DNA of 64,000 nucleotides, taken from Erodium maritimum. Its lineage: Eukaryota > Streptophyta > Magnoliopsida > Geraniales > Geraniaceae. The stretch spans positions 84,924,523-84,988,522 of the forward strand of contig OY997589.1 of assembly GCA_963921825.1 (NCBI GenBank), read 5' to 3'. Below are positions 1 through 64,000 of this stretch, in pieces. Made by a program: the position numbers and the translations under genes. The notes below the pieces were generated by a model. It ran no database searches, was not told the DNA's origin, and saw nothing but the letters and a program-made list of their open reading frames with translations. Positions within the stretch are counted from its first letter, which is position 1. Every line of letters starts with the position of its first letter.

Positions 1-1458
1 CTCGAGGATGATTCAGGGAGGTCTATGATGTCTCTGGTGCTAAGGTTACAGACAGAGACGCGATCAGGGTTGATCATACATATTGATCCGTTGACAACCT
101 GTGACACATGATACAATAATTAAGTGAGAAAATTAAAATCCTGATATATAGATCAAGAGAGAATTAATAGAAATAATAATATATAATTCAATGGTACAAC
201 GATTATGAAAGATTTCTCTATTGTTACCGCTTAAGAAAAGAACGTCGTAACTATATTTAACATTGAGATAATGAAAATCGCCTTAAACTCTAGTGTAACA
301 TAATGAAAACTACCTTACATCCTTATAGAAAAATATATTTTTTTGACGAAAAGCGGGAGGCGCCAATTTTATATATCAATCAAAGTAACATATGTACAAT
401 CTGATGAAAGCGCACAAGCAAACAGTAAAATTACAGACTTTGAACTAACAAGCCTATAATATAATATTACCTACTCCCTACTAGAACGCAATTAGGGCGC
501 CCTAGAACGTGCAAACACGTGCACGTCAAAAGTGCAACAACGTGCACACCAAACCGTGCCACATAACGGGCACACCAAACCGTGCAACAAGTGCACACCA
601 AACGTGCAACTAGTGCAGTTATTGAAAAGCTGTGAAACGAAAGAAGAAAAAAAACATAGCCGATTTAGAGTCGTCACCGTCCGACAAGGGACCTTGACGC
701 GAGGAATCCAGAAAACACGAACTCCAGATCCCCGCTAAAGGTAACCGTTTAGGCCGGGTCTGCAGCGTGACGAGCCACCACCGCTCAGACCCACCTTGCA
801 ACTTCGTTAACACCAAAACAGCATTAGCCGAGACGGACACAGACATCGGAAAAAAAAAAGATTCGGGCCCGACCTTGAGAGGAGAGGGGAAAAAGGAGGT
901 GGGGGTGGGGTTTGAAGCCGGGGGTAACGGAACAGAAGACCAAGGGGACCTACCAGCGACATCCATGGCCGGAGACCATGGCGTCGCCCGCCGGAAACGC
1001 GGAGCACACAAAGAGGGCGGCTGCTAGGGTTGAAGAGAGGGGGAGGGCGGCTGCTTTTCCAGAAGTCAGTATTTTGTGTATGAGTGCTCAAGCTCTAGAG
1101 AAAAATATTTTCACATTGTAACTTAAAGAAAACGAACCTGAGAGACATATTTGTACGCGGTGGTGGGGAGAGGCGAGCTAGGGTTTATCCGGCCTGAGAT
1201 GTTGGAGAAGAAGAGGGATTGCTTGGATGCGTGCCGTTCGGTGAAAGCGATGACGATGGAGGTCTTTAGAGGTTTCCTGGTGCCGGAGCTGGACCAGTGG
1301 AGCTCACCCAATTGGGGGTCTCGGAGCTCGGAGAGCCAGAGCTTGGAGACGGACCTGAACCGGACTAGGGTTTTGGCCGGGAGCTTTGGGAAGACGAGAG
1401 TGATGACATCATGGGGTATTGATTTTGCTTCTGTGTCGATCTTTGTCCTCTTCGCCAT
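1..1458 (-). CDS. F-box/FBA protein gene X, 5' part, runs off the window
   Basis: Two exons are visible on the minus strand. Exon 1 (1458-1138, 107 codons, starting MAKRTKIDTEAK) carries an F-box at about residues 14-51 (IPHDVITLVFPKL, then VRFRSVSKLW). It ends CAG/GTTCGT. Exon 2 starts at 98 after a CAG acceptor and is open to the window edge; the join is in phase 0. Its start (VVNGSICMINP, then CNLSTRDIIDLPESS) aligns with gene Z at CNFSTRETVTLPSS, so it begins the F-box-associated domain. F-box proteins bind Skp1 in SCF ubiquitin ligases and choose the substrate; the target here is unknown. The intron (1137-99) holds a 762-bp retroposon. An upstream in-frame ATG at 1506 is less likely because the F-box usually lies close to the N terminus. 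The rest of the gene lies outside the window, so intactness is unknown. Confidence 0.7.
337..1098 (-). mobile_element. GC-rich poly(A) retroposon copy L, inside intron of F-box gene X
   Basis: A GC-rich minus-strand insert in AT-rich intron DNA. On the minus strand it begins near the GCAGCCGCC-type leader, includes the CCGGCCATGGATGTCGCTGG region shared with the element at 42.2 kb, and ends in a short A-run (T-run at 337-344 on plus). A 10-bp direct repeat AGAAAAATAT flanks it (327-336 and 1099-1108), as expected for target-primed insertion. No reverse transcriptase is present. It looks like a LINE-dependent, non-autonomous copy. Confidence 0.6.
510..620. repeat. Short degenerate tandem repeat of GTGCACACCAAACCGTGC type
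   Basis: At least four imperfect units built on GTGCA, CACCAAAC and CGTGC follow one another. They lie in the 3' part of retroposon L as read on the minus strand. Confidence 0.6.
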
Positions 1459-1506
1459 TGGAGCTCGGTTTTGTTCCTTGTTGGCCAAGCAAGAGAGCAA
1501 AAGCAA

Positions 1507-2006
1507 CCAATCTTGCTGTGAGTTTGTGTTTGTGTGTATATTATAGTCCAGTGCATGGAAGTGGTTTTAATGAGTTTTGGAAACGGTTTTGGGCTTGTGA
1601 GGCCTGAGAAGCAAAAGGGCTCATGAATAGTCATGGGCCGAAGTTAATGGGCTAAACCAGATTCATCCAAGTTTTTTTTTTTTAAATATTGGCAAGAATG
1701 ATATTTTGAAGAGGCTCGGGGATGTGTCCCCCTTGTCAATTCCAGACAGGGGAAGAACAAGCCGCCCTGACAAGTCAATGAGCTGATTTGTTCGCTGTCT
1801 GTTTTACAAAGTCGAGCTGCACGCACTCTTGTCTAGTAGTCTTTCAATCCATGTAAGAGCATCCATCGTAGTTATACATGTTCTTGACTTCTAATAGCTT
1901 AACTTAAGTCTTTTCTTTTCTTTTTCTTTTGAGCAAAACATATAGTATTTCATTGAACTGAAATGAGAAAAGATCAAAACGACAAGATAATGTTCGGTCT
2001 AGTACT
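1507..2006. other. Intergenic stretch, no gene seen
   Basis: Upstream side of F-box gene X. It has T-rich runs near 1670 and 1915 and no coding pattern that I recognise. Confidence 0.5.
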
Positions 2007-2220
2007 TAGTGGCGGAGTCACATGGGTTTCAAAGGGCACGTGCTCTCCCTTAATTTTCTTTGAAAAATGTTACTTGGTTTTCGTTTTTTTCAAACATACC
2101 TCGTTAGTTTCTTATAATTTAGTAGTTGTGTCCCCCTCTCCTCAATTTTTTTTACCGTCACGTATTATGTATGAAAAATTTCGGTACCCCAGTTCACTGA
2201 AAAAGCTGGCCCCGTCACTT
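2007..2220. mobile_element. Degenerate hAT-type MITE
   Basis: The left end reads TAGTGGCGGAGTCA and the right end, reverse-complemented, AAGTGACGGGGCCAGC. This is the usual plant hAT terminal pattern (compare the better copy at 17032-17243). Possible 8-bp flanks CTAGTACT and TCGGTACT match at only 5 of 8 positions, so the insertion is old or the ends are slightly misplaced. Confidence 0.5.
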
Positions 2221-2689
2221 TCGGTACTACTAGGGATAATTGTAGGGGTGGGTCTCTATTCTGACGGTGAGCGGTGCATGACTTGCAGTAAACTTTCCCT
2301 TTCTCGTCTTGAACTAACTTGTTTTGTCTCAAATTTTTAACAGTCGTCTAAGGAGTATACTAGGGAAAGGAAGAGGCTGAAGAACAGGTGGGGACCGTTC
2401 CATGTAGGTCGGGGTGTGGCTCCTCATGGACACCCTGTTTTGTTGCCTCTCTTCCGTCTCAGTGGGGCCAAAATCCTTAATAAAAGTGGCAATGTCAGGT
2501 CCTCCATGTAGGGGCATCATAATCATTTATTCCTGCTTGGGAGGTGTGGCTGTGAGCCATCCCTGGTCGCATGCTCTGTCCACCCCATTCTCTGATCCCC
2601 TCTGGTTGATGGAGGCTAAGGAATATATCCATTGTCACACGAATCCGGAACAACATCAATGTTTCTATTTGTGTCTCTCGTTTGTTCCT

Positions 2690-3232
2690 TACGCCCCGGC
2701 CAACCCCGACGAATTCCTCAACCACTAGCTCTTGCCTTCGATCTCGATAAAGTTATTGATCGTACGTTGGATGGGAAAAGAGATGTTGATCCCACGTACA
2801 AACCTCTCGTTTTTGACATTAAACATGAATATGTGACTATTCTCGGAGGTGTTAGGGGATTGTATCTAATGTATATTCTCGGTGATGCACACGCTCTGGA
2901 TATAACCAAGCGTGTGCATGCCCAGGTCCGTGTAGAGTCCGAAGAACACGCAAGGACCTACCTTATTATTTCTCCATGATTTTGTCCCTAGGGTGAGGAC
3001 CTCACACTCGTTACTTGTGGACCCTAGATAAGGTAACGATAGTGTGGATCTTCACCACTTTGTAGTCATGAGACCTCGGATCGAACCCGAACAGGAAACA
3101 TGAGTAATGGGTTTTGAAAGGGTTTTGTTTAGGCTTCGAGGATGACTCGGGGAGGTCTATGGTATCCCTCGTATTGAGGTTCCAAACAGAGATGCAATCA
3201 GGGTTGATCTTACATATCGACTCATTAACAAC
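2690..3232 (-). pseudogene. F-box-associated (FBA) domain fragment, gene Y remnant
   Basis: On the minus strand, from a CAG acceptor at 3235-3233, the sequence reads VVNESICKINPDCISVWNL, then LPESSS and GFDPRSHDYKVVKIHT, the hallmark GFDP..DYKVV of plant FBA domains. A stop follows at 3013-3011, and the homology continues in another frame (VLTLGTKSWRN, then a stop inside an IH..IQSPN stretch, then FMFNVKNERF). So at least one frameshift and two stops break it. The first 98 bases of the window are a close paralogue of its start (gene X exon 2). No F-box exon for Y is visible upstream, where a retroposon occupies the intron. It is a decayed tandem duplicate. Confidence 0.65.
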
Positions 3233-3244
3233 CTGCGAAACGCT

Positions 3245-5034
3245 CTCTGCATCCTCTGCGTTCTCGTGCTGGCCGGAACCGGACCTCTATCGATGAGTTT
3301 GTCCACTTCTGCCCCGGTATGTTGTCGTTGTTTTCTGAGTTTCAGGACATCATCCGGGGGAGGAAACTGGTCAAGGGGGGCACGAGTGCTACAAAGAAGC
3401 GTCGGAACAGAAGATCCTGTCCGGTTGAAGCTTCAACGGCGAAGCAGGAGAAGCTTGAATCTGCAAAGAGACCGGAGATCGATGCAAAGAGGCCGGACTT
3501 GGAGACCGTTCGCCAGCACGATGGAATCACCGGAGTTGGCACGGGCAGAGCAGTGGCTCGCCGTGGACGTCGTCCGGTCCAGTATGAGGTGAGTGACACG
3601 AAGCTATACATTCGCAACTTACCGTACCCTCTGCCGGAAGATTGGATTCGAGAAAAGCTGTCTGAATTCGGCGATGTTAGCTCTGTATCATTGGTGAAGA
3701 AGGCGAACAGGGCAGGGCGTTTTTTCGGTTTTGTTCGGTTTTCAACACCCTTGGCTGCATCTCGAGCACTTGCAACTTTACATGGGTTTCAGCTGAAGGG
3801 ACACATCTTGTTTGTGGCTTTCTCCCGGCGGCGTGCGGCTTCTCCGACGACTTTTCCAGTCGGGAACCAAAAATAGAGTATCGACTCTGTCATTCGTGAA
3901 GACCCAGTTCTTTCAGACGGTCTCGATCATATTGCAGCCGATGGTCTGGCTAGCTCCAGAGGTATCACTACAGTCTCTCCGGTGTCAACCCCAGGGACGA
4001 AAGGTCAGGATTCCGACGAGCCGGTGACGAAAGTTCACGATTCCGGCGAGATTCGTTGTTCCTCCCCTCCCCCAAATCTGGAGTTGATCCCGTGTTTACA
4101 GGGATCTCTTTTGCTGATCGCGGATTCGTGAAATCGAATCGCATTTGTGTTGATCCTTCTATGATCACGCCGCAAAACTTGGACGAGATATCGTCCGTGA
4201 TTGCGACTCAGATTGGCGTGGATGGGCCGATTATTGGGCCTTGCGAAGGATTGGGTCAAGAGTCCAGATTGGGCGGGCTTAGCCCTAACCAGAAAACTTC
4301 ACTTGATCTGGTTGGGTCAGGTATGTCCAGTGGGCTTCCGGGGCTTGCAGGTTCTTCAGAGAAGGCCCAATTGTCGGTCCGAGAAGATCCGAGCTTGGCA
4401 TCCATTTTTAAGCGAATGGAGACTGACTTGGATCCCTCTCTATCGGGTTCGGATGACCAAAGTAATCAGTTGCCGGACGTTGAACCGACTTTGGAGTTTG
4501 GCCGTCAAGGAAGCCCGTGGAAGGAAGCCTTGCAAAAACCGGTCTTGGGGGCTGAGCCAAAGAAACGTGGTCGTCCTAAAAAGAGTCAGGCGAAGGTGAT
4601 TGCACAACCAGCGGCTGTGTATCAGACAAGGGCCAGGACTTCTGTGGACAACGAGGTTAACTCGGGGCGTTTCTTGGTGGATGTAGCCAAAAAAGATAGT
4701 TCGGGTAACTGGAGTTTCAGCTCAAGAGTAAGTCGGAAAGCTGTTGATCTGTGTTCTCTAGCTCTCGACTCCGAGGGATTGAAGGACAGGGAGCCCATGG
4801 AACCGTCTTCTGATCAATCCCCAACCCACGTTTCGGTGTCTAACCGGTTTATTTGTTTGAACCCGAATAGGAAGTAGACAATGTTTTATGTCTTGTTTTT
4901 CCTGTTCTGTTCTTTTTTGCTCTTTGTAGCTGTATTGGTTGGAGGAAAAGGTTTTTTTTGGATCTTTTCTTGTTTTGTTCTATAATCCTATAGAACATTT
5001 GCTCAATAAAAATTTAGCTTATAAAAAAAAAACA
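3245..5034 (+). mobile_element. Poly(A) retroposon with an RRM-type ORF1 and no ORF2
   Basis: A GC-rich plus-strand unit ending CTCAATAAAAATTTAGC and an A-run (to 5034). It contains a LINE ORF1-like frame with an RNA-recognition motif, then about 150 bp of T-rich 3' region, but no endonuclease or reverse transcriptase. It sits in the intron of F-box remnant Y: DNA right after the tail (5035-5160) resembles the intron of paralogue X (about 125-300), where no such insert occurs. No clear target-site duplication was found. RRM-bearing ORF1 proteins are known in the BNR-type L1 LINEs of plants; membership here is inference. Confidence 0.6.
3319..4877 (+). pseudogene. ORF1-like RRM and AT-hook protein of the retroposon (broken)
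   Basis: The frame opens at 3319 (MLSLFSEFQDIIRG) and runs to a TAG at 3874-3876. It contains an RRM at about 3598-3840, with RNP2-like LYIRNL and RNP1-like RFFGFVRF. The same frame resumes after the stop and shifts near 4060 to a frame open to 4877. The second part holds a basic AT-hook-like KKRGRPKKSQ (about 4559-4590) and ends FICLNPNRK. One stop and one frameshift thus divide an ORF of roughly 520 codons. Likely role: nucleic-acid binding and packaging of LINE-type RNA. A host RRM gene retrocopy is possible but less likely given the immediate LINE-like 3' end. Confidence 0.6.
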
Positions 5035-5160
5035 GTTAAAAGGAGAAAATTTAAATCTGAATATAAATATGTAAGTGGAGAGTGGATTGGGAGAGAATTA
5101 ATGAGAAGTATTGCATTCAACATTGAAATAACGAGAATTGTTTTGAACAATTATGAGGAG

Positions 5161-5459
5161 GAGGTTCATGACCAGATGGTCTCGAACTCACAACGTGAGA
5201 CTTCTTTATCAGATAAGAGATATCCCCCAAAACCACATAATTACTACATCTTTTACTTATTTCGACCTAGATTTTAAAATTCTTGGGCCGATAATGGTTC
5301 AATACAGAGATGACATACATAAAGTCAACTAAACTAGAAAACTATACATTAGTAAATCGACGATCTCTTGATGTAAACATTTCTTTGTCAGTAAAGTTTT
5401 ATTAGAGGACCAAAGTTTTCAAACTGAAAACAGGGTCAAAGGAAAATCCTCAAACTTAC
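5161..5459. other. AT-rich intron-derived or intergenic DNA
   Basis: This continues the intron-like flank of F-box remnant Y. No gene or clear repeat boundary is seen. Confidence 0.4.
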
Positions 5460-6390
5460 AACTAAGAGCATGCCTACCCGGCACCTCAAACCAGAGAAAA
5501 AACTAACGCATATAGAGGGTAAAACACAGGTCTACTTACCCAAATTTTGCTAACATGAAGTAAACTAAAAACTAGAACCAGGATGAAAAAAAACACTCAT
5601 CTAAACCAAACAAACTAACCCCACAAAAGGAAAGAACCAGGACTCTAACCAAGTAGATATACTCAACATGAAGAACACAAAGGCCAACAACAAACTGAAA
5701 GTTATAGAACACCAGAAAAAACAGTAGAGAAGAAAACAAAGAAGAGAAGAAAAAAAAAACCACCGCCCACAAGACGCCCAACTAAGAGGGAACACGCTGA
5801 TGATCGGTCCTCGGTTATCCGAAGAGTAACCCCCCTTAAGCAAACACAAAGAGGGGACCCGAGAGGGCGAGGACCAGTATCAGGCGATACCGAGAAACGG
5901 TCGTAACCCTCCTAAACAAATCAACCCTCCACCCCAAAATCCCCGAATCAGGCCAAAGACTGTCGGCCAACACTGAGAAGACACAGCCACCCGAAACCTC
6001 CGTAGAAAGAAGTGGAAAATGAGGAATAAAGGAAGTAAAGGCCAGACCTGAAAACCTCCACCGTGAACCAAGCAAGCAAGAACTGAATTAAACCGCGTCG
6101 ATCAGCAACCAAGAGAGTTGAGAAGTAACAACCCACACCCGGCAGTAGAACGGAACACCTACCACATCAACACGAGCTCGAGTATCCAACACCCCGACGA
6201 GAAGATTCTAGAAAAACGCCTATCTTCTTCAAGAGGGAAGAAGAAGCGACTCCCACTAAAGAACAAGAGCAATGAGCCAAGGAAGAGGATGATGAGCACC
6301 AGAGATTGAAGTAGAGAAGTCGGAGGCGGGGCCGAAGGAAAGCAAAAGAAGACCCAAAGAGAGGGGACGAGGAAGCAGTGAACTCTGAAC
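5460..6390 (-). mobile_element. Non-autonomous retroposon-like copy, minus strand
   Basis: On the minus strand the sequence is pyrimidine-rich with a style close to the element at 15.3-16.9 kb, including a shared CTCAGTGTTGGC stretch and a T-rich 3' region. It has no conserved coding frame. The borders are approximate and no target-site duplication was found. Confidence 0.35.
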
Positions 6391-6428
6391 ATTAATACAA
6401 AGTTGTATCGTTTTTACTCAAAAAAAAA
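6391..6428 (+). mobile_element. Short LINE 3' stub with A-tail
   Basis: ATTAATACAA, then TATCGTTT and a 9-base A-run closely resembles the last 40 bases of the LINE ending at 35990. It may be a very short, heavily 5'-truncated LINE copy. No flanking duplication was found. Confidence 0.35.
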
Positions 6429-6797
6429 TTACATTAAAGTTTACTTATTATATCGGGAAAACATAAAAATAAATTTTTATCCATAAAACAGCCGTTTTTC
6501 GATGGTTGTTTTTTTATCCAATAATTCAGACTGAAAACCGAATTTTGAAATATAATAAAATTTTGATTTTTAAGATGATAAAAGACCAATCTTTCCTATC
6601 ATAGCAGAGCAACACCAAACTTGAGTTCATATATTAACTAGAACTTCAACAGAAGCCAAAATGACTACAAAATCAGAGTCAGGGTACCAAAAGACAGCCT
6701 TGCTGAACAGAAACACATCTACATACACATAATACTACTCTGTACCACCTTCCCATCCAAGAACACCCCAAGAATGAAAATAGTTTCAACACCATTG
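6429..6797. other. 3' flank of F-box gene Z
   Basis: AT-rich DNA that probably includes the 3' untranslated region of gene Z near its coding end. No canonical AATAAA was identified with confidence on the minus strand. Confidence 0.4.
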
Positions 6798-7991
6798 TCA
6801 AAACCGGAACTCCCTCGGCGATAAGATACTTTCTAAGCAATCAACCGGAGGGATCTTGATGAAGTACGGACCTGCAGCCTGGCATATATCTTCAGGGCGC
6901 CCGGGAAGCTCCACCTTCCTCAGATTGTTACTCTCCATATCATAGTAGAACACAGACAAGCTATTCCCAACAAGTCTCGGAGTGAGAACAATCTCGCCAC
7001 TGTAAACACTGCTAACAAGAAAGTTCACACAGTTCCCTCGAAGCTCGTTCCAGTAAAACGGTAACAAGACTTGCCTCTCTGTCCATACCTGGTTCTTGTA
7101 ATCTTCAAGTATCCACATCTTCATCGAGCTGAAATCCACGAGCTGATCATAGTCCAGTACAGTCACGCTGTCTTTGAGCTTCATCAAGGTTGATTTGTGC
7201 CCGAGGTTTGAGGCTGATGAAGGGAGTGTGATGGTTCGAAACTCCTCAGCTCCAACATCGAAGGCCATGATCACCATGTTACCCAACGAGTCGCTGGTTC
7301 TGAAATGTATAGCCCCGTTGATGCAGACAGACTCCTCTTTTGGGATCTCGATCGAGCTGCTACATTTAATCGGTCTCCATGAATCGGTTCCCACTGTTAG
7401 AACTTTATGCATAGTCACTCTTCCGTGCTCGCTGCTAAACTCAACCCATGTCTTCAAGACCTTGAACTGATTGGCCACTGGATCAAACCCGAAAGAGAAG
7501 AAACTGAGCATTCTTGAAGAGACAGAGGCAGGTTCTTGGTTTGAACTTGGGAGGGTAACGGTTTCTCTGGTGCTGAAGTTGCAGGCTTGGATGGTTTCGT
7601 CGTGTTCCAAGAATATTATACCGTTCAGAGACTCTGAAACCTTGGAAACTATCGAGTTGGTTTGATTTAGGAACCGAACAGGGTTGAGAGTGTTGTGTTG
7701 GTGGTCTGTGGTGAAGAATGAGAGTCCTGGTTTGAGATAGGTTGATAAGGACATGAGGAGAGAGCGAGCACCGGGGCGAGCATGGGAGCATGTAAAGTGT
7801 GAATCAACAAACGATTGGTCAGACATAATCGAGCACCAGTACTTACTCACACGCCTGAACTGCACTAGAGATTTGACAGAGAGCCTTGAGAGTATGTCAG
7901 ATACTATCTCATAAGGAAGATCTATAGGGGAAGAATCTGCATCCCCATTTCCATTTCTCTTCCTCTTTCGTCTCTTTCTCCTTCTACCCAT
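6798..7991 (-). CDS. F-box and F-box-associated domain protein Z, intact
   Basis: A complete 397-residue frame starting MGRRRKRRKRKRNGNG. The lysine/arginine-rich N terminus could act in nuclear targeting. The F-box lies at about residues 23-66 (DLPYEIVSDILSRL, then VQFRRVSKYWCSIMSD). The rest is an FBA-type domain, with NPVRFL near residue 103, CNFSTRETVTLP, FGFDPVANQFKVLKTW and a WILEDY motif near residue 290. Length and order are typical of plant F-box/FBA proteins, which present substrates to the SCF (Skp1-cullin-F-box) ubiquitin ligase in nucleus or cytosol. No internal stop or frameshift is seen. The substrate is unknown. It is the best-preserved of three related minus-strand copies in 9 kb. 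Confidence 0.88.
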   Translation of the reverse strand: MGRRRKRRKRKRNGNGDADSSPIDLPYEIVSDILSRLSVKSLVQFRRVSKYWCSIMSDQSFVDSHFTCSHARPGARSLLMSLSTYLKPGLSFFTTDHQHNTLNPVRFLNQTNSIVSKVSESLNGIIFLEHDETIQACNFSTRETVTLPSSNQEPASVSSRMLSFFSFGFDPVANQFKVLKTWVEFSSEHGRVTMHKVLTVGTDSWRPIKCSSSIEIPKEESVCINGAIHFRTSDSLGNMVIMAFDVGAEEFRTITLPSSASNLGHKSTLMKLKDSVTVLDYDQLVDFSSMKMWILEDYKNQVWTERQVLLPFYWNELRGNCVNFLVSSVYSGEIVLTPRLVGNSLSVFYYDMESNNLRKVELPGRPEDICQAAGPYFIKIPPVDCLESILSPREFRF

Positions 7992-8014
7992 TTCAGCCTT
8001 CTATCGTATTACAC

Positions 8015-9143
8015 CTGCAAGCACAATTAAAACAAAGGGAACGTTATTTACTTACCCACTCTGACCTTTCACTATTGAAAACACCTTCTAAAGAAGGAGG
8101 GGTTATCAGTAACATATTGTCGCCTTTCGTGTTAATCAAAAACACTCGTACTTACATAGAAAAGGTGATGGATTTATCAGGAACACAGTCTCCTTTCTCA
8201 TTTATCAGTGGGCTTTTTGGAACAAGATGACCCTAATCCGGGAGTTTTTGATGTAACCCCTCATCTTTACCGTGTGTATTTGAGAAACAAAGGTCAAAGG
8301 GGGGTGTTAATGTAGTCACCCCAATAAGCTACATACCAACATTATTGTAAAAGAGAGTTGAAGCAACAAGAAATAATCTCACCAAAGTACACTAAATTTG
8401 TCCCTTTTCCCATTTAACTACTGATTTTTAATTTTTTTCTCAACCAACTACACAGAACTTTCAATTTTTCTCACTTCACTCTAATTGGATAATAAATGAC
8501 AAAAACTGAGAAAATCTAGGTGAGAATTTTTTTCAAGTTGAGTGTAGCTAGGTGAGAAAATCTAGAAGTCCGTATAGTTAAGTGAGAAATGGGACAACTT
8601 TAATGTACTTATGTGAGATTATCAAGCAACAATGAGGATGCTCAAAATTTAATCATTGAACCAAAGTTAAGGATACAAATTATAAATACTGCACTTCAAG
8701 ATCATCAATGAACCCTTCATTTTAAGCAGGAAAGAAAGTGATTGATGAGCATCTTGTCCAATAAAACTCATCCCATTTTCAACAGTATCTCTCAATATGA
8801 TTTAGCTTAAAATGAAAATCAATATTTACCAAATAGTTACTTAACTTTCTTTGAGGAGAACAATCCACTGTAAGCATAGTGCCTAACTTTAGGGATGTTC
8901 ATGTTCAGGTTCAGGAAACCTTCAATTTGGGGCCAAAGACACTAATTTTAGGGATTATCATCTCAAAACAGCAAAACCCAGATCATTAACAAAGCCATAG
9001 CTCATGAGGCTTAATGGGTTTTCAGATTCAAGCCTTCCGAGCTCTAAGAACCCAAACCCAGATCATTATATTGAAGGAAAAACAGATAAATCAACACATT
9101 GACGCAAAGCTTGAGGGTTTTGGGTTGGGTTTAAAAAGCTTAC
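8015..9143 (-). other. 5' leader intron of F-box gene Z
   Basis: On the minus strand a strong donor (CTCTCAAG/GTAAGC at 9144/9143) and an acceptor (CTTGCAG, ending at 8015) lie just upstream of the ATG at 7991. The 23-base second leader piece plus ATG fits a 5'UTR intron of 1129 bp. The first leader exon would extend from 9144 to roughly 9250-9300. Leader introns often raise or pattern expression. The intron contains a MITE at 8370-8623. Confidence 0.6.
8370..8623. mobile_element. Mutator-type MITE in the leader intron of F-box gene Z
   Basis: A 254-bp element with inverted ends (GAAATAATCTCACC at left, GTGAGATTATC at right). The arm homology runs for tens of bases, and both arms carry the TTTGTCCC/GGGACAA and TTTAACTA/TAGTTAA pieces. 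It is flanked by a perfect 9-bp direct repeat AAGCAACAA (8361-8369 and 8624-8632). A 9-bp TSD points to the Mutator superfamily. A related copy lies near 31032. Confidence 0.8.
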
Positions 9144-9299
9144 CTTGAGAGGAAGAAGGTTAGATTGCAGGAAGGACCTTGTTCTATACCATCAAGCTAC
9201 ACTCGATTCTCACGCATCGTCTTCGTTTTGCTCTTGATAGTACTGATGAAGAAAATGGAGCTTCACCGATTCTTAGGGTCTCTTGGGCTTTGTTGAGTG

Positions 9300-10085
9300 A
9301 GTCATACAAAAAGGTGCGCTCTTTATTTTACCTTTTTTCCCGACTACATAAAAAGGAGAAATTGACAAATTCCACGTGGCAGATAAACAGCATTCTGGGT
9401 CGGGTATGAGGTGGGTCTGCCAGTTTCCAAACCCACCTTCGATGGGTTAGCAACGGTTGGTTAATCGACCGTTAGGATATTTCACGTCATCAAATCGGTA
9501 TCATTTGTTTTAAACAGAATCTACTGAAAAGAGTCTAAGAGGTATAGAGAGCCTGACACTAGTGGACCTTAGCTTTTTTTCTTTATGAATGATCTCCTAA
9601 CTTTCGACTTTATCAATTATTTCGTTTTCATGATGAGAGTCAAGGACATCCGTCTATAGTAAGGTTTTGGACATTGCCTTATTGATGAACGTCAAGTAAG
9701 AGTCTTGTCTTTCCCTTCCTTCATCGTTTTCCATGCGACGGCCACTAGGTGGCAACAACTGAAGAAGGATTCGGAGCTATCCGGCCAATGAGTATGGGAT
9801 CTGGGGGCGGAATGGTAAGATGGTGTATCGTTTTACGAAACCCTAAGTTGGGTTATCCCGACGAGTTAAAACTAATGGTCGATAGTATCAAAACGCTCCA
9901 CCATGAAAGATATGAGTTTCAGAAGAACTAACATAACATGTTCCTTACCTTTTGTGTTTCTGTGTGTATTTTGTTTCTACAATACAAAGTTGATTCTTTT
10001 TATAGGTCCTAGAACGCCAAGACACTTACGGGAGTCCTAGACTATAATCTGGAATCTAGGGTTCTCTCAACGACCAGGAGTCGAT
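9300..10085. other. No recognisable gene; upstream of F-box Z and left flank of the copia fossil
   Basis: The left part should hold the promoter of gene Z (minus strand). From about 9590 on, short open stretches occur but none matches a family that I know. Confidence 0.4.
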
Positions 10086-10350
10086 TTTGATGAGAAATAT
10101 TCCTCCTTGATGGATATGATTACTTTCAAATGTTTGATCAGCCTAATAGCCTCTGAAGGAATTGATATGCGCATGATGGACATTGTCACTACTTACGTGA
10201 ATGGTACTTTAGACACTGATATTTATATGAAACTCCCTGATGGGTTGAGATTGCCTGAAGCAATGATAGATATCCTCATAGATCTGTGTTCAATAAAGTT
10301 ACAGAAGTCTTTGTATGGACTACATCAATATGGTAGGATGTGGTATCATC

Positions 10351-11984
10351 TCCTTAGCGAGTACCTTACCAAAGAAAGTTATAAGAATGATGTCATATTT
10401 CCATGTGTGTTCATCATTTTGTGCTCATGCATTAACTTGACGCCCCGCGGTTTTAACACAGAAAATAGCACGACAAGCGTATCGGTCGTCAAGTAGTATT
10501 TTTGGAATTTAAGTTCCGGATTATTGTACCCAAGGGAACACAAGACAAGCAATTCCTATTTGAAGTTCGTAGTTAAGCTATTTCGTTAAAAAGATGGTTT
10601 TGGTTTTCAAAACATGTAATGTAAACAAGTAATTAAAAGGTGAACAAGTATTCAGGTAAATCAGAAGAGATTAGAATCAGAGAAAAAGATAATCCAGGGT
10701 ATAAGTTCATAGAGATCAATTCCAATGCATTTAAATGACGATGAACACTGTGAAGTTGTCTGATTTTAGGGGCAATGAATCATCTCTCAAACTAGTCGTA
10801 ACTTCTCACGTTGTTTTGGACCATAATGGAATCTAACCACCTAGTTCTCACAAATCAAGATGTAGGAAGACCCAAAGCACTGCGTTCTTTGATAATTTCT
10901 AACTTTCGGTACGTATCCTATGGTTGTTGCAATTGTGTTAACCTAGCTATCACTAGTCTAGATTTAAACCCAATTTGTATAAGATTCTGACCCAATTGCA
11001 ATCCACCTCTCACGAATGTTGGATTGCAATTCCCACCTTCTATCAAGCCTACCCAGGAGATAGAGCATTAAGTTCAAATCTAATACAAACTCTAAATAGA
11101 ATCAACCAACACAATATTCAAAGTGACCCTAGATTATAGGGGTTTAGTTTCTCATGAACAAGGAAGAAGAAGAAGTCATTGATGAACACAAACAAAGCTT
11201 CATAATGAAATAGAGTAGAGATACAATACCCAAAGTGAATACAACAATGTTCTTCAAAATAGAAATATCCTCCCTAACTTGCTCTCAACTCTCCCCCTTC
11301 TTAACTCTCCAAAATACAAATTTTCTTCTCTAACATAGCTCTCCCCTATCTATAAGAGCTTTGGTGGCCATTTTCTCCTCAAAATCGAACTTGAAAAAGA
11401 GGAAATTTGCCTATTTTTCGCCTTAGAATCGGATTTGGAAACCTGAGTCTGCGCGCGTCACGGCTCCATAGTGGGTCCCATCACAGACCATGTCACTGTT
11501 CCTTGATAGAACAGAGAGTTTTTGGCCGTTTTCGATCTCCATCACGGCTCCATAGTGGGACCCGTCACGGACCATGTCACGGCTCTGTGGTGGAGCAGAG
11601 AGTTTTGGATGGCCTTTAGACCATGAACGAAAGCTATAGATCTCTGAATTCCCTTCGATTTGACATAAAATTGGAGGCAATTGGAGTTTGTATGAATAAG
11701 TTATTCCCTTCGCAAGATAAGTCAACTTCCAAAACTCCTAAAACCGGGTTTTCCTCTATTTTAGCCCTTTTTCGATCAAATCACCTACAAAACATAATGA
11801 GAGACACAATACGAGTTACGAGAGAAAAGTGGTCCAAATTATACAATCCCGGGACTAAAATGCTAAAAAATGTGGGCTAAAAACATCTAGAATCAATGCA
11901 ATTTACATCCACATCACATATCCTTAGCGAGTACCTTACCAAAGAAAGTTATAAGAATGATGTCATATGTCCATGTGTGTTCAT
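10351..11984. repeat. 64-bp direct repeat flanking a 1506-bp insert in the copia fossil
   Basis: Bases 10351-10414 and 11921-11984 are identical at 63 of 64 positions. Between them lies non-coding DNA (10415-11920) that resembles LTR or untranslated parts of another retroelement. The 64-bp length is far beyond normal target-site duplications (5 bp for copia or gypsy elements). Confidence 0.8.
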
Positions 11985-13260
11985 TAATAAAACGAACTCC
12001 GGGTTTGTAATTATAACAATATACGTTGATGACATATATCTGATTGGGACTCTGGAAGATATCCTTAAAGTTGCTGAGTACTTGAAAAGGGAATTTGAAA
12101 TAAAATATTTGGGGGAAATCAGATATTGTCTCGGCCTACAACTCGAGCCTTTGTCTAATAGAATTTTGATCCATAAATCTACATATACTGAAAAGATCTT
12201 GAAACGATTTAGCATGGATAATGCTCATCCACTCAGCACCCTAATGGTCGTCCGATCTTTAGATCCCAAGAAAGATCCATTCCGCCCCAAAGAAGTTGAT
12301 GACGAGATAATTGGTCTTGAAGTACCATATCTAAATGTTATTGGGGGTTTGTTATATTTGGCACAATGTACGTGACCTGATATAGTATTCGTAGTAAATG
12401 TACTTGTCAAGTTCAGTTAAGAACACAATCGACGACATTGGAATGGTATCAAATATATATTTAGTTATCTGAGCAGAATTAGAGATTTGAGATTGTTATA
12501 TTATAAATCCAAGGGGAGCGTTGCCCTGGTTGGATATGCATATGCAAGATATTTATCATATATGTTTTCACCTGCAGTGAAACAACAATTTCTATGCGCT
12601 CTACAAAGCAGACTTTGGTTGCAACATCCTCGAACCACTCAAAAAATCTAACGCTACATGTAGCTAGCCGAAAATGTGTATTCTTGCGATCCGTTATCAA
12701 GCATGTGTTATGCTGAATTGGATCTCCTCCACTAAGTTCTCCTTCTATTATATATGAAGATAATGCAACTTTTATTACTCAAGTCAGAGGAGGCTATATC
12801 AAAGGAGATAGGATCAAGCACATTTTTCCGAAGTTCTTTTGTACTCATGAGTTCTAGAAGAATAATGAGATAGATGTCAAGCATATTCGATCCTTCGAGA
12901 ATCTTACGGATTTATTTACTAAAGCATTACCGACCTCTACCTTAAAGAAGTTAGTACACAGAATCGACATGCGTCGCCTTAGCAAACAACCAAAGAAGCC
13001 TGCCTGAAGTCATGGGGAGACAGTTTTTGTGCGATGTACTTTTTTTCCCTTATCCAAGTTTTGTCCCACGAGGTTTTTTTGGAAAGTTTTTTAACGAGGC
13101 AACATAAAGCACATTATCAAGCACAACATCAAGCATAACTTCAAGCACATTTTGTGCGTTGTACTCTTTTCCTTGCAGTTTTTGTCCCACCGAGTTTTCA
13201 TGTGGAGGTTTTTAATGAGGCAACCTGAACTTGAAGCACATTGTCGTGTCCAAGGGGGAG

Positions 13261-13611
13261 TGTTATAAGATGGCATGTGTATGTCATGTGTGGTCACCAC
13301 AATTGACATGCCACCACTACTACCATTCAAAGCTTTATCTGGCAATCTCTCATGACTTGGTTATTCCTATAAATAGATGTACCAACTCCTTGTATTATAC
13401 ACACACAACACCAACACTTGACACAACACACACAACACTTCTTGTAATCCATTCTCAAGATATGAATAAAAGTTCTCTCTACTTTCCAACTCTCAATCTC
13501 AAGTATTCTTTATTGTTTGCTCGGATACCAACCCGTAGACACCAGCCTTTGTATTACTTTGGGCCACCGGTGTCTTGGTATTGGTTTCATCCAAACTCAA
13601 TCTTATAAACA
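13261..13611 (+). repeat. 3' LTR of the first copia fossil
   Basis: It starts TGTTATAAGATGG right after the purine tract and ends CTTATAAACA (351 bp), giving the near-inverted TGTTATAAG / CTTATAA-ACA ends of a copia LTR. It contains CCTATAAATAGATG, a TATA-like box. A shorter relative (47144-47454) shares the AACCAACCCGTAGACACC stretch. Confidence 0.7.
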
Positions 13612-13959
13612 CGAGTTTCACGATAGTTGATCAATTATTCATTTTGTTTTTGTTTTGAAGTAGGTCGAATATTCAATTCGTAAGTTAGTCAACCTTACCT
13701 ATAGATCTGTTATGTTATAAAGCGTGCTGGGCATGATCTTAATATTTTACAGTTTTTACGAAATAATTTAACACGACCATTTAATATATTGGTCCTATTT
13801 TTATTCGAATCATCAACATAAATCCTACCCCAATATTTACATTTACCTATCTCCTTCCCATATACTTCTGATCTATCAAAATATGATCATACTGCTAGAA
13901 AAATCAATTTAGAGGATTTTAGGTGAATCGGCTCTCTCTACTCTCCTTACGAACCCCTA

Positions 13960-14770
13960 GTTGGCTCTCTCCCTTTATCAGCCTGTTACTATTGACATCA
14001 CCTATGGTTCCAGCATGAAAGTTATCGGTTGTTCCTCTTTATCCTCCTCTTCCCTTCTCTCTTCCCGTCACCTCCTTGTAGATATCTTCAGGCCGCTCAT
14101 TGGTATAGGATTTACGTGTCGGAGCTCATGGGTATTAGAGAACCATGTCGTCCTACAATTAGAGAGACGCCTCATGTCTTTATAGTTTCGTTGTCAAACC
14201 CTAGTTGTGCATCCCCAACCGTGTCTAGCCCTGAATCCGATGTCCTCCACCTCCGAGGTGATACTCTCCACACCTATATATAGTTCGGAAGCCCTGGACG
14301 GACCTCCCAGGCGTCGCGAGACCCTGGATCTAGCCCGACCGTCGTCTCTCGGCGTCCCCATAAGCCCGGGCCATCGTTTCGTCCTAGATCCGATGGTTTT
14401 TCCCACTGGCGCTACAACCCTCTATTCTCCTCCTCTGTTCCCCAACATGTCACCAACTTCGTATCCCTCTGTGCTCCTCCTCAGATCCCGACAAGTCAAC
14501 TTGCTTAGTCGGCATATCTGGAAAATTTTGTCCACTTACACACTGTTAGATCTCCGACTAGTCTCAGGAGCACGAGGTGGTGTTTTGTTAGGTCCTCTGT
14601 CCATTTTTTCTTGTCCTTTTGTAGGTTCCCACTGCTGGAATCTCGCCGTCAAGGTCTCGATCATCTTTTTTGACAAATCACTGACAAGTGTAGTCGCTAC
14701 CTCCGTTGGCGTTCTCGATCGACTCTCTTTATAAGCAGTCTCCTCCGGACCGTCGAGGAACATGATCGTT
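13960..14770 (+). mobile_element. GC-rich retroposon-like 5' segment
   Basis: Pyrimidine- and GC-rich DNA with AACCCTAG and CTCCACCTCCGAGG-type sequence like the leaders of the other poly(A) retroposons here. Open frames on both strands (for example 14207-14734) look like composition effects. No domain is seen and the borders are uncertain. Confidence 0.3.
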
Positions 14771-15310
14771 TATATTAAAATTCTTTCTAAACATCCTCTA
14801 TTATCTTGATTATGTGGTTCAAGTCTAAAGCTCAAGCGCATTCAATCTGACCCTATTTAAAGATCTTAGTATGAGGTTATTTCGCATCACTCAAGGCCCA
14901 TCAGAGAGTTTGGTTAACATCTAGAATCTTTTCAAAGAAGACCGACTAATCTCTTCAAAGAAGTCCGATTTGCATCCTTGTTTGGTCCCCTTGATTTCAA
15001 ATGGACCCTTAGTAATGGGGCCATGATTCGTTTTTGGTTGGATTGTTAGTGCTCTGTGGAGCCTTTGGCCTCTCTTTTTCCTAGAATCTTTGCATTAGCT
15101 CGGTTTAAAGAAGGTTCAGTGGATGATAGTTGGGTTCAGAACTCTTGGTTACGTATTGAGTTCTGTCTTCGCCAAAACACAACACATGAGCTTTCTGCTC
15201 CTTATGTCAGGCAATTACTCAATTAAACACTCGGATTTCTCCTTTGAATAGACAATCCAACACTTTCTTTGCTAAAATGTTGTAACTTATGGCTTGAAAG
15301 CCCTTTCTTG
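14771..15310. other. No gene identified
   Basis: Contains a 22-bp tandem pair around 14930-14975 (TTCAAAGAAG followed by ACCGACT or TCCGATT) and no convincing coding frame. Confidence 0.4.
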
Positions 15311-15312
15311 TC

Positions 15313-16858
15313 CCTTTTTTTTGTCTGATCAGCAATTTTTTTATATAAAATCCAACTGCTACAAAGTGTAGTAGAAGGGCAAGGGCTGAGCCCTCAGTAC
15401 AATCAACCAACACCCAACAAGGGGTGAAACCTTACAACCAAACATACAGGGTCAATACCTAGAAAAACTTACATGAAGTACAACAAATAAACAGGGCTAC
15501 AAGCCCAACCTAACTTTAAGCACTAAACCAACATCGTAAACAAAATCCCAACAAGGGGATTGATACAACAACAGGTCTAAACACCCAGAATTTCTAACAG
15601 TAAGTACAAAACAAACCAAACCAACTAATCCTAAAAGGTAATGACCGAAGAAACCCCAGAGCCTAAACAACGAAGAAACCACCGCAACTAAAGGACACCA
15701 TATCTCGAACTTAAAGCTCAACAGGAACCACCACCGGTCCACAACCCAGAGAGGAGAGGGAAGACGCCTCAAATCCCAGCCTTGAAACTCCGAAATTCCA
15801 GCCTAGAAGTCCAACAGACAACACCAAACTAGAAGAAAAAAAAACACAACCAAACCCTCACCGAGCAGAGAGGGAGAAGAGCGAAGGAGCCCCCAAAGCC
15901 GAACCCAAGAACCCAAAAACCAAAGCAAACCCCAAACCGAATATAAGACCCAGCTTATTGAACCCAATATATCCTCAGCTCATCGAGACCGAAGTCAAAT
16001 TCCCCAGCCAACACTGAGAGAGAATCAGATGCGCCAGTACCAAAATTGATACCGAGAATAAAAGGGAATTACCAAACTGCATAGGACTAAAAACAGTAGA
16101 CATATAACCCTAAACCTGACCCCTCCACTGATAAGTAAATTCGACCAACACCGCAACACATCTACTAAATCAGAAGGAAGGGAAAGAGAGCCAGGAAATA
16201 GGTGGAGAAGCAAGGAGTAAGGGTCTTACTAAACCGTCATTCACGACCCATGCAAGAAGCCTCTAGCGTCCCTCATCTATGATTTGAGAAGTCAGATCCC
16301 GACACGGGCCAGCACCCTGATGACGGCCACAGGTGGAGAGACACGCTTGCATGCATGATCGACAGGGGCGAGCGCGCGTCAGATCACCGAGAGACGACCT
16401 CAGATCTGAGATCCAAAATCCCCAAGTCCTCTCCTCCAACCCAAGAGTCTTGAAGCCAGAAGAACGAACCAAAACCCACAACGGGGCTACAACAAGGACT
16501 AAGATGCCAAAATAATGGGAACCACAAGGGAAGGAGAATAATCGAAGGAGAGCCGAACACCAGGTGAAGGATAACGGTGATGGAGGGTAGATCTACGACC
16601 CACTTCACCAGATCTGTGAGGAGAGGTCTCCCACAAGTAGATCTGACCCCTCCACCGATGAAAGGTCCGACCAAAGAGGAAGAAAGCTCAGAGGAGAGTC
16701 GAGACGAAGGAAAGGGGGTTGAAGGAAGAAAAAAGAAGAGTGTGGGGAGAACCACCGGTCGCTTCCTCGGTCGGAGCCAAAGAAGCCACCGGCCACACGC
16801 ACGAAGAGGAGGAGCGGCAGGGTTAGGTTTGCAGAGTTCTTATTCAGGCTCTTCTTGA
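15313..16858 (-). mobile_element. Non-autonomous poly(A) retroposon G, minus strand
   Basis: The 3' end on the minus strand is TTGCTGATCAGAC followed by an A-run (T-run at 15313-15320). This matches the 3' end of the minus-strand LINE at 22.0 kb (TTGCTGATCA then A-run). The 5' side near 16850 has the GC-rich GGCCGGTGGC-type leader shared with other copies. No reverse transcriptase is present. No clear TSD was found; the 5' border is approximate. Confidence 0.5.
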
Positions 16859-17031
16859 GGTTCGAACTTAATAAAATTGTATTTTTCGTGGATAAATTAA
16901 AACATCTAAAATCTTTAGACTGCATTAGGATGCTCAGTTGGATGGTTAGGCATTGTATTTCCATTTAATTATTTGAGTCTATACTCGAATCGGGGATTTA
17001 AAATCCAAAAATTGAGAGCAATCATTATATT

Positions 17032-17243
17032 CAGTGGCGGAGCCAATTTTTTTTAGTGAGGGGGGCACCGATTTTTTTCAATGATAATACAAGACGTTAA
17101 ATTTTTTTGAAGGGGGGCACAATTACAAAAATAGAAAAAATTAAGGAGTTTTTTGAAAAAAATCAGAATATATGTAAAAATTTATCAAAAAAAGTTGAGG
17201 GGGGCACGTGCAGCCCCCCGGGCCCCATGTAGCTCCGCCCCTG
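17032..17243. mobile_element. hAT-type MITE
   Basis: A 212-bp element with ends CAGTGGCGGAGCCA and, reverse-complemented from the right, CAGGGGCGGAGCTACA. Flanks ATTATATT (17024-17031) and ATTGTACT (17244-17251) match at 6 of 8 positions, consistent with an aged 8-bp hAT TSD. The interior has GGGGGGCAC runs typical of this plant MITE group. Confidence 0.75.
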
Positions 17244-17251
17244 ATTGTACT

Positions 17252-18811
17252 GGTTGTTTTTAGGAGATCCCAAGACGGCCAGTTGATGTAATACTTCATA
17301 TTTTTTGAAAATATTTATCCATGATTTTGATTTTTTTTCCTGATGATATTGTAGTATCCTAACCTTCCACGTCTGTTTGGAGCTTGAAGATTCACTCTCT
17401 TGTGATACTGTTTATTAATTCAACGTCCATGGTTTCAAACGAGTCTATTCATATGTTCTGGACAACTTAATTGTTTATAGTCTTCGATTGGACGTTAATA
17501 TATTTTTTTCTGACAAAAAAAAAGGTTGGAACTAAGAAATGATATACAAATTAATCCTCGTTTGTTCCTTTATGTTATGAAACTGAAATGTATTAATGAA
17601 ACAGAGATGTTGAGTTGAAGTTTCCATAATGATTTACTTGCAATGTCATTGATTGGGATAGATATGTGTTCGTTTTGAGCCGCACGAGCAGTGCCTAGTC
17701 AAAGTTGGAAACAGCTTATGCGCGTATTTCAAGTTGTGGTGTGTGGCTATGTTTGTTCCAAGCAACCATTGGTGTTAATGTTATTGCTTACAAAATTAAT
17801 CTGTTGAGTTTTTCTTTCTAGTAGTAAATAAAGAAAATTGATGACACGGGGTGTGCATAATCGGTTAATCGATATCAGTGTCGGAAGAAATAATCGATTT
17901 AGAATAAGGGTTGTATAATCCTCTTACTATCCTCGACATGGATGGTAAGCATGTTGTCGGTGTTTAACCGGATAATCATTAAGCTTTTTGGGTTAGCTTG
18001 ATAGTGAAGAGCTCTGCACGTCTCACCTTCTTGAGGTCACTTATTCACACTTTTATCGGTACACTTGTTCGGAAGTATGTGTGGGTGGTGGGTTTGATTA
18101 GATTAAGATTAGATTTCCATGTGTTTCTTTCTAATAAAAAACAAACAATCATTAGTTCTAACCAGATTGACCGAATAATACTAAGTCTGACAAAATAGAC
18201 AAGAAGAATGTCAGAAGAAGATATGTTTGGTGGCAAAGAGTAGTTGCAAAGTCGAGAGAGATACAATAGAGGAAAGCAACACCGAAGATGTCTAAGAATG
18301 ACAAAGATGTTGAGAAGCGATCACTGATAAACACAATTTAGAACTGTTGTCGTTGCGGTGCAAAGAGAGGAAAGCAAAAGAGACGTGAAAATTGAGAGAA
18401 AAGTGAATAAGAATGAATTAGAGTTAGTTTAATTAGTGATGTGTTCAGTTAAACTTAAGAGAATTAAGATGTGTAAAGCTTTGTACTTTGGTTGTTATTT
18501 AACTTGTGTACTAAACTATACAAACTATATTTTTTTTATATCCCTTCTTATTTACTAAAACGTTTTCTTCTTCCTCCGGATCTTTTTCTGTCTCTTATTC
18601 TTTTGAATACCCTTAGACTAGCGGATGGTGGTAGTGGCGATGGTAAAAACCAGTCCGTATATCACCGGTTAACCAATGATTACCCATTCAAGTTATTGAC
18701 AATCGGCCAAGCAGTGTTTTAATCATCAATTTTCCTTTGTCGATGTCACGTCGATTTTGACGTTTCCAATATCAACCGATTTATCCGGTGACCGTTTCTT
18801 TCAAACCCTTA
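17252..18811. other. AT-rich intergenic DNA, no gene seen
   Basis: Only short chance frames occur (for example near 17998 and 18492). No RNA gene or clear repeat was recognised. Confidence 0.5.
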
Positions 18812-19074
18812 ATACAAAATACTTTTTTTTCAATCGAAACTAGAGGATATTACAACTTTAAAATATTCGCAAAAAGCCAACATCTGAGTATCGAAATGAA
18901 ATTACATCGAAATTGAAATAACAAGTACTGAATATAAAAGTTGCTCTTGGACCTAGAGGTTGATAGGGCAGGAGAACTGCGGTAGCATCTGTTGACACCG
19001 ATACATCATAAGCCAATCAAAGGGGCACTGATCGAGCAGATCTAGTGTGGATTTTTGCAGAGGTGGACCGATAA

Positions 19075-19100
19075 CCCCCCCCCCCCCCCCCCCCCCCCCC
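19075..19100. repeat. 26-base poly(C) tract
   Basis: An unbroken run of 26 C (26 G on the minus strand), followed by GCCC. It lies in the 3' region of retroposon M. The length may be imprecise for technical reasons. Confidence 0.9.
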
Positions 19101-19278
19101 GCCCAGGATGTCAGCGTGCGTCGTCCTCCCTTGAATGATACTGGTAGGGCTCCTAAACGGGGGATTGCTGACCCCGAACTGGCAGGGGGGAAACTTGTCG
19201 GTTGTTGGTGGAACCATTGTCACCTTACGTCCAGGGAGGCGGTGCAGCCGACCGACCCCTCCCTAGACCCCCAAGGAC

Positions 19279-20121
19279 TCATTCTTGGAGGCGAGGGTGC
19301 TTATAGCCCCCCGTCGTTGTATGTGAGTTGCCTTCCGACCGAGATCCCACCAAGTCCTCCTGGGCGCCCGAGTCCATAACATTTTGACCCACAACAAGCC
19401 CAACCAGATGAGCCGAGTCCATTTGCCTACCCGGCCAAGCCCGTCTTTCGTCAGCCATCAGGCCCGAACCCCTCGGCCAATAAGACCCAGTACCAGCAGA
19501 AACCAGGCCCCTCGGCCCCATAGGCCCAACATCCCCAGAAACCCCAGTGGGCTCCTTCCCCGGCCTACGCGTCCACGTAGCCGCCATCGCCGTCTCCGGC
19601 ATTCCCCCCGGTCGGCCTTTATCGTGATCTGCCGGCGCAGGCAGATCCACCCCCGGATTCCATGGCCCCAATACTTCCTCATTGGCTAGGTCCTCCAAGT
19701 GTCGGGTCCTCATCGTACCCCAACGAAACCCCCCGGTGGCGCACCCACCCTCTCCGGGAAGCTCCTTGGCTTCTCCACATCGACCCGTCGAGGGTGTGGC
19801 CTTATCGTCGGTGTTCGCTGTACCAGACCAGAGCGATATACCGGCGGCACATCCCCACGATGTCGCCCTGGCACACAAGCTCCCCCCCGGCCGAACTTCC
19901 TCCTCCCTTTGGGCCGAAAACCTCCTCAGTTCCCGGTCCTCCTCTGTGGCCGCATCCACCCTCAACGAGCCCGAGCGATCGATCCTTCGTTCCAAGGACG
20001 GGTTGCGCCACGATTGGATCGCCGCACCCTCGTTCTCCGTCGGTTCCGACGTGGGCTCCTTCAACAACTCCACGACTAAACCACCATCCACATCAGAGAG
20101 ATCACCCGCCAGCGTTGCCAT
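19279..20121 (-). CDS. Unknown 280-residue ORF inside retroposon M
   Basis: Starts MATLAGDLSDVDGGL and runs 280 codons without a stop. It is rich in Gly, Glu, Arg and Pro, acidic near the N terminus (LLKEPTSEPTENEG) and has scattered Cys (GGCATGG) but no zinc-knuckle spacing that I can confirm. I do not recognise the family. The opposite strand also has long open frames, so GC-rich composition explains part of the openness. A TATATATAG sequence lies on the minus strand about 60 bases upstream of the ATG, at the right target-site repeat (about 20181-20189), and could act as a promoter. It may be an ORF1-type protein of a LINE-dependent element, a captured host gene, or non-coding. Confidence 0.35.
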   Translation of the reverse strand: MATLAGDLSDVDGGLVVELLKEPTSEPTENEGAAIQSWRNPSLERRIDRSGSLRVDAATEEDRELRRFSAQREEEVRPGGSLCARATSWGCAAGISLWSGTANTDDKATPSTGRCGEAKELPGEGGCATGGFRWGTMRTRHLEDLANEEVLGPWNPGVDLPAPADHDKGRPGGMPETAMAATWTRRPGKEPTGVSGDVGPMGPRGLVSAGTGSYWPRGSGLMADERRAWPGRQMDSAHLVGLVVGQNVMDSGAQEDLVGSRSEGNSHTTTGGYKHPRLQE

Positions 20122-20197
20122 CCCTCTTGAGCGTAAATCGCAGAGCTACTTAAACCCTAGGATTTTGTTTCCGAGCTTACTATATATACAAAATACT

Positions 20198-20681
20198 CTT
20201 GTTTGACTTTCCAAATTATATTTTTCATTTATTATCAAAATACTGTATAGTAAAAAGTCTAGCATAGTTGTATGCTGAAAGTTTTTAAAAACTCAATCCG
20301 ATTTAAAAAAAAAAGTGTGAAAAATCTAATATAATTTTACAAGATTATCTAAATATATATTTTTGGACTCATGTTCATTTACTATATAATCATACTAACC
20401 TCTTAAATACCATACTCCTTTAGAACCATAAGAGGTAGATCATATGCGGAACCATTAGAGGACATTTCACGGGTCACCTAAGACCTGGTCATAGTTCTCG
20501 ATGTTTTTGTCCTCACCGTCACTTTAGTTTCAAAACGTGTTTTTGCCCGACAAAGCTTTATGACATTCTGCATGACCCACTTGGTTGATTGTCGGAATCG
20601 TACCAATATTATAGTTTCTTTCATTCAATTATTAAGATGGTAAGGGCAGCATGACACAACCTTGATTTTGTTCAGTTAACT
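20198..20681. other. AT-rich spacer without gene
   Basis: No coding or repeat signal recognised. Confidence 0.5.
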
Positions 20682-20694
20682 TATTCATTCCGTT

Positions 20695-21872
20695 GAAAGA
20701 AACGCGTGACCGCTCACGAGTTTTCTCTCTCTCACAGCACAGGAACCCTACCTACGCAGTGGTTTGCTGTCGCCGCCACCGTGGCTCCGGTCACAGGGCT
20801 GTCGATGGGGCTCCTCCCTCCACCAAGCGTTCTCTGATCATCCCAGGTCATCGTCGTCTTCGCGTCCTGCCCTCCGGCCAGATCTACTCCCTCAGCCTCC
20901 TGCGCCGCTTCCCTTCTCCGGCTCCTTCGCAGCGGCGTTCATCTCTCTTGTCCTGTCGACCATCATCCGCCTCCGCCCAGATCTGCTGGTTGCGCCTCCA
21001 TCTCCCACCATCGTCCCCTTCGCCTCGCTGTCTTTCTACCTCCCCCCGCCGTCGTTGCTGCTCCTCCGGCTGGTTCCGCCTCCCACCGCCTGACCATTCC
21101 ATCCACCCTCCCCCTCCGACTAGCCTCCATCCATCTCCTCGTTCCCCTAACCTTTTTCCGACCAGTCCCACCCCACCTCCGACCAGACCCGAATCCCCAC
21201 TCAGACCCACGCCCTCCTTTCCCAACTTCCCATCTAGCCTTTTCTCCCGACTGCAAGAACGACGATGGTCAGTCGTCCGGTCCCGACAACGACGATCCGA
21301 GCTTCTTAGGCCGAGCCTCTTTGTCATGCTATTTCGAACCAACAGTCAGATTTGTTCCCATTTCTCGCTGGAGTTCCGCAGTCTGAGCCGCTTACTCGTG
21401 CTCCTGCATATTGAGTTCTACCGGCCAGTTCCGTGCACCCGTCCCAAGCGGATAAGATATGCACTCGTCGGCACAGTCCACCTTCCGCATCTATTACTAT
21501 CATCAGAGGTCGGTCATGTGTAGTTCATGCTCATAGCTGTCGTTTATGTTTACTTGTTTTTCGTATGTATTTTGTTTGTACCCTCTGCCGGAATCTCGAA
21601 TCTCCGGTAGGATTGGTTGCTGCCTCTGGCAGCGTGTCCGGTTGGTCCTCTATATCGGCGTATCCTTTCAGAGAGTCGATAGGGAAGATCGACCTGGTAG
21701 TTACTGTTTATTTATGCGGTGTGTCGCTTCGGTTAAGAGCTATTCATCTCGTTGTTTGTCCCTCGAATTTCCGAAAACGACCAGTTGATGCAACGTTTGT
21801 GTTAGTTGGTTTTTATTGTCCGACTTGTAAGATTTATTAATATTTTAACGAATCTTTCTCTTAAAAAAAACG
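20695..21872 (+). mobile_element. Poly(A) retroposon D, GC-rich, no ORF2
   Basis: A 1178-bp plus-strand unit with a GC-rich 5' part (CGCCGCCACCGTGGCTCCGG type), a T-rich 3' part and the tail TTTATTAATATTTTAACG then TTCTCTTAAAAAAAA. The flanks TATTCATTCCGTT (20682-20694) and TATTCACTCCGTT (21873-21885) match at 12 of 13 positions, a good LINE-type target-site duplication. A 276-codon frame (20693-21523) is open but of proline/serine-rich low-complexity character with a long antisense frame opposite, so I do not claim a protein. No endonuclease or reverse transcriptase is present. Confidence 0.65.
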
Positions 21873-22076
21873 TATTCACTCCGTTAGGTTAAAGTTTCGT
21901 CGCGGGATCAACATGTAATTCAACCATTATAACTGGCTTCCTTCAAAATATTTGGTCTATTAAAAATCTTTTATGCAAATGAATCTTTTAATCTCATTTT
22001 TTAGGAAGTTTTTTTTTTGATCAGCAAAACAAATTTAAATTAAAGCCTCCTTTAAGGTAAAAGATGAGTTACAACC

Positions 22077-23238
22077 AACCGAAGAAACGGACTTGCTTGA
22101 GACTCAAGAAACTGTGAGGCTTGCTTGAGACTCAAACAACTGAGAATTTTTTTGACTGAAGTAACATCCAACAGAACCGAACAAGATCAACAGGAATTTG
22201 AGAATTGATTTGCAACACAAACGAATGAAAGCAACAACAGCAACAAGGTATGAAATTGAGCCAAATCTTGCAGCACCAGAGTTGAAATTGGAATATAAGA
22301 GAACGGTTTTGCTGCACCATGTAGAAGGAAGCAAAAAGAGGCCAAGGGGAGGCCGGACCTGCAGGAGAAAACACCAAGCAACACCAAAAAAAAACTGCAA
22401 AATGCAGAGGAGAGAAAGCAAAAACACTCACAAGCCACCTACAGATGCCCACACACAAGAAAGGGGGGGGGGGGGAGAGGAAAGAAAGTCCACACACAAA
22501 GCCACACAAGAAGAGAACAAAGAGAAGCCTTACCAAATTCATACTGTACCCAAACCCCCCAGCCCTTCCCATACCCCACCCAAGAACAATAGAAGCAAAA
22601 CAAACAAATTAACCAAGGGAACCAGAATGTATCCAAATCTGAAGGAGTCTCAGAACAACCGAAGAAACGGACTTGCTTGAGACTCAAGCAACTGTGAGGC
22701 TTGCTTGAGACTCAAACAACTGAGAATTTTTTTGACTGAAGTAACATCCAACAGAACCGAACAAGATCAACAGGAATTTGAGAATTGATTTGCAACACAA
22801 ACGAATGAAAGCAACAACAGCAACAAGGTATGAAATTGAGCCAAATCTTGCAGCACCAGAGTTGAAATTGGAATATAAGAGAACGGTTTTGCTGCACCAT
22901 GTAGAAGGAAGCAAAAAGAGGCCAAGGGGAGGCCGGACCTGCAGGAGAAAACACCAAGCAACACCAAAAAAAACTGCAAAATGCAGAGGAGAGAAAGCAA
23001 AAACACTCACAAGCCACCTACAGATGCCCACATACAAGAAATGGGGGGGGGGGGAGGAGAGGAAAGAAAGTCCACACACAAAGCCACACAAGAAGAGAAC
23101 AAAGAGAAGCCTTACCAAATTCACACTGTACCCAAACCCCCCAGCCCTTCCCAAACCCCACCCAAGAACAATAGAAGCAAAACAAACAAATTAACCAAGG
23201 GAACCAGAATGTATCCAAATCTGAAGGAGTCTCAGAAC
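22077..23238. repeat. 580-bp tandem duplication in the LINE 3' region
   Basis: Copy 1 is 22077-22656 and copy 2 is 22657-23238. They differ only at a few bases (for example 22113 versus its partner), plus length changes in A- and G-runs. Each copy contains a G-run (about 13 bases, near 22464 and 23043) and two GCTTGAGACTCAA boxes. The near-identity means the duplication is recent or conversion has acted. Confidence 0.9.
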
Positions 23239-23315
23239 AAAATAGAGGGGAGGAAATTCAAGATCCAACCAAAACCTGCCTTCCAAGGCATCTCAAGCTA
23301 AAGAGATGAGAAGAC

Positions 23316-25262
23316 CTAAGGAGCCCTTCTTGTAGACATGCGGGATTTAGGAGAAAATGTCCAAGAGTTAAAAGAGAAATAATGACCAGACTTTTTGAAC
23401 TTTGCCCATTCCCAAGAATAAGATTGATTCTGAATTTTGGCAAATAATTCCTCAGAAGTGGAGAAGGAATTCTCAAAAATGGCTTGGTTTCTAGCTAACC
23501 AGACTTGCCAGCATGTAATAAGTAAAATGTTTGTCCAAGGTACTTTGCAGTGAGTTGGGACCATATAACTGCATGAAGAGAAAAGCAATTTGATGCTAGA
23601 AGAGATTGCCCAAGGAATTCCCCACCAAGATAAAATAAGCCCCAAACTTTTCCAAGCTCTATTACAATGCAGCAGTGTATGAGATGTATCCTCCAGATCA
23701 TTATTGCAGACATGAAAGAGCAATCCTTGTAATGACAAATTCATCCCTCTTGAACCCAAAAAGCATCTTATGGGTATGGCCTCAAGACAAGAAAGCCAGT
23801 AAAATGTTGAGATTTTGGGGGGAATACTAGGGATCCAAAGAGACCTAGAACAAGGAGCAACCAAGGATGCAGAAGAAGTTTGATTGTCTAAGAGCTTATA
23901 CATTCTTTTGACTGTGAATCCTTTTGGATCACCCACCCAAGTCAATAAATCTGGTTGTTGAGATAAAGTGACACCAGAAAGAATGATATTTAAAGCTATA
24001 TGATATGATTCAGCCCTCCCTCTAGGGGTTCTTCTAAAAACCAGCTCCCACTCACCCTCAATACAGGCCTGAGCAACCAGCAACTTCTTGTTCATAGATA
24101 AGGAATAAAGTATAGGAAATAGATATTTGAAAGAGACATCCCCCCACCATATGTCTGATCAGAATGAGGCTCTATCTCCTTTTCCAATCTTCCAGGACAA
24201 ACCTCTAATATCAAAAACATTTTGAAATGCAGGATCATCATTGATGGCCTAAATATGTTGCATAAAACTAGAGCTTCCAATTTCTGAGAAGGAAGTGAGG
24301 TCCCAATCTGTAACACTACAAATGACCCTTTTCCAGAGAGAATCAACATCAAGAGCAAACCTCCACCACCACTTAGCAAGGGGGCTATATTCATTCTGGC
24401 CAAATTTTTAATTCCAAGGCCTCCAGCTTTCTTTGACCTACACACATTGTTCCAATTAACTTTACAGAAGGCTCTTGATGAAGAAGTACCATGCCATAAG
24501 AACCTTCTTTGCCAAGACTCCATTTCTTTCAAGACTTTCTTTGGAGCCTTTATAACTGAGAAATAGTAGCGTGGGAGTGCACTCAGGGTTGATTTTATAA
24601 GTGTTATTCTCCCCCTAGAGAAAGAAGTTTTGCCTCCCACAAACTTAGAGCATTTTTGAATTTCTGAACAATCTTGTCCCAAGTTTTGATCCTTTTAGGA
24701 TTTGCTCCTAAGGGGAACCCAATATGAGTAAATGGAAGCTTTCCAGAAGCACAGTCCAAGGCCTGGAAAATAGCATGACCCTCTTCTTCCTCCAGATTCA
24801 TAAAGATGACTATAGATTTATCATAATTCACTGCTAACCCAGAAGCAACCTTGAACATTGATAATGCTAATTTAAGACACTTAGCACCCTCATCAGAGGC
24901 TTGAATAAAAAAGATAGTGTCATCTGCAAATTGTAGATGGGAGACTGTTGGACCAACTTGATTAAAAAGGATGCCTTCAAAGAGGCCTTGCGGAAGACTG
25001 GCTTTTATAATCTGATTTAAACCTTCAGCAGCAATTGCAAACAATAGAGGGGAAATAGCACAACCTTGTCTAAGTCCTCTTGTAATTTGGAAGTCAGGAC
25101 TTGGTGAACCATTGATTAGAATTGAGACATTGGCTCTGAGGCAGGAGCTTATCCAAAATTTCCATTTTCTACCAAACCCCATCCTGGTCATTATTTTCAT
25201 GAGATAACACCACTGTATTCAACATTTTCGTCAGATCAACTGCTATTTTATTCTCTAAAATG
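23316..25262 (-). pseudogene. LINE ORF2 remnant: RT core to zf-RVT
   Basis: Three successive minus-strand frames: 25200-24604 (RT, with RGLRQGCAISPLLFAIAAEGL and the catalytic FADD in LQFADDTIFF), 24682-24092 (ERITLIKSTLSALPRYYFSV, the RT thumb/connection region) and 24095-23316 (zf-RVT region: IPPKISTFYWL, then CNNDLEDTSHTLLHC, followed by W..LI..CWQVWLARN). Joins near 24620, 24380 and 24100 need frameshifts, so at least three breaks are present. No RNase H domain follows. It cannot encode an active enzyme. Confidence 0.8.
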
Positions 25263-25559
25263 CAAATAATAAACCAAACTCTCATTTATTAAAAATACTC
25301 GCTTCAAGTTAGATCGTGTCAAGCGTTTTTACGCTTTTACAAAATCAGAAGTTACAATGTAAGTAAAATGGACGACCATCTGACCGCCAGTTTTTTAATC
25401 ATATTTTCCACTTTTATGTTACAAAGTGTTCTATTTTATAATTGATATTCTTTACTAATAAAATTCAATTCTCATGCTAAAAAAAGAGGGTAAGGCCAGT
25501 GTTGAAATTTGTTTTATATTCTAGAATTTATCTTATTTCTTTAAAACAATGATTTTTTT

Positions 25560-26150
25560 AGTTAGCAAATAATGCTTTAAAATTGTATCTTCGAAATGAA
25601 GGAAAAGGATAAAGGGCTGACAAATCGACACCCACAATACTAACTAAGACATCAGCTCAACCAGAAGAAACAACAAATAAATCAAATACCCATATTTCCT
25701 AATCATAAACCCAAATAATGTAAACCATGTTAAACACTCACATTTCTCAACCATAAAGCCCAACAACAACACGACTACAAAAAAAACGCACCAACAGCCA
25801 ACCAACACTCTTAATAGACCAAAAACCACCAGAATTGCATAAACAACCATGTCTCATCAGCGCCACCAACCCCTTACACACAGAAAGGTGGACGTCCACT
25901 AAAACGTCGACGACCAACATCGCAAAACGACAATGACATGTCCAGTGGCCGAACCACGTCTAAACTCTCTAAACTCAAGAACTCGAAATCACATTGGTCT
26001 TCAAACAATCGGAGCCAAGGCGGCCAGAGGAGCCACCATCGGAGCAGAGCTTGCCGAAAAGAAGAAAAGAAATAAGAGAGAATGAGGGAAGGAGCCACGG
26101 ACAGATACTAGGACGTAAGAACTAACCAGAGAAGCCGTCGACGGTAACAA
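25560..26150 (-). mobile_element. Non-autonomous retroposon-like copy H
   Basis: On the minus strand a GC-richer leader (about 26150-25870) passes into a T-rich 3' region ending TTGCTAACTAAAAAAA (T-run near 25552-25560 on plus). This is the same architecture as the other poly(A) copies. No coding domain or TSD was found. Confidence 0.4.
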
Positions 26151-26701
26151 AAGACAAATATAGAGTTAATGGGTTTGAAAGAGTTTAAAAAGAAAGAAAA
26201 GTTTAGAGATCTTAATCTTATCTTGAACAAACATTTTGATTTAATGCTTATATATCAGATAGAAAAAGATTTTTTTTATCTAATACTAAGAATCCTTAAT
26301 CACATACATTGGATGCAGGGATAATCCCGAATGTTGACCTATTCGAAAAGGTCATTCGCAAGTCCTAACCACAATCGACCATTTGTCACTAATCCTAACT
26401 AAAAGGTCGACTCAATTTACAAAATCCATCCAAGATAACGACTCTATTAGGCAACAGAACACGTGCAGGTCACATGTAGTGTTTCGAACTTAAAAATGAC
26501 AATTGTTTCCTCGACCTTTTATCGCTAATTATGTCATGTTTTACACGAACCATCAAAATCTGTCAAAGCTTTACCATATAATTCCCTATAATTTTTTATT
26601 TATTTTGTAATTTATTTATTATAGGACGATTCTAATTGTCTTGAACTATTTGCCCCGCACAATTTTTTTGAAGAAATACATCACGTCTCAATCTCTCAGT
26701 C

Positions 26702-26751
<50 letters not shown>

Positions 26752-27972
26752 GCATCTAAAGAGTAAATCCGATCGTATATTATAGGAAATTTAGAAATTA
26801 AGATTACATAAAAACAAATTATGATCCTAAGTGAAAAAGGTTTATAATTAAATGTATTTTCCCCTTATATCATAAGTAGAACGAGAAGCAAAAACGATAT
26901 TAAACATAGATTCAAAAAAAACCTCATGTCTAATTCATGTTAAAACTAAATATTATCCATATCCACGGTCCTCTTAGAATTCATTTAAAAATCTCCTTCT
27001 GTTTCTTTTATCATTTACAAGTCATACGAAACACAATAATTAACATATATATGATAAAAAATTATTTAGGTTAAATATTTGTACAAACAAATGTAAAGTA
27101 TGAACGAGTTGATCGTGCCAAAATAAGAGTATGTAACAAACAATGACAAAATACAAAAACTACCTAACAAGATTGCGGAAAACAATCCGAGGGTGATCTA
27201 GATTCAAATGAAAGAATTCGGTATCACATAATAAGTTAAAGTTTCGAGCCAAGTCATCTTCTTCTATTATACCACTTATAATTGCACGTTTCAAAAACAT
27301 ATCAACAAAATCAATGTAGATTCATGCCTCTAATCTATCATTTATCCATTTTTGCACTCCTGAGTTGTAAGAAAATTTACTAGGGAAACATAAGTTGTTA
27401 ATATAAAAACAAATATAAAAATGTGCATGTCTATGATAATTGTATGTCCCAACACGATATAAAAAAATGTGAACCCATGCCTCTACTTTATTATTCATCT
27501 GTTTTTGCTCACTCATGAGTTGCAAGAAAAATTATCAGCAAAACAATACATATGCTATCAATTTAAATATAACTAGACTATAGAAATATTCACTTGAAAT
27601 CAACATTCGGTAAGAAGAAAATGGTTGATTCTACCTGAGTGGAACATGATCCACAAAACAAGCAATATACCATTAGGATTGATCCAGTTTAATTTTATAA
27701 TCTAATTTTTATGGCAAAATCTTAATATAATTATTTGTAAATTTTAACATATATAAACAACCTCGCTCTTTCATACATTAGGATTGATCCTTTTATCCCC
27801 AATCCCTAACCCCAAATTCATTACAAATCAATAATGTCACTTTTTTTTTCCCATAACTACTTACTTTCTTCTATGTCATCACCCTTATGCATGTAATCTT
27901 AAAATACGGTAACCATCAAAAAATACGGTAACCATCAAGTAAATCTCTCATTTTCAACATACATACACAAAC
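26151..27972. other. AT-rich spacer with simple repeats, no gene
   Basis: Contains a (TTA)n microsatellite at 26703-26751 and a diverged direct duplication of about 90 bp (27325-27410 and 27477-27565). A short tandem AAATACGGTAACCATCAA pair lies at about 27902-27940. No coding frame is convincing. Confidence 0.6.
26703..26751. repeat. (TTA)16 microsatellite
   Basis: About 16 uninterrupted TTA units. Confidence 0.95.
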
Positions 27973-28139
27973 CCCTAAAATATCCCACGGTATAGGTTTT
28001 ACCCAATTCCCCCCCTAAACCCTAACCCACAAAATTGAACTCTACCCGATTGTTTCAACTCTACCCGTTTCAATATACTAATAAACTACCAAGTTCAATA
28101 AAGAATTTCGACCACGCCCAATAATGCGTTAGTTCGGGT

Positions 28140-30126
28140 ATTCTCTCTAACGATAAACCCAAAAAACCCTAGCCACCTCTCCTGTAAAGTCCTTCCCCGC
28201 CAGCGGCGTCACCGGCTACGACCTCCGACGTCGCCGGTGGAGTTCTCCTCGCCCTCTTCCCCCTCCCTCCTACTCGGTTCTCTTCGTTTTCCCCCCTCTT
28301 CATCTGAGCTCCCCTGTCTTCTTCGAGCTCGCCTGGCTTGGATCTGTACTGCCCCCTTCTTCTTGCCCTTGAATCTGCCTCTCTGCTTCCAGATTCAGTT
28401 GGTCTGCTTTTCTGTTGTTCTTCTCGTGTGGTGCTGCTGCGTTTTGGCTTCGTCTGATCTGTGCCAAGGAAGCCTTCGGTTTTGCTCTTCCTTGTGCTGT
28501 GGAGGTCGCGCCCGGCTCGTCGGTCTTCCGCAGCGGTTTGGCTCGTCTGATCTTTCCTCAGGTCGGTTTGGTTTGGCGGTGGCATGGTCGGCCCTCAGCC
28601 CAGCGTGTTCTTCCTCTGCTCGCCGGTGCCGTGTGGCCGTGGTTGGTCGCCGGTGTTGTTGTGCGGTCTGCTCGGGTGTAGTTGGTGGTTCGGGTGCAGG
28701 CTCGGGATTGGGCGGCTGGCTCGGAATCTCTGCTCCGGGTAGGGCAGCTCCTTCGGGTTGGCCCAACTGAGTTGGGTAGTTGCTGGTTCGCGGGTCGGGT
28801 TCTGATGGGTCGGATGGGTCTGGTTCTGGGCCTGAGTCTTTTCTGGGCCTGGGTTCAGTTCTGGGTCAGGTTTTGGGCCTGGGTTTGGACCTGGGTCTGG
28901 GCTTTCTGTTGCTCTTCAGCTGGTTTCGGAGTCTTCTCGGTTGGAGTCTGGTTTGCATCGAGCTCGGTATTATTACAGGCTTTCCCCTTCGGGTCCTTGC
29001 TGTAGTCGGTGAGGGGTTACCTGCTTTGGTTTCAGATCGCTCAGCTCGCATTTCAGTTTAGACTTCTCAAGAGTATTGACGTGCTGCTTCCAGTTTGGAT
29101 TTCGGAGTTTGTACTCGGTAGAAATACCGGTCCTTTGCCTTTTTGGGCCTTTTTTCGGTGTTTACCGAATTTAGGTTTCGGAGGGCTGAGTGCAAGATTC
29201 TCTGTCGGCCCTGTCTCTTGCGATCTCGACTTTTGGAAGGTGGACCTTCTCTCGGGTCTTGGATGTGACTAGTTCTTGCTCAGGTCGTGGGATGCGTTTC
29301 TACAGTCTAGCGGGTGTGGATCGTTACTGAGCCTTCTGGTGCTTCAACCTTCCGGGTGTGACTCGCTGGCAACCGATCTCTGTTTGGTAATTCCTCTCCC
29401 TTACTACCCTTTCATTTAATTCGATTGGCTTCTTTTCTTCTCGACCCGCTGTTTGGTGTTCGAGCTCGCCGGTCTTAGGTGGTGGTGTTGGCCGCCGGCG
29501 AGTCCTTTAGACTGTTCCTTGGTCTGAAGCCTTTCGCTTTATTTGTTGGGTGTGGTGTGTCTCAATGATTTTTCATTGATACTGTATCTGTCGATCGTGG
29601 TCCTGGCCACCGGCGTTTTTAGTACTCTCTCTCTCTCGCTAGGATTGAGTGTTACTAATGATACAGGGAGTTAGGTTCTTCTCTGATTATGTTTTCAGTG
29701 TTTCCTGAGTGCTTCCTCCTCTTGGTGGCCAATTCTTGGTTGGTGGCTGCTGCCTTGCCTTGCCCTGTCCTTTAGGGGTGTTTAGTCTGGCCTTTCTTGT
29801 TGCTCTTGGCGGCTCCTTTTGTGGTTTGCTCTTGGTGGTTCTTCTTCTGGATTTCCCATGGTGGCGGTTCTTGGTGGCTTTTCTTGCAGCTCTTGGTGGT
29901 CTTTCTTGTAATCTGTCTTGTTTGGCGGTTCTCGTTTGCTGCTTCTTATCTTGGTGTTGTCTTTCCTTTATTGGTCTTTTGTTGTAGTTGATATCCCTCA
30001 TATATGGCATATGATCATCTTAGGGAATCGCCTTTTTGTGCCTTTGTTGGCATGTTTTCTTCCTCTTTTACCTCAAAAGAGGTTTTATTAATGAAAAAAT
30101 TGCCCATTAAAAAAAACAACAAAAAT
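28140..30126 (+). mobile_element. Poly(A) retroposon E, GC-rich leader, no ORF2
   Basis: The plus-strand unit begins near AAACCCTAGCCACC and the GACGTCGCCGGTGG motif shared with copies F and L. It has a long T/G-rich body and ends TTTTATTAATGAAAAAATTG then CCCATT and an A-run (about 30117). The frames 28237-28770 and the antisense 28766-28395 reflect GC composition. Internal short repeats of TGGGCCTGGGT (28795-28905) and CTTGGTGG (29720-29905) occur. Possible flanks TACATACACAAAC (27960-27972) and TACATACTCAAAC (30127-30139) match at 12 of 13 positions; if real, the 5' border lies at 27973. Confidence 0.45.
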
Positions 30127-30139
30127 TACATACTCAAAC

Positions 30140-31031
30140 GAAGAACACTTCAGATATGATAACGTTTTCCTTTATTCCTTAACCAATTCATTCAACTTCG
30201 ATACCTTGCAAGCTTTTTAGGGTTTGAAAAGATAAGAGATGAGGGAGCTAAGGAGCTAAGAGAGAACAAGAGATTTTAAATAAGAGGTAAAGTGACTAAG
30301 TGAGATTGAATAATGTCGAAAGCTCTTTTCACCTTATTTTCGAAAGTGAGGGTTAGTTTCGATATTTTGCAGTCTCATCTAGCGAAATCGTTATATCAGA
30401 CAATGTTTTACGATTTATGTAAAAGATTAATAACAAAAAGTCGACCGTGATTAAGACTTGATTAAGACTTGCAAATGACATTTTCTTCAGTGTCATGATC
30501 CACCGTTATCCCTTAAATACAATCAAAATATATTTTTCTTATGTTCGGTCTAATTTGAATGATATTTATCTACCGATGATCAAAAACATTATCCAACATA
30601 GTTTTAGATGATCTCAACCCCAAAAAAATAAGCAGAGTTGGATTTAGTCTTATAATATTTGAGTCAAGTCGCACACAAAAGGAGGAATAGGTCCAAGTAG
30701 ACAGCAGATACTAATAAATTAATTGATTTATTTATGGTTTCAAAAATAAAAATCAGTATTTTAATTCCTCATTTAAGAGCATTGGCATTTCTGTTACGTT
30801 ATGAACTTTTTATGCCAATTATTTTAAACAAAAGTCTAAACATTTGAGTTTTGACCAGAAAATGATATTTTATGTAATTAAAATATTCAAAATAATCACA
30901 ATCTAAAAGTAGGCGTTACAAAGACATTTGAAAATGACGTGATTAGTATCAAACTTTTTTTAAAAGATTAGATTAGCACTCACTGCATAATCATTATTTT
31001 TTATTATTCAAATTTCAAATCAATTAATTAG
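30140..31031. other. AT-rich spacer without gene
   Basis: Nothing recognisable except a GATTAAGACTT tandem pair near 30450. Confidence 0.5.
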
Positions 31032-31422
31032 AAAATAATCTCACCTAAATACTTAAATTTGTTACACTTCTCCCTGATTATACTCATTTTTAAGTAACTA
31101 CATTTGACTTTTTTTTCTTCCTTTACCTTATTTTGATAATAAATGAAAACATTTCTTAAAAAAAATAATAATAAATGAAAACAAATACTCTTACAATAAT
31201 TCATAAAACTGAACAAAAATATCCATTATATCAATTTCTTTTATTTCCGTTCTATAAAAAATTCTTTTATTTATTCTTATATATTATTATTTTTGATAAA
31301 AACATTACAATAGAGTGAAAAATCTTTTGAGTATTTTTGTCATTGAAGTTCAAAAAAAAAAAAAAAATCAACGTAATTAAATGAAAAACAAGAAAACTTT
31401 GTTATATTCTTTGTGAAATTAT
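31032..31422. mobile_element. Mutator-type MITE, relative of the 8370 copy
   Basis: The left end GAAAATAATCTCACCTAAAT matches the 8370-8623 element (GAAATAATCTCACC) and the right end GTGAAATTATC is its inverted partner. Flanks AATTAATTA and TATTAATTA are near-identical. The LINE insertion at 31438 lies at its right border. Confidence 0.55.
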
Positions 31423-31437
31423 CTTATTAATTATAAT

Positions 31438-34400
31438 AATTGCAACTCACGCCTCACAATAACAGAAGGTCGGCCCTAGAGAGGCGATCGTGAGACCGAG
31501 ATGACCAGCGGCGCGTGCTAGGGCACGGCGACGGCGGGAGTGTCCGGCTTTGGAGTACGGGAGAGGGCGCAGCCGGAGGAAGGTACGGGGCTGTTTTTCT
31601 TTTCCGTTTTGTCTGGTTTTCTTGTGCGAATACTAGAGTGGGGTTTGATTTCGACCCCGACCGGAAGCGAGATCCTCTCGCGCGTGTGACCCCACGTTTT
31701 GGTGTCTCGACGCCGGCGTGGTTGGTGGGTGTGGTGTCGGGGGATATCGGGAGCCTATTGGGACGGACCTCGTTCGGACGACGTTGGTATTGCTGGATCG
31801 GTGGGGGATTAGATTGATCGCGGAGTTGGTATGCACTGCTGAGGTCGGGGCCAAGTGGGCAGCGGTGGTGTTTGGATGGAGAGTGGAGTGGGGAGCTGCT
31901 TTCTGGTACGGGTCGTCGGGCTACGAGCAACGCAGGAGGTGGGAATGAAATTCCTGTCCTGGAACTGTAGGGGATTGGGCAAGTTGGCGACGGTGGAGTA
32001 TCTAAAGGGAGTGATACGTCGCAGGAAGCCGCAGGTAATCTTTCTGAGCGAGACTGTGGCTCGAAAGGGGGAGGTCGATATCCTAAAGTTGAAGACGGGC
32101 TTTCCGGGTGGGTGTGAAGTGCCAGCGGTGGGGAAAAAGGGGGGTCTGATTCTGCTATGGACCTCGGAGATGAAGGTTACGCCGTATCCCTGTGACGAGA
32201 GGTTTATCGATGTGGAGATCGAAGGACCGAACGGAGATAGCTTCCGCTTTACAAGCGTGTACGGGGAGGCAAACATGGAACTTCGGTGGCAGACGTGGGA
32301 TATGATCCGAGCCCTGGGTGCGAGGACAGGGGCTACACGGAAATGGATGTTGATGGGGGACTTCAATGACATCCTACGCAATAAGGAGAAGCGGGGTGGT
32401 TGGCGGTACCCGGAACGGTTGATTTCGGGGTTCAGGACTGCAATGAGGGATGTAGGGGTCTACGATGTCCCAATTCAAGGGTATGGGTTCACATGGCACA
32501 GTGGAAGTGAACCAGAGACACGCATGGCATTCCAGCTGGATAGAGCCCTAATGTCTCGGGAGCTGCGAGCGATGTGGCCGGAGGCCTATCTGGCCAACCT
32601 GGGCATATCGACATCGGATCATCTACCCATACTGGTTGACTCAGAGAAACGAGAGGATCCGATGGGCTCGCGGCAATTCAGATTTGAGAACATCTGGAAG
32701 GAGGACCCGGAATGTGGGTTGCTGATCCAATCTAGCTGGGGGGCCCCGGGGGACCGAGAGGTCGAGTGCAAGATTCAGGATACAGGCTCGGCATTAGATA
32801 CCTGGGGCAAGGAGGTGTACAATGCACTTGCCCAGAAGATCGCACGTTATGAGAAGGACATGTTGTGGTTGAATGGGAAGGAGGATCGGTCGAGTATTCG
32901 GCGTTAGAGATCTTTGCAAAAGCTATATGTCACGGCCCTTGAGAAGAAAGGGGAGTTTTGGAGGCAGCGAGCCAAGCAACATTGGCTCACGGACAGTGAT
33001 CAGAACACCAAGTTTTTCCAGGCCTCGGCGTCGCAGCGGAAAAACATAAACAAGGTATATGAGCTACGGGATGCGGAGGGTAACATCCTGACCTGGGACT
33101 CGGGATTGGGGAACCATATCATGGATTTCTATAAGGAGCTGTCTAGAAGAACGAGGGGGGACGGTGTAAACTTCCCGAAGTTCCGTCAGCAGGTGACGGA
33201 GGAGCAGAACAGGGCACTCTTGGGGGAGGTCACGTCGGAAGAAGTGCGGGACGCGACCTTTTCCATGGGGCCGAATAAATCGCTAGGGCCGGACGGTCTC
33301 AACCCGTTTTTCTACCAGAAGTACTGGGGGACAGTCGGAGAGGATGTCACTAGGTGGGTGAGAAGGATTTTTGCAGGGGAGGACATCCCCCAGGAGATGA
33401 ATAGGACTACGTTGGTATTGATTCCAAAAGTGGAGTGCCCAATGTCGCTCAAGGACCTACGACCGATAGCTCTGTGTAATGTGGTGTTCAAGGTGGTGTC
33501 CAAAGTGGCTGCAAACAGACTTAAGGGCTTGTTGGGGGGCCTTATTTCGGATACCCATGGGGCGTTCGTTCCGGGCAGATCTATACAGGACAATATTATC
33601 CTGTCATATGAGACTCTGCATCATCTTAAGAATAAGAGGCAAGGTCAAGAAGGTTGGGTGGCGCTGAAGCTGGATATGAGCAAAGCCTATGACAGGGTGG
33701 AATGGGGTTTTCTATGGGACATTATGAGAGGATTTGGGCTGAGCGAGGAGTGGATATCCCTGGTCCGTCGGTGTACGTACTCGGTTACGTACAACATAGT
33801 GGCGGGGGGCAGCAGGCGGGGTTTATTCAACCTGAAAGGGGGATAAGGCAGGGAGATCCGTTATCCCCATATTTGTTCCTTTTCTGTATCGAGGGCTTCT
33901 CTCGGCTACTACAAGGGGCGGAGGGCAGGGGGGATATCCATGGAGTCAGGATAGGGAAGGATGCCCCGGCGTTATCCCATCTATTCTTCGCGGATGATTG
34001 TTATGAGTGGCGTGCAGATTTGAGGAGGCTTCAGGGCAGGTGGTGAATCAGGCGAAGTCGTCTCTTTTCTTCATCCATAATACTCCGGAGCATCGACGTC
34101 TGAATGGCGTGCAGATTTTGGGGATGCCTGAAGTCGGTACCCCTTCCTCCTACTTGGGGATACCGAACATGATGGGTCGGAGTCGAAAGCAGAGTCTGCG
34201 ATATGTCATGGATAAAGTCCTTCGGCGGATCAGGAGGTGGGATGGTAAGTTACTTAATGGGGCAGGTAAAGAAGTGCTCGCTAAATCAGTGTTACAAGCT
34301 ATACCCACTTATACGATGAGTGTAATGCGGATCCCAAAGGGAATGTTGGACCAGCTGAATGTGGCCCTTGCGAAATTCTGGTGGAAATCGGCAGGTCCGG

Positions 34401-35990
34401 ATGGTAAAGGAGTGATCTGGCAGTCCTGGGCAAATATGTCCAAGCCGAAGGAGGAAGGGGGTATGGGTTTCAAGAACCTATACGACTTTAACTCGGCCTT
34501 ACTAGGGAAGCAGTTGTGGAAACTAGTCACGGAGGAATCCAACTTAGTGGCCAAGGTTCTCAAAGCTAGATATTATCCGAGGACGTCGGTTCTGGAGGCG
34601 GGTAGGAAACCAAACAAAAGTTATATCTGGCAGAGCATATTATCAGTACATGAGTTGATTCAAAGTGGGGCGCGAAGGTCTGTCGGGCCTGGCTCGAAAA
34701 TTTCAGTCCTGGGACATCCCTGGTTGACAGGAGTGGAAACGAGGGTGCAGTCGGTAGGTCCTGGGCTTGAGGGGTTGTTGGTGGCGGACTTGATGACGCC
34801 ACATGGGAGGACATGGGATGAGGGGAAGATTTGGTCCCTAGTAGGAGGGGAGGATCAACAGGCGATCTTAGCGGTCCCGATCAGTCGAACGACAGTCAGG
34901 GATTCCTGGTATTGGGCGGGGGACTACTTGGGCCAATACACGGTGAAATCGGCGTACGATAGTTGCCAACAGGATCAGCCCTCTATCCAGGCACATCCCG
35001 AAATCTGGCCGGTAATCTGGAAGCTGGAAGTGATGCCTAAGATCAGACCATTCTTATGGCGGATGTGTTCGGGATGCCTACCGGTGGCGGAGAACCTAAG
35101 ACGTAGACATGTGGAGATGGCGGCGACATGTTCGGTATGTCTGGGAGGAGAGGAGTCGACCTTTCATCTATTGGTCACATGTCCTGTGGCAGATGAATGC
35201 TGGACAAAGTCGGGCCTAATTCTTACTCAGGGGACCCAGACGATAACGGAGTGGCTGCTACAGATGCTTAGTCTCAACCCTGCGGAGAAGGGAGGTCTAC
35301 TTGGATGTCTTTTATGGGAAGTGTGGAAGGCACGAAATAAGGTAGTATGGGAGAGTATAGCACAACCAGCGGCTGGAATCTTCCAGACAGCTTTCCACCT
35401 TCAACTAGGTTGGCTATAAGCACGGCGGAGGAAGTTGCAAGCCCAGGTGAGCCCGAGACACGCTCAGTCTCGGGGAGCGGAGATATGGGAACGGCCTAGT
35501 AGGGGATCCTGGGAAATTAATACTGATGGGGCCCTGTTCGCAGCAGTAGAGAATGTGGGAACAAGCTGGATATGTAGAGATGACGGGGGGCACCTTAGGG
35601 GAGCTCGGTCTACCTCGTTCCACGGGGCCCAGAACCCGGGGCTGGTGGAAGCGTATGCGATACGGGAAGCGCTGATGTGGCTTCATCAATACCCGTCCCA
35701 GAGGGCGGTGGTTCGAAGTGATTGTAAGGTCATAGTGGATATGATCAAAAGAGGTGGGGGGCAGTTGTCATCTCTCGGGACGATCGTTACAGATTGTTTT
35801 TCCCTTTTATCTAAACTCGAGTGCGTGCAGCTCGAATTTGTAAAGCGAACAGCGAACAAAGCAGCTCACTAGCTTGCCAGAGCGGCTTGTTCTACTCCTG
35901 TCTGGAATTGGCAAGGGGGACATGTCCCCGAACCTTTTCAACATATCATTGTTGCCGAAAATTAATACAATATCGTTTCTCTAAAAAAAA
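31438..35990 (+). mobile_element. L1-type LINE with perfect 17-bp target-site duplication
   Basis: A GC-rich plus-strand element between two copies of ATCTTATTAATTATAAT (31421-31437 and 35991-36007). It ends ATTAATACAATATCG then TTTCTCT and an A-run. It carries ORF2 domains in order (endonuclease, reverse transcriptase, zf-RVT, RNase H) but no ORF1; about 500 bp of upstream sequence remains, so it is probably 5'-truncated. It inserted about 120 bp upstream of the leader of the PERK gene, in the same orientation. The perfect TSD suggests a fairly young insertion. Confidence 0.9.
31945..35872 (+). pseudogene. LINE ORF2 remnant (endonuclease, RT, zf-RVT, RNase H)
   Basis: The endonuclease starts at about 31945 with MKFLSWNCRGLGKL, then FLSETV, MGDFNDI and SDHLPI. 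The RT follows (LRPIALCNVVFKVVSKV, then AFVPGRSIQDNI, LDMSKAYDRVEW, RGIRQGDPLSPYLF and FADD near 33990). zf-RVT is CSVCLGGEESTFHLLVTCP near 35150. The RNase H-like part has INTDGA, then DCKVIVD and ANKAAH. Breaks: TAG at 32905-32907, a frameshift near 33835 (frame 1 to 3), another near 34000 (frame 3 to 2), TAA at 35417-35419 and TAG at 35870-35872. The copy is inactive. Confidence 0.85.
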
Positions 35991-36110
35991 ATCTTATTAA
36001 TTATAATTAATTAATTTATTATTGCTAAGGCCCTTTTCACGTTGTTGTTTATTGGGGATTTGGATTCGGACCCACAATCCGTGTTCTTGTGTCACAATTT
36101 CAGGTCCCCC

Positions 36111-36133
36111 TCTCTCTCTCTCTCTCTCTCTCT
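36111..36133. repeat. (TC)n microsatellite in the PERK leader or promoter
   Basis: An 11-unit CT run just upstream of the predicted leader exon; pyrimidine-rich tracts like this are common near plant transcription starts. Confidence 0.9.
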
Positions 36134-36212
36134 TGGTCTAGAACAAGACAGACAAGTGTGAGGAATAAAATAAGATCAAACTTCAATGGCTGAAGGATTG
36201 CAAAGTTGAAAG

Positions 36213-36642
36213 GTACTGATTTTAGCTCAATTGATGGTTCTATTTACTGCATTTGCTTAGATGAAGTAGAAGAGTAAAGTTGGTACCTTTATCGTTTTCA
36301 GCAGATTTAGTGATTTGGGTTTGGGTTCATGCATTGATTTGTGACATGGGTTTTGCTCGGAACTCGATTTGATGATCTGGGTTTGGGTTCTAGCATTGAT
36401 TTGTGACCTGGGTTTTGTTCAGAGCTCGATTTGGTGATCTGGGTTTTGAGTTTTTGGATTGAAAAGTGACCGTATTTTAGTGTTTTGGGTTGGTGGGATT
36501 TGGTGACTTTTTGGGGAAGTTTTGATTTGTTTATGAACTTTTGGTGGATTGAGTGTTCTTTAAGATTTGGAGCTTGATGATTGGATTTTGTGCCTGGTTA
36601 AGAAAATTGGAGATTTGAGGTTCTAGAATTTGGTTTTTCTAG
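36213..36642 (+). other. Predicted 5' leader intron of the PERK gene
   Basis: Donor GAAAG/GTACTG at 36212/36213 and acceptor TTTTTCTAG at 36642, one base before the ATG at 36644. The T-rich interior holds about 2.5 tandem copies of a 62-bp unit (about 36306-36470, with GATCTGGGTTTGGGTT in each). Confidence 0.55.
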
Positions 36643-36643
36643 G

Positions 36644-39600
36644 ATGTCATCACCAAATTCACCTCCTCCGGCCACTGCTCCGCCGCCGTCTTCCACCAAT
36701 AGTACTAGTCCTCCACCACCACCACAGTCCTCAGATGCTCCTCCGCCACAGAGCTCATCACCACCACCACCTAGTTCTGATTCTCCACCACCATTGAACT
36801 CACCACCACCTGTTGCATCTCCACCTCCTCAAACCCCACCTCCGGTGATATCATCACCTCCTCCTCCGGTAGAATCATCACCTGCTCCTCCGGTAGAATC
36901 ACCACCTCCTCTTACAACTCCACCGCCACTACCTACACCTTCTCCTCCCCCACCATCATTGAATCCACCACAAAGTTCACCAGCACCACCATCCAAACCA
37001 CCAGAAAATTCACCTCCTCCACCTGCACCTTCACCTCCAAAGTCAAACCCGGTGAATTCACCTCCCCCTCCATCCCCACCATCAAGCACACCAGAGAAAT
37101 CGCCGCCATCTCCATCTCCACCATCCATTACACCATCGAAATCCCCTCCATCTCCACCATCCATTACACCATCGAAATCACCTCCATCTCCATCTCCACT
37201 ATCCATTACACCATCGAAATCACCTCCATCTCCACCAACACCCCCTTCAAGTTCTTCACCACCACCTAAGAAATCACCTCTCCCAACTCCAAGTCCTCCA
37301 CCACCACCACCACAATCACCTTCACAACCAGTGTCATCACCTCCATCTCTTCCCTCTCCACCATCTACTTCAACTCCAGACTCTGCTTCAACCGATCCAC
37401 CCACCAGCAGTTCTATTCCCTCTCCTCCCATAGCCTCAAATTCACAAGGCATTGGAACCACAGGAGCAGTTGCTATCAGTGTAGTAGCAGGGTTCATCTT
37501 GCTTGGCTTCATTGCACTTGCTATTTGGTACTTGTGCATCAGAAAGAGAAGGCACAGGTCTGGACTTAACGGTGGCCACATTATGCCATCCACAGTGGGA
37601 TCTTCACTTGATTCAGGTAATTTTAGGATTATTGATGATCCCTTCCATTTAGTATGCAATGCCTTCTAGTTAGTGACGGTTTGATCGAGTTAATTCAAGG
37701 GAAAATCGCGAATAACGACCCTGATGTATTTGTTTTTGGCTACTTGTGACCCTGGAGAAAAAGGTCTTGCAACTTGTACCCCTGAACTTTCATATTTTTG
37801 CATGTTGATCAGAGTTAAAAACAACCTAGGAAAAGACTTATTTACCACTTGTTCATTTGATTAGTTCAGGGTCACAAATCGCCAAAATGTCATACCCGAG
37901 GGACATTTTTTTGCAGACATTCCTTTTAACATAATGGTACAAGTGGTGTTTTGAAAAAGTATGGAGGTCACTTGCATGACACATGACCTATTTTTGATAA
38001 AATCCGTTGCTTTCACTATCGGTGCAAAAAAGCAGAAGAAATTTCTGGGCTACAAGTTGCAAGAGTTTTTTTTTCATCAGGGACCCAAGTTGCTAAAATC
38101 TCAAACATGAGGGTCATTTTCCGCAATTTTCCCTTAATTCAATGTGATTATGTTCTCTGTTCTTGAGATAACAAGTTCATGGCTGCAAAGTTTGAAACTT
38201 TCGTATGGATGAGTTATGATGCCATTGAAGAGATATTGAAAGGTTTTGACTTGTCATCAGATTCATCCTTCACAAAGGCACATTCTTCAGCTCCCATATT
38301 AGGCACCGGTTCTTCCAGCAGTGATTTTGTGAATTCACCACCAGAACCTAACGGATTAGGCAATTCAAGGCCATTGTTCACACACAATGACCTAGTGAAG
38401 GCCACAAACAGGTTTTCACCTCAAAATCTATTGGGAGAAGGTGGTTTTGGGTTAGTGTATAAGGGACACCTACCTGACGGGAGGGTAGTGGCAGTGAAGC
38501 AGCTAAAGATAGGTGGAGGTCAAGGGGAGAGAGAGTTCAAGGCTGAAGTTGAGACTATCAGTCGGATTCACCATAGACATTTGGTTTCACTTGTGGGTTA
38601 TTGCATATCCGAGAACCAGAGGCTCCTTGTCTACGAATATGTCCCGAACAATACTTTATATTTCCATCTTCACGGTGAGTCTTTTGATCAAGCTCTGAAA
38701 ATGGTTCGTTATAATGTGTATCTGATCGGGTATGATTGATTTTAGGGAAAGATAGACCGGTTCTTGATTGGGCAAGACGCGTGAAGATAGCTGTTGGTGC
38801 AGCTCGTGGGATAGCTTATCTTCACGAAGACTGTAAGTACTCACACTCTATGATTCGAGGTTTGACATCATCGTGATCGAGCCGGATTAACGTATCTCTC
38901 TTTGGTGCACAGGCCATCCTCGGATTATTCACAGAGACATCAAGTCATCGAACATTCTTTTAGACGATAATTTTGATGCTAGAGTATGGATAGTTTTTAT
39001 TCTTCTTCTTCTCTCAAACTATGTTTTAGCATTACACCTAAGTTTACACACTTTCCCCCCATCTTTTTTGATAGAAAATGACGAAAATACCCCATTTCAT
39101 CTTATTAATAGCTTTATCTTTTCAGAAGTCGTTTCACATATATTCAACCGTTTTTTTTTACATTAAATTGTTTTGGGCAACTATGGAGTATGTAATTAAT
39201 CCTTTATGTTATAGTTTCTCAATATCTACTTTTAATCTTCAGGTATCGGATTTTGGACTCGCCAAAATAGCTCTCGACATGTATACACACATAACCACAC
39301 GCGTAATGGGAACTTTCGGGTAACCACTCTAGTTCTTACATGCCTAGAAAATACTTATGGTTAATTACGTTTACCTACACTAACGTATTACACATGCACA
39401 CACTAACCTTTGGAAATTACACATACCTACCCTAACTATTACATTTGGTATGTAGGTTAGTTTATGCATCTGTAATTTTAACGGGTAGGTTTGCGTAGGC
39501 ATCTGTTAAAATCTTTAAAATATATAAAGGTTGGTGTAGGTATCCGTAATTTCCAAACGTTAGTGTGTGATGTGTAATACGTGTATACGTTAGTGTAGGT

Positions 39601-41504
39601 AAATGTAATTAACCCAAATACTTATATCAGATTATTCAGACGATATTCGATCTTCTGTAGTATATGTGCATAAACTCGTTTTGCATTTCAGATACATGGC
39701 CCCAGAATATGCCTCTAGCGGTAAATTGACTGATAAATCCGATGTGTTCTCTTTCGGGGTCGTTCTTCTTGAACTCGTAACGGGAAGAAAGCCTGTGGAT
39801 ACGTCCCAACCGTTGGGAGATGAGAGTCTAGTTGAATGGGTAAGTCCATATTTAGCTTCCTTATCCCAAGTACTTGAATGGCTAGTCTTTCATTTGATGT
39901 TAAAACAAGGGAAAATCTTACTCAACTGCTCATAAGTATGCACCAATCTCATCAATTACGTTTAAGTTTAAATTTTATTGGGATAATTGCAAAAAAGTAC
40001 CATGACGTACTCATTTTTTCATTTTTGCAACTTGTAACCCCCTTTTTGATAATTGCAAAAAGTACCTTGAACTTGTCTTTTTGTTGCAATTTGTAAAAAA
40101 ATGATGATTTTACCGTCATAGTTTAGCTTTTAAAAATAACACAAAAAATACAAATTTCATATTTTTTAACACAAAGAGTAAGAAAATTAAGGGAAATGAA
40201 AATTTGGATTTTTTGTTCTTTAATTATTATTTTTAAAATTTTAATTTTCAAGAGTAAAATCATCATTTTGAAACAAATTTTTACAGTAAGTGAATACCTT
40301 AGGGTTCTTATAAGGTTTTTGAAGTCTCAGTTTGCCCCTATTCTGTCAACTTTTGGGCGTGAAGTGACGAAACTACTCTTTTTTAATGAGGGTATTTTTG
40401 TCATTTCACACCCCAAAAATTGACGGAATTTGGGCAGATTGAGACTACAAAAAATTAGGGGTTGTCAATTTTTTTTAAACATGGAGGTAGTTGATAGAGA
40501 TCGGTACATACTTAAATATAGCTGAATGAGATTATCCTCAAAACAGGACATTGACTTCTACTTAATGATCTGAAAAAAGTCTTCAAATGTCCACCAAGGC
40601 CAATCTTTGCCGTCCTAAACCTTGTTTATGCACCTCAGGCTCGACCTTTGCTGAGCCATGCACTTGAAACTGAGAACTTCGAAGGCTTGGCTGATCCAAG
40701 GCTTGAAGGGAACTACGTTGAGAGCGAAATGTTCCGTATGATCGAGGCAGCTGCTGCATGCGTGCGGCATTCAGCTGCCAAGAGGCCGAGGATGGGACAG
40801 GTAATGGCATGTTTTTTTAATAAAAAAATTATGGGACAATTGCAAAAAAGTACCCCGAAGTATTCACTTTTCGCAACTTGTAGCCCTCCTTTTTATGAAC
40901 TGCAAAAAATACCCTAACCTTTTCTTCTTGTTGCAATTTGTATAAAAATGACGATTTTACCCTTATATTTTAGATTTTTAAAAAATAAGTGAAAACAAAC
41001 AAATCCATATTTTCACATCCCTTAATTTTCTTCCTCTTTGTACCTTGCAAAGAGAGAAGTTTTAGGGATTTAAAAACTTGGGGTTCCTTTTCTTTAATTA
41101 TTGTTTTCAAATTTTGATTTACAAGGGTAAAATCATCATTATGAAACAAATTTATACGAAATGCAACGGAAAGACAGTTTCAAGGCAGTTTCTTGCAATT
41201 ATCAAAGAAGAGTGATATAAGTTGCAAAAAGTGAATACCTCAGGGTACTTTTTTGCAACTACTCCTAAAATTATAGAACATGAACCTTGTTAAGGTTGTC
41301 TTATGTATGTTGTACCATGCTTGTGCTTCATAGGTTGCAAGAGCTTTTGATAGTGTAGCTGGTTCGGATTTAACTAATGGGATGAGACCGGGACAGAGTG
41401 AGGTTTTCAACTCCGCACAACAGTCCGAGGAAATCAGGTTCTTCCGGAGGATGGCTTTTGGTAGTCAGAAATACAGTACAGATTTTTTCAGCACCAACGT
41501 TTAA
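36644..41504 (+). CDS. PERK: Proline-rich extensin-like receptor kinase (PERK), 8 coding exons, 700 aa
   Basis: Exons: 36644-37616, 38261-38674, 38746-38832, 38913-38983, 39243-39319, 39692-39839, 40639-40800, 41334-41504; every junction is GT-AG and in frame. Residues 1-265 are a Pro/Ser-rich SPPP and KSPPSP region without a classical signal peptide, as is usual for PERKs. A membrane span follows (about 274-297, [18 protein letters not shown]), then RKRRHR. Kinase: [12 protein letters not shown] near 382, VAVKQL Lys near 401, HRDIKSSN near 500 (an RD kinase), DFG at 518-520 and MAPEY near 545. The tail is [19 protein letters not shown]. The domain order, exon pattern and length fit plant PERKs, Ser/Thr kinases thought to sense the cell wall and influence growth. 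All catalytic residues are present, so it looks functional. Introns 1, 5, 6 and 7 carry MITEs. Confidence 0.93.
37699..38133. mobile_element. Mutator-type MITE in PERK intron 1
   Basis: A 435-bp element with inverted ends (GGGAAAATCGCGAATAACGA at left; the right end reverse-complemented reads GGGAAAATTGCGGAAAATGA). A perfect 9-bp TSD TTAATTCAA occurs at 37690-37698 and 38134-38142. It contains CAACTTGTACCCC-type pieces related to the intron 6 and 7 elements. Confidence 0.9.
39359..39615. mobile_element. Mutator-type MITE in PERK intron 5
   Basis: A 257-bp foldback element. Arms start GGTTAATTACGTTTACCTAC and match the reverse-complemented right end with one difference over 29 bases. The 10-bp TSD AAATACTTAT is perfect (39349-39358 and 39616-39625). 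Confidence 0.9.
39980..40340. mobile_element. Truncated MITE of the intron 7 family in PERK intron 6
   Basis: The left end GGGATAATTGCAAAAAAGTA and the following GCAACTTGTA and GTTGCAATTTGTA pieces match the intron 7 element. The matching right end was not found, so the copy is truncated and its right border is approximate. Confidence 0.6.
40833..41265. mobile_element. Mutator-type MITE in PERK intron 7
   Basis: A 433-bp element with arms of about 45 bp (GGGACAATTGCAAAAAAGTA at left; right end reverse-complemented GGAGTAGTTGCAAAAAAGTA). The 9-bp flanks AAAAATTAT and TAAAATTAT match at 8 of 9 positions. Confidence 0.85.
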
Positions 41505-41805
41505 ACCGATTCAATTTTTTTCCCTGTATATATAGATCGGGTTTTGAGTCATGCTGCGTTGTTGCGCGAGGTTCAGAAAGTGTTGATATACATCTTCGAT
41601 CTGTATTCGGTTCTTTCGGTTCAGTCTGGTTTTGGGGATTCTTCTGATAAGCGGAATTGTGGGCCCGGTCTCCCCGGCGGGGACATCATCGGACGTGACA
41701 CTTAACTCGAAACTCTTAGATTCTTGTAACTAGGCTTCCATCTTGCTTTCACTCATGATCCATGCAAGTTTTTTTTAGCTCCAATTCTTCTTGTAATTAG
41801 GACAT

Positions 41806-41812
41806 CAATAAA
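41806..41812 (+). terminator. Possible poly(A) signal of PERK
   Basis: A CAATAAAT sequence lies about 300 bases after the stop codon, in T-rich DNA. The position suits a plant 3' end but is not proof. Confidence 0.35.
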
Positions 41813-42093
41813 TTTTTCTCTTGCCTAGTAAGGCTTCCATTCATTTTTGTTCACTTGCTTCCGAATTTGTTTTGTTTATGACTTTGTTTTCATGATCTTA
41901 AATGGATGAGTCGGGCTAGTTCCTAACAGGTCCTTGTGAGATGATCCGAAACATGACAATCGAACTGGAACGACCCTATATACAATCAAACCGGATCTAT
42001 CGGTTAAAAATCGGTTTTGATTTCGGGTTTCGAGAATGAAACACACGATGCAATCGATATGGTGTTATAAATTCTTTCCGATTAACCGAACCA

Positions 42094-43774
42094 AATACAA
42101 CAATGGCATCAACAAGTCCTCGGTTAGACTTTCTCTTTCTAAAAGCTTCGACCTCTTCCCTCTAAACCTAGCCGCCACTTGTGCTCAACCTTCCCCCACC
42201 AGCGACGTCGTGGTCTCCGGTCATGGACGTCACCGGTGGTGACACTAGTCATATTTCCTTCTTTCCCACCTCCTTCCTGCTCTTTCTCTCGTCAAAGCTC
42301 TGTTTTGGGATTCAACTGCTAGGAAGGGTCGATTTCAGCACATATCTGTTATGTCTGAACTTTCCTTTCGTTGTCCCTGTCGGTCGGGTCTGCTCCTACC
42401 GTTCTTGTTCACTCGCCGGACTAAGCCACAACTTTCTTCTAGAGATCTCTTCTCCTCATATCTGGACCTTCGGTGCTCGTTGATGGCGGTGAAAGGGAGC
42501 TTTGTTCCTCCAACGTCGTTGGGGTCTTGGTCGGTTTTCTCTCTGGGCCGGTCTGCCGGATCTCCCTTTATCGGAGCTTCAGCTTATTGGTGGTTTTACT
42601 GATGGTCGGGCACGTTCTGGCTTCGGTGGTGCCATGGTGGAGGTGGTTCTGAAGTTCATATGAAGGAGTTGCTCGAGGGGTGTGACTCGAGTTGTGTTTT
42701 GGTCTTGTGGGTTTGGCTTGAGTTGGTGGAGTTCCTTGGGTTCGGCCGACGTTGCTGCCCTTTGGTCGGTGACTGTTTACGCTCCGTGCTTCTTCCTGGG
42801 TTTCTGATCTGGAACTCCGTACAGATCCCCCGGTGAGTTCTACTGTTCGAGATTGGCCTCGGGGCTGTTAGTGGGAACCGTTTCCCCTCTTTTTTAGAGC
42901 GGATCGTTGCAGCTTCATGCCTTTTTCTAGTTGTTGCCACTCTTTCCGACCCTCCGTCTATTGTTCATCGGATTTTCCTACCTTAAGCTTCCTTTCCGGG
43001 GTGCTAGTTGGCCAGTCTCGTGGCGTTTCAGTAGTTCGACAGTTCAAGACGGGGTCTTTGGTAAGACCCTCTTTCTTTGAATCATTTTGTTCTTGTTTAA
43101 AGCTTTTCGCTTTTCCCTTTACTAGATTTATTTTGATTTCATTGTTTCCCCGTCCTTTGTAGGCATGAGACTCATCAGTTGTGGTATTCACCTTTGACGG
43201 GTGGTTTAGGTCTGTAACCTATATTGAAATCGTCTGAATTAAATTTTTAGGGTTTAAGTGTTTCGTTTGTCTTGACCACCGGATTATCTCTAATGTTTTA
43301 CAGTGTTGATTTTCGGCGTGTCGGCGTCCATTTTACTCGCTGAGTAGATGGTCTCGATGAGATAGATTGCTTTTTACTTGATAGTTTTAAGTCTAAGATT
43401 TTGTTGTCCGGAGATTTTGTGGGCTTCAAGTTTGTCAAATCCGGGTATCTCAGACCTTAGTTTTTGTTTGAGCTTCAAGTTTGTTAAATTTGGATTATTA
43501 GAACTCTGTTTTTATGGAGCTTCTTGATTGTCACATAGGTTTAAGTTGCTGTTCAGTTCTCTCAACCCTTGTTGGCTTATGTTTGCTTTATGTTGGTTAT
43601 ATCTGATTCTGAGACCATTTGTCAAGTTTTCTCCCTTAGATGGGATTGTTGTAAGGTTGTGCTATATTGTCAGTGCTCTTGTTTGTATTGAAGGCTAATT
43701 CGTCAGTACCTTATCCTCTCCCTTTATTTCGAAGGATCAGATATTTTATTAAAAAATATAGCTGATAAAAAAAG
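42094..43774 (+). mobile_element. Poly(A) retroposon F, GC-rich leader, no ORF2
   Basis: The plus-strand unit has AAACCTAGCCGCC, GGTCTCCGGTCATGGACGTC and CACCGGTGG in its leader, shared with copy L (GGTCTCCGGCCATGGATGTC). It has a T-rich body and ends TTTATTAAAAAATATAGC then TGAT and an A-run. Weak 8-bp flanks CCGAACCA (42086-42093 and 43775-43782) may be the TSD. No protein domain was found. Confidence 0.5.
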
Positions 43775-43932
43775 CCGAACCATGTGCACCCTTACCTAAA
43801 ACAACTATCCAAAAATTAACTGTTTTCCTAACGTATTAGACCGATATAATTTATACAAGTACTTTTATCCAAAAATTTAATGACGTGTGAATCTAGTATC
43901 AATCTCTTTTACCAATATCAAAACTCATCCCC

Positions 43933-45459
43933 GTTCGAATCCCAAAAACTCTCCGGCTCAGCAAAACCCTAAAACCGCCACGCAAAAGGAGATGGCTTTG
44001 GCCATGGTTCCTCTTTTCTTCATCCCACCAGCAATCGCACGGTCCTCACCCTATGGTTTTGCTTTCGTAAACAGCTTTGTTTGGATGAAGTTTTCAAACC
44101 CTTGTATGCAAAGTTCTTCTGCAACGCGGGTCAAGTCGATGGCGGCGGTAACATGAGGAGGATCAACTTCTTTTCCCTCTCTTTCGGCCACGCTCGTTGT
44201 GTCTCCCTCCTCTCGATCACTATCATCGGTTCGCTCCGAGATTGTAGTGGCGACGACGATGAGTGTAGTGGCGTCGGTTCGCTCCGAGAGTGCACCAGCG
44301 ACGGCGATGACGTCTGCCCAGGCGGTGACAGGAATGGTTGCACCTCCAATTGCTCGGTCGAGCGGTAGCGGCCCCCATCAAGGCTTCCTCCTGGAACGAC
44401 CACAAGGTAGCCCGCGACGGTTCCTAGGGAAGGGTCCTCAACCCAACGAAGGGTCCTCAACCTGACGAAGATGACCATGCAACGGTGGCACTGTCACATA
44501 AGAGGCAGCGCGAGGAAAAGAAGTCGGGTAGGGTTCCTGACCTGGATAAGAGACCCACGACACCTGGAGATCCAACTCGGTCAGGATGGTTTCTTGGAAG
44601 CTATGGGCCTGCATCGTGCTGGTCGGCGGGTAGAGGTTCAGTAGCGGGCATGCTGACTCTTGAAGGCCCAACAACATGCGGATCGTTTCGAGAAGTCCCA
44701 AATGCACATAAACCGAGTGAGCCTGAAGATCTATTTATCTGTGGACCTCGGGCAGTTTATGGACCAGAGCCGGGAGACCCCGTTGCTTGTGGGTTGGTTA
44801 CGGAATCAGAGGGTTGTATGGAGTCCGATGGGGCATAAGGAGAACCGGCAAGGGGCGATAAGCACCCTCGCCTCTCCCAATGAGTAATCAGAGGGTCAAT
44901 GAGGGGTATGTGAGTACTCCTCCCTCATTGAGTAGAGGGTGGCATCGATTCCACCAAGTACCTGCACGACATTCTCCAATCAGATCGTGAACCAACAATT
45001 ATACGTTCTTACAACCCCTCATTATCATCAGAGGAGGGACGACGTCAGTTGGCTCCTTGGGAGGATGCTTAGTCCATCCGATCCATTTCAGTCTCTGGTT
45101 ACAAGACTACCCAGACCGTCACTCTCGGGTTTCAGTATTCTACTGAAGCACAGTCCAGAGTCGATTTGTGCCTGATCGGATCATAGGGTCCACTCAGCCA
45201 TATCCAACAGTCTTCAGCCGTTGTACCGGTTGCCTCAGCAGCTATCGCAGCATTCCCCTATCGACACCCTTGAAACTTTTCGGTGAAAGAATATTTTTCA
45301 AATTAGTAGTTGTCCCACGTTGTGTGGATCTCTTATTTTGTTTCCTTGCAGTTATTTCAATTGTTAAGTGTCTCTCTTGGGTGACCCGTTTTGGGACTGC
45401 ACCACAGGAGATTTTATTTTATTCATATATTATCTTTGTTACCCGCAAAAAAACAAAAA
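43933..45459 (+). mobile_element. Poly(A) retroposon I with RRM-like ORF1 remnant, perfect 16-bp TSD
   Basis: A 1527-bp plus-strand unit between two copies of ATCAAAACTCATCCCC (43917-43932 and 45460-45475), ending TTATTTTATTCATATATT and an A-rich tail. Near 44075-44200 one frame reads LDEVFKPLYAKF, then SLSFGHARCVSL, which resembles the alpha1/RNP1 parts of an RRM (FGFARF type). The rest is decayed and has short internal repeats (GGTTCGCTCCGAGA at 44227 and 44275; GAAGGGTCCTCAACC at 44430 and 44446). There is no endonuclease or reverse transcriptase inside the duplications, so the inserted RNA lacked ORF2. Confidence 0.7.
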
Positions 45460-45475
45460 ATCAAAACTCATCCCC

Positions 45476-46008
45476 TCATAATTCAATTATAAACTTTTTT
45501 CAACGGTAATCGTAACCGTCATATTAAATCAAAGAAAATCTTGACTCATAGCGGTATAATCAGAACATCGTCAATGTAAATTGGAAGTCCAAAACAACTT
45601 GGGACACAAAAGATGAATAAAAAAGAAAATGCCCATTAACCGAAATGCTCCATGTAGGTGCTCGGAGGGGGATGCTGTAATAGCTCCCGAAGACATTGGT
45701 ACAACGATCCCAAACGGTGAGCTAGGACAGAGCATGCCCATTTTCAGATGGTTGGGCCTGAGGCAGATTGTGTACTCTTTGAAGAATTTAGCGCACGTCA
45801 TCCTCCCTTGATTGATAATGTAGGGCTCCATAAACGCGAGGGTGCTGGCTCCCGAGATAGTTGAAAAATACATTGTCGGTACTTGGTGGTATCACTACCA
45901 CCATACGTACAATGAGGGCGATATTCACGGAAAACCTCTCGCTGAACCACTAGTTCCACATTGATTGTGGAGAGGATGCATGCCGCCCTTGGCCGATAAG
46001 CCCGATGC
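45476..46008. other. Non-coding DNA with a dispersed repeat shared with retroposon M
   Basis: Bases 45785-45910 resemble 19108-19230 (both contain CGTC-TCCTCCCTTGA-TGAT and TAGGGCTCC-TAAACG, in the same orientation). A minus-strand frame (45873-45571) is probably incidental. No host gene is seen. Confidence 0.5.
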
Positions 46009-47454
46009 TCGAGCACTTGTCTGATGAGATTTTAATCCATCAATCTGCGTATATTGAAAAGATCTTGAAGCACTTTAGCATGGATAATGCTCATCCACTC
46101 AGTAATCCAATGGACGTCCGATCTTTAGATCCAAAGAAGGATCCATTCCGTCCTAAAGAAGCAGATGAAGAATTACTTGGTCCTGAAGTGTCATATCTAA
46201 ATGCTATTGGGGGTTTGTTGTATTTGGCACAATGTACACGACCTGATATATCATTTGTAGTAAATGTACTTGCCAAGTTTAGTTCAGATACCACCAGAAA
46301 ACATTGGAATGGTATTAAACATATATTTCATTATCTGAGCGGAACTAGAGATTTGGGAATATTATATTCTAAGTCCAAGGGGAGCGGTGGTCTGGTTGAA
46401 TATGCAGACACATGTTATTTATCAGACCCTCACAAAGCTCGCTCCCAGACAGGATATTTTTTCACCTGTAGTGAAACAACCATTTCCTGACGCTTTACAA
46501 AACAAACTTTGGTTGCAACATCCTCAAACCACTTTGAAATTGTGGCGTTACGTGACACTAGCCGAGAATGTGTGTTCTTGCGATCTATTATCAAGCATGT
46601 ACTATGCTCGATTGGATCTCCTCCGCCAAACTCTCTTTCCATTATATATGAAGACAATGCAGCTTGTATTGTTCAAGTAAGAGAAGGCTATATCAAAGGA
46701 GATTGGATCAAGCATATCTCTTCGAAGTTCTTTTATACTCATGAGCTCTAAAAGAGTAATGAGATATATGCCAAACAGATTCGGTCCTGCGAGAATCTAA
46801 CTGATTTATTTACTAAAACCCTGCCGACATCTACCTTTGAGAAGCTAGTATACAGGATCGACATGCGTCGCCTTAGCAAGAAACCAAGGTAACCTGCCTG
46901 AAGTTAGAGGGAGACAAGTTTTGTGCGTTGCGCTCTTTTTCTCTTATCCAAGCTTTGTCCCACAGGGTTTTCTAGGAAAGGTTTTTAACGAGGCAACATC
47001 AAGCACAACATCAAGCACAACTTCAAACACATCTTGTGCGTTGCACTCTTTTTCCTTACAGTTTTTGTCCTATCGGGTTTTCCTGAGAAGGTTTTTAACG
47101 AGCCAACTTCAACTTGAAGCACATTGTGGTATCCAAGGGTGAGTTTTATGAAGTGACGTGTCAATGCCATGTGTGGCCACAACAATGTACATGGCACCAC
47201 TTCTTGCATGTTGGTAGTGTATGTGGTAATGTCTCATGTGTTCTTGGTTCCTTTAAATAGAGGTGTCAACTCCTTGTATTTGACACAACACAACTCATAT
47301 AAATAATACCATATTGTAAAAAGCTCACAAGAAATAAAAGTTTTATCTACTTCCAATCTCAAGTGTTTTTCTTGTTTGCTCGGTAACCAACCCGTAGACA
47401 CCAACCTTGCTCGGTGTCTTGCTGTTGGTTCCTTCCAAACTCGATTTTACAACA
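46009..47454 (+). mobile_element. Second Ty1/copia fossil, 3' end with LTR
   Basis: Remnants of the end of the copia reverse transcriptase and of RNase H (about 46009-46880), two tandem copies of an approximately 120-bp block before the LTR (46919-47140), and a purine-rich tract next to a 3' LTR (47144-47454). It is the same family as the fossil at 10-13.6 kb. The 5' part is missing. It is broken in a few places and looks old. Confidence 0.8.
47144..47454 (+). repeat. 3' LTR of the second copia fossil
   Basis: About 311 bp, from TTTTATGAAGTGACG to CGATTTTACAACA, aligned with 13261-13611 by the CCTTTAAATAGAGGTG TATA-like box and the ACCAACCCGTAGACACCA stretch. Confidence 0.65.
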
Positions 47455-48640
47455 ATCTTTAATTTTATATCACAATCTCTCTCGTTTTGATTATTCTGTT
47501 TCGAAATATAACATTTTAATGTTAGCACGATCTCGTGGAGGCTAAAGTCTAGAGTTTTGGTGCACGGTTTAATCTCCAAACCAACTTATCACATCAATGT
47601 CACGTAAATCTAATACCACATTTCCTCAAAGCTCATGATTATTATACAGCTACTCTCTCCTCAATCTCTCAACCAAACTCGTGTTATTTTAATCTCACTC
47701 TTACATTCCATGATTAAATAACTAAACCTAATTTGGCAACACCAGCAAAAGACGATGAAAATTTGAAAGCTTTCAATAAATGGTTAGGGGAGAGATAGAG
47801 ATTGCTTCACCATTGAAGCTTGATAGCAACACCTTACCAATCATGTAGGTACCATGTATTGATCACGAGACACAAGACGAATCAAATCACAAGTTAAAAC
47901 GACGACAACGCATTTCAATTCCCATACCAAACGACATTATTAGTAGAAACCAATGCTTGATTAAGTTTTGCACAAAAGAGGATAAACCCAACAACCGTAG
48001 GAACAAGGAGGTCTCAACTATTTTCATTAAGCACCCAAATCACTAGAAGCAATGCACCATAATTGTATTCAATACTTGAGTGTTACATCTCTCCTTCCAA
48101 ACAATATATACCCATGTCTTTAATACAAACTAAGAACTATTATAAGTTATTAGATCAAATTAATCCATCCATCCATAAGTTTTAGGGAAGGTTTTGATGA
48201 TAAAAATAAATTTACTGTTCATGTCATTAATGATTCCTTTTCTAATATGAATCTTCTATACTATGCATTATTACTTAAATATAATTGTATTACGCATTCG
48301 ATTCGTCGTCTATGACTCTCTATCCGTCGGACAATAACATCGTCGACGGATGCTTCTGTCGACCAAGTCATGTCGCTTAACAACATTACATATATCCAAA
48401 ACATATGTCAATGAGAAAGTACATAACCGATCGATATATCCTGTCGGTGAGGCCCCAGACCTGACTAACAAAATCGAGTATTTTTCCAACAATTCTTGAA
48501 ACCGCTAGTGAAAAGTGGGTTTTCACCGTCGGTGAAATCATCAGACCTTACCGACGATGACCACAATACCATCGTATAAAATCGATTTTTACAACAATAA
48601 TACTAAATATAATAATTGTAAATGATCACTAATTTACAAC
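47455..48640. other. AT-rich DNA without gene; upstream region of the AGP gene
   Basis: No coding frame. The stretch 48300-48600 holds inverted CGTCGACG and ACCGTCGGTGA / TACCGACGATG motifs that look transposon-derived, but no borders could be set. Confidence 0.45.
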
Positions 48641-48661
48641 ATAAGTACAAGTATGTTTACA

Positions 48662-48671
48662 TATATATAAG
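48662..48671 (+). promoter_or_regulatory. TATA box of the AGP gene
   Basis: TATATATAAG lies 45-54 bases upstream of the ATG at 48716, a suitable distance for a short plant leader. Confidence 0.55.
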
Positions 48672-48715
48672 TATCAATCCATGCTATGATAATATTGATC
48701 ACTACCCACAAAAAA

Positions 48716-49875
48716 ATGGATTACATGTTGAGAGCTTTCATCTTGGCCTGTCTTGCCTTTCCTATGGCCGTTCATGGCCAAGGACCAGCAGCTTCACCAT
48801 TGCCTAGTACAAACCCTAACCCACCTGTTGCGGCGGCTCAGCCACCGACGGTTGTCGTGGCCACCCCTCCCGCCACCGCAACCACCCCCGTTCCACCACC
48901 GGCTCCAAAAGTTGCACCCGTTTCACCACCGGCTCCAAAAGCCTCTCCGGTGGCATCACCGACTCCAAAACCCTCTCCGGTGGCATCACCGACGCCGAAA
49001 GCCTCCCCGGTTGCATCACCGGCTCCGAAAGCCGCACCGGCCTTGAGCCCGGTCTCGGCTCCATCTCTGCCGCCAGCACCGGCCACCACCCCTCCGCCGC
49101 CACCAAAACCGGCTCCGACACCTGCTCCGGTGAAGGCAACACCACTCCCAGCTCCGGTGCCGGCGCCGGTCGCCAGTCCACCCGCTCCAACCCCGGTATC
49201 GGTGCCCACACCGGCTCCGGCTCCGGCGAAGCACAAGAAGAAGAAGCATCACAAGCACAAGAAGCATCACGCGCCGGCACCGGCACCGACGGTTCAAAGC
49301 CCTCCGGCACCGCCTGCAAAAGCAGATCCAGAGGACATGGTTCCGGCGCCGTCGCCGAGTCTTGACTTGGTAACACCTCCGATCACTTTAAATCACATTG
49401 GGTAACCGTGGGTCCTAACCCTCTTCTTGAGGTTTGTTTTGGTGATGTTAACTGGGCTTGATCTTTTTTTGTACTTCCCAACTATGAACTTTGTATTTTT
49501 TGCGTAAACTAACAATTTCCGTCTATTTTGACGATTCCGTTAAAAAAATGTTAATGTCATCTGACCAACACGTGTCAAAAACATAACGGAATCCGTTAAA
49601 ATAAACGGAAATTGTTAGTTTTCGTAAAAAAAAGATCAAACGTAGTTGGGAAGTGAAAGAAAAGATCAAGTCCAGTTAAGATCGCTAAAACAAACCTCAA
49701 AGAGGACTAGGACCCACCAATCACATTTCATCAGTAGCTTGTAAATGGGTTTTTTCTTAAATAACGATGTATTTTTTCTGGATCGCAGAATGGAGTAGCT
49801 TCGTATGATCAAGGGAGGCTTGGGAGTTTGGTGAGGATTGGATTGACCATTGCCATTCTTCTGGCTGTTGCATAA
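48716..49875 (+). CDS. Lysine-rich classical arabinogalactan protein, GPI-anchored, 246 aa
   Basis: Exon 1 is 48716-49369 (218 codons) and exon 2 is 49789-49875 (28 codons plus stop). The phase-0 join sits at GACTTG/GTAACA and ATCGCAG/AATGGA. Residues 1-21 are a signal peptide (MLRAFILACLAFPMAVHG, then Q). Repeats of APKASPVASP and PAP type suit hydroxyproline O-glycosylation with arabinogalactan. A Lys/His block (KHKKKKHHKHKKHH, about 171-186) marks the lysine-rich AGP17/18/19-like subclass. Exon 2 gives the GPI signal: NGVASYDQG, then hydrophobic IGLTIAILLAVA. The product should sit on the outer plasma membrane or in the wall. The start at 48716 was chosen over 48686 because the signal peptide follows directly. 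The intron holds a MITE; if it is retained, the protein ends VTPPITLNHIG without a GPI signal. Confidence 0.92.
49400..49718. mobile_element. Mutator-type MITE in the AGP intron
   Basis: A 319-bp foldback with arms of about 150 bp (TGGGTCCTAACCCTCTTC at left against TGGGTCCTAGTCCTCTTT from the right). It has a perfect 9-bp TSD AATCACATT (49391-49399 and 49719-49727). It fills most of the 419-bp intron. Confidence 0.9.
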
Positions 49876-50127
49876 TAGTTCAAGGAGATTTTTTTTTTTC
49901 ATAAGAGGGTGGGTTTATTATTTTACTAAAAAAAATGAGATGATTATTTCACATGTACAACAGAGGTAATAAGAATATCAATTCATCGTTTGAATGAAGT
50001 TCTAAACATTTTTGTATTTCAATTCTGTCTTGAAATCAATACTCGATGGCTATGGTTAAGGTATAGGATACTAAAATATAGGCACAAATATTTCGGTGGG
50101 GGCTTATCTCTCAAAAGAAAATCCTAA
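49876..50127. other. 3' flank of the AGP gene
   Basis: AT-rich; T- and A-runs at 49890 and 49925. No further gene. Confidence 0.4.
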
Positions 50128-50712
50128 ATGGCAACCTTGACTTGCAGGAACCGCCGCCACTGGTGGCTTCTCGAGCTGTCGGTGGAGGCTTGCCCTCTGC
50201 AATCACCCGAGGTCCGTACTCCTCCGTTAAGGTGTTCTGCCGTCACCGTCAAGGACCCTGTGTCCTCTTTGTCTTGGCGCCGTCATCACCGACGGCCTCT
50301 CGGACTCCAGCCTCGAGGGTTGCCTGTGAAAGTGTGCCCTCTCAGTCAGTCAGCCATCCCCTTGGCTTCCTCTCTTCTCTTCCCCTGTTTCTTGTCTCTT
50401 CCTCAACCCCAGACCTCCTCCTCATCGGGCTGCAATCGGGCCACTCGTTCTCTGCTTGTCGTCGGCCTCCTCCTCTTTTCGCGGGCGGCCGTTTGTTGCA
50501 GTGGTCGTCCTCTCCTCCCTAGATCGAAGTCCCCTTCGCCCATGGATGTCAGATTTGGCGAGATTGGCTTCCCAACCATGCCGTCCGAATACCCATCCCT
50601 CTCATCCTCTACATCTGGATCTAGGGTTCCGGAAAACCCAGGTTCTACCAGACTTGGACATCATCGTCAGACATCACCTATAAATACAACAACATTCAAA
50701 AAATACTCCTAA
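50128..50712 (+). mobile_element. GC-rich retroposon-like 5' segment J
   Basis: CGCCGCCACTGGTGGCTTC and later GCCGTCATCACCGACGGCC resemble the leaders of copies D, E and F. A 194-codon frame spans it but is low-complexity with no recognised domain, and the same composition gives frames in other registers. No A-tail or TSD is clear, so the borders are tentative. Confidence 0.4.
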
Positions 50713-51194
50713 AAATAGATTTTCTTATTAGAGAACCCACTGAAGTAAAAGCTCAAGTTGATCGTTGAAAGCTTAATCATGATTTTATATTCTACCACAC
50801 GTCCTCACGAAAAAATCGATTTACGGGTTTTTGGAGACGAATTATCTAGAAGAAAAGAGATAAAAGATGGCTCATCAATGCAAATTAGATAAATGGAGGA
50901 GAAACTAATTTTTCCTTTTGTAGATACTGGGGTGTGAGCTCGTGTCTGTGCAATATAGAGCTCTGATATCATATTAGAGGACCAACACAACTAAAAGCTC
51001 AAGCTGATACTTGAAATCCCATATTCAAACACTTCCAAACAACAGATAGCGGGGAAAAATGCAGAGGAGCACAAGCTAGGTGCCACGAAAAGTGCCAATA
51101 AGGATACCGTGAGTGACAACAAAAAAGAAGTAGAAACACCAAAACCATAGAAAAGGAGAAGAAAAACAGAGAAAGGAGAGAAGAGTGAAAGACC
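50713..51194 (-). mobile_element. Possible LTR-retroelement remnant
   Basis: On the minus strand TGATATCAGAGCTC (50953-50966) resembles the initiator-Met tRNA primer site that follows many plant LTRs. The adjoining 36-bp stretch (AAAAGCTCAAG, TGAT, TTGAAA) occurs twice, near 50745 and 50990. No coding remnant was found. Old and fragmentary. Confidence 0.3.
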
Positions 51195-52079
51195 GGTAGT
51201 GTCACGCCCCAAATCCGGTTTTGACTGGACTCGAGACGTGAACTAAAATATAATCATAAATAAAATAAGTTAAAGTGAAATAAGCTCCAACAATGGTTCA
51301 AACTCATAAATCCTGATAATAAGAGTCAAATGCTCAAGTACCACAATAAAACGAAGTTTAATACAAAAGAAGGTACGTCACTAAACAACCCAAAAATAAG
51401 GACTCTCGCCAGGCTCCCCCAGCTCTGAGACGTCCTCTAAACCGACTCACGATCAAAACCTGTACAATAGTAGAAAAGAGGGATGAGCTTTCGCTCAGTA
51501 GGAAAAAGTAGTTAAGGGGATGAGCTATCCGCTCACCACCACGGGTAACCGTCCAATTAGGGCATACTAGTAAGCACCATAACTACGAATCAATTAAACA
51601 AGTAATCCAAGATAACGCTTGACCCTCACTCGGGTACAACCCGTAAATCGACCTCGACACTGAACCGAACTCATGCATTTCGTCTCAACTATGCTCTCAG
51701 CACCCGTCACTTAACAATTCTCAATGGACAACGCCCACGGTCATCTCACAACCGACCACACGTGCGAACTCGCACGACCATACACTGAACTCAGGTATAA
51801 CTGTATATCAAATGCACAGAAGATCACATAGCATGCATAAGCAATCACAACAGCCAACACAGATCAACACACAGAATAATATGATTAGCAATCATTGCCA
51901 CCTATGGTATTCCAGAACAATGCGCCGGCCGCTAAAGCCCGGCTCATCACGTCGTCCGAACTCGACATCGGCCTGGACATCTTCCCGGAGCATAGCATCG
52001 GGGTACAACTCATAATATAGCGGACCGCAATCCTTCGTCGGTCGGGTATATCTTCCCGTAGTACGGGGTATAAATCACA

Positions 52080-52480
52080 TAACACATACCATCCTGGGGT
52101 ACGGTATAAACATTGCTATGGAATACCCTCCTCGGCTCTTGATCCCCTGTACCGTAATCGCACATGCAACACAGGTATCGCACCGGAACCAATCCTCGGC
52201 CTGGATATCCTATATCGGAACCCTCCACGGTATAGATATCATACCGGAAGCCTCAGTCTAGATATCTATATCGGAACCATCCATCGATATAGATATCGTA
52301 CCAGAACACACCGCCTCGGAACATATCGTGCCGGAACAGCCTCAGCTACGATATCGCACCGGAACAACATCCTCAAACATATCGCCTCGGAACATATCGT
52401 GCCGGAACAACATCAGCCACGATATCGGACCGGAACAACATCCTCAAACATATCATATCGAACATATCACACCGGCATAC
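52080..52480. repeat. Minisatellite-like array in solo LTR A
   Basis: Imperfect units around ATATCG, ACCGGAAC and CATCCTC recur, for example GCCTCGGAACATATCGTGCC at about 52310 and 52385. Confidence 0.65.
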
Positions 52481-53099
52481 CATACCGAACAGTCTTACCG
52501 AACACAACACATCGGTCTATCAATCACCCGATCATATCACAAAGTCTGACACATATCGTAAACAATAACTCACACCAACATTCACCACGTTCTCATAGCA
52601 TATCATGATCCTTGATTCAACCACGGACATACCACATATCACAACAAACACAACCAACACGCAATCATACGAGCCCAACCAGGGACCCACATGTGAAACT
52701 ACAGCACAACAATTTCCACACTTACGAGCACGACCTAGCCCGCAAGTGGTTCCATCTTTATATGACTACGCTAGTTATTCACATCCTACATACGATTCTA
52801 TATTATATCGATTGTTCATAACCTATATGCATACTAGTAACTTTCCGCAATTAAATCGGTATTTCGCTACTTTTCCCTACCTCAATCGCTATCCAAACGC
52901 AAGCCAACGCGAGTCGCTCAATAGCCTCCTCCGCCGTGCTCGGGAACAACGTCTAAGATCACAAGTAATACGAGAATTAGTAGTAATTCAAGGGCGGTTT
53001 AAAGAGAAAAAAAATCCCAATTTAACCCCCAATAAGCTCGGTTGTAGAAAACCTTTCTAATTTCCCGAAAACGACTAAAATGGGCCCAAAAGGCCCAAT

Positions 53100-53240
53100 T
53101 CTGATCCATCGCGGTTCGGGTCACGGAGCCTTGACGGACTCCGTGACGGATCGGGTCAAGGAACTGTGATGCTCACCGTCACGGAGCCGTGACGCACTCT
53201 GTCACGGTCCCCGTCACGGATCCGTGACGGGTCTGACAGT
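53100..53240. repeat. CACGG/CCGTG palindrome cluster in solo LTR A
   Basis: About ten CACGG or CCGTGA words within 140 bp, including GTCACGGAGCCGTGACG and GTCACGGATCCGTGACGG. The cluster lies beside the point where GC-rich passes to AT-rich DNA. Confidence 0.85.
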
Positions 53241-54147
53241 TCCGTCCTTCTTCTTCCTCCAGCTTCTTCTCCACGAAATCAAACCCCCAAAACTCCATTT
53301 TTATCAACCAAAAACCTCCAAATCAGTCCCATAAACCTCAATACTTCAACACCCATGTTGGGTTTCATCAAAACAACAAAAACCTAATTGATTTCTATTA
53401 AAATCTCCCACTTTTCTCCATAAATCAATCATCTAAACAACAAACAACCTACATCCATGGAAACCCAACCTAGTTCAAGGTTTTACTATCAAACCCATAA
53501 CTTAAACTTCATCAAAGTGAGTTTTGATTGAAGGTTTACCTTAGGAATTAGAGAGAGGAAGAGGAATATGAAGTTTTTGAGGAGATTTGAGATGAAAATC
53601 AAGCCAAGGTCTCCCTTTTCTCTCCTTTCTTCTTCTTCTTAAAGCTTCAATGGTGTTTTTCTCTCTCTCTCTCTCATCTCTTGGAATTTTCGGCCAACAT
53701 TAGCAAAATAGGCTGAATTGTGCTCCAAACTAGCCTTTAACCTAGGGTAGAAAAGACCACCTTGTCCCCTAGCTCCCTTCCTTCTCTTTGGGCCCATATG
53801 AGGGCAAATGAGTCTTTCTAGACCCATTACTTCTCCTCCAAGCCACTATGGACAAGTGTCCATGTGGGGTCCACCTTTACCCTTAATAATTTCCAGCACA
53901 TTTAAATTAAGTCGACTTAGTCTCTAATTTGACCCCGTTTGACCCGCGGTTGACTTTTTCACAAAAGTAGTCATTAGAAAGGAAACGACCCAACTAAGCT
54001 AACCGTAATGACGACTAAGCTTTTTGGGTCCTAGAAAGGTCCTGAATGACTCCCGGAGTCATCGGTTGACTTTTCTGGCGGAAAGTCAACTTTCCCCAAA
54101 TTTCACCAGTTCGACCGGTGTCGACCGGGGGCGGTTCTTACAGATAG

Positions 54148-54420
54148 CTACCATGGCACTCGAACGGCCACATGAGCCACCTAAAATGACGGACCAAAGG
54201 AAGGAAGTCGAAAACGAGAAGATATTTTGAGAGTTACTTTTTCACGAGTTTGTAGTCTTAGATACAAATTATCTTAGAATGTTAAATCATTACTAAACCT
54301 TTGTCTACCAGCTTAAGCTTATTATTAATTATAGATATGTTAAATATCGAAACCTACTCTTAATTATTGGTCACGATCACTACACTCCCCAACGTTCCAA
54401 ACTGACAAATGGACTACCTT
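54148..54420. other. AT-rich spacer
   Basis: No gene or repeat border seen. Confidence 0.4.
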
Positions 54421-54735
54421 AAGCATTGGTCACACGATTTTGTTAGTAAAAATAGACGAAATATTTCATTCTCTTAGACATATGACCTCAAGTGTCATAT
54501 AATAGATGGTAAAATGACGTTTTTCCTTAATTATTTGATCTCTACATTTTATAAGGAACATTACCATTGTACCCTCATTATTGTTCCTTATAAAATGTAT
54601 AGAGGTCAAATACTTAAAGGAAGAAAATGTTATTTTATCGTCTATTGTATAACATTTGAAGTCATATGACTAACAGAATAAAATGTTCCATCTATTTTTA
54701 TCAAAAAATTCGAGTGGTTAATACTTTAGATAGTG
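54421..54735. mobile_element. Foldback element with long inverted arms
   Basis: Left-arm pieces (GTAAAAATAGACGAAATATT, then ATTTTATAAGGAACA) return inverted on the right (TGTTCCTTATAAAAT, then CTATTTTTATC). The arms are about 130 bp with a short centre near 54575. The borders and TSD are uncertain. Confidence 0.6.
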
Positions 54736-54799
54736 TATTTTTCATTTTAAAATGTTGAATAGTATAATGTTTGTAACCAATACTTAAAGATAATTTTTA

Positions 54800-55272
54800 G
54801 GGAAATATCATATTGGTACCCTTAACTATACGTTTTTAACACATTGGTACGCTTAACTAATTTAATCACTAAAAAGGTACCTTAAGTTTCCAATCAGTAA
54901 CACGTTAGTGTTTTCCGTCCATTTTTGGACGGAAAATGGTCATGTGCAATGCACATGACCTTAAACTTTCAAAAAAATGACAAAAATACCCCTCTTAGTC
55001 CAAACCCTAATTATTCTTTTACCTTATTTCTCCTACGCAACCTTCATCTCCCCCTTTTTATTTCATACATACGCCTCCTTCATTCTGTTTCTCCTTCATT
55101 TTATTTGAAAGTTTAAGGTCATGTGCATTGCACATGACCATTTTCCGTCCAAAAATGGACGGAAAACACTAGTGTTACTGGAAACTTAAGGTACCTTTTT
55201 AGTGATTAAATTAGTTAAGGGTACCAATGTGTTAAAAACGTATAGTTAAGGATACGAATATGATATTTTCTT
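54800..55272. mobile_element. 473-bp inverted-repeat MITE with 9-bp TSD
   Basis: Arms of about 180 bp contain GGTCATGTGCAATGCACATG and GTCCATTTTTGGAC and are almost perfect inverted copies around a spacer of about 120 bp. The perfect 9-bp flank TAATTTTTA occurs at 54791-54799 and 55273-55281. The size and TSD fit a Mutator-type MITE. It ends about 220 bp before the start codon of the peptide gene. Confidence 0.85.
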
Positions 55273-55608
55273 TAATTTTTAATATTTACCCCATTATAGA
55301 TTATAATCTCTAGTGTACCAAGTCTCCTATTGCCAAACCCATTATGTTGGGCTTAAACGTGTGATCCACGTTGCAATCAAATGCAAAACGAAAGTGGGAG
55401 AAGAATTGGAGTCAGTCCGTCAACCAACAAGACCAACAAGTGTTATTATAACTAGAGAGAACTAACAGTCCCAATTCTTTAGCACTCAACACATGACGAA
55501 ACCTAAGACATTGCTAATCATCGTAGTCCTAATAACACTCCTTCCCATGTCCACAACGGCCCGGAGATTATCAGGTGAGTGAGTTTGAACACGATTGTTC
55601 CACTCTTA

Positions 55609-55914
55609 GAGCAGCTCCAACGGGTCGTGTCTACCCGTCGTGTCTGGCGTAGGCACGGCCCTGACACGACGCGTAGACACGGCTGGTCGTGTCTACCCGT
55701 CGTCTATGCAGTGTCGTGCTACTGGTCGTTGCTGAATCTAGCAACAACGCCATATAGTGTCTACCAACCATTTTGTTCCAAAAATGCTTCCTACCATGGC
55801 TTTAGACACTGCACCATTGGAGGAGTAGTGTCTGGAAGCAGTGTCAGGAAGCCAAATAGCACTCCTTGACACTGCTCCTTGACACTGCACAATGTCTAAC
55901 CATTGCAGATGCTC
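55609..55914. mobile_element. Tourist/PIF-Harbinger-type MITE in the peptide gene intron
   Basis: A 306-bp element with ends GAGCAGCTCCAACGG and, reverse-complemented from the right, GAGCATCTGCAATGG. It is flanked by the 3-bp TSD TTA (55606-55608 and 55915-55917). The interior repeats the words GTCGTGTCTACCCGTCG and GACACTGC. Confidence 0.85.
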
Positions 55915-56197
55915 TTATCGATAGTTTTTTTTGGAGAAACATTCATAATATATCATCAAAAGATCTTTTTAACACAAATGTATCGTCGGATGTATAAATA
56001 CATTTCTGGAAAGAAAATGAGGACAACACGTTTTACTAGAAAAAAGATCGTCGGATGACATATTATAAAAGTTTTGTATTGTCTATATATGAGCAATTTG
56101 ATGATTGCCCTAAAATAACTCGATTGATTCGTTTCGTTCATGTGCAATAGCTCATGAAAATGGTAGCGGAAACGGTGGATCAAAAATAAGAGCCAAG

Positions 56198-56305
56198 GGA
56201 AGTGACTCAAAAACTGATCAATCAGCGATGGGTGGAAGTTGCACAAAATTGGATCAATCAACGATGGGTGAAAGTCACTCGAAAACGGATCAATCAGTGA
56301 TGAGT
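56198..56305 (+). repeat. Three 36-bp coding tandem repeats in the peptide gene
   Basis: Units start at 56198, 56234 and 56270, with a partial fourth at 56306. Each encodes 12 residues with DQS at its centre. Confidence 0.9.
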
Positions 56306-56358
56306 CGAAGTCACTCAAAACCCGGTTCCGTGAATCATCGTTACAAGGGCGATCCTTG

Positions 56359-58992
56359 TGTAAGACCCGCTCCCGGTCGAACCGACGACTTTTCAAGCAG
56401 TTTGACTTGCTACCGGAAAGTCAACCGATGACTCAAGAAGTCACTCGGGACTTTTCCGGAACCCAAACGACTTAGCCATCATCACGGTTGGCTTAAGGGG
56501 AGAAATTCCTTTCGTTTGAGTATAATGTTGGAGAAAGTCAATTTTGGTCAAAACGAGACTTTTTATCGACGAAAAGCATTATTTTATTGTGCTGGAAATT
56601 ATTTTGGAAAAGTAAATAAACTATTTGGACACTTGTCCCTTTTTGGTTGAAAGAGAGAAAAGGGAGTAGTCTTAGACCCTTTTACCCTCCCAAAAGCTTG
56701 TACAAGGGATTCTAGCTCAAGGGCTTTTAGTCATTTGACACATCTAGGTATTATATGAGTTTGGAAAAGCAAAACCAACCCATTTTTACTTGGTGTAGCC
56801 GAAATTTGGAGTAGGAGCAAGAGAGAAGAGCTCCCATGGAGCTTTGAAGGAAAATCAAGGAAGAAGAGGCCACTTGAAGTCTTCCTTTAGCCATCCCTCC
56901 TCAAAATCACTACCATCTTCTCCATCTCACTCTTCTAGAGGTAATGGAACTCTCTAATCCTCATTTCCCTTCATCTCTTTTCATGGGTTTTGGGTGAAAT
57001 TGCTAGATGTTGTTGGGTTTGAGTAGAAATGATGGGAGATGTTGTGGATAAGAAGCTTTGTTGTGTTTTGTGAGAAATCCTTGGTTTGGTGGAGCTTTTA
57101 AGTTGGTTTTGATTTGTTGAATCATTAGAAACTTTCTTATTTGTTGATTCCTACCATGGGTAGAGGAGTATTGAAGGATTTGGACTGTGTTGGTAGTTGG
57201 AAGGGGTAAAATTTGGGGTTTGAAGGTGGCTTTTCGGAGAAAAGGAGCTGGAGGTTGGAGAAGGGCGAAACTGCCCTGGTGCGCCACAGATACGTGACGG
57301 ATCCCGTGACGGGCGACGCCACGGCTCCGTGAGGGAGTCCGTGACGGCACTCGTCACGGCTCCGTGACGGTAACCGTGAGGGTTGACGTCACGGATCCGT
57401 GACCAGGTCCGTGGCCGAGCAGGGTGAGGGTTTCCTTGAGGGTTTTTCACCTTGGTTGATCTTGGTTTTGAGCCGAACTTTGGAGGGGCTTTGGGGGTCT
57501 TACTTGCTGATTAAGTGGAGTCTAATTAACGTTTCTTTGTTTCCAAGACTTTGGGGATCGAGCTAGAGGAGCAAGGATCACACCGGGACCCGAGTGAAGA
57601 ACGGAGTGGTGACCACCGGGCTTATCATCAGAGGGTGGAGAGGAAGACCTCGAGGTAGGGAAAGTCTTAACCTCTCGTTTAAATGCTTAGTATGCATGTT
57701 AGGCTAATAAAATCGGAAAGGTCCTAGAAATGCCTATAGGATGCGAATAACTAGAATATTTGTCTTTCAATTACTAATAACCGGAAGTGTCTAGTGGTGA
57801 ATGAATAGGATGCCAATCACTAGTGTAACTCGCTTTCAATACTTGAGAATTGTTTGTCTGGTAGAGTGGCCTTGGCAAAGCCCTCAGATTAGTTGCGTGT
57901 TAGGATCACATGCTTGATTGTTTGGTTGCTTAGTGGATAGGCTAAAGAGTCTAATGGAACTAGTTGAACTGCATATTTGAATGCTCGTTTGAAGGTTTTC
58001 ATGTTTGGTTGATTGAACTCGTATTGGACTGTTGACTGTATTTGGATGATTGCTTGTTTTCCTTAAATGATTGCTTGGAGCATCGAGTATGACTGGTTGT
58101 ACCGAGCGGTGCAATCAGGTGATCGATGCCCCGATGGGTCGAGACTGGTAAGTGAACGGTAAGTTGTGATTGTGTAATTCGTGTGCTGTGTGATGCGGTG
58201 AAACGGTGATGTGTGAGCTATGTGTGATAGTGAATTGGTGGTTGTTGGGATTGGATTGCTTCGTGTTTCGATTGAGTGTGTTACTCAGGTGTCGTCTGAT
58301 TATTGTTGATACGGTATGGTACCTACACCGTTGAGGAGTCCGGTGTAGGATGATATATTGGGTACTTGTTGAATTGCCCAAGTGTATGCTTCCTATGAGA
58401 GTAATACCTTGGTTCCCGAGGACATAAAATCCTTTGGAGACGTTTCTGAGAATCCCGATGATAAGCGCCCCGAGGGGTTGTTTCCGGTCGCCTCAATGTT
58501 ATGCGTCTCCTCTGGATTTGAGGGAAATTCCGAGAGGACACATCATATGTTGATCGGAGGGTGGTGACCTTATGTGCCACGGCATTGGCTGGATTACTTT
58601 TTCTCGTGGTTGTTAAGAACTATCTTATTGTCTTTGCTGTTGACTTTATTGAGTTTAAGGTCCACCTTGTTATGTGTTTTCCCTACTGAGCGCAAGCTCA
58701 CCCCTGTGAGTTTATTGTTGTGTTTACAGGCTTGATTGAGGAGTAGAGGCTCGGGAGCTTCTCGGTGTGGGTGTCTATAGAGACTTCGCTTTTATTTTAT
58801 TTTCGTTTGGAACAGATTTTGTGGAGGATTATTATTACACCCCTGGAGGGTTATTTATGTTTTAAACCAAATTTTGTGGATTTGAGTTCTTATTGGAGTT
58901 TTTCAGGAACTTATTGTTGAGTTATTGTCTTTTAATCACTTATTCCTAGTCACGCCTTGAGTCCGGGCAAGAACCGGATTTGGGGCGTGACA
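56359..58992 (+). mobile_element. Solo LTR B inside an exon, perfect 5-bp TSD
   Basis: Starts TGTAAGACCCGCTCCCGGTC and ends CCGGATTTGGGGCGTGACA (2634 bp). CCTTG lies directly on both sides (56354-56358 and 58993-58997). No internal domain is present, so it is a solo LTR left by recombination. It shares start, end, the CACGG cluster and CTACTGAGCGCAAGCTCA (58684) with copies A and C. Frames such as 57350-57003 are chance. Confidence 0.9.
57285..57420. repeat. CACGG/CCGTG palindrome cluster in solo LTR B
   Basis: About ten CCGTGA or CACGG words, including GTCACGGCTCCGTGACGG and GTCACGGATCCGTGAC. The counterpart in LTR A is at 53100-53240. Confidence 0.85.
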
Positions 58993-59022
58993 CCTTGTCA
59001 GGCCGCATTCAAGTGTAGGTAA

Positions 59023-59282
59023 GAAATGTCAACTTTCGGTGTATGTTCAAATTCGATTTAACCTAAAAAAACATGCGTCATTATCTTTTGTATATTGACT
59101 TTGAACGTTTTGTGGAAGGTAATAAAATCAAAATCAATATAATTGATATGATTTGATTAGGGTGGTCAACTACATTGATATATAATCTTTATTTCTTTCT
59201 CATAGTCTTGTAATCTCCTATATATAGGAGTATCAAATTTCATTATAATATCAAGTGAAGCATTTTCAGCTTTATAATTTTA
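59023..59282. other. 3' flank of the peptide gene
   Basis: AT-rich. A weak TATATAGGAGTATC near 59221. No exon could be assigned. Confidence 0.35.
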
Positions 59283-59289
59283 CACGTTT

Positions 59290-59830
59290 ACCTTTTTTTT
59301 TGAAAGACCAATATATTAATAGTCTCCCGACTTTAAGAAAAAAAGACAGGAGAAAGAGGACAAAACCTCTCATACAAACCAGAGCATTACCAAAATAGAA
59401 GTCTCGAACCAAAAACAAGAACCCAATCAATGAGAAAACAAAGGTCAATACCCAGAAGTTCCGAACAAGAAGAAAACCAAATAACAACTCAACAAGGGGT
59501 GATCAAAACCAAACTAAAAACATAAACATCAAAAATCAGAAGAACGAACCAAAGCAATACAATAGCAAACATGTCAAATAACCTAGAAAAACAACCATTA
59601 AGAGCACACAGAAGAACACCAAGCTTGTACCCATGATATGGACTTGTACAAATACCTTATCCAAAACTATTTCAACAGTGGACTCTATTTTCCCCAGACA
59701 AGTAGTGTCTATAAGTACATAAACCACATCAAAAAAAATCCCCAAAGTGACCTTGGATGAGTGAAAACTAGTTGTCCCAAACCATGGATACAAGCTTGGA
59801 AGGACTGTTGTGACCAGCTATGGATGGGGA
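59290..59830 (-). mobile_element. Non-autonomous retroposon-like copy K, minus strand
   Basis: On the minus strand it ends ATTAATATATTGGTC then TTTC and an A-run (T-run 59292-59300). The body shares CAACAAGGGGTGA and GGTCAATACC words with copy G. The 5' border is unclear. Confidence 0.4.
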
Positions 59831-61111
59831 GACCTTCAATGGTGAGCTAAATGAAGCGGCCTACTTGTTTGTAGTGATGGTTTGCCTCCGGAACCAAGGT
59901 CATCCATTGTTTTAACCAAATGTCATCTTCTTGCAATAACTCTCGTTCAAAAATCGGATCAGGACAATGGATGAGAGCCACCATGTCCCCCAGACATTCG
60001 ATAGAAATCTCAGATACTCTGTCAATAGCTATTTCTCAATTCAGAGCTTCAACGCTCAAGTTCATAAGGCGAACTACGTGAACTTTGATCTCTCATATAC
60101 TATTGCAGAGTACGTAGGAAATCTGAGTACATTCCGGATACAAGTTTGTTATACCCAACCAAGATCATCTACAAGTACATCTACAACCATGAATGGAGGT
60201 ATTCCTAAAACCCTCTCCATCTACTTATTCTGTGATTGATTGTGATGCCCACGATTTAGGGTTCATGTAAATTATGATTTACAAGATCAACCTTCATCGC
60301 TTGCTTCCAATAAGGATCGCAAAAAGAAAAACTAAAAAGAAGAGCAGGTAACAGTAAACATGTTGGATGCTGAAATTTAAAGACCAAGAACACACCTAGG
60401 ACAACAAGTGCTAATCTGTGTACATGAGGCATAAGTGCGAGGGGAGTGTGAGGATGAGAGAGATGAAGACGACAGAAAGATCAGAGGATTATGCTTGCAT
60501 TTAGAAGTGTGTAAGCATTTGACTGTTGGTAATCTTTGTATTAAGAAACTTATATTGAGTATGCCAATGAAATTCTTCGGTTTTGGTTTGAATTTGAGTA
60601 TTATGCTTTGAATGTCGTGTGAGATACACAACATGACGTTTATCTAGTTTATAAAGGTAGAGAGTTCATATACGGAGGGGACTAATATTGCAGATGTTTT
60701 GGATTCACAAAAGGCAGTCTTAGCCCCGACGATCTTGAGGCAGGTTGTGGCCATGTCTGAGCGGGTTTCAGATACTCGAAAGGTCGGACAAGAGCTGATC
60801 GCAATGAATACTCGGGCTGATCTGCATCCGGGACTTGGGCACTCAGGTTGAGGTTCAAGAAATCTTACCAATTTCAGAATATGGTAATTAAGGAAATCAA
60901 AAATTGAAATCTCTGCTCTAGTCAACATTTGAAAACACAAAAAACTCACATGAATATTCATCTCATTCTCCAAGATAATAACTCTCGTTTTTTTTATTCG
61001 GTGCTACTTCTCATACACGGTTTTAAGTTTGTCGACGTTGTCGTTGTATCCTGAGAGACTTACTCAGACGGGGTGATAAAAGGTCTTAAAGAAACTGGTT
61101 CACGGGCCTCG
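59831..61111. other. Mostly unassigned; contains an open coding-like fragment
   Basis: Bases 60640-60851 (+) stay open and read SSYTEGTNIADVLDSQKAVL, then RQVVAMSERVSDTRKVGQEL, with clean codon-like sequence up to a TGA. It looks like a piece of a real protein, but I do not recognise it and see no start or splice context. The rest shows nothing definite. Confidence 0.35.
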
Positions 61112-61116
61112 ACAAA

Positions 61117-62525
61117 TGTATAACCCGCTTTGGTTGAAAGGGTACTTTTTTCGCAAGTTGAAACTTCGGGGTGGAAAATTGCAATGTGTGAATTGTAAAA
61201 AGAAAATAAAAAAAGGGAGAAAGGGATTTTGGGCCGGACTGGGCCGGTCAGAGGACCAGGCCCAGCACAACAACTCGGGCCAAGCCCGCACGAGAAACGC
61301 ACTCGGGCCAGGCCCAAGCCGCTTCAAAACCAGACCTAAAGCCTAAGGAGCCTACTGTTCATCGTCTTCAACGCTCGCCGCTTTAAAACTAGGGTTGGTA
61401 TACCGAGACCGATCTTGGATTTGTGCTGCGTGTTATATTCTCCTTGTGTGTTCTAAGAAAAGACGTAGCTGGAGTGATACTTACACCGAGGGATAGTTCC
61501 GGTGTAGTGTATCAAGGCCAAGGATGGCGTGTTTGGTATCCTGAGTCTCTGTGACGGGAGGACTTACGACCGAGGTATGTGCCGGTCCGTTGTACGTGAG
61601 GCCCTGAGTCTACGTGACAGGAAGACGTCCGACTGAGGGATTTCCGGTCTGGGATGTTACCCCGAGTCTACGTGACGGGAAGATGTCGGGACCGAGGCTT
61701 CGTGATCCGGTATGATATAATTGGAACGGGCTGTGATAGCCGGAGACATTGGAATTGGTTATACTACGTTTAGGGTGGGTTTACTTTGTGTGATGTGCGT
61801 GTCGTTTGGCTTTGTGCGTTGTCTGTTGTGTGTGCTACGCGTACTGTTTGGCTTTGTGCGTCGTCTGCTGTGTGTGCCGTGCATGCTGTCTGGCTGCGTA
61901 CATTGAGTTAAGTGTGACGTGAGAGTGTTTGGTGACTTGAGGAGCTGCTATACCTGTTCTTGTGTTGTCGTGCGAGTTCGCACGTGTGATCGGTTGTGAG
62001 ATAGCCGTGGGCGTTGTTCGTTGAGAATGGTTAGGTGATGATGGTCAAGAGCTAGTTGTGAAAAGTGATGGTTTCGGTTCTTTGCGAGTTGTTTTACGGG
62101 TTGTGCCTGAGTGAAAGTCACGCGTTGTCTTGTAGTATTTGTTTATTTTGACTTTTAATAGTTGTGCTTTACTAGTATGCCCTAATTAGCGGTTACCCGT
62201 GGTGATGAACTATGGTTCAGACCCTTAACTACTTTTTCTACTGAGCGTAAGCTCACCCCTTACTTTGTTGTGTTTCAGGTGTTGAGCGGGACTTGTACTA
62301 GCAGGATTCTTGGAGCTAGGGAGCTGACGGGGATTCGGGCTAGTGTCTATAGATGTATAGTCTTATTACTGTTTTGACTTGTTTTTATTATCGAGTTGTT
62401 GAATCGTTGAATCTTCGAAACTTTAAATTGCTTTTGAGACTCGTTTATTTATCCTATTTACTTTATTATTATTTTATCTTAAGTCGCGTCTCGAATTCGG
62501 TCAAAACCGGATTTGGGGCGTGACA
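61117..62525 (+). mobile_element. Solo LTR C, shorter relative, perfect 5-bp TSD
   Basis: Starts TGTATAACCCGCTTTGG and ends AACCGGATTTGGGGCGTGACA's core GGGGCGTGACA (1409 bp). ACAAA lies on both sides (61112-61116 and 62526-62530). It shares CTACTGAGCGTAAGCTCACC (62239) with B and the GTTCGCACGTGTGATCGG region (61977) with A. No internal domain is present. Confidence 0.88.
61541..61720. repeat. About 60-bp tandem repeat (3 units) in solo LTR C
   Basis: Units begin at CTGAGTCTCTGTGACGGGAG (61541), CTGAGTCTACGTGACAGGAA (61604) and CCGAGTCTACGTGACGGGAA (about 61662). Confidence 0.8.
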
Positions 62526-62530
62526 ACAAA

Positions 62531-63283
62531 CCAGTTCCCTATTCAATCATTGTGTGAGGTTATTGTATTACTACACATTATATTTATGATTTTATTACTC
62601 TTAGTAAGTTTAATTTCATTTACTATAATTGCTTCAACGTTATCTGTTCTCTATTGTTTATCGAATAACTCGTCTAACAGATTCCTCTTTCGATTCTTTT
62701 CTTTTCAGCCAATAAGATTGTGCCATGTGGCACATATATTATATATATTTTTGAGCAAAACGTTCTTTTAATTAATCAAGTTGTTTCATGACAATAGAGT
62801 GCATCAGAGACTCTCTGACCACGAAGAATTGGGCAAGAACAGAATGATCGTTATTCGTTTCATAAGATAACCGTCCTGGACGGTATTGAATCGGTGCCCC
62901 AAAGGCGAGGATAGAATATGGAAAAAGGGGGTGGGGTACCGGAGATCAGTAAAGACCTCAACAGTAATGGTGATGGTGTTAGGCAAAGCATCGTTCGGGG
63001 ACCCTCACTAGGCCAGTCCCCGATGCTCCCCTCCCTAGGGGAATCCATGATTCCCTGTTCAGTAGGCACCGAGCCTACAAAGACTGACTGGACGGCAACG
63101 ACGATAGTTCCCCGACCACAGTCTTCAAACCAAGACTAAGACGGTTCACGCAACGGTCCTCGGTTGCTTCTTCTCCAAGCAATTCCCACCTCGTCCTCCT
63201 TCCTCCAAACCCTAGTACGCCGTCCCAAATTTTCCACGATCATACTCCGGCTAGTCCTCTCTCGGGCGGCGTGGCTCCTAGGG
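62531..63283. other. No gene assigned
   Basis: The AT-rich left half lacks signals. The right half (62880-63283) is GC-richer with short minus-strand frames and could belong to the unit that holds the 63284-63637 frame. Confidence 0.35.
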
Positions 63284-63637
63284 TTACGTCTCCACCATGC
63301 CTTGTTCCAATCCTGATCTTGGTTCCTCTTCTCCCTTGCATGCCTCGGTGGAGGCCAAGGAGGCGGGGACGGCGATGACCGCTTCAGTGGGGCTGCGGAG
63401 GTATCGCTGGAAGGAATGAGTAATCTCTGACGAAGAGGACCACGGTAGGTTGTCTCCCAGAGAGGGGAGATCCTCGATTCCCGACTTAGCAGCACCAGAA
63501 GAGGAGGAAGAGCGGGGAGAACGCCATGGCAGCGGAGAGGAGAGACCGAACCTACGCCGGAAGAGGTGGAGGCTACGCTGAAGTGTGACGCAGCAAGGAG
63601 GGGCTGAAACCCTAGATTTGTCCTCCATTAAAGGCAC
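63284..63637 (-). CDS. Unknown 117-residue frame, low support
   Basis: It opens MPLMEDKSRVSAPPCCVTLQ and ends GLEQGMVET. It is Ser/Arg/Pro-rich with a GC-rich leader typical of the poly(A) retroposons of this window, preceded by AT-rich DNA. I do not recognise a domain. It could be a first exon of a host gene or the 5' end of another non-autonomous retroposon; the second is somewhat more likely. Confidence 0.25.
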   Translation of the reverse strand: MPLMEDKSRVSAPPCCVTLQRSLHLFRRRFGLSSPLPWRSPRSSSSSGAAKSGIEDLPSLGDNLPWSSSSEITHSFQRYLRSPTEAVIAVPASLASTEACKGEEEPRSGLEQGMVET

Positions 63638-64000
63638 ATAACCCTAGCAGACAAAAGTGATTATTAATCACCACATATATTATATATAAAAAACTATTTC
63701 AATATTTAAAAACAATTATATACTATTTTGGTCAATAAATATATATTACTTAAATAATAAAATAAAATCACAAATTAAATAAAATAATTTTAAATACAAG
63801 AGGAATCAAAATCAGAACCCCTACATGATACTAAAACAAGTGGAATCGATTCTTCAAACACACAACTCCAAAACGACAAATCAGCATCGAGAAACCCCTA
63901 CAATGCACATGCTAAAATTTGAGCTTGGTGTTTCAAGGGAATCACCTAATTTATTTGAGATTCGTTACCCTTTTCTTAGTTCATCATTCTATCTTTTACG
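63638..64000. other. AT-rich end of window, no gene
   Basis: Runs of ATATAT and AAATAAAAT; nothing to annotate. Confidence 0.5.

What the first reader, a model, noticed from the sequence alone, without database searches (positions are those of the whole stretch)
56351..59022. Solo LTR inserted inside a Cys codon of a secreted-peptide gene
Seen: CCTTG duplicated at both LTR ends, and the exon frame continues across the empty site (GDPC then QAAFKCR). Signal peptide and intron phase agree. The present allele would make a peptide with an LTR-encoded tail (stop at 56431) or none. The insertion could be polymorphic between accessions, giving a natural loss-of-function or tail-swap allele.
Basis: partly seen in the sequence, partly recalled or inferred. 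Interest (0 to 1): 0.75.

Follow-up and report, generated by a model that had tools for sequence, protein, structure and literature searches.

The report
Solo LTR splitting a plant peptide gene
In a plant chromosome, one leftover end of a common jumping element sits inside what looks like a small secreted-peptide gene and changes the peptide's tail; the kind of event is well known, but this copy carries splice-like signals at its edges that might let the plant cut it back out of the message.

Summary
A 2634-bp LTR (56359-58992, TG...CA) lies between exact 5-bp copies of CCTTG. It belongs to a high-copy Ty3/gypsy family of the same genome; of 23 relatives read, 14 are exact-TSD solo LTRs. It falls after base 2 of a Cys codon in exon 2 of a predicted small secreted-peptide gene. 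The present frame gives 120 aa with a 23-residue LTR-coded tail, stop at 56429-56431. The host gene is a prediction without a Pfam, PDB or paralogue match for the parts searched, though its anatomy is rare by chance (0 of 1500 shuffles). Orthologues, expression and polymorphism could not be tested. The supposed native stop overlaps a donor-like TAG|GTAAGA.

New here: LTR bases 2-6 are GTAAG (23 of 23 relatives), and a CAG ends 4 bases after the second TSD, so splicing out 56360-59001 would keep the frame, short of one Gln. Exonic LTR elements spliced out are published in Arabidopsis. Loss or tail swap is most likely, splicing-out possible. An ordinary kind of event; modest interest.

The parts
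55493..55574 (+). predicted exon 1, signal-peptide-like, ending CAG|GTGAGT (phase 1)
   Evidence: donor 9 of 9 by a simple consensus (A or C at -3, A or G at +3); best 10-aa hydropathy 3.64
55575..56150 (+). predicted intron, GT...TAG
55606..55917 (+). MITE in the intron, TTA at both ends, inverted ends GAGCAGCTCCAA / TTGCAGATGCTC (PIF/Harbinger-like; class recalled)
   Evidence: one search lists 39 other copies, a lower bound
56151..56358 (+). left part of predicted exon 2, with in-frame 36-nt repeats
56354..56358 (+). TSD copy 1, CCTTG
56359..58992 (+). solo LTR of a Ty3/gypsy family, sense to the gene
56359..56431 (+). LTR part of the present frame: completes the Cys codon, then 23 residues and stop TGA 56429-56431
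56360..56364 (+). GTAAG at LTR bases 2-6, possible splice donor (5 of 9 consensus matches)
   Evidence: present in 23 of 23 relatives read
58993..58997 (+). TSD copy 2, CCTTG
58999..59001 (+). CAG, possible splice acceptor that keeps the frame in step
58998..59022 (+). right part of predicted exon 2 (QAAFKCR and TAA)
59017..59024 (+). AG|GTAAGA, donor-like site overlapping the supposed stop
   Evidence: 7 of 9 matches
59111..59284 (+). second solo LTR, 174 bp, TRIM-like (class recalled), TSD CGTTT both sides

Best explanation
A Ty3/gypsy retrotransposon inserted, in sense orientation, inside a Cys codon of exon 2 of a small secreted-peptide gene, and LTR-LTR recombination then left a solo LTR (structure shown, events inferred). 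Transcripts from the gene's promoter most likely run into the LTR, so the cell makes either a peptide whose last residues are replaced by 23 LTR-coded ones or, after decay or silencing, nothing. The native C-terminus is lost from the ordinary product. That the gene was functional before is inferred.
For: Exact TSD and family-defined ends. Of 23 relatives read, 14 have exact equal 5-bp flanks, 3 differ by one base, and 6 are joined to an internal region by a PBS-like or PPT-like sequence (PBS and PPT named by eye). gag, RT-RNase H and integrase pieces lie between two family LTRs. Gene anatomy rare by chance. Frame and stop read directly. The window copy's end branch is 0.019 changes per site in a tree of 24 copies, an upper bound on change since insertion: about 1.5 to 2.7 million years at 1.3e-8 to 7e-9 per site per year (rates recalled). 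AATAAA occurs in the LTR at 56615 and 57706, possible poly(A) signals.
Against: No homologue of the peptide parts searched. No transcript data. Among the three in-frame 36-nt units, differences fall at codon positions 1, 2 and 3 in the numbers 13, 8 and 4, and 15 of 17 codon differences change the residue: no sign of purifying selection there. The antisense strand is open over the same stretch. The native end of the gene is uncertain (donor-like site at 59019).
Confidence: 0.6

Rival explanations
1. The LTR is spliced out as a new intron, donor T|GTAAGA at LTR base 2 and acceptor CAG at 59001 (or AAG at 59013), giving a nearly native peptide; with the first acceptor it is short of one Gln.
For: Sites present and frame in step; GTAAG in 23 of 23 relatives read. 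Published cases: Evelknievel in CMT1 exon 13, splice sites at the LTR edge and TSD (PMC6238269, abstract and passages); an exonic ONSEN insertion (PMC12112155, abstract and passages).
Against: The donor matches only 5 of 9 consensus positions. The 20 bases before the acceptor's AG hold 11 pyrimidines and a GGGG run. Of 4 AGs just after the LTR, 2 are in step, so an in-step AG is not surprising. Stronger donor-like sites lie inside the LTR at 58148 and 58159. In PMC12112155, exonic insertions most often gave chimeric transcripts rather than clean removal (passage).
Confidence: 0.12
2. The gene was already a pseudogene or was never a gene; the LTR landed in ordinary intergenic DNA.
For: No homologue of the parts searched; dense mobile-element surroundings; repeat units without sign of purifying selection; open antisense frame.
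Against: Signal-peptide-like start, 9-of-9 donor, phase and frame across the empty site together are rare (0 of 1500 shuffles at donor score 8 or more, 2 of 1500 at 7 or more; only one in the window at that hydropathy).
Confidence: 0.28

Closest known systems
Evelknievel retroelement in exon 13 of Arabidopsis CMT1 (PMC6238269; abstract and passages seen)
   Same: LTR element in a coding exon; splice sites at the LTR edge and in the TSD restore the frame in some transcripts
   Different: Whole element, not a solo LTR; splicing was shown there by RT-PCR and sequencing, here only sites are seen
ONSEN insertions in Arabidopsis genes (PMC12112155; abstract and passages seen)
   Same: LTR elements in genes cause early termination and chimeric transcripts, or are spliced out
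   Different: New experimental insertions of full-length elements of another family
Solo LTR of TORE1 upstream of torenia F3H (PMC4234012; passages seen)
   Same: Solo LTR at a plant gene; 5-bp TSD of the element
   Different: In the 5'-upstream region, not in an exon
CTNIP signalling peptides (PMC9191895; abstract start in a listing and passages seen)
   Same: Small secreted precursor with two Cys near the C-terminus
   Different: CTNIP Cys are 9-11 residues apart; here 5 residues lie between the last two Cys across the empty site, 16 in the present frame

Membership tests
Solo LTR of a Ty3/gypsy element | one LTR, TG...CA, between equal 5-bp TSDs | tested here: met
Solo LTR of a Ty3/gypsy element | same LTR flanks internal regions with PBS and PPT elsewhere | tested here: met
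   6 of 23 relatives read; PBS and PPT named by eye
Solo LTR of a Ty3/gypsy element | RT-RNase H before integrase in the internal region (criterion recalled) | tested here: met
   L057, which lies between family LTRs L030 and L029
Tekay/Del chromovirus lineage (recalled) | chromodomain after integrase | tested here: inconclusive
   no chromo family at E <= 0.01, but only 7 of the 28 frames listed were given
CTNIP peptides | two Cys spaced 9-11 residues | tested here: not met
   criterion; frames
RALF peptides | RALF profile match and four Cys (recalled) | tested here: inconclusive
   no Pfam family, but only the part up to the split Cys was scanned
Intronised exonic LTR | transcripts joined across the insert | not testable with these tools
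   no RNA data; sites only

The most novel reading that the evidence does not exclude
The LTR family carries GTAAG at its second base, so a sense insertion in an exon brings a ready splice donor; here a CAG just past the second TSD completes an in-frame intron, so a solo LTR could have become a new intron at the cost of one amino acid, with the LTR-tailed peptide as a second product of the same allele.
Probability: 0.12. Interest if true: 0.55.

Novelty: new member of a known kind. Interest (0 to 1): 0.35.

Why it matters
LTR insertions into genes are common and usually harmful. If this one is spliced out, it is a natural example of a new intron born from a solo LTR in one step. If not, it is a natural loss or tail swap of a secreted peptide, usable to test what that peptide's C-terminus does.

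Tried and rejected
Paralogues or an empty-site copy in the same genome. DNA of the intron's second part plus left exon found itself and one short match that lies in the intron part. The left-exon protein found itself and two matches at E 0.93 and 1.25 with stops inside, rejected. The 25-residue piece over the empty site found only the window's own locus. The right flank's other matches lie in the small LTR or reach a few bases past it. Exon 1, intron and left exon (query 55490-56357): apart from the locus itself, matches lie in the MITE or reach slightly past it. These searches score only the best candidates and skip very common words, so a diverged paralogue is not excluded. Pfam, part up to the split Cys: none. 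PDB, exon 2 part only: none. A closer family copy: a 601-base LTR piece gave at best 96%.

Plant species: not identified. Total 763 Mb, nine contigs of 62 to 159 Mb. Two literature searches (listings) and passages of one Caprifoliaceae paper (PMC11109519; the 763 there is part of a reference) did not settle it.

Literature on LTR elements in exons and their splicing: only; one search returned none, one search listed the two precedents. I make no claim that the splice reading is absent from print. Searches used the window copy and 23 relatives, 19 and 4; one search scored 40 of 8408 candidates, so closer copies may exist. The 12 loci were not added to the tree.

Full report
What was checked. 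The LTR runs 56359-58992 (2634 bp, TG...CA) between exact CCTTG copies at 56354-56358 and 58993-58997. The window is part of a 763-Mb assembly with nine large contigs; that it is a plant is inferred. The LTR search listed 65 matches after scoring 40 of 8408 candidates. I read the ends of 23 relatives, 19 loci and 4 fetched: 14 have exact equal 5-bp flanks, 3 have flanks that differ by one base (L024, L026, L034), and 6 are joined to an internal region by a PBS-like or PPT-like sequence, named by eye. Between two family LTRs on C3, Pfam finds gag and zinc knuckle in L056, then RT and RNase H, then integrase in L057, the Ty3/gypsy order (criterion recalled). So this is a solo LTR of a Ty3/gypsy family.

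The host gene. Exon 1 (55493-55574) codes for a signal-peptide-like stretch and ends CAG|GTGAGT; exon 2 begins at 56151 in matching phase. The left part of exon 2 holds 36-nt repeats. Joining the flanks in a script shows a 104-residue frame with its stop at 59020-59022. Dinucleotide shuffles of the joined stretch gave such a model 0 of 1500 times at donor score 8 or more and 2 of 1500 at 7 or more; exon 2 openness alone occurs in 101 of 5000. Over both strands of the window as it stands, the exon 1 donor is the only one at the observed hydropathy and one of two at the looser cut. The cut-offs were my own and were chosen after seeing the locus. Against a real gene: no paralogue, no Pfam family (part up to the split Cys only), no PDB match (exon 2 part only); an antisense frame of 154 codons covers 55956-56420; and the three repeat units differ 13, 8 and 4 times at codon positions 1, 2 and 3, with 15 of 17 codon differences changing the residue.

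The native end. The supposed stop TAA (59020-59022) lies within TAG|GTAAGA, which matches 7 of 9 donor positions; 123 of 3571 GTs on the window's plus strand score 7 or more. The gene may have had a further exon. A TRIM-like solo LTR (59111-59284, TSD CGTTT) follows; several of its relatives show TGGTATCAGAGC, PBS-like, or a purine tract next to them.

What the present allele makes. The LTR's first T completes the Cys codon; 23 LTR-coded residues follow, then TGA at 56429-56431, 120 residues in all, with Cys at 58, 97 and 114. AATAAA lies at 56615 and 57706. Early transcript ends inside inserted ONSEN copies, LTR R regions among them, are published (PMC12112155, passages).

Splicing-out. GTAAG occupies LTR bases 2-6 in 23 of 23 relatives. 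Taking 56360-59001 as an intron leaves the frame in step with one Gln fewer; AAG at 59013 is also in step, two other AGs are not. The donor is weak outside GTAAG (5 of 9) and the acceptor has a poor pyrimidine tract. Precedents: Evelknievel in CMT1, where three splice variants removed the element and one, 25% of events, gave the correct frame (PMC6238269, abstract and passages), and an exonic ONSEN insertion. I give this 0.12.

Age. The nearest relative is L049, K2P 0.044; 21 of 2520 sites are private to the window copy; its end branch is 0.019. The end branch is an upper bound on change since insertion because closer copies may be unsampled; about 1.5 to 2.7 million years at recalled rates. 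This fits either a fixed or a polymorphic insertion. Only one genome was available, and no second copy of either flank was found in it.

Verdict. Confirmed structure, known kind of event, host gene likely but unproven, outcome for the peptide untested. The splice-site reading is the part worth a quick RNA check.

Noticed in passing
51200-54142: Another LTR, opposite orientation, with patchy similarity to this LTR; flanks GGTAG/GATAG, one mismatch, likely solo.
   Followed up: partly
61117-62525: Likely solo LTR of 1409 bp, TSD ACAAA on both sides; its end resembles that of this LTR.
   Followed up: partly
54796-55275: Long inverted repeats just upstream of exon 1, MITE-like by eye.
   Followed up: no
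48671-49402: Pro/Ala-rich open frame, arabinogalactan-protein-like by eye; no Pfam match at E <= 0.01.
   Followed up: partly
58148 and 58159: Two donor-like GTAAGT sites 11 bases apart inside the LTR, 8 of 9 matches each.
   Followed up: no
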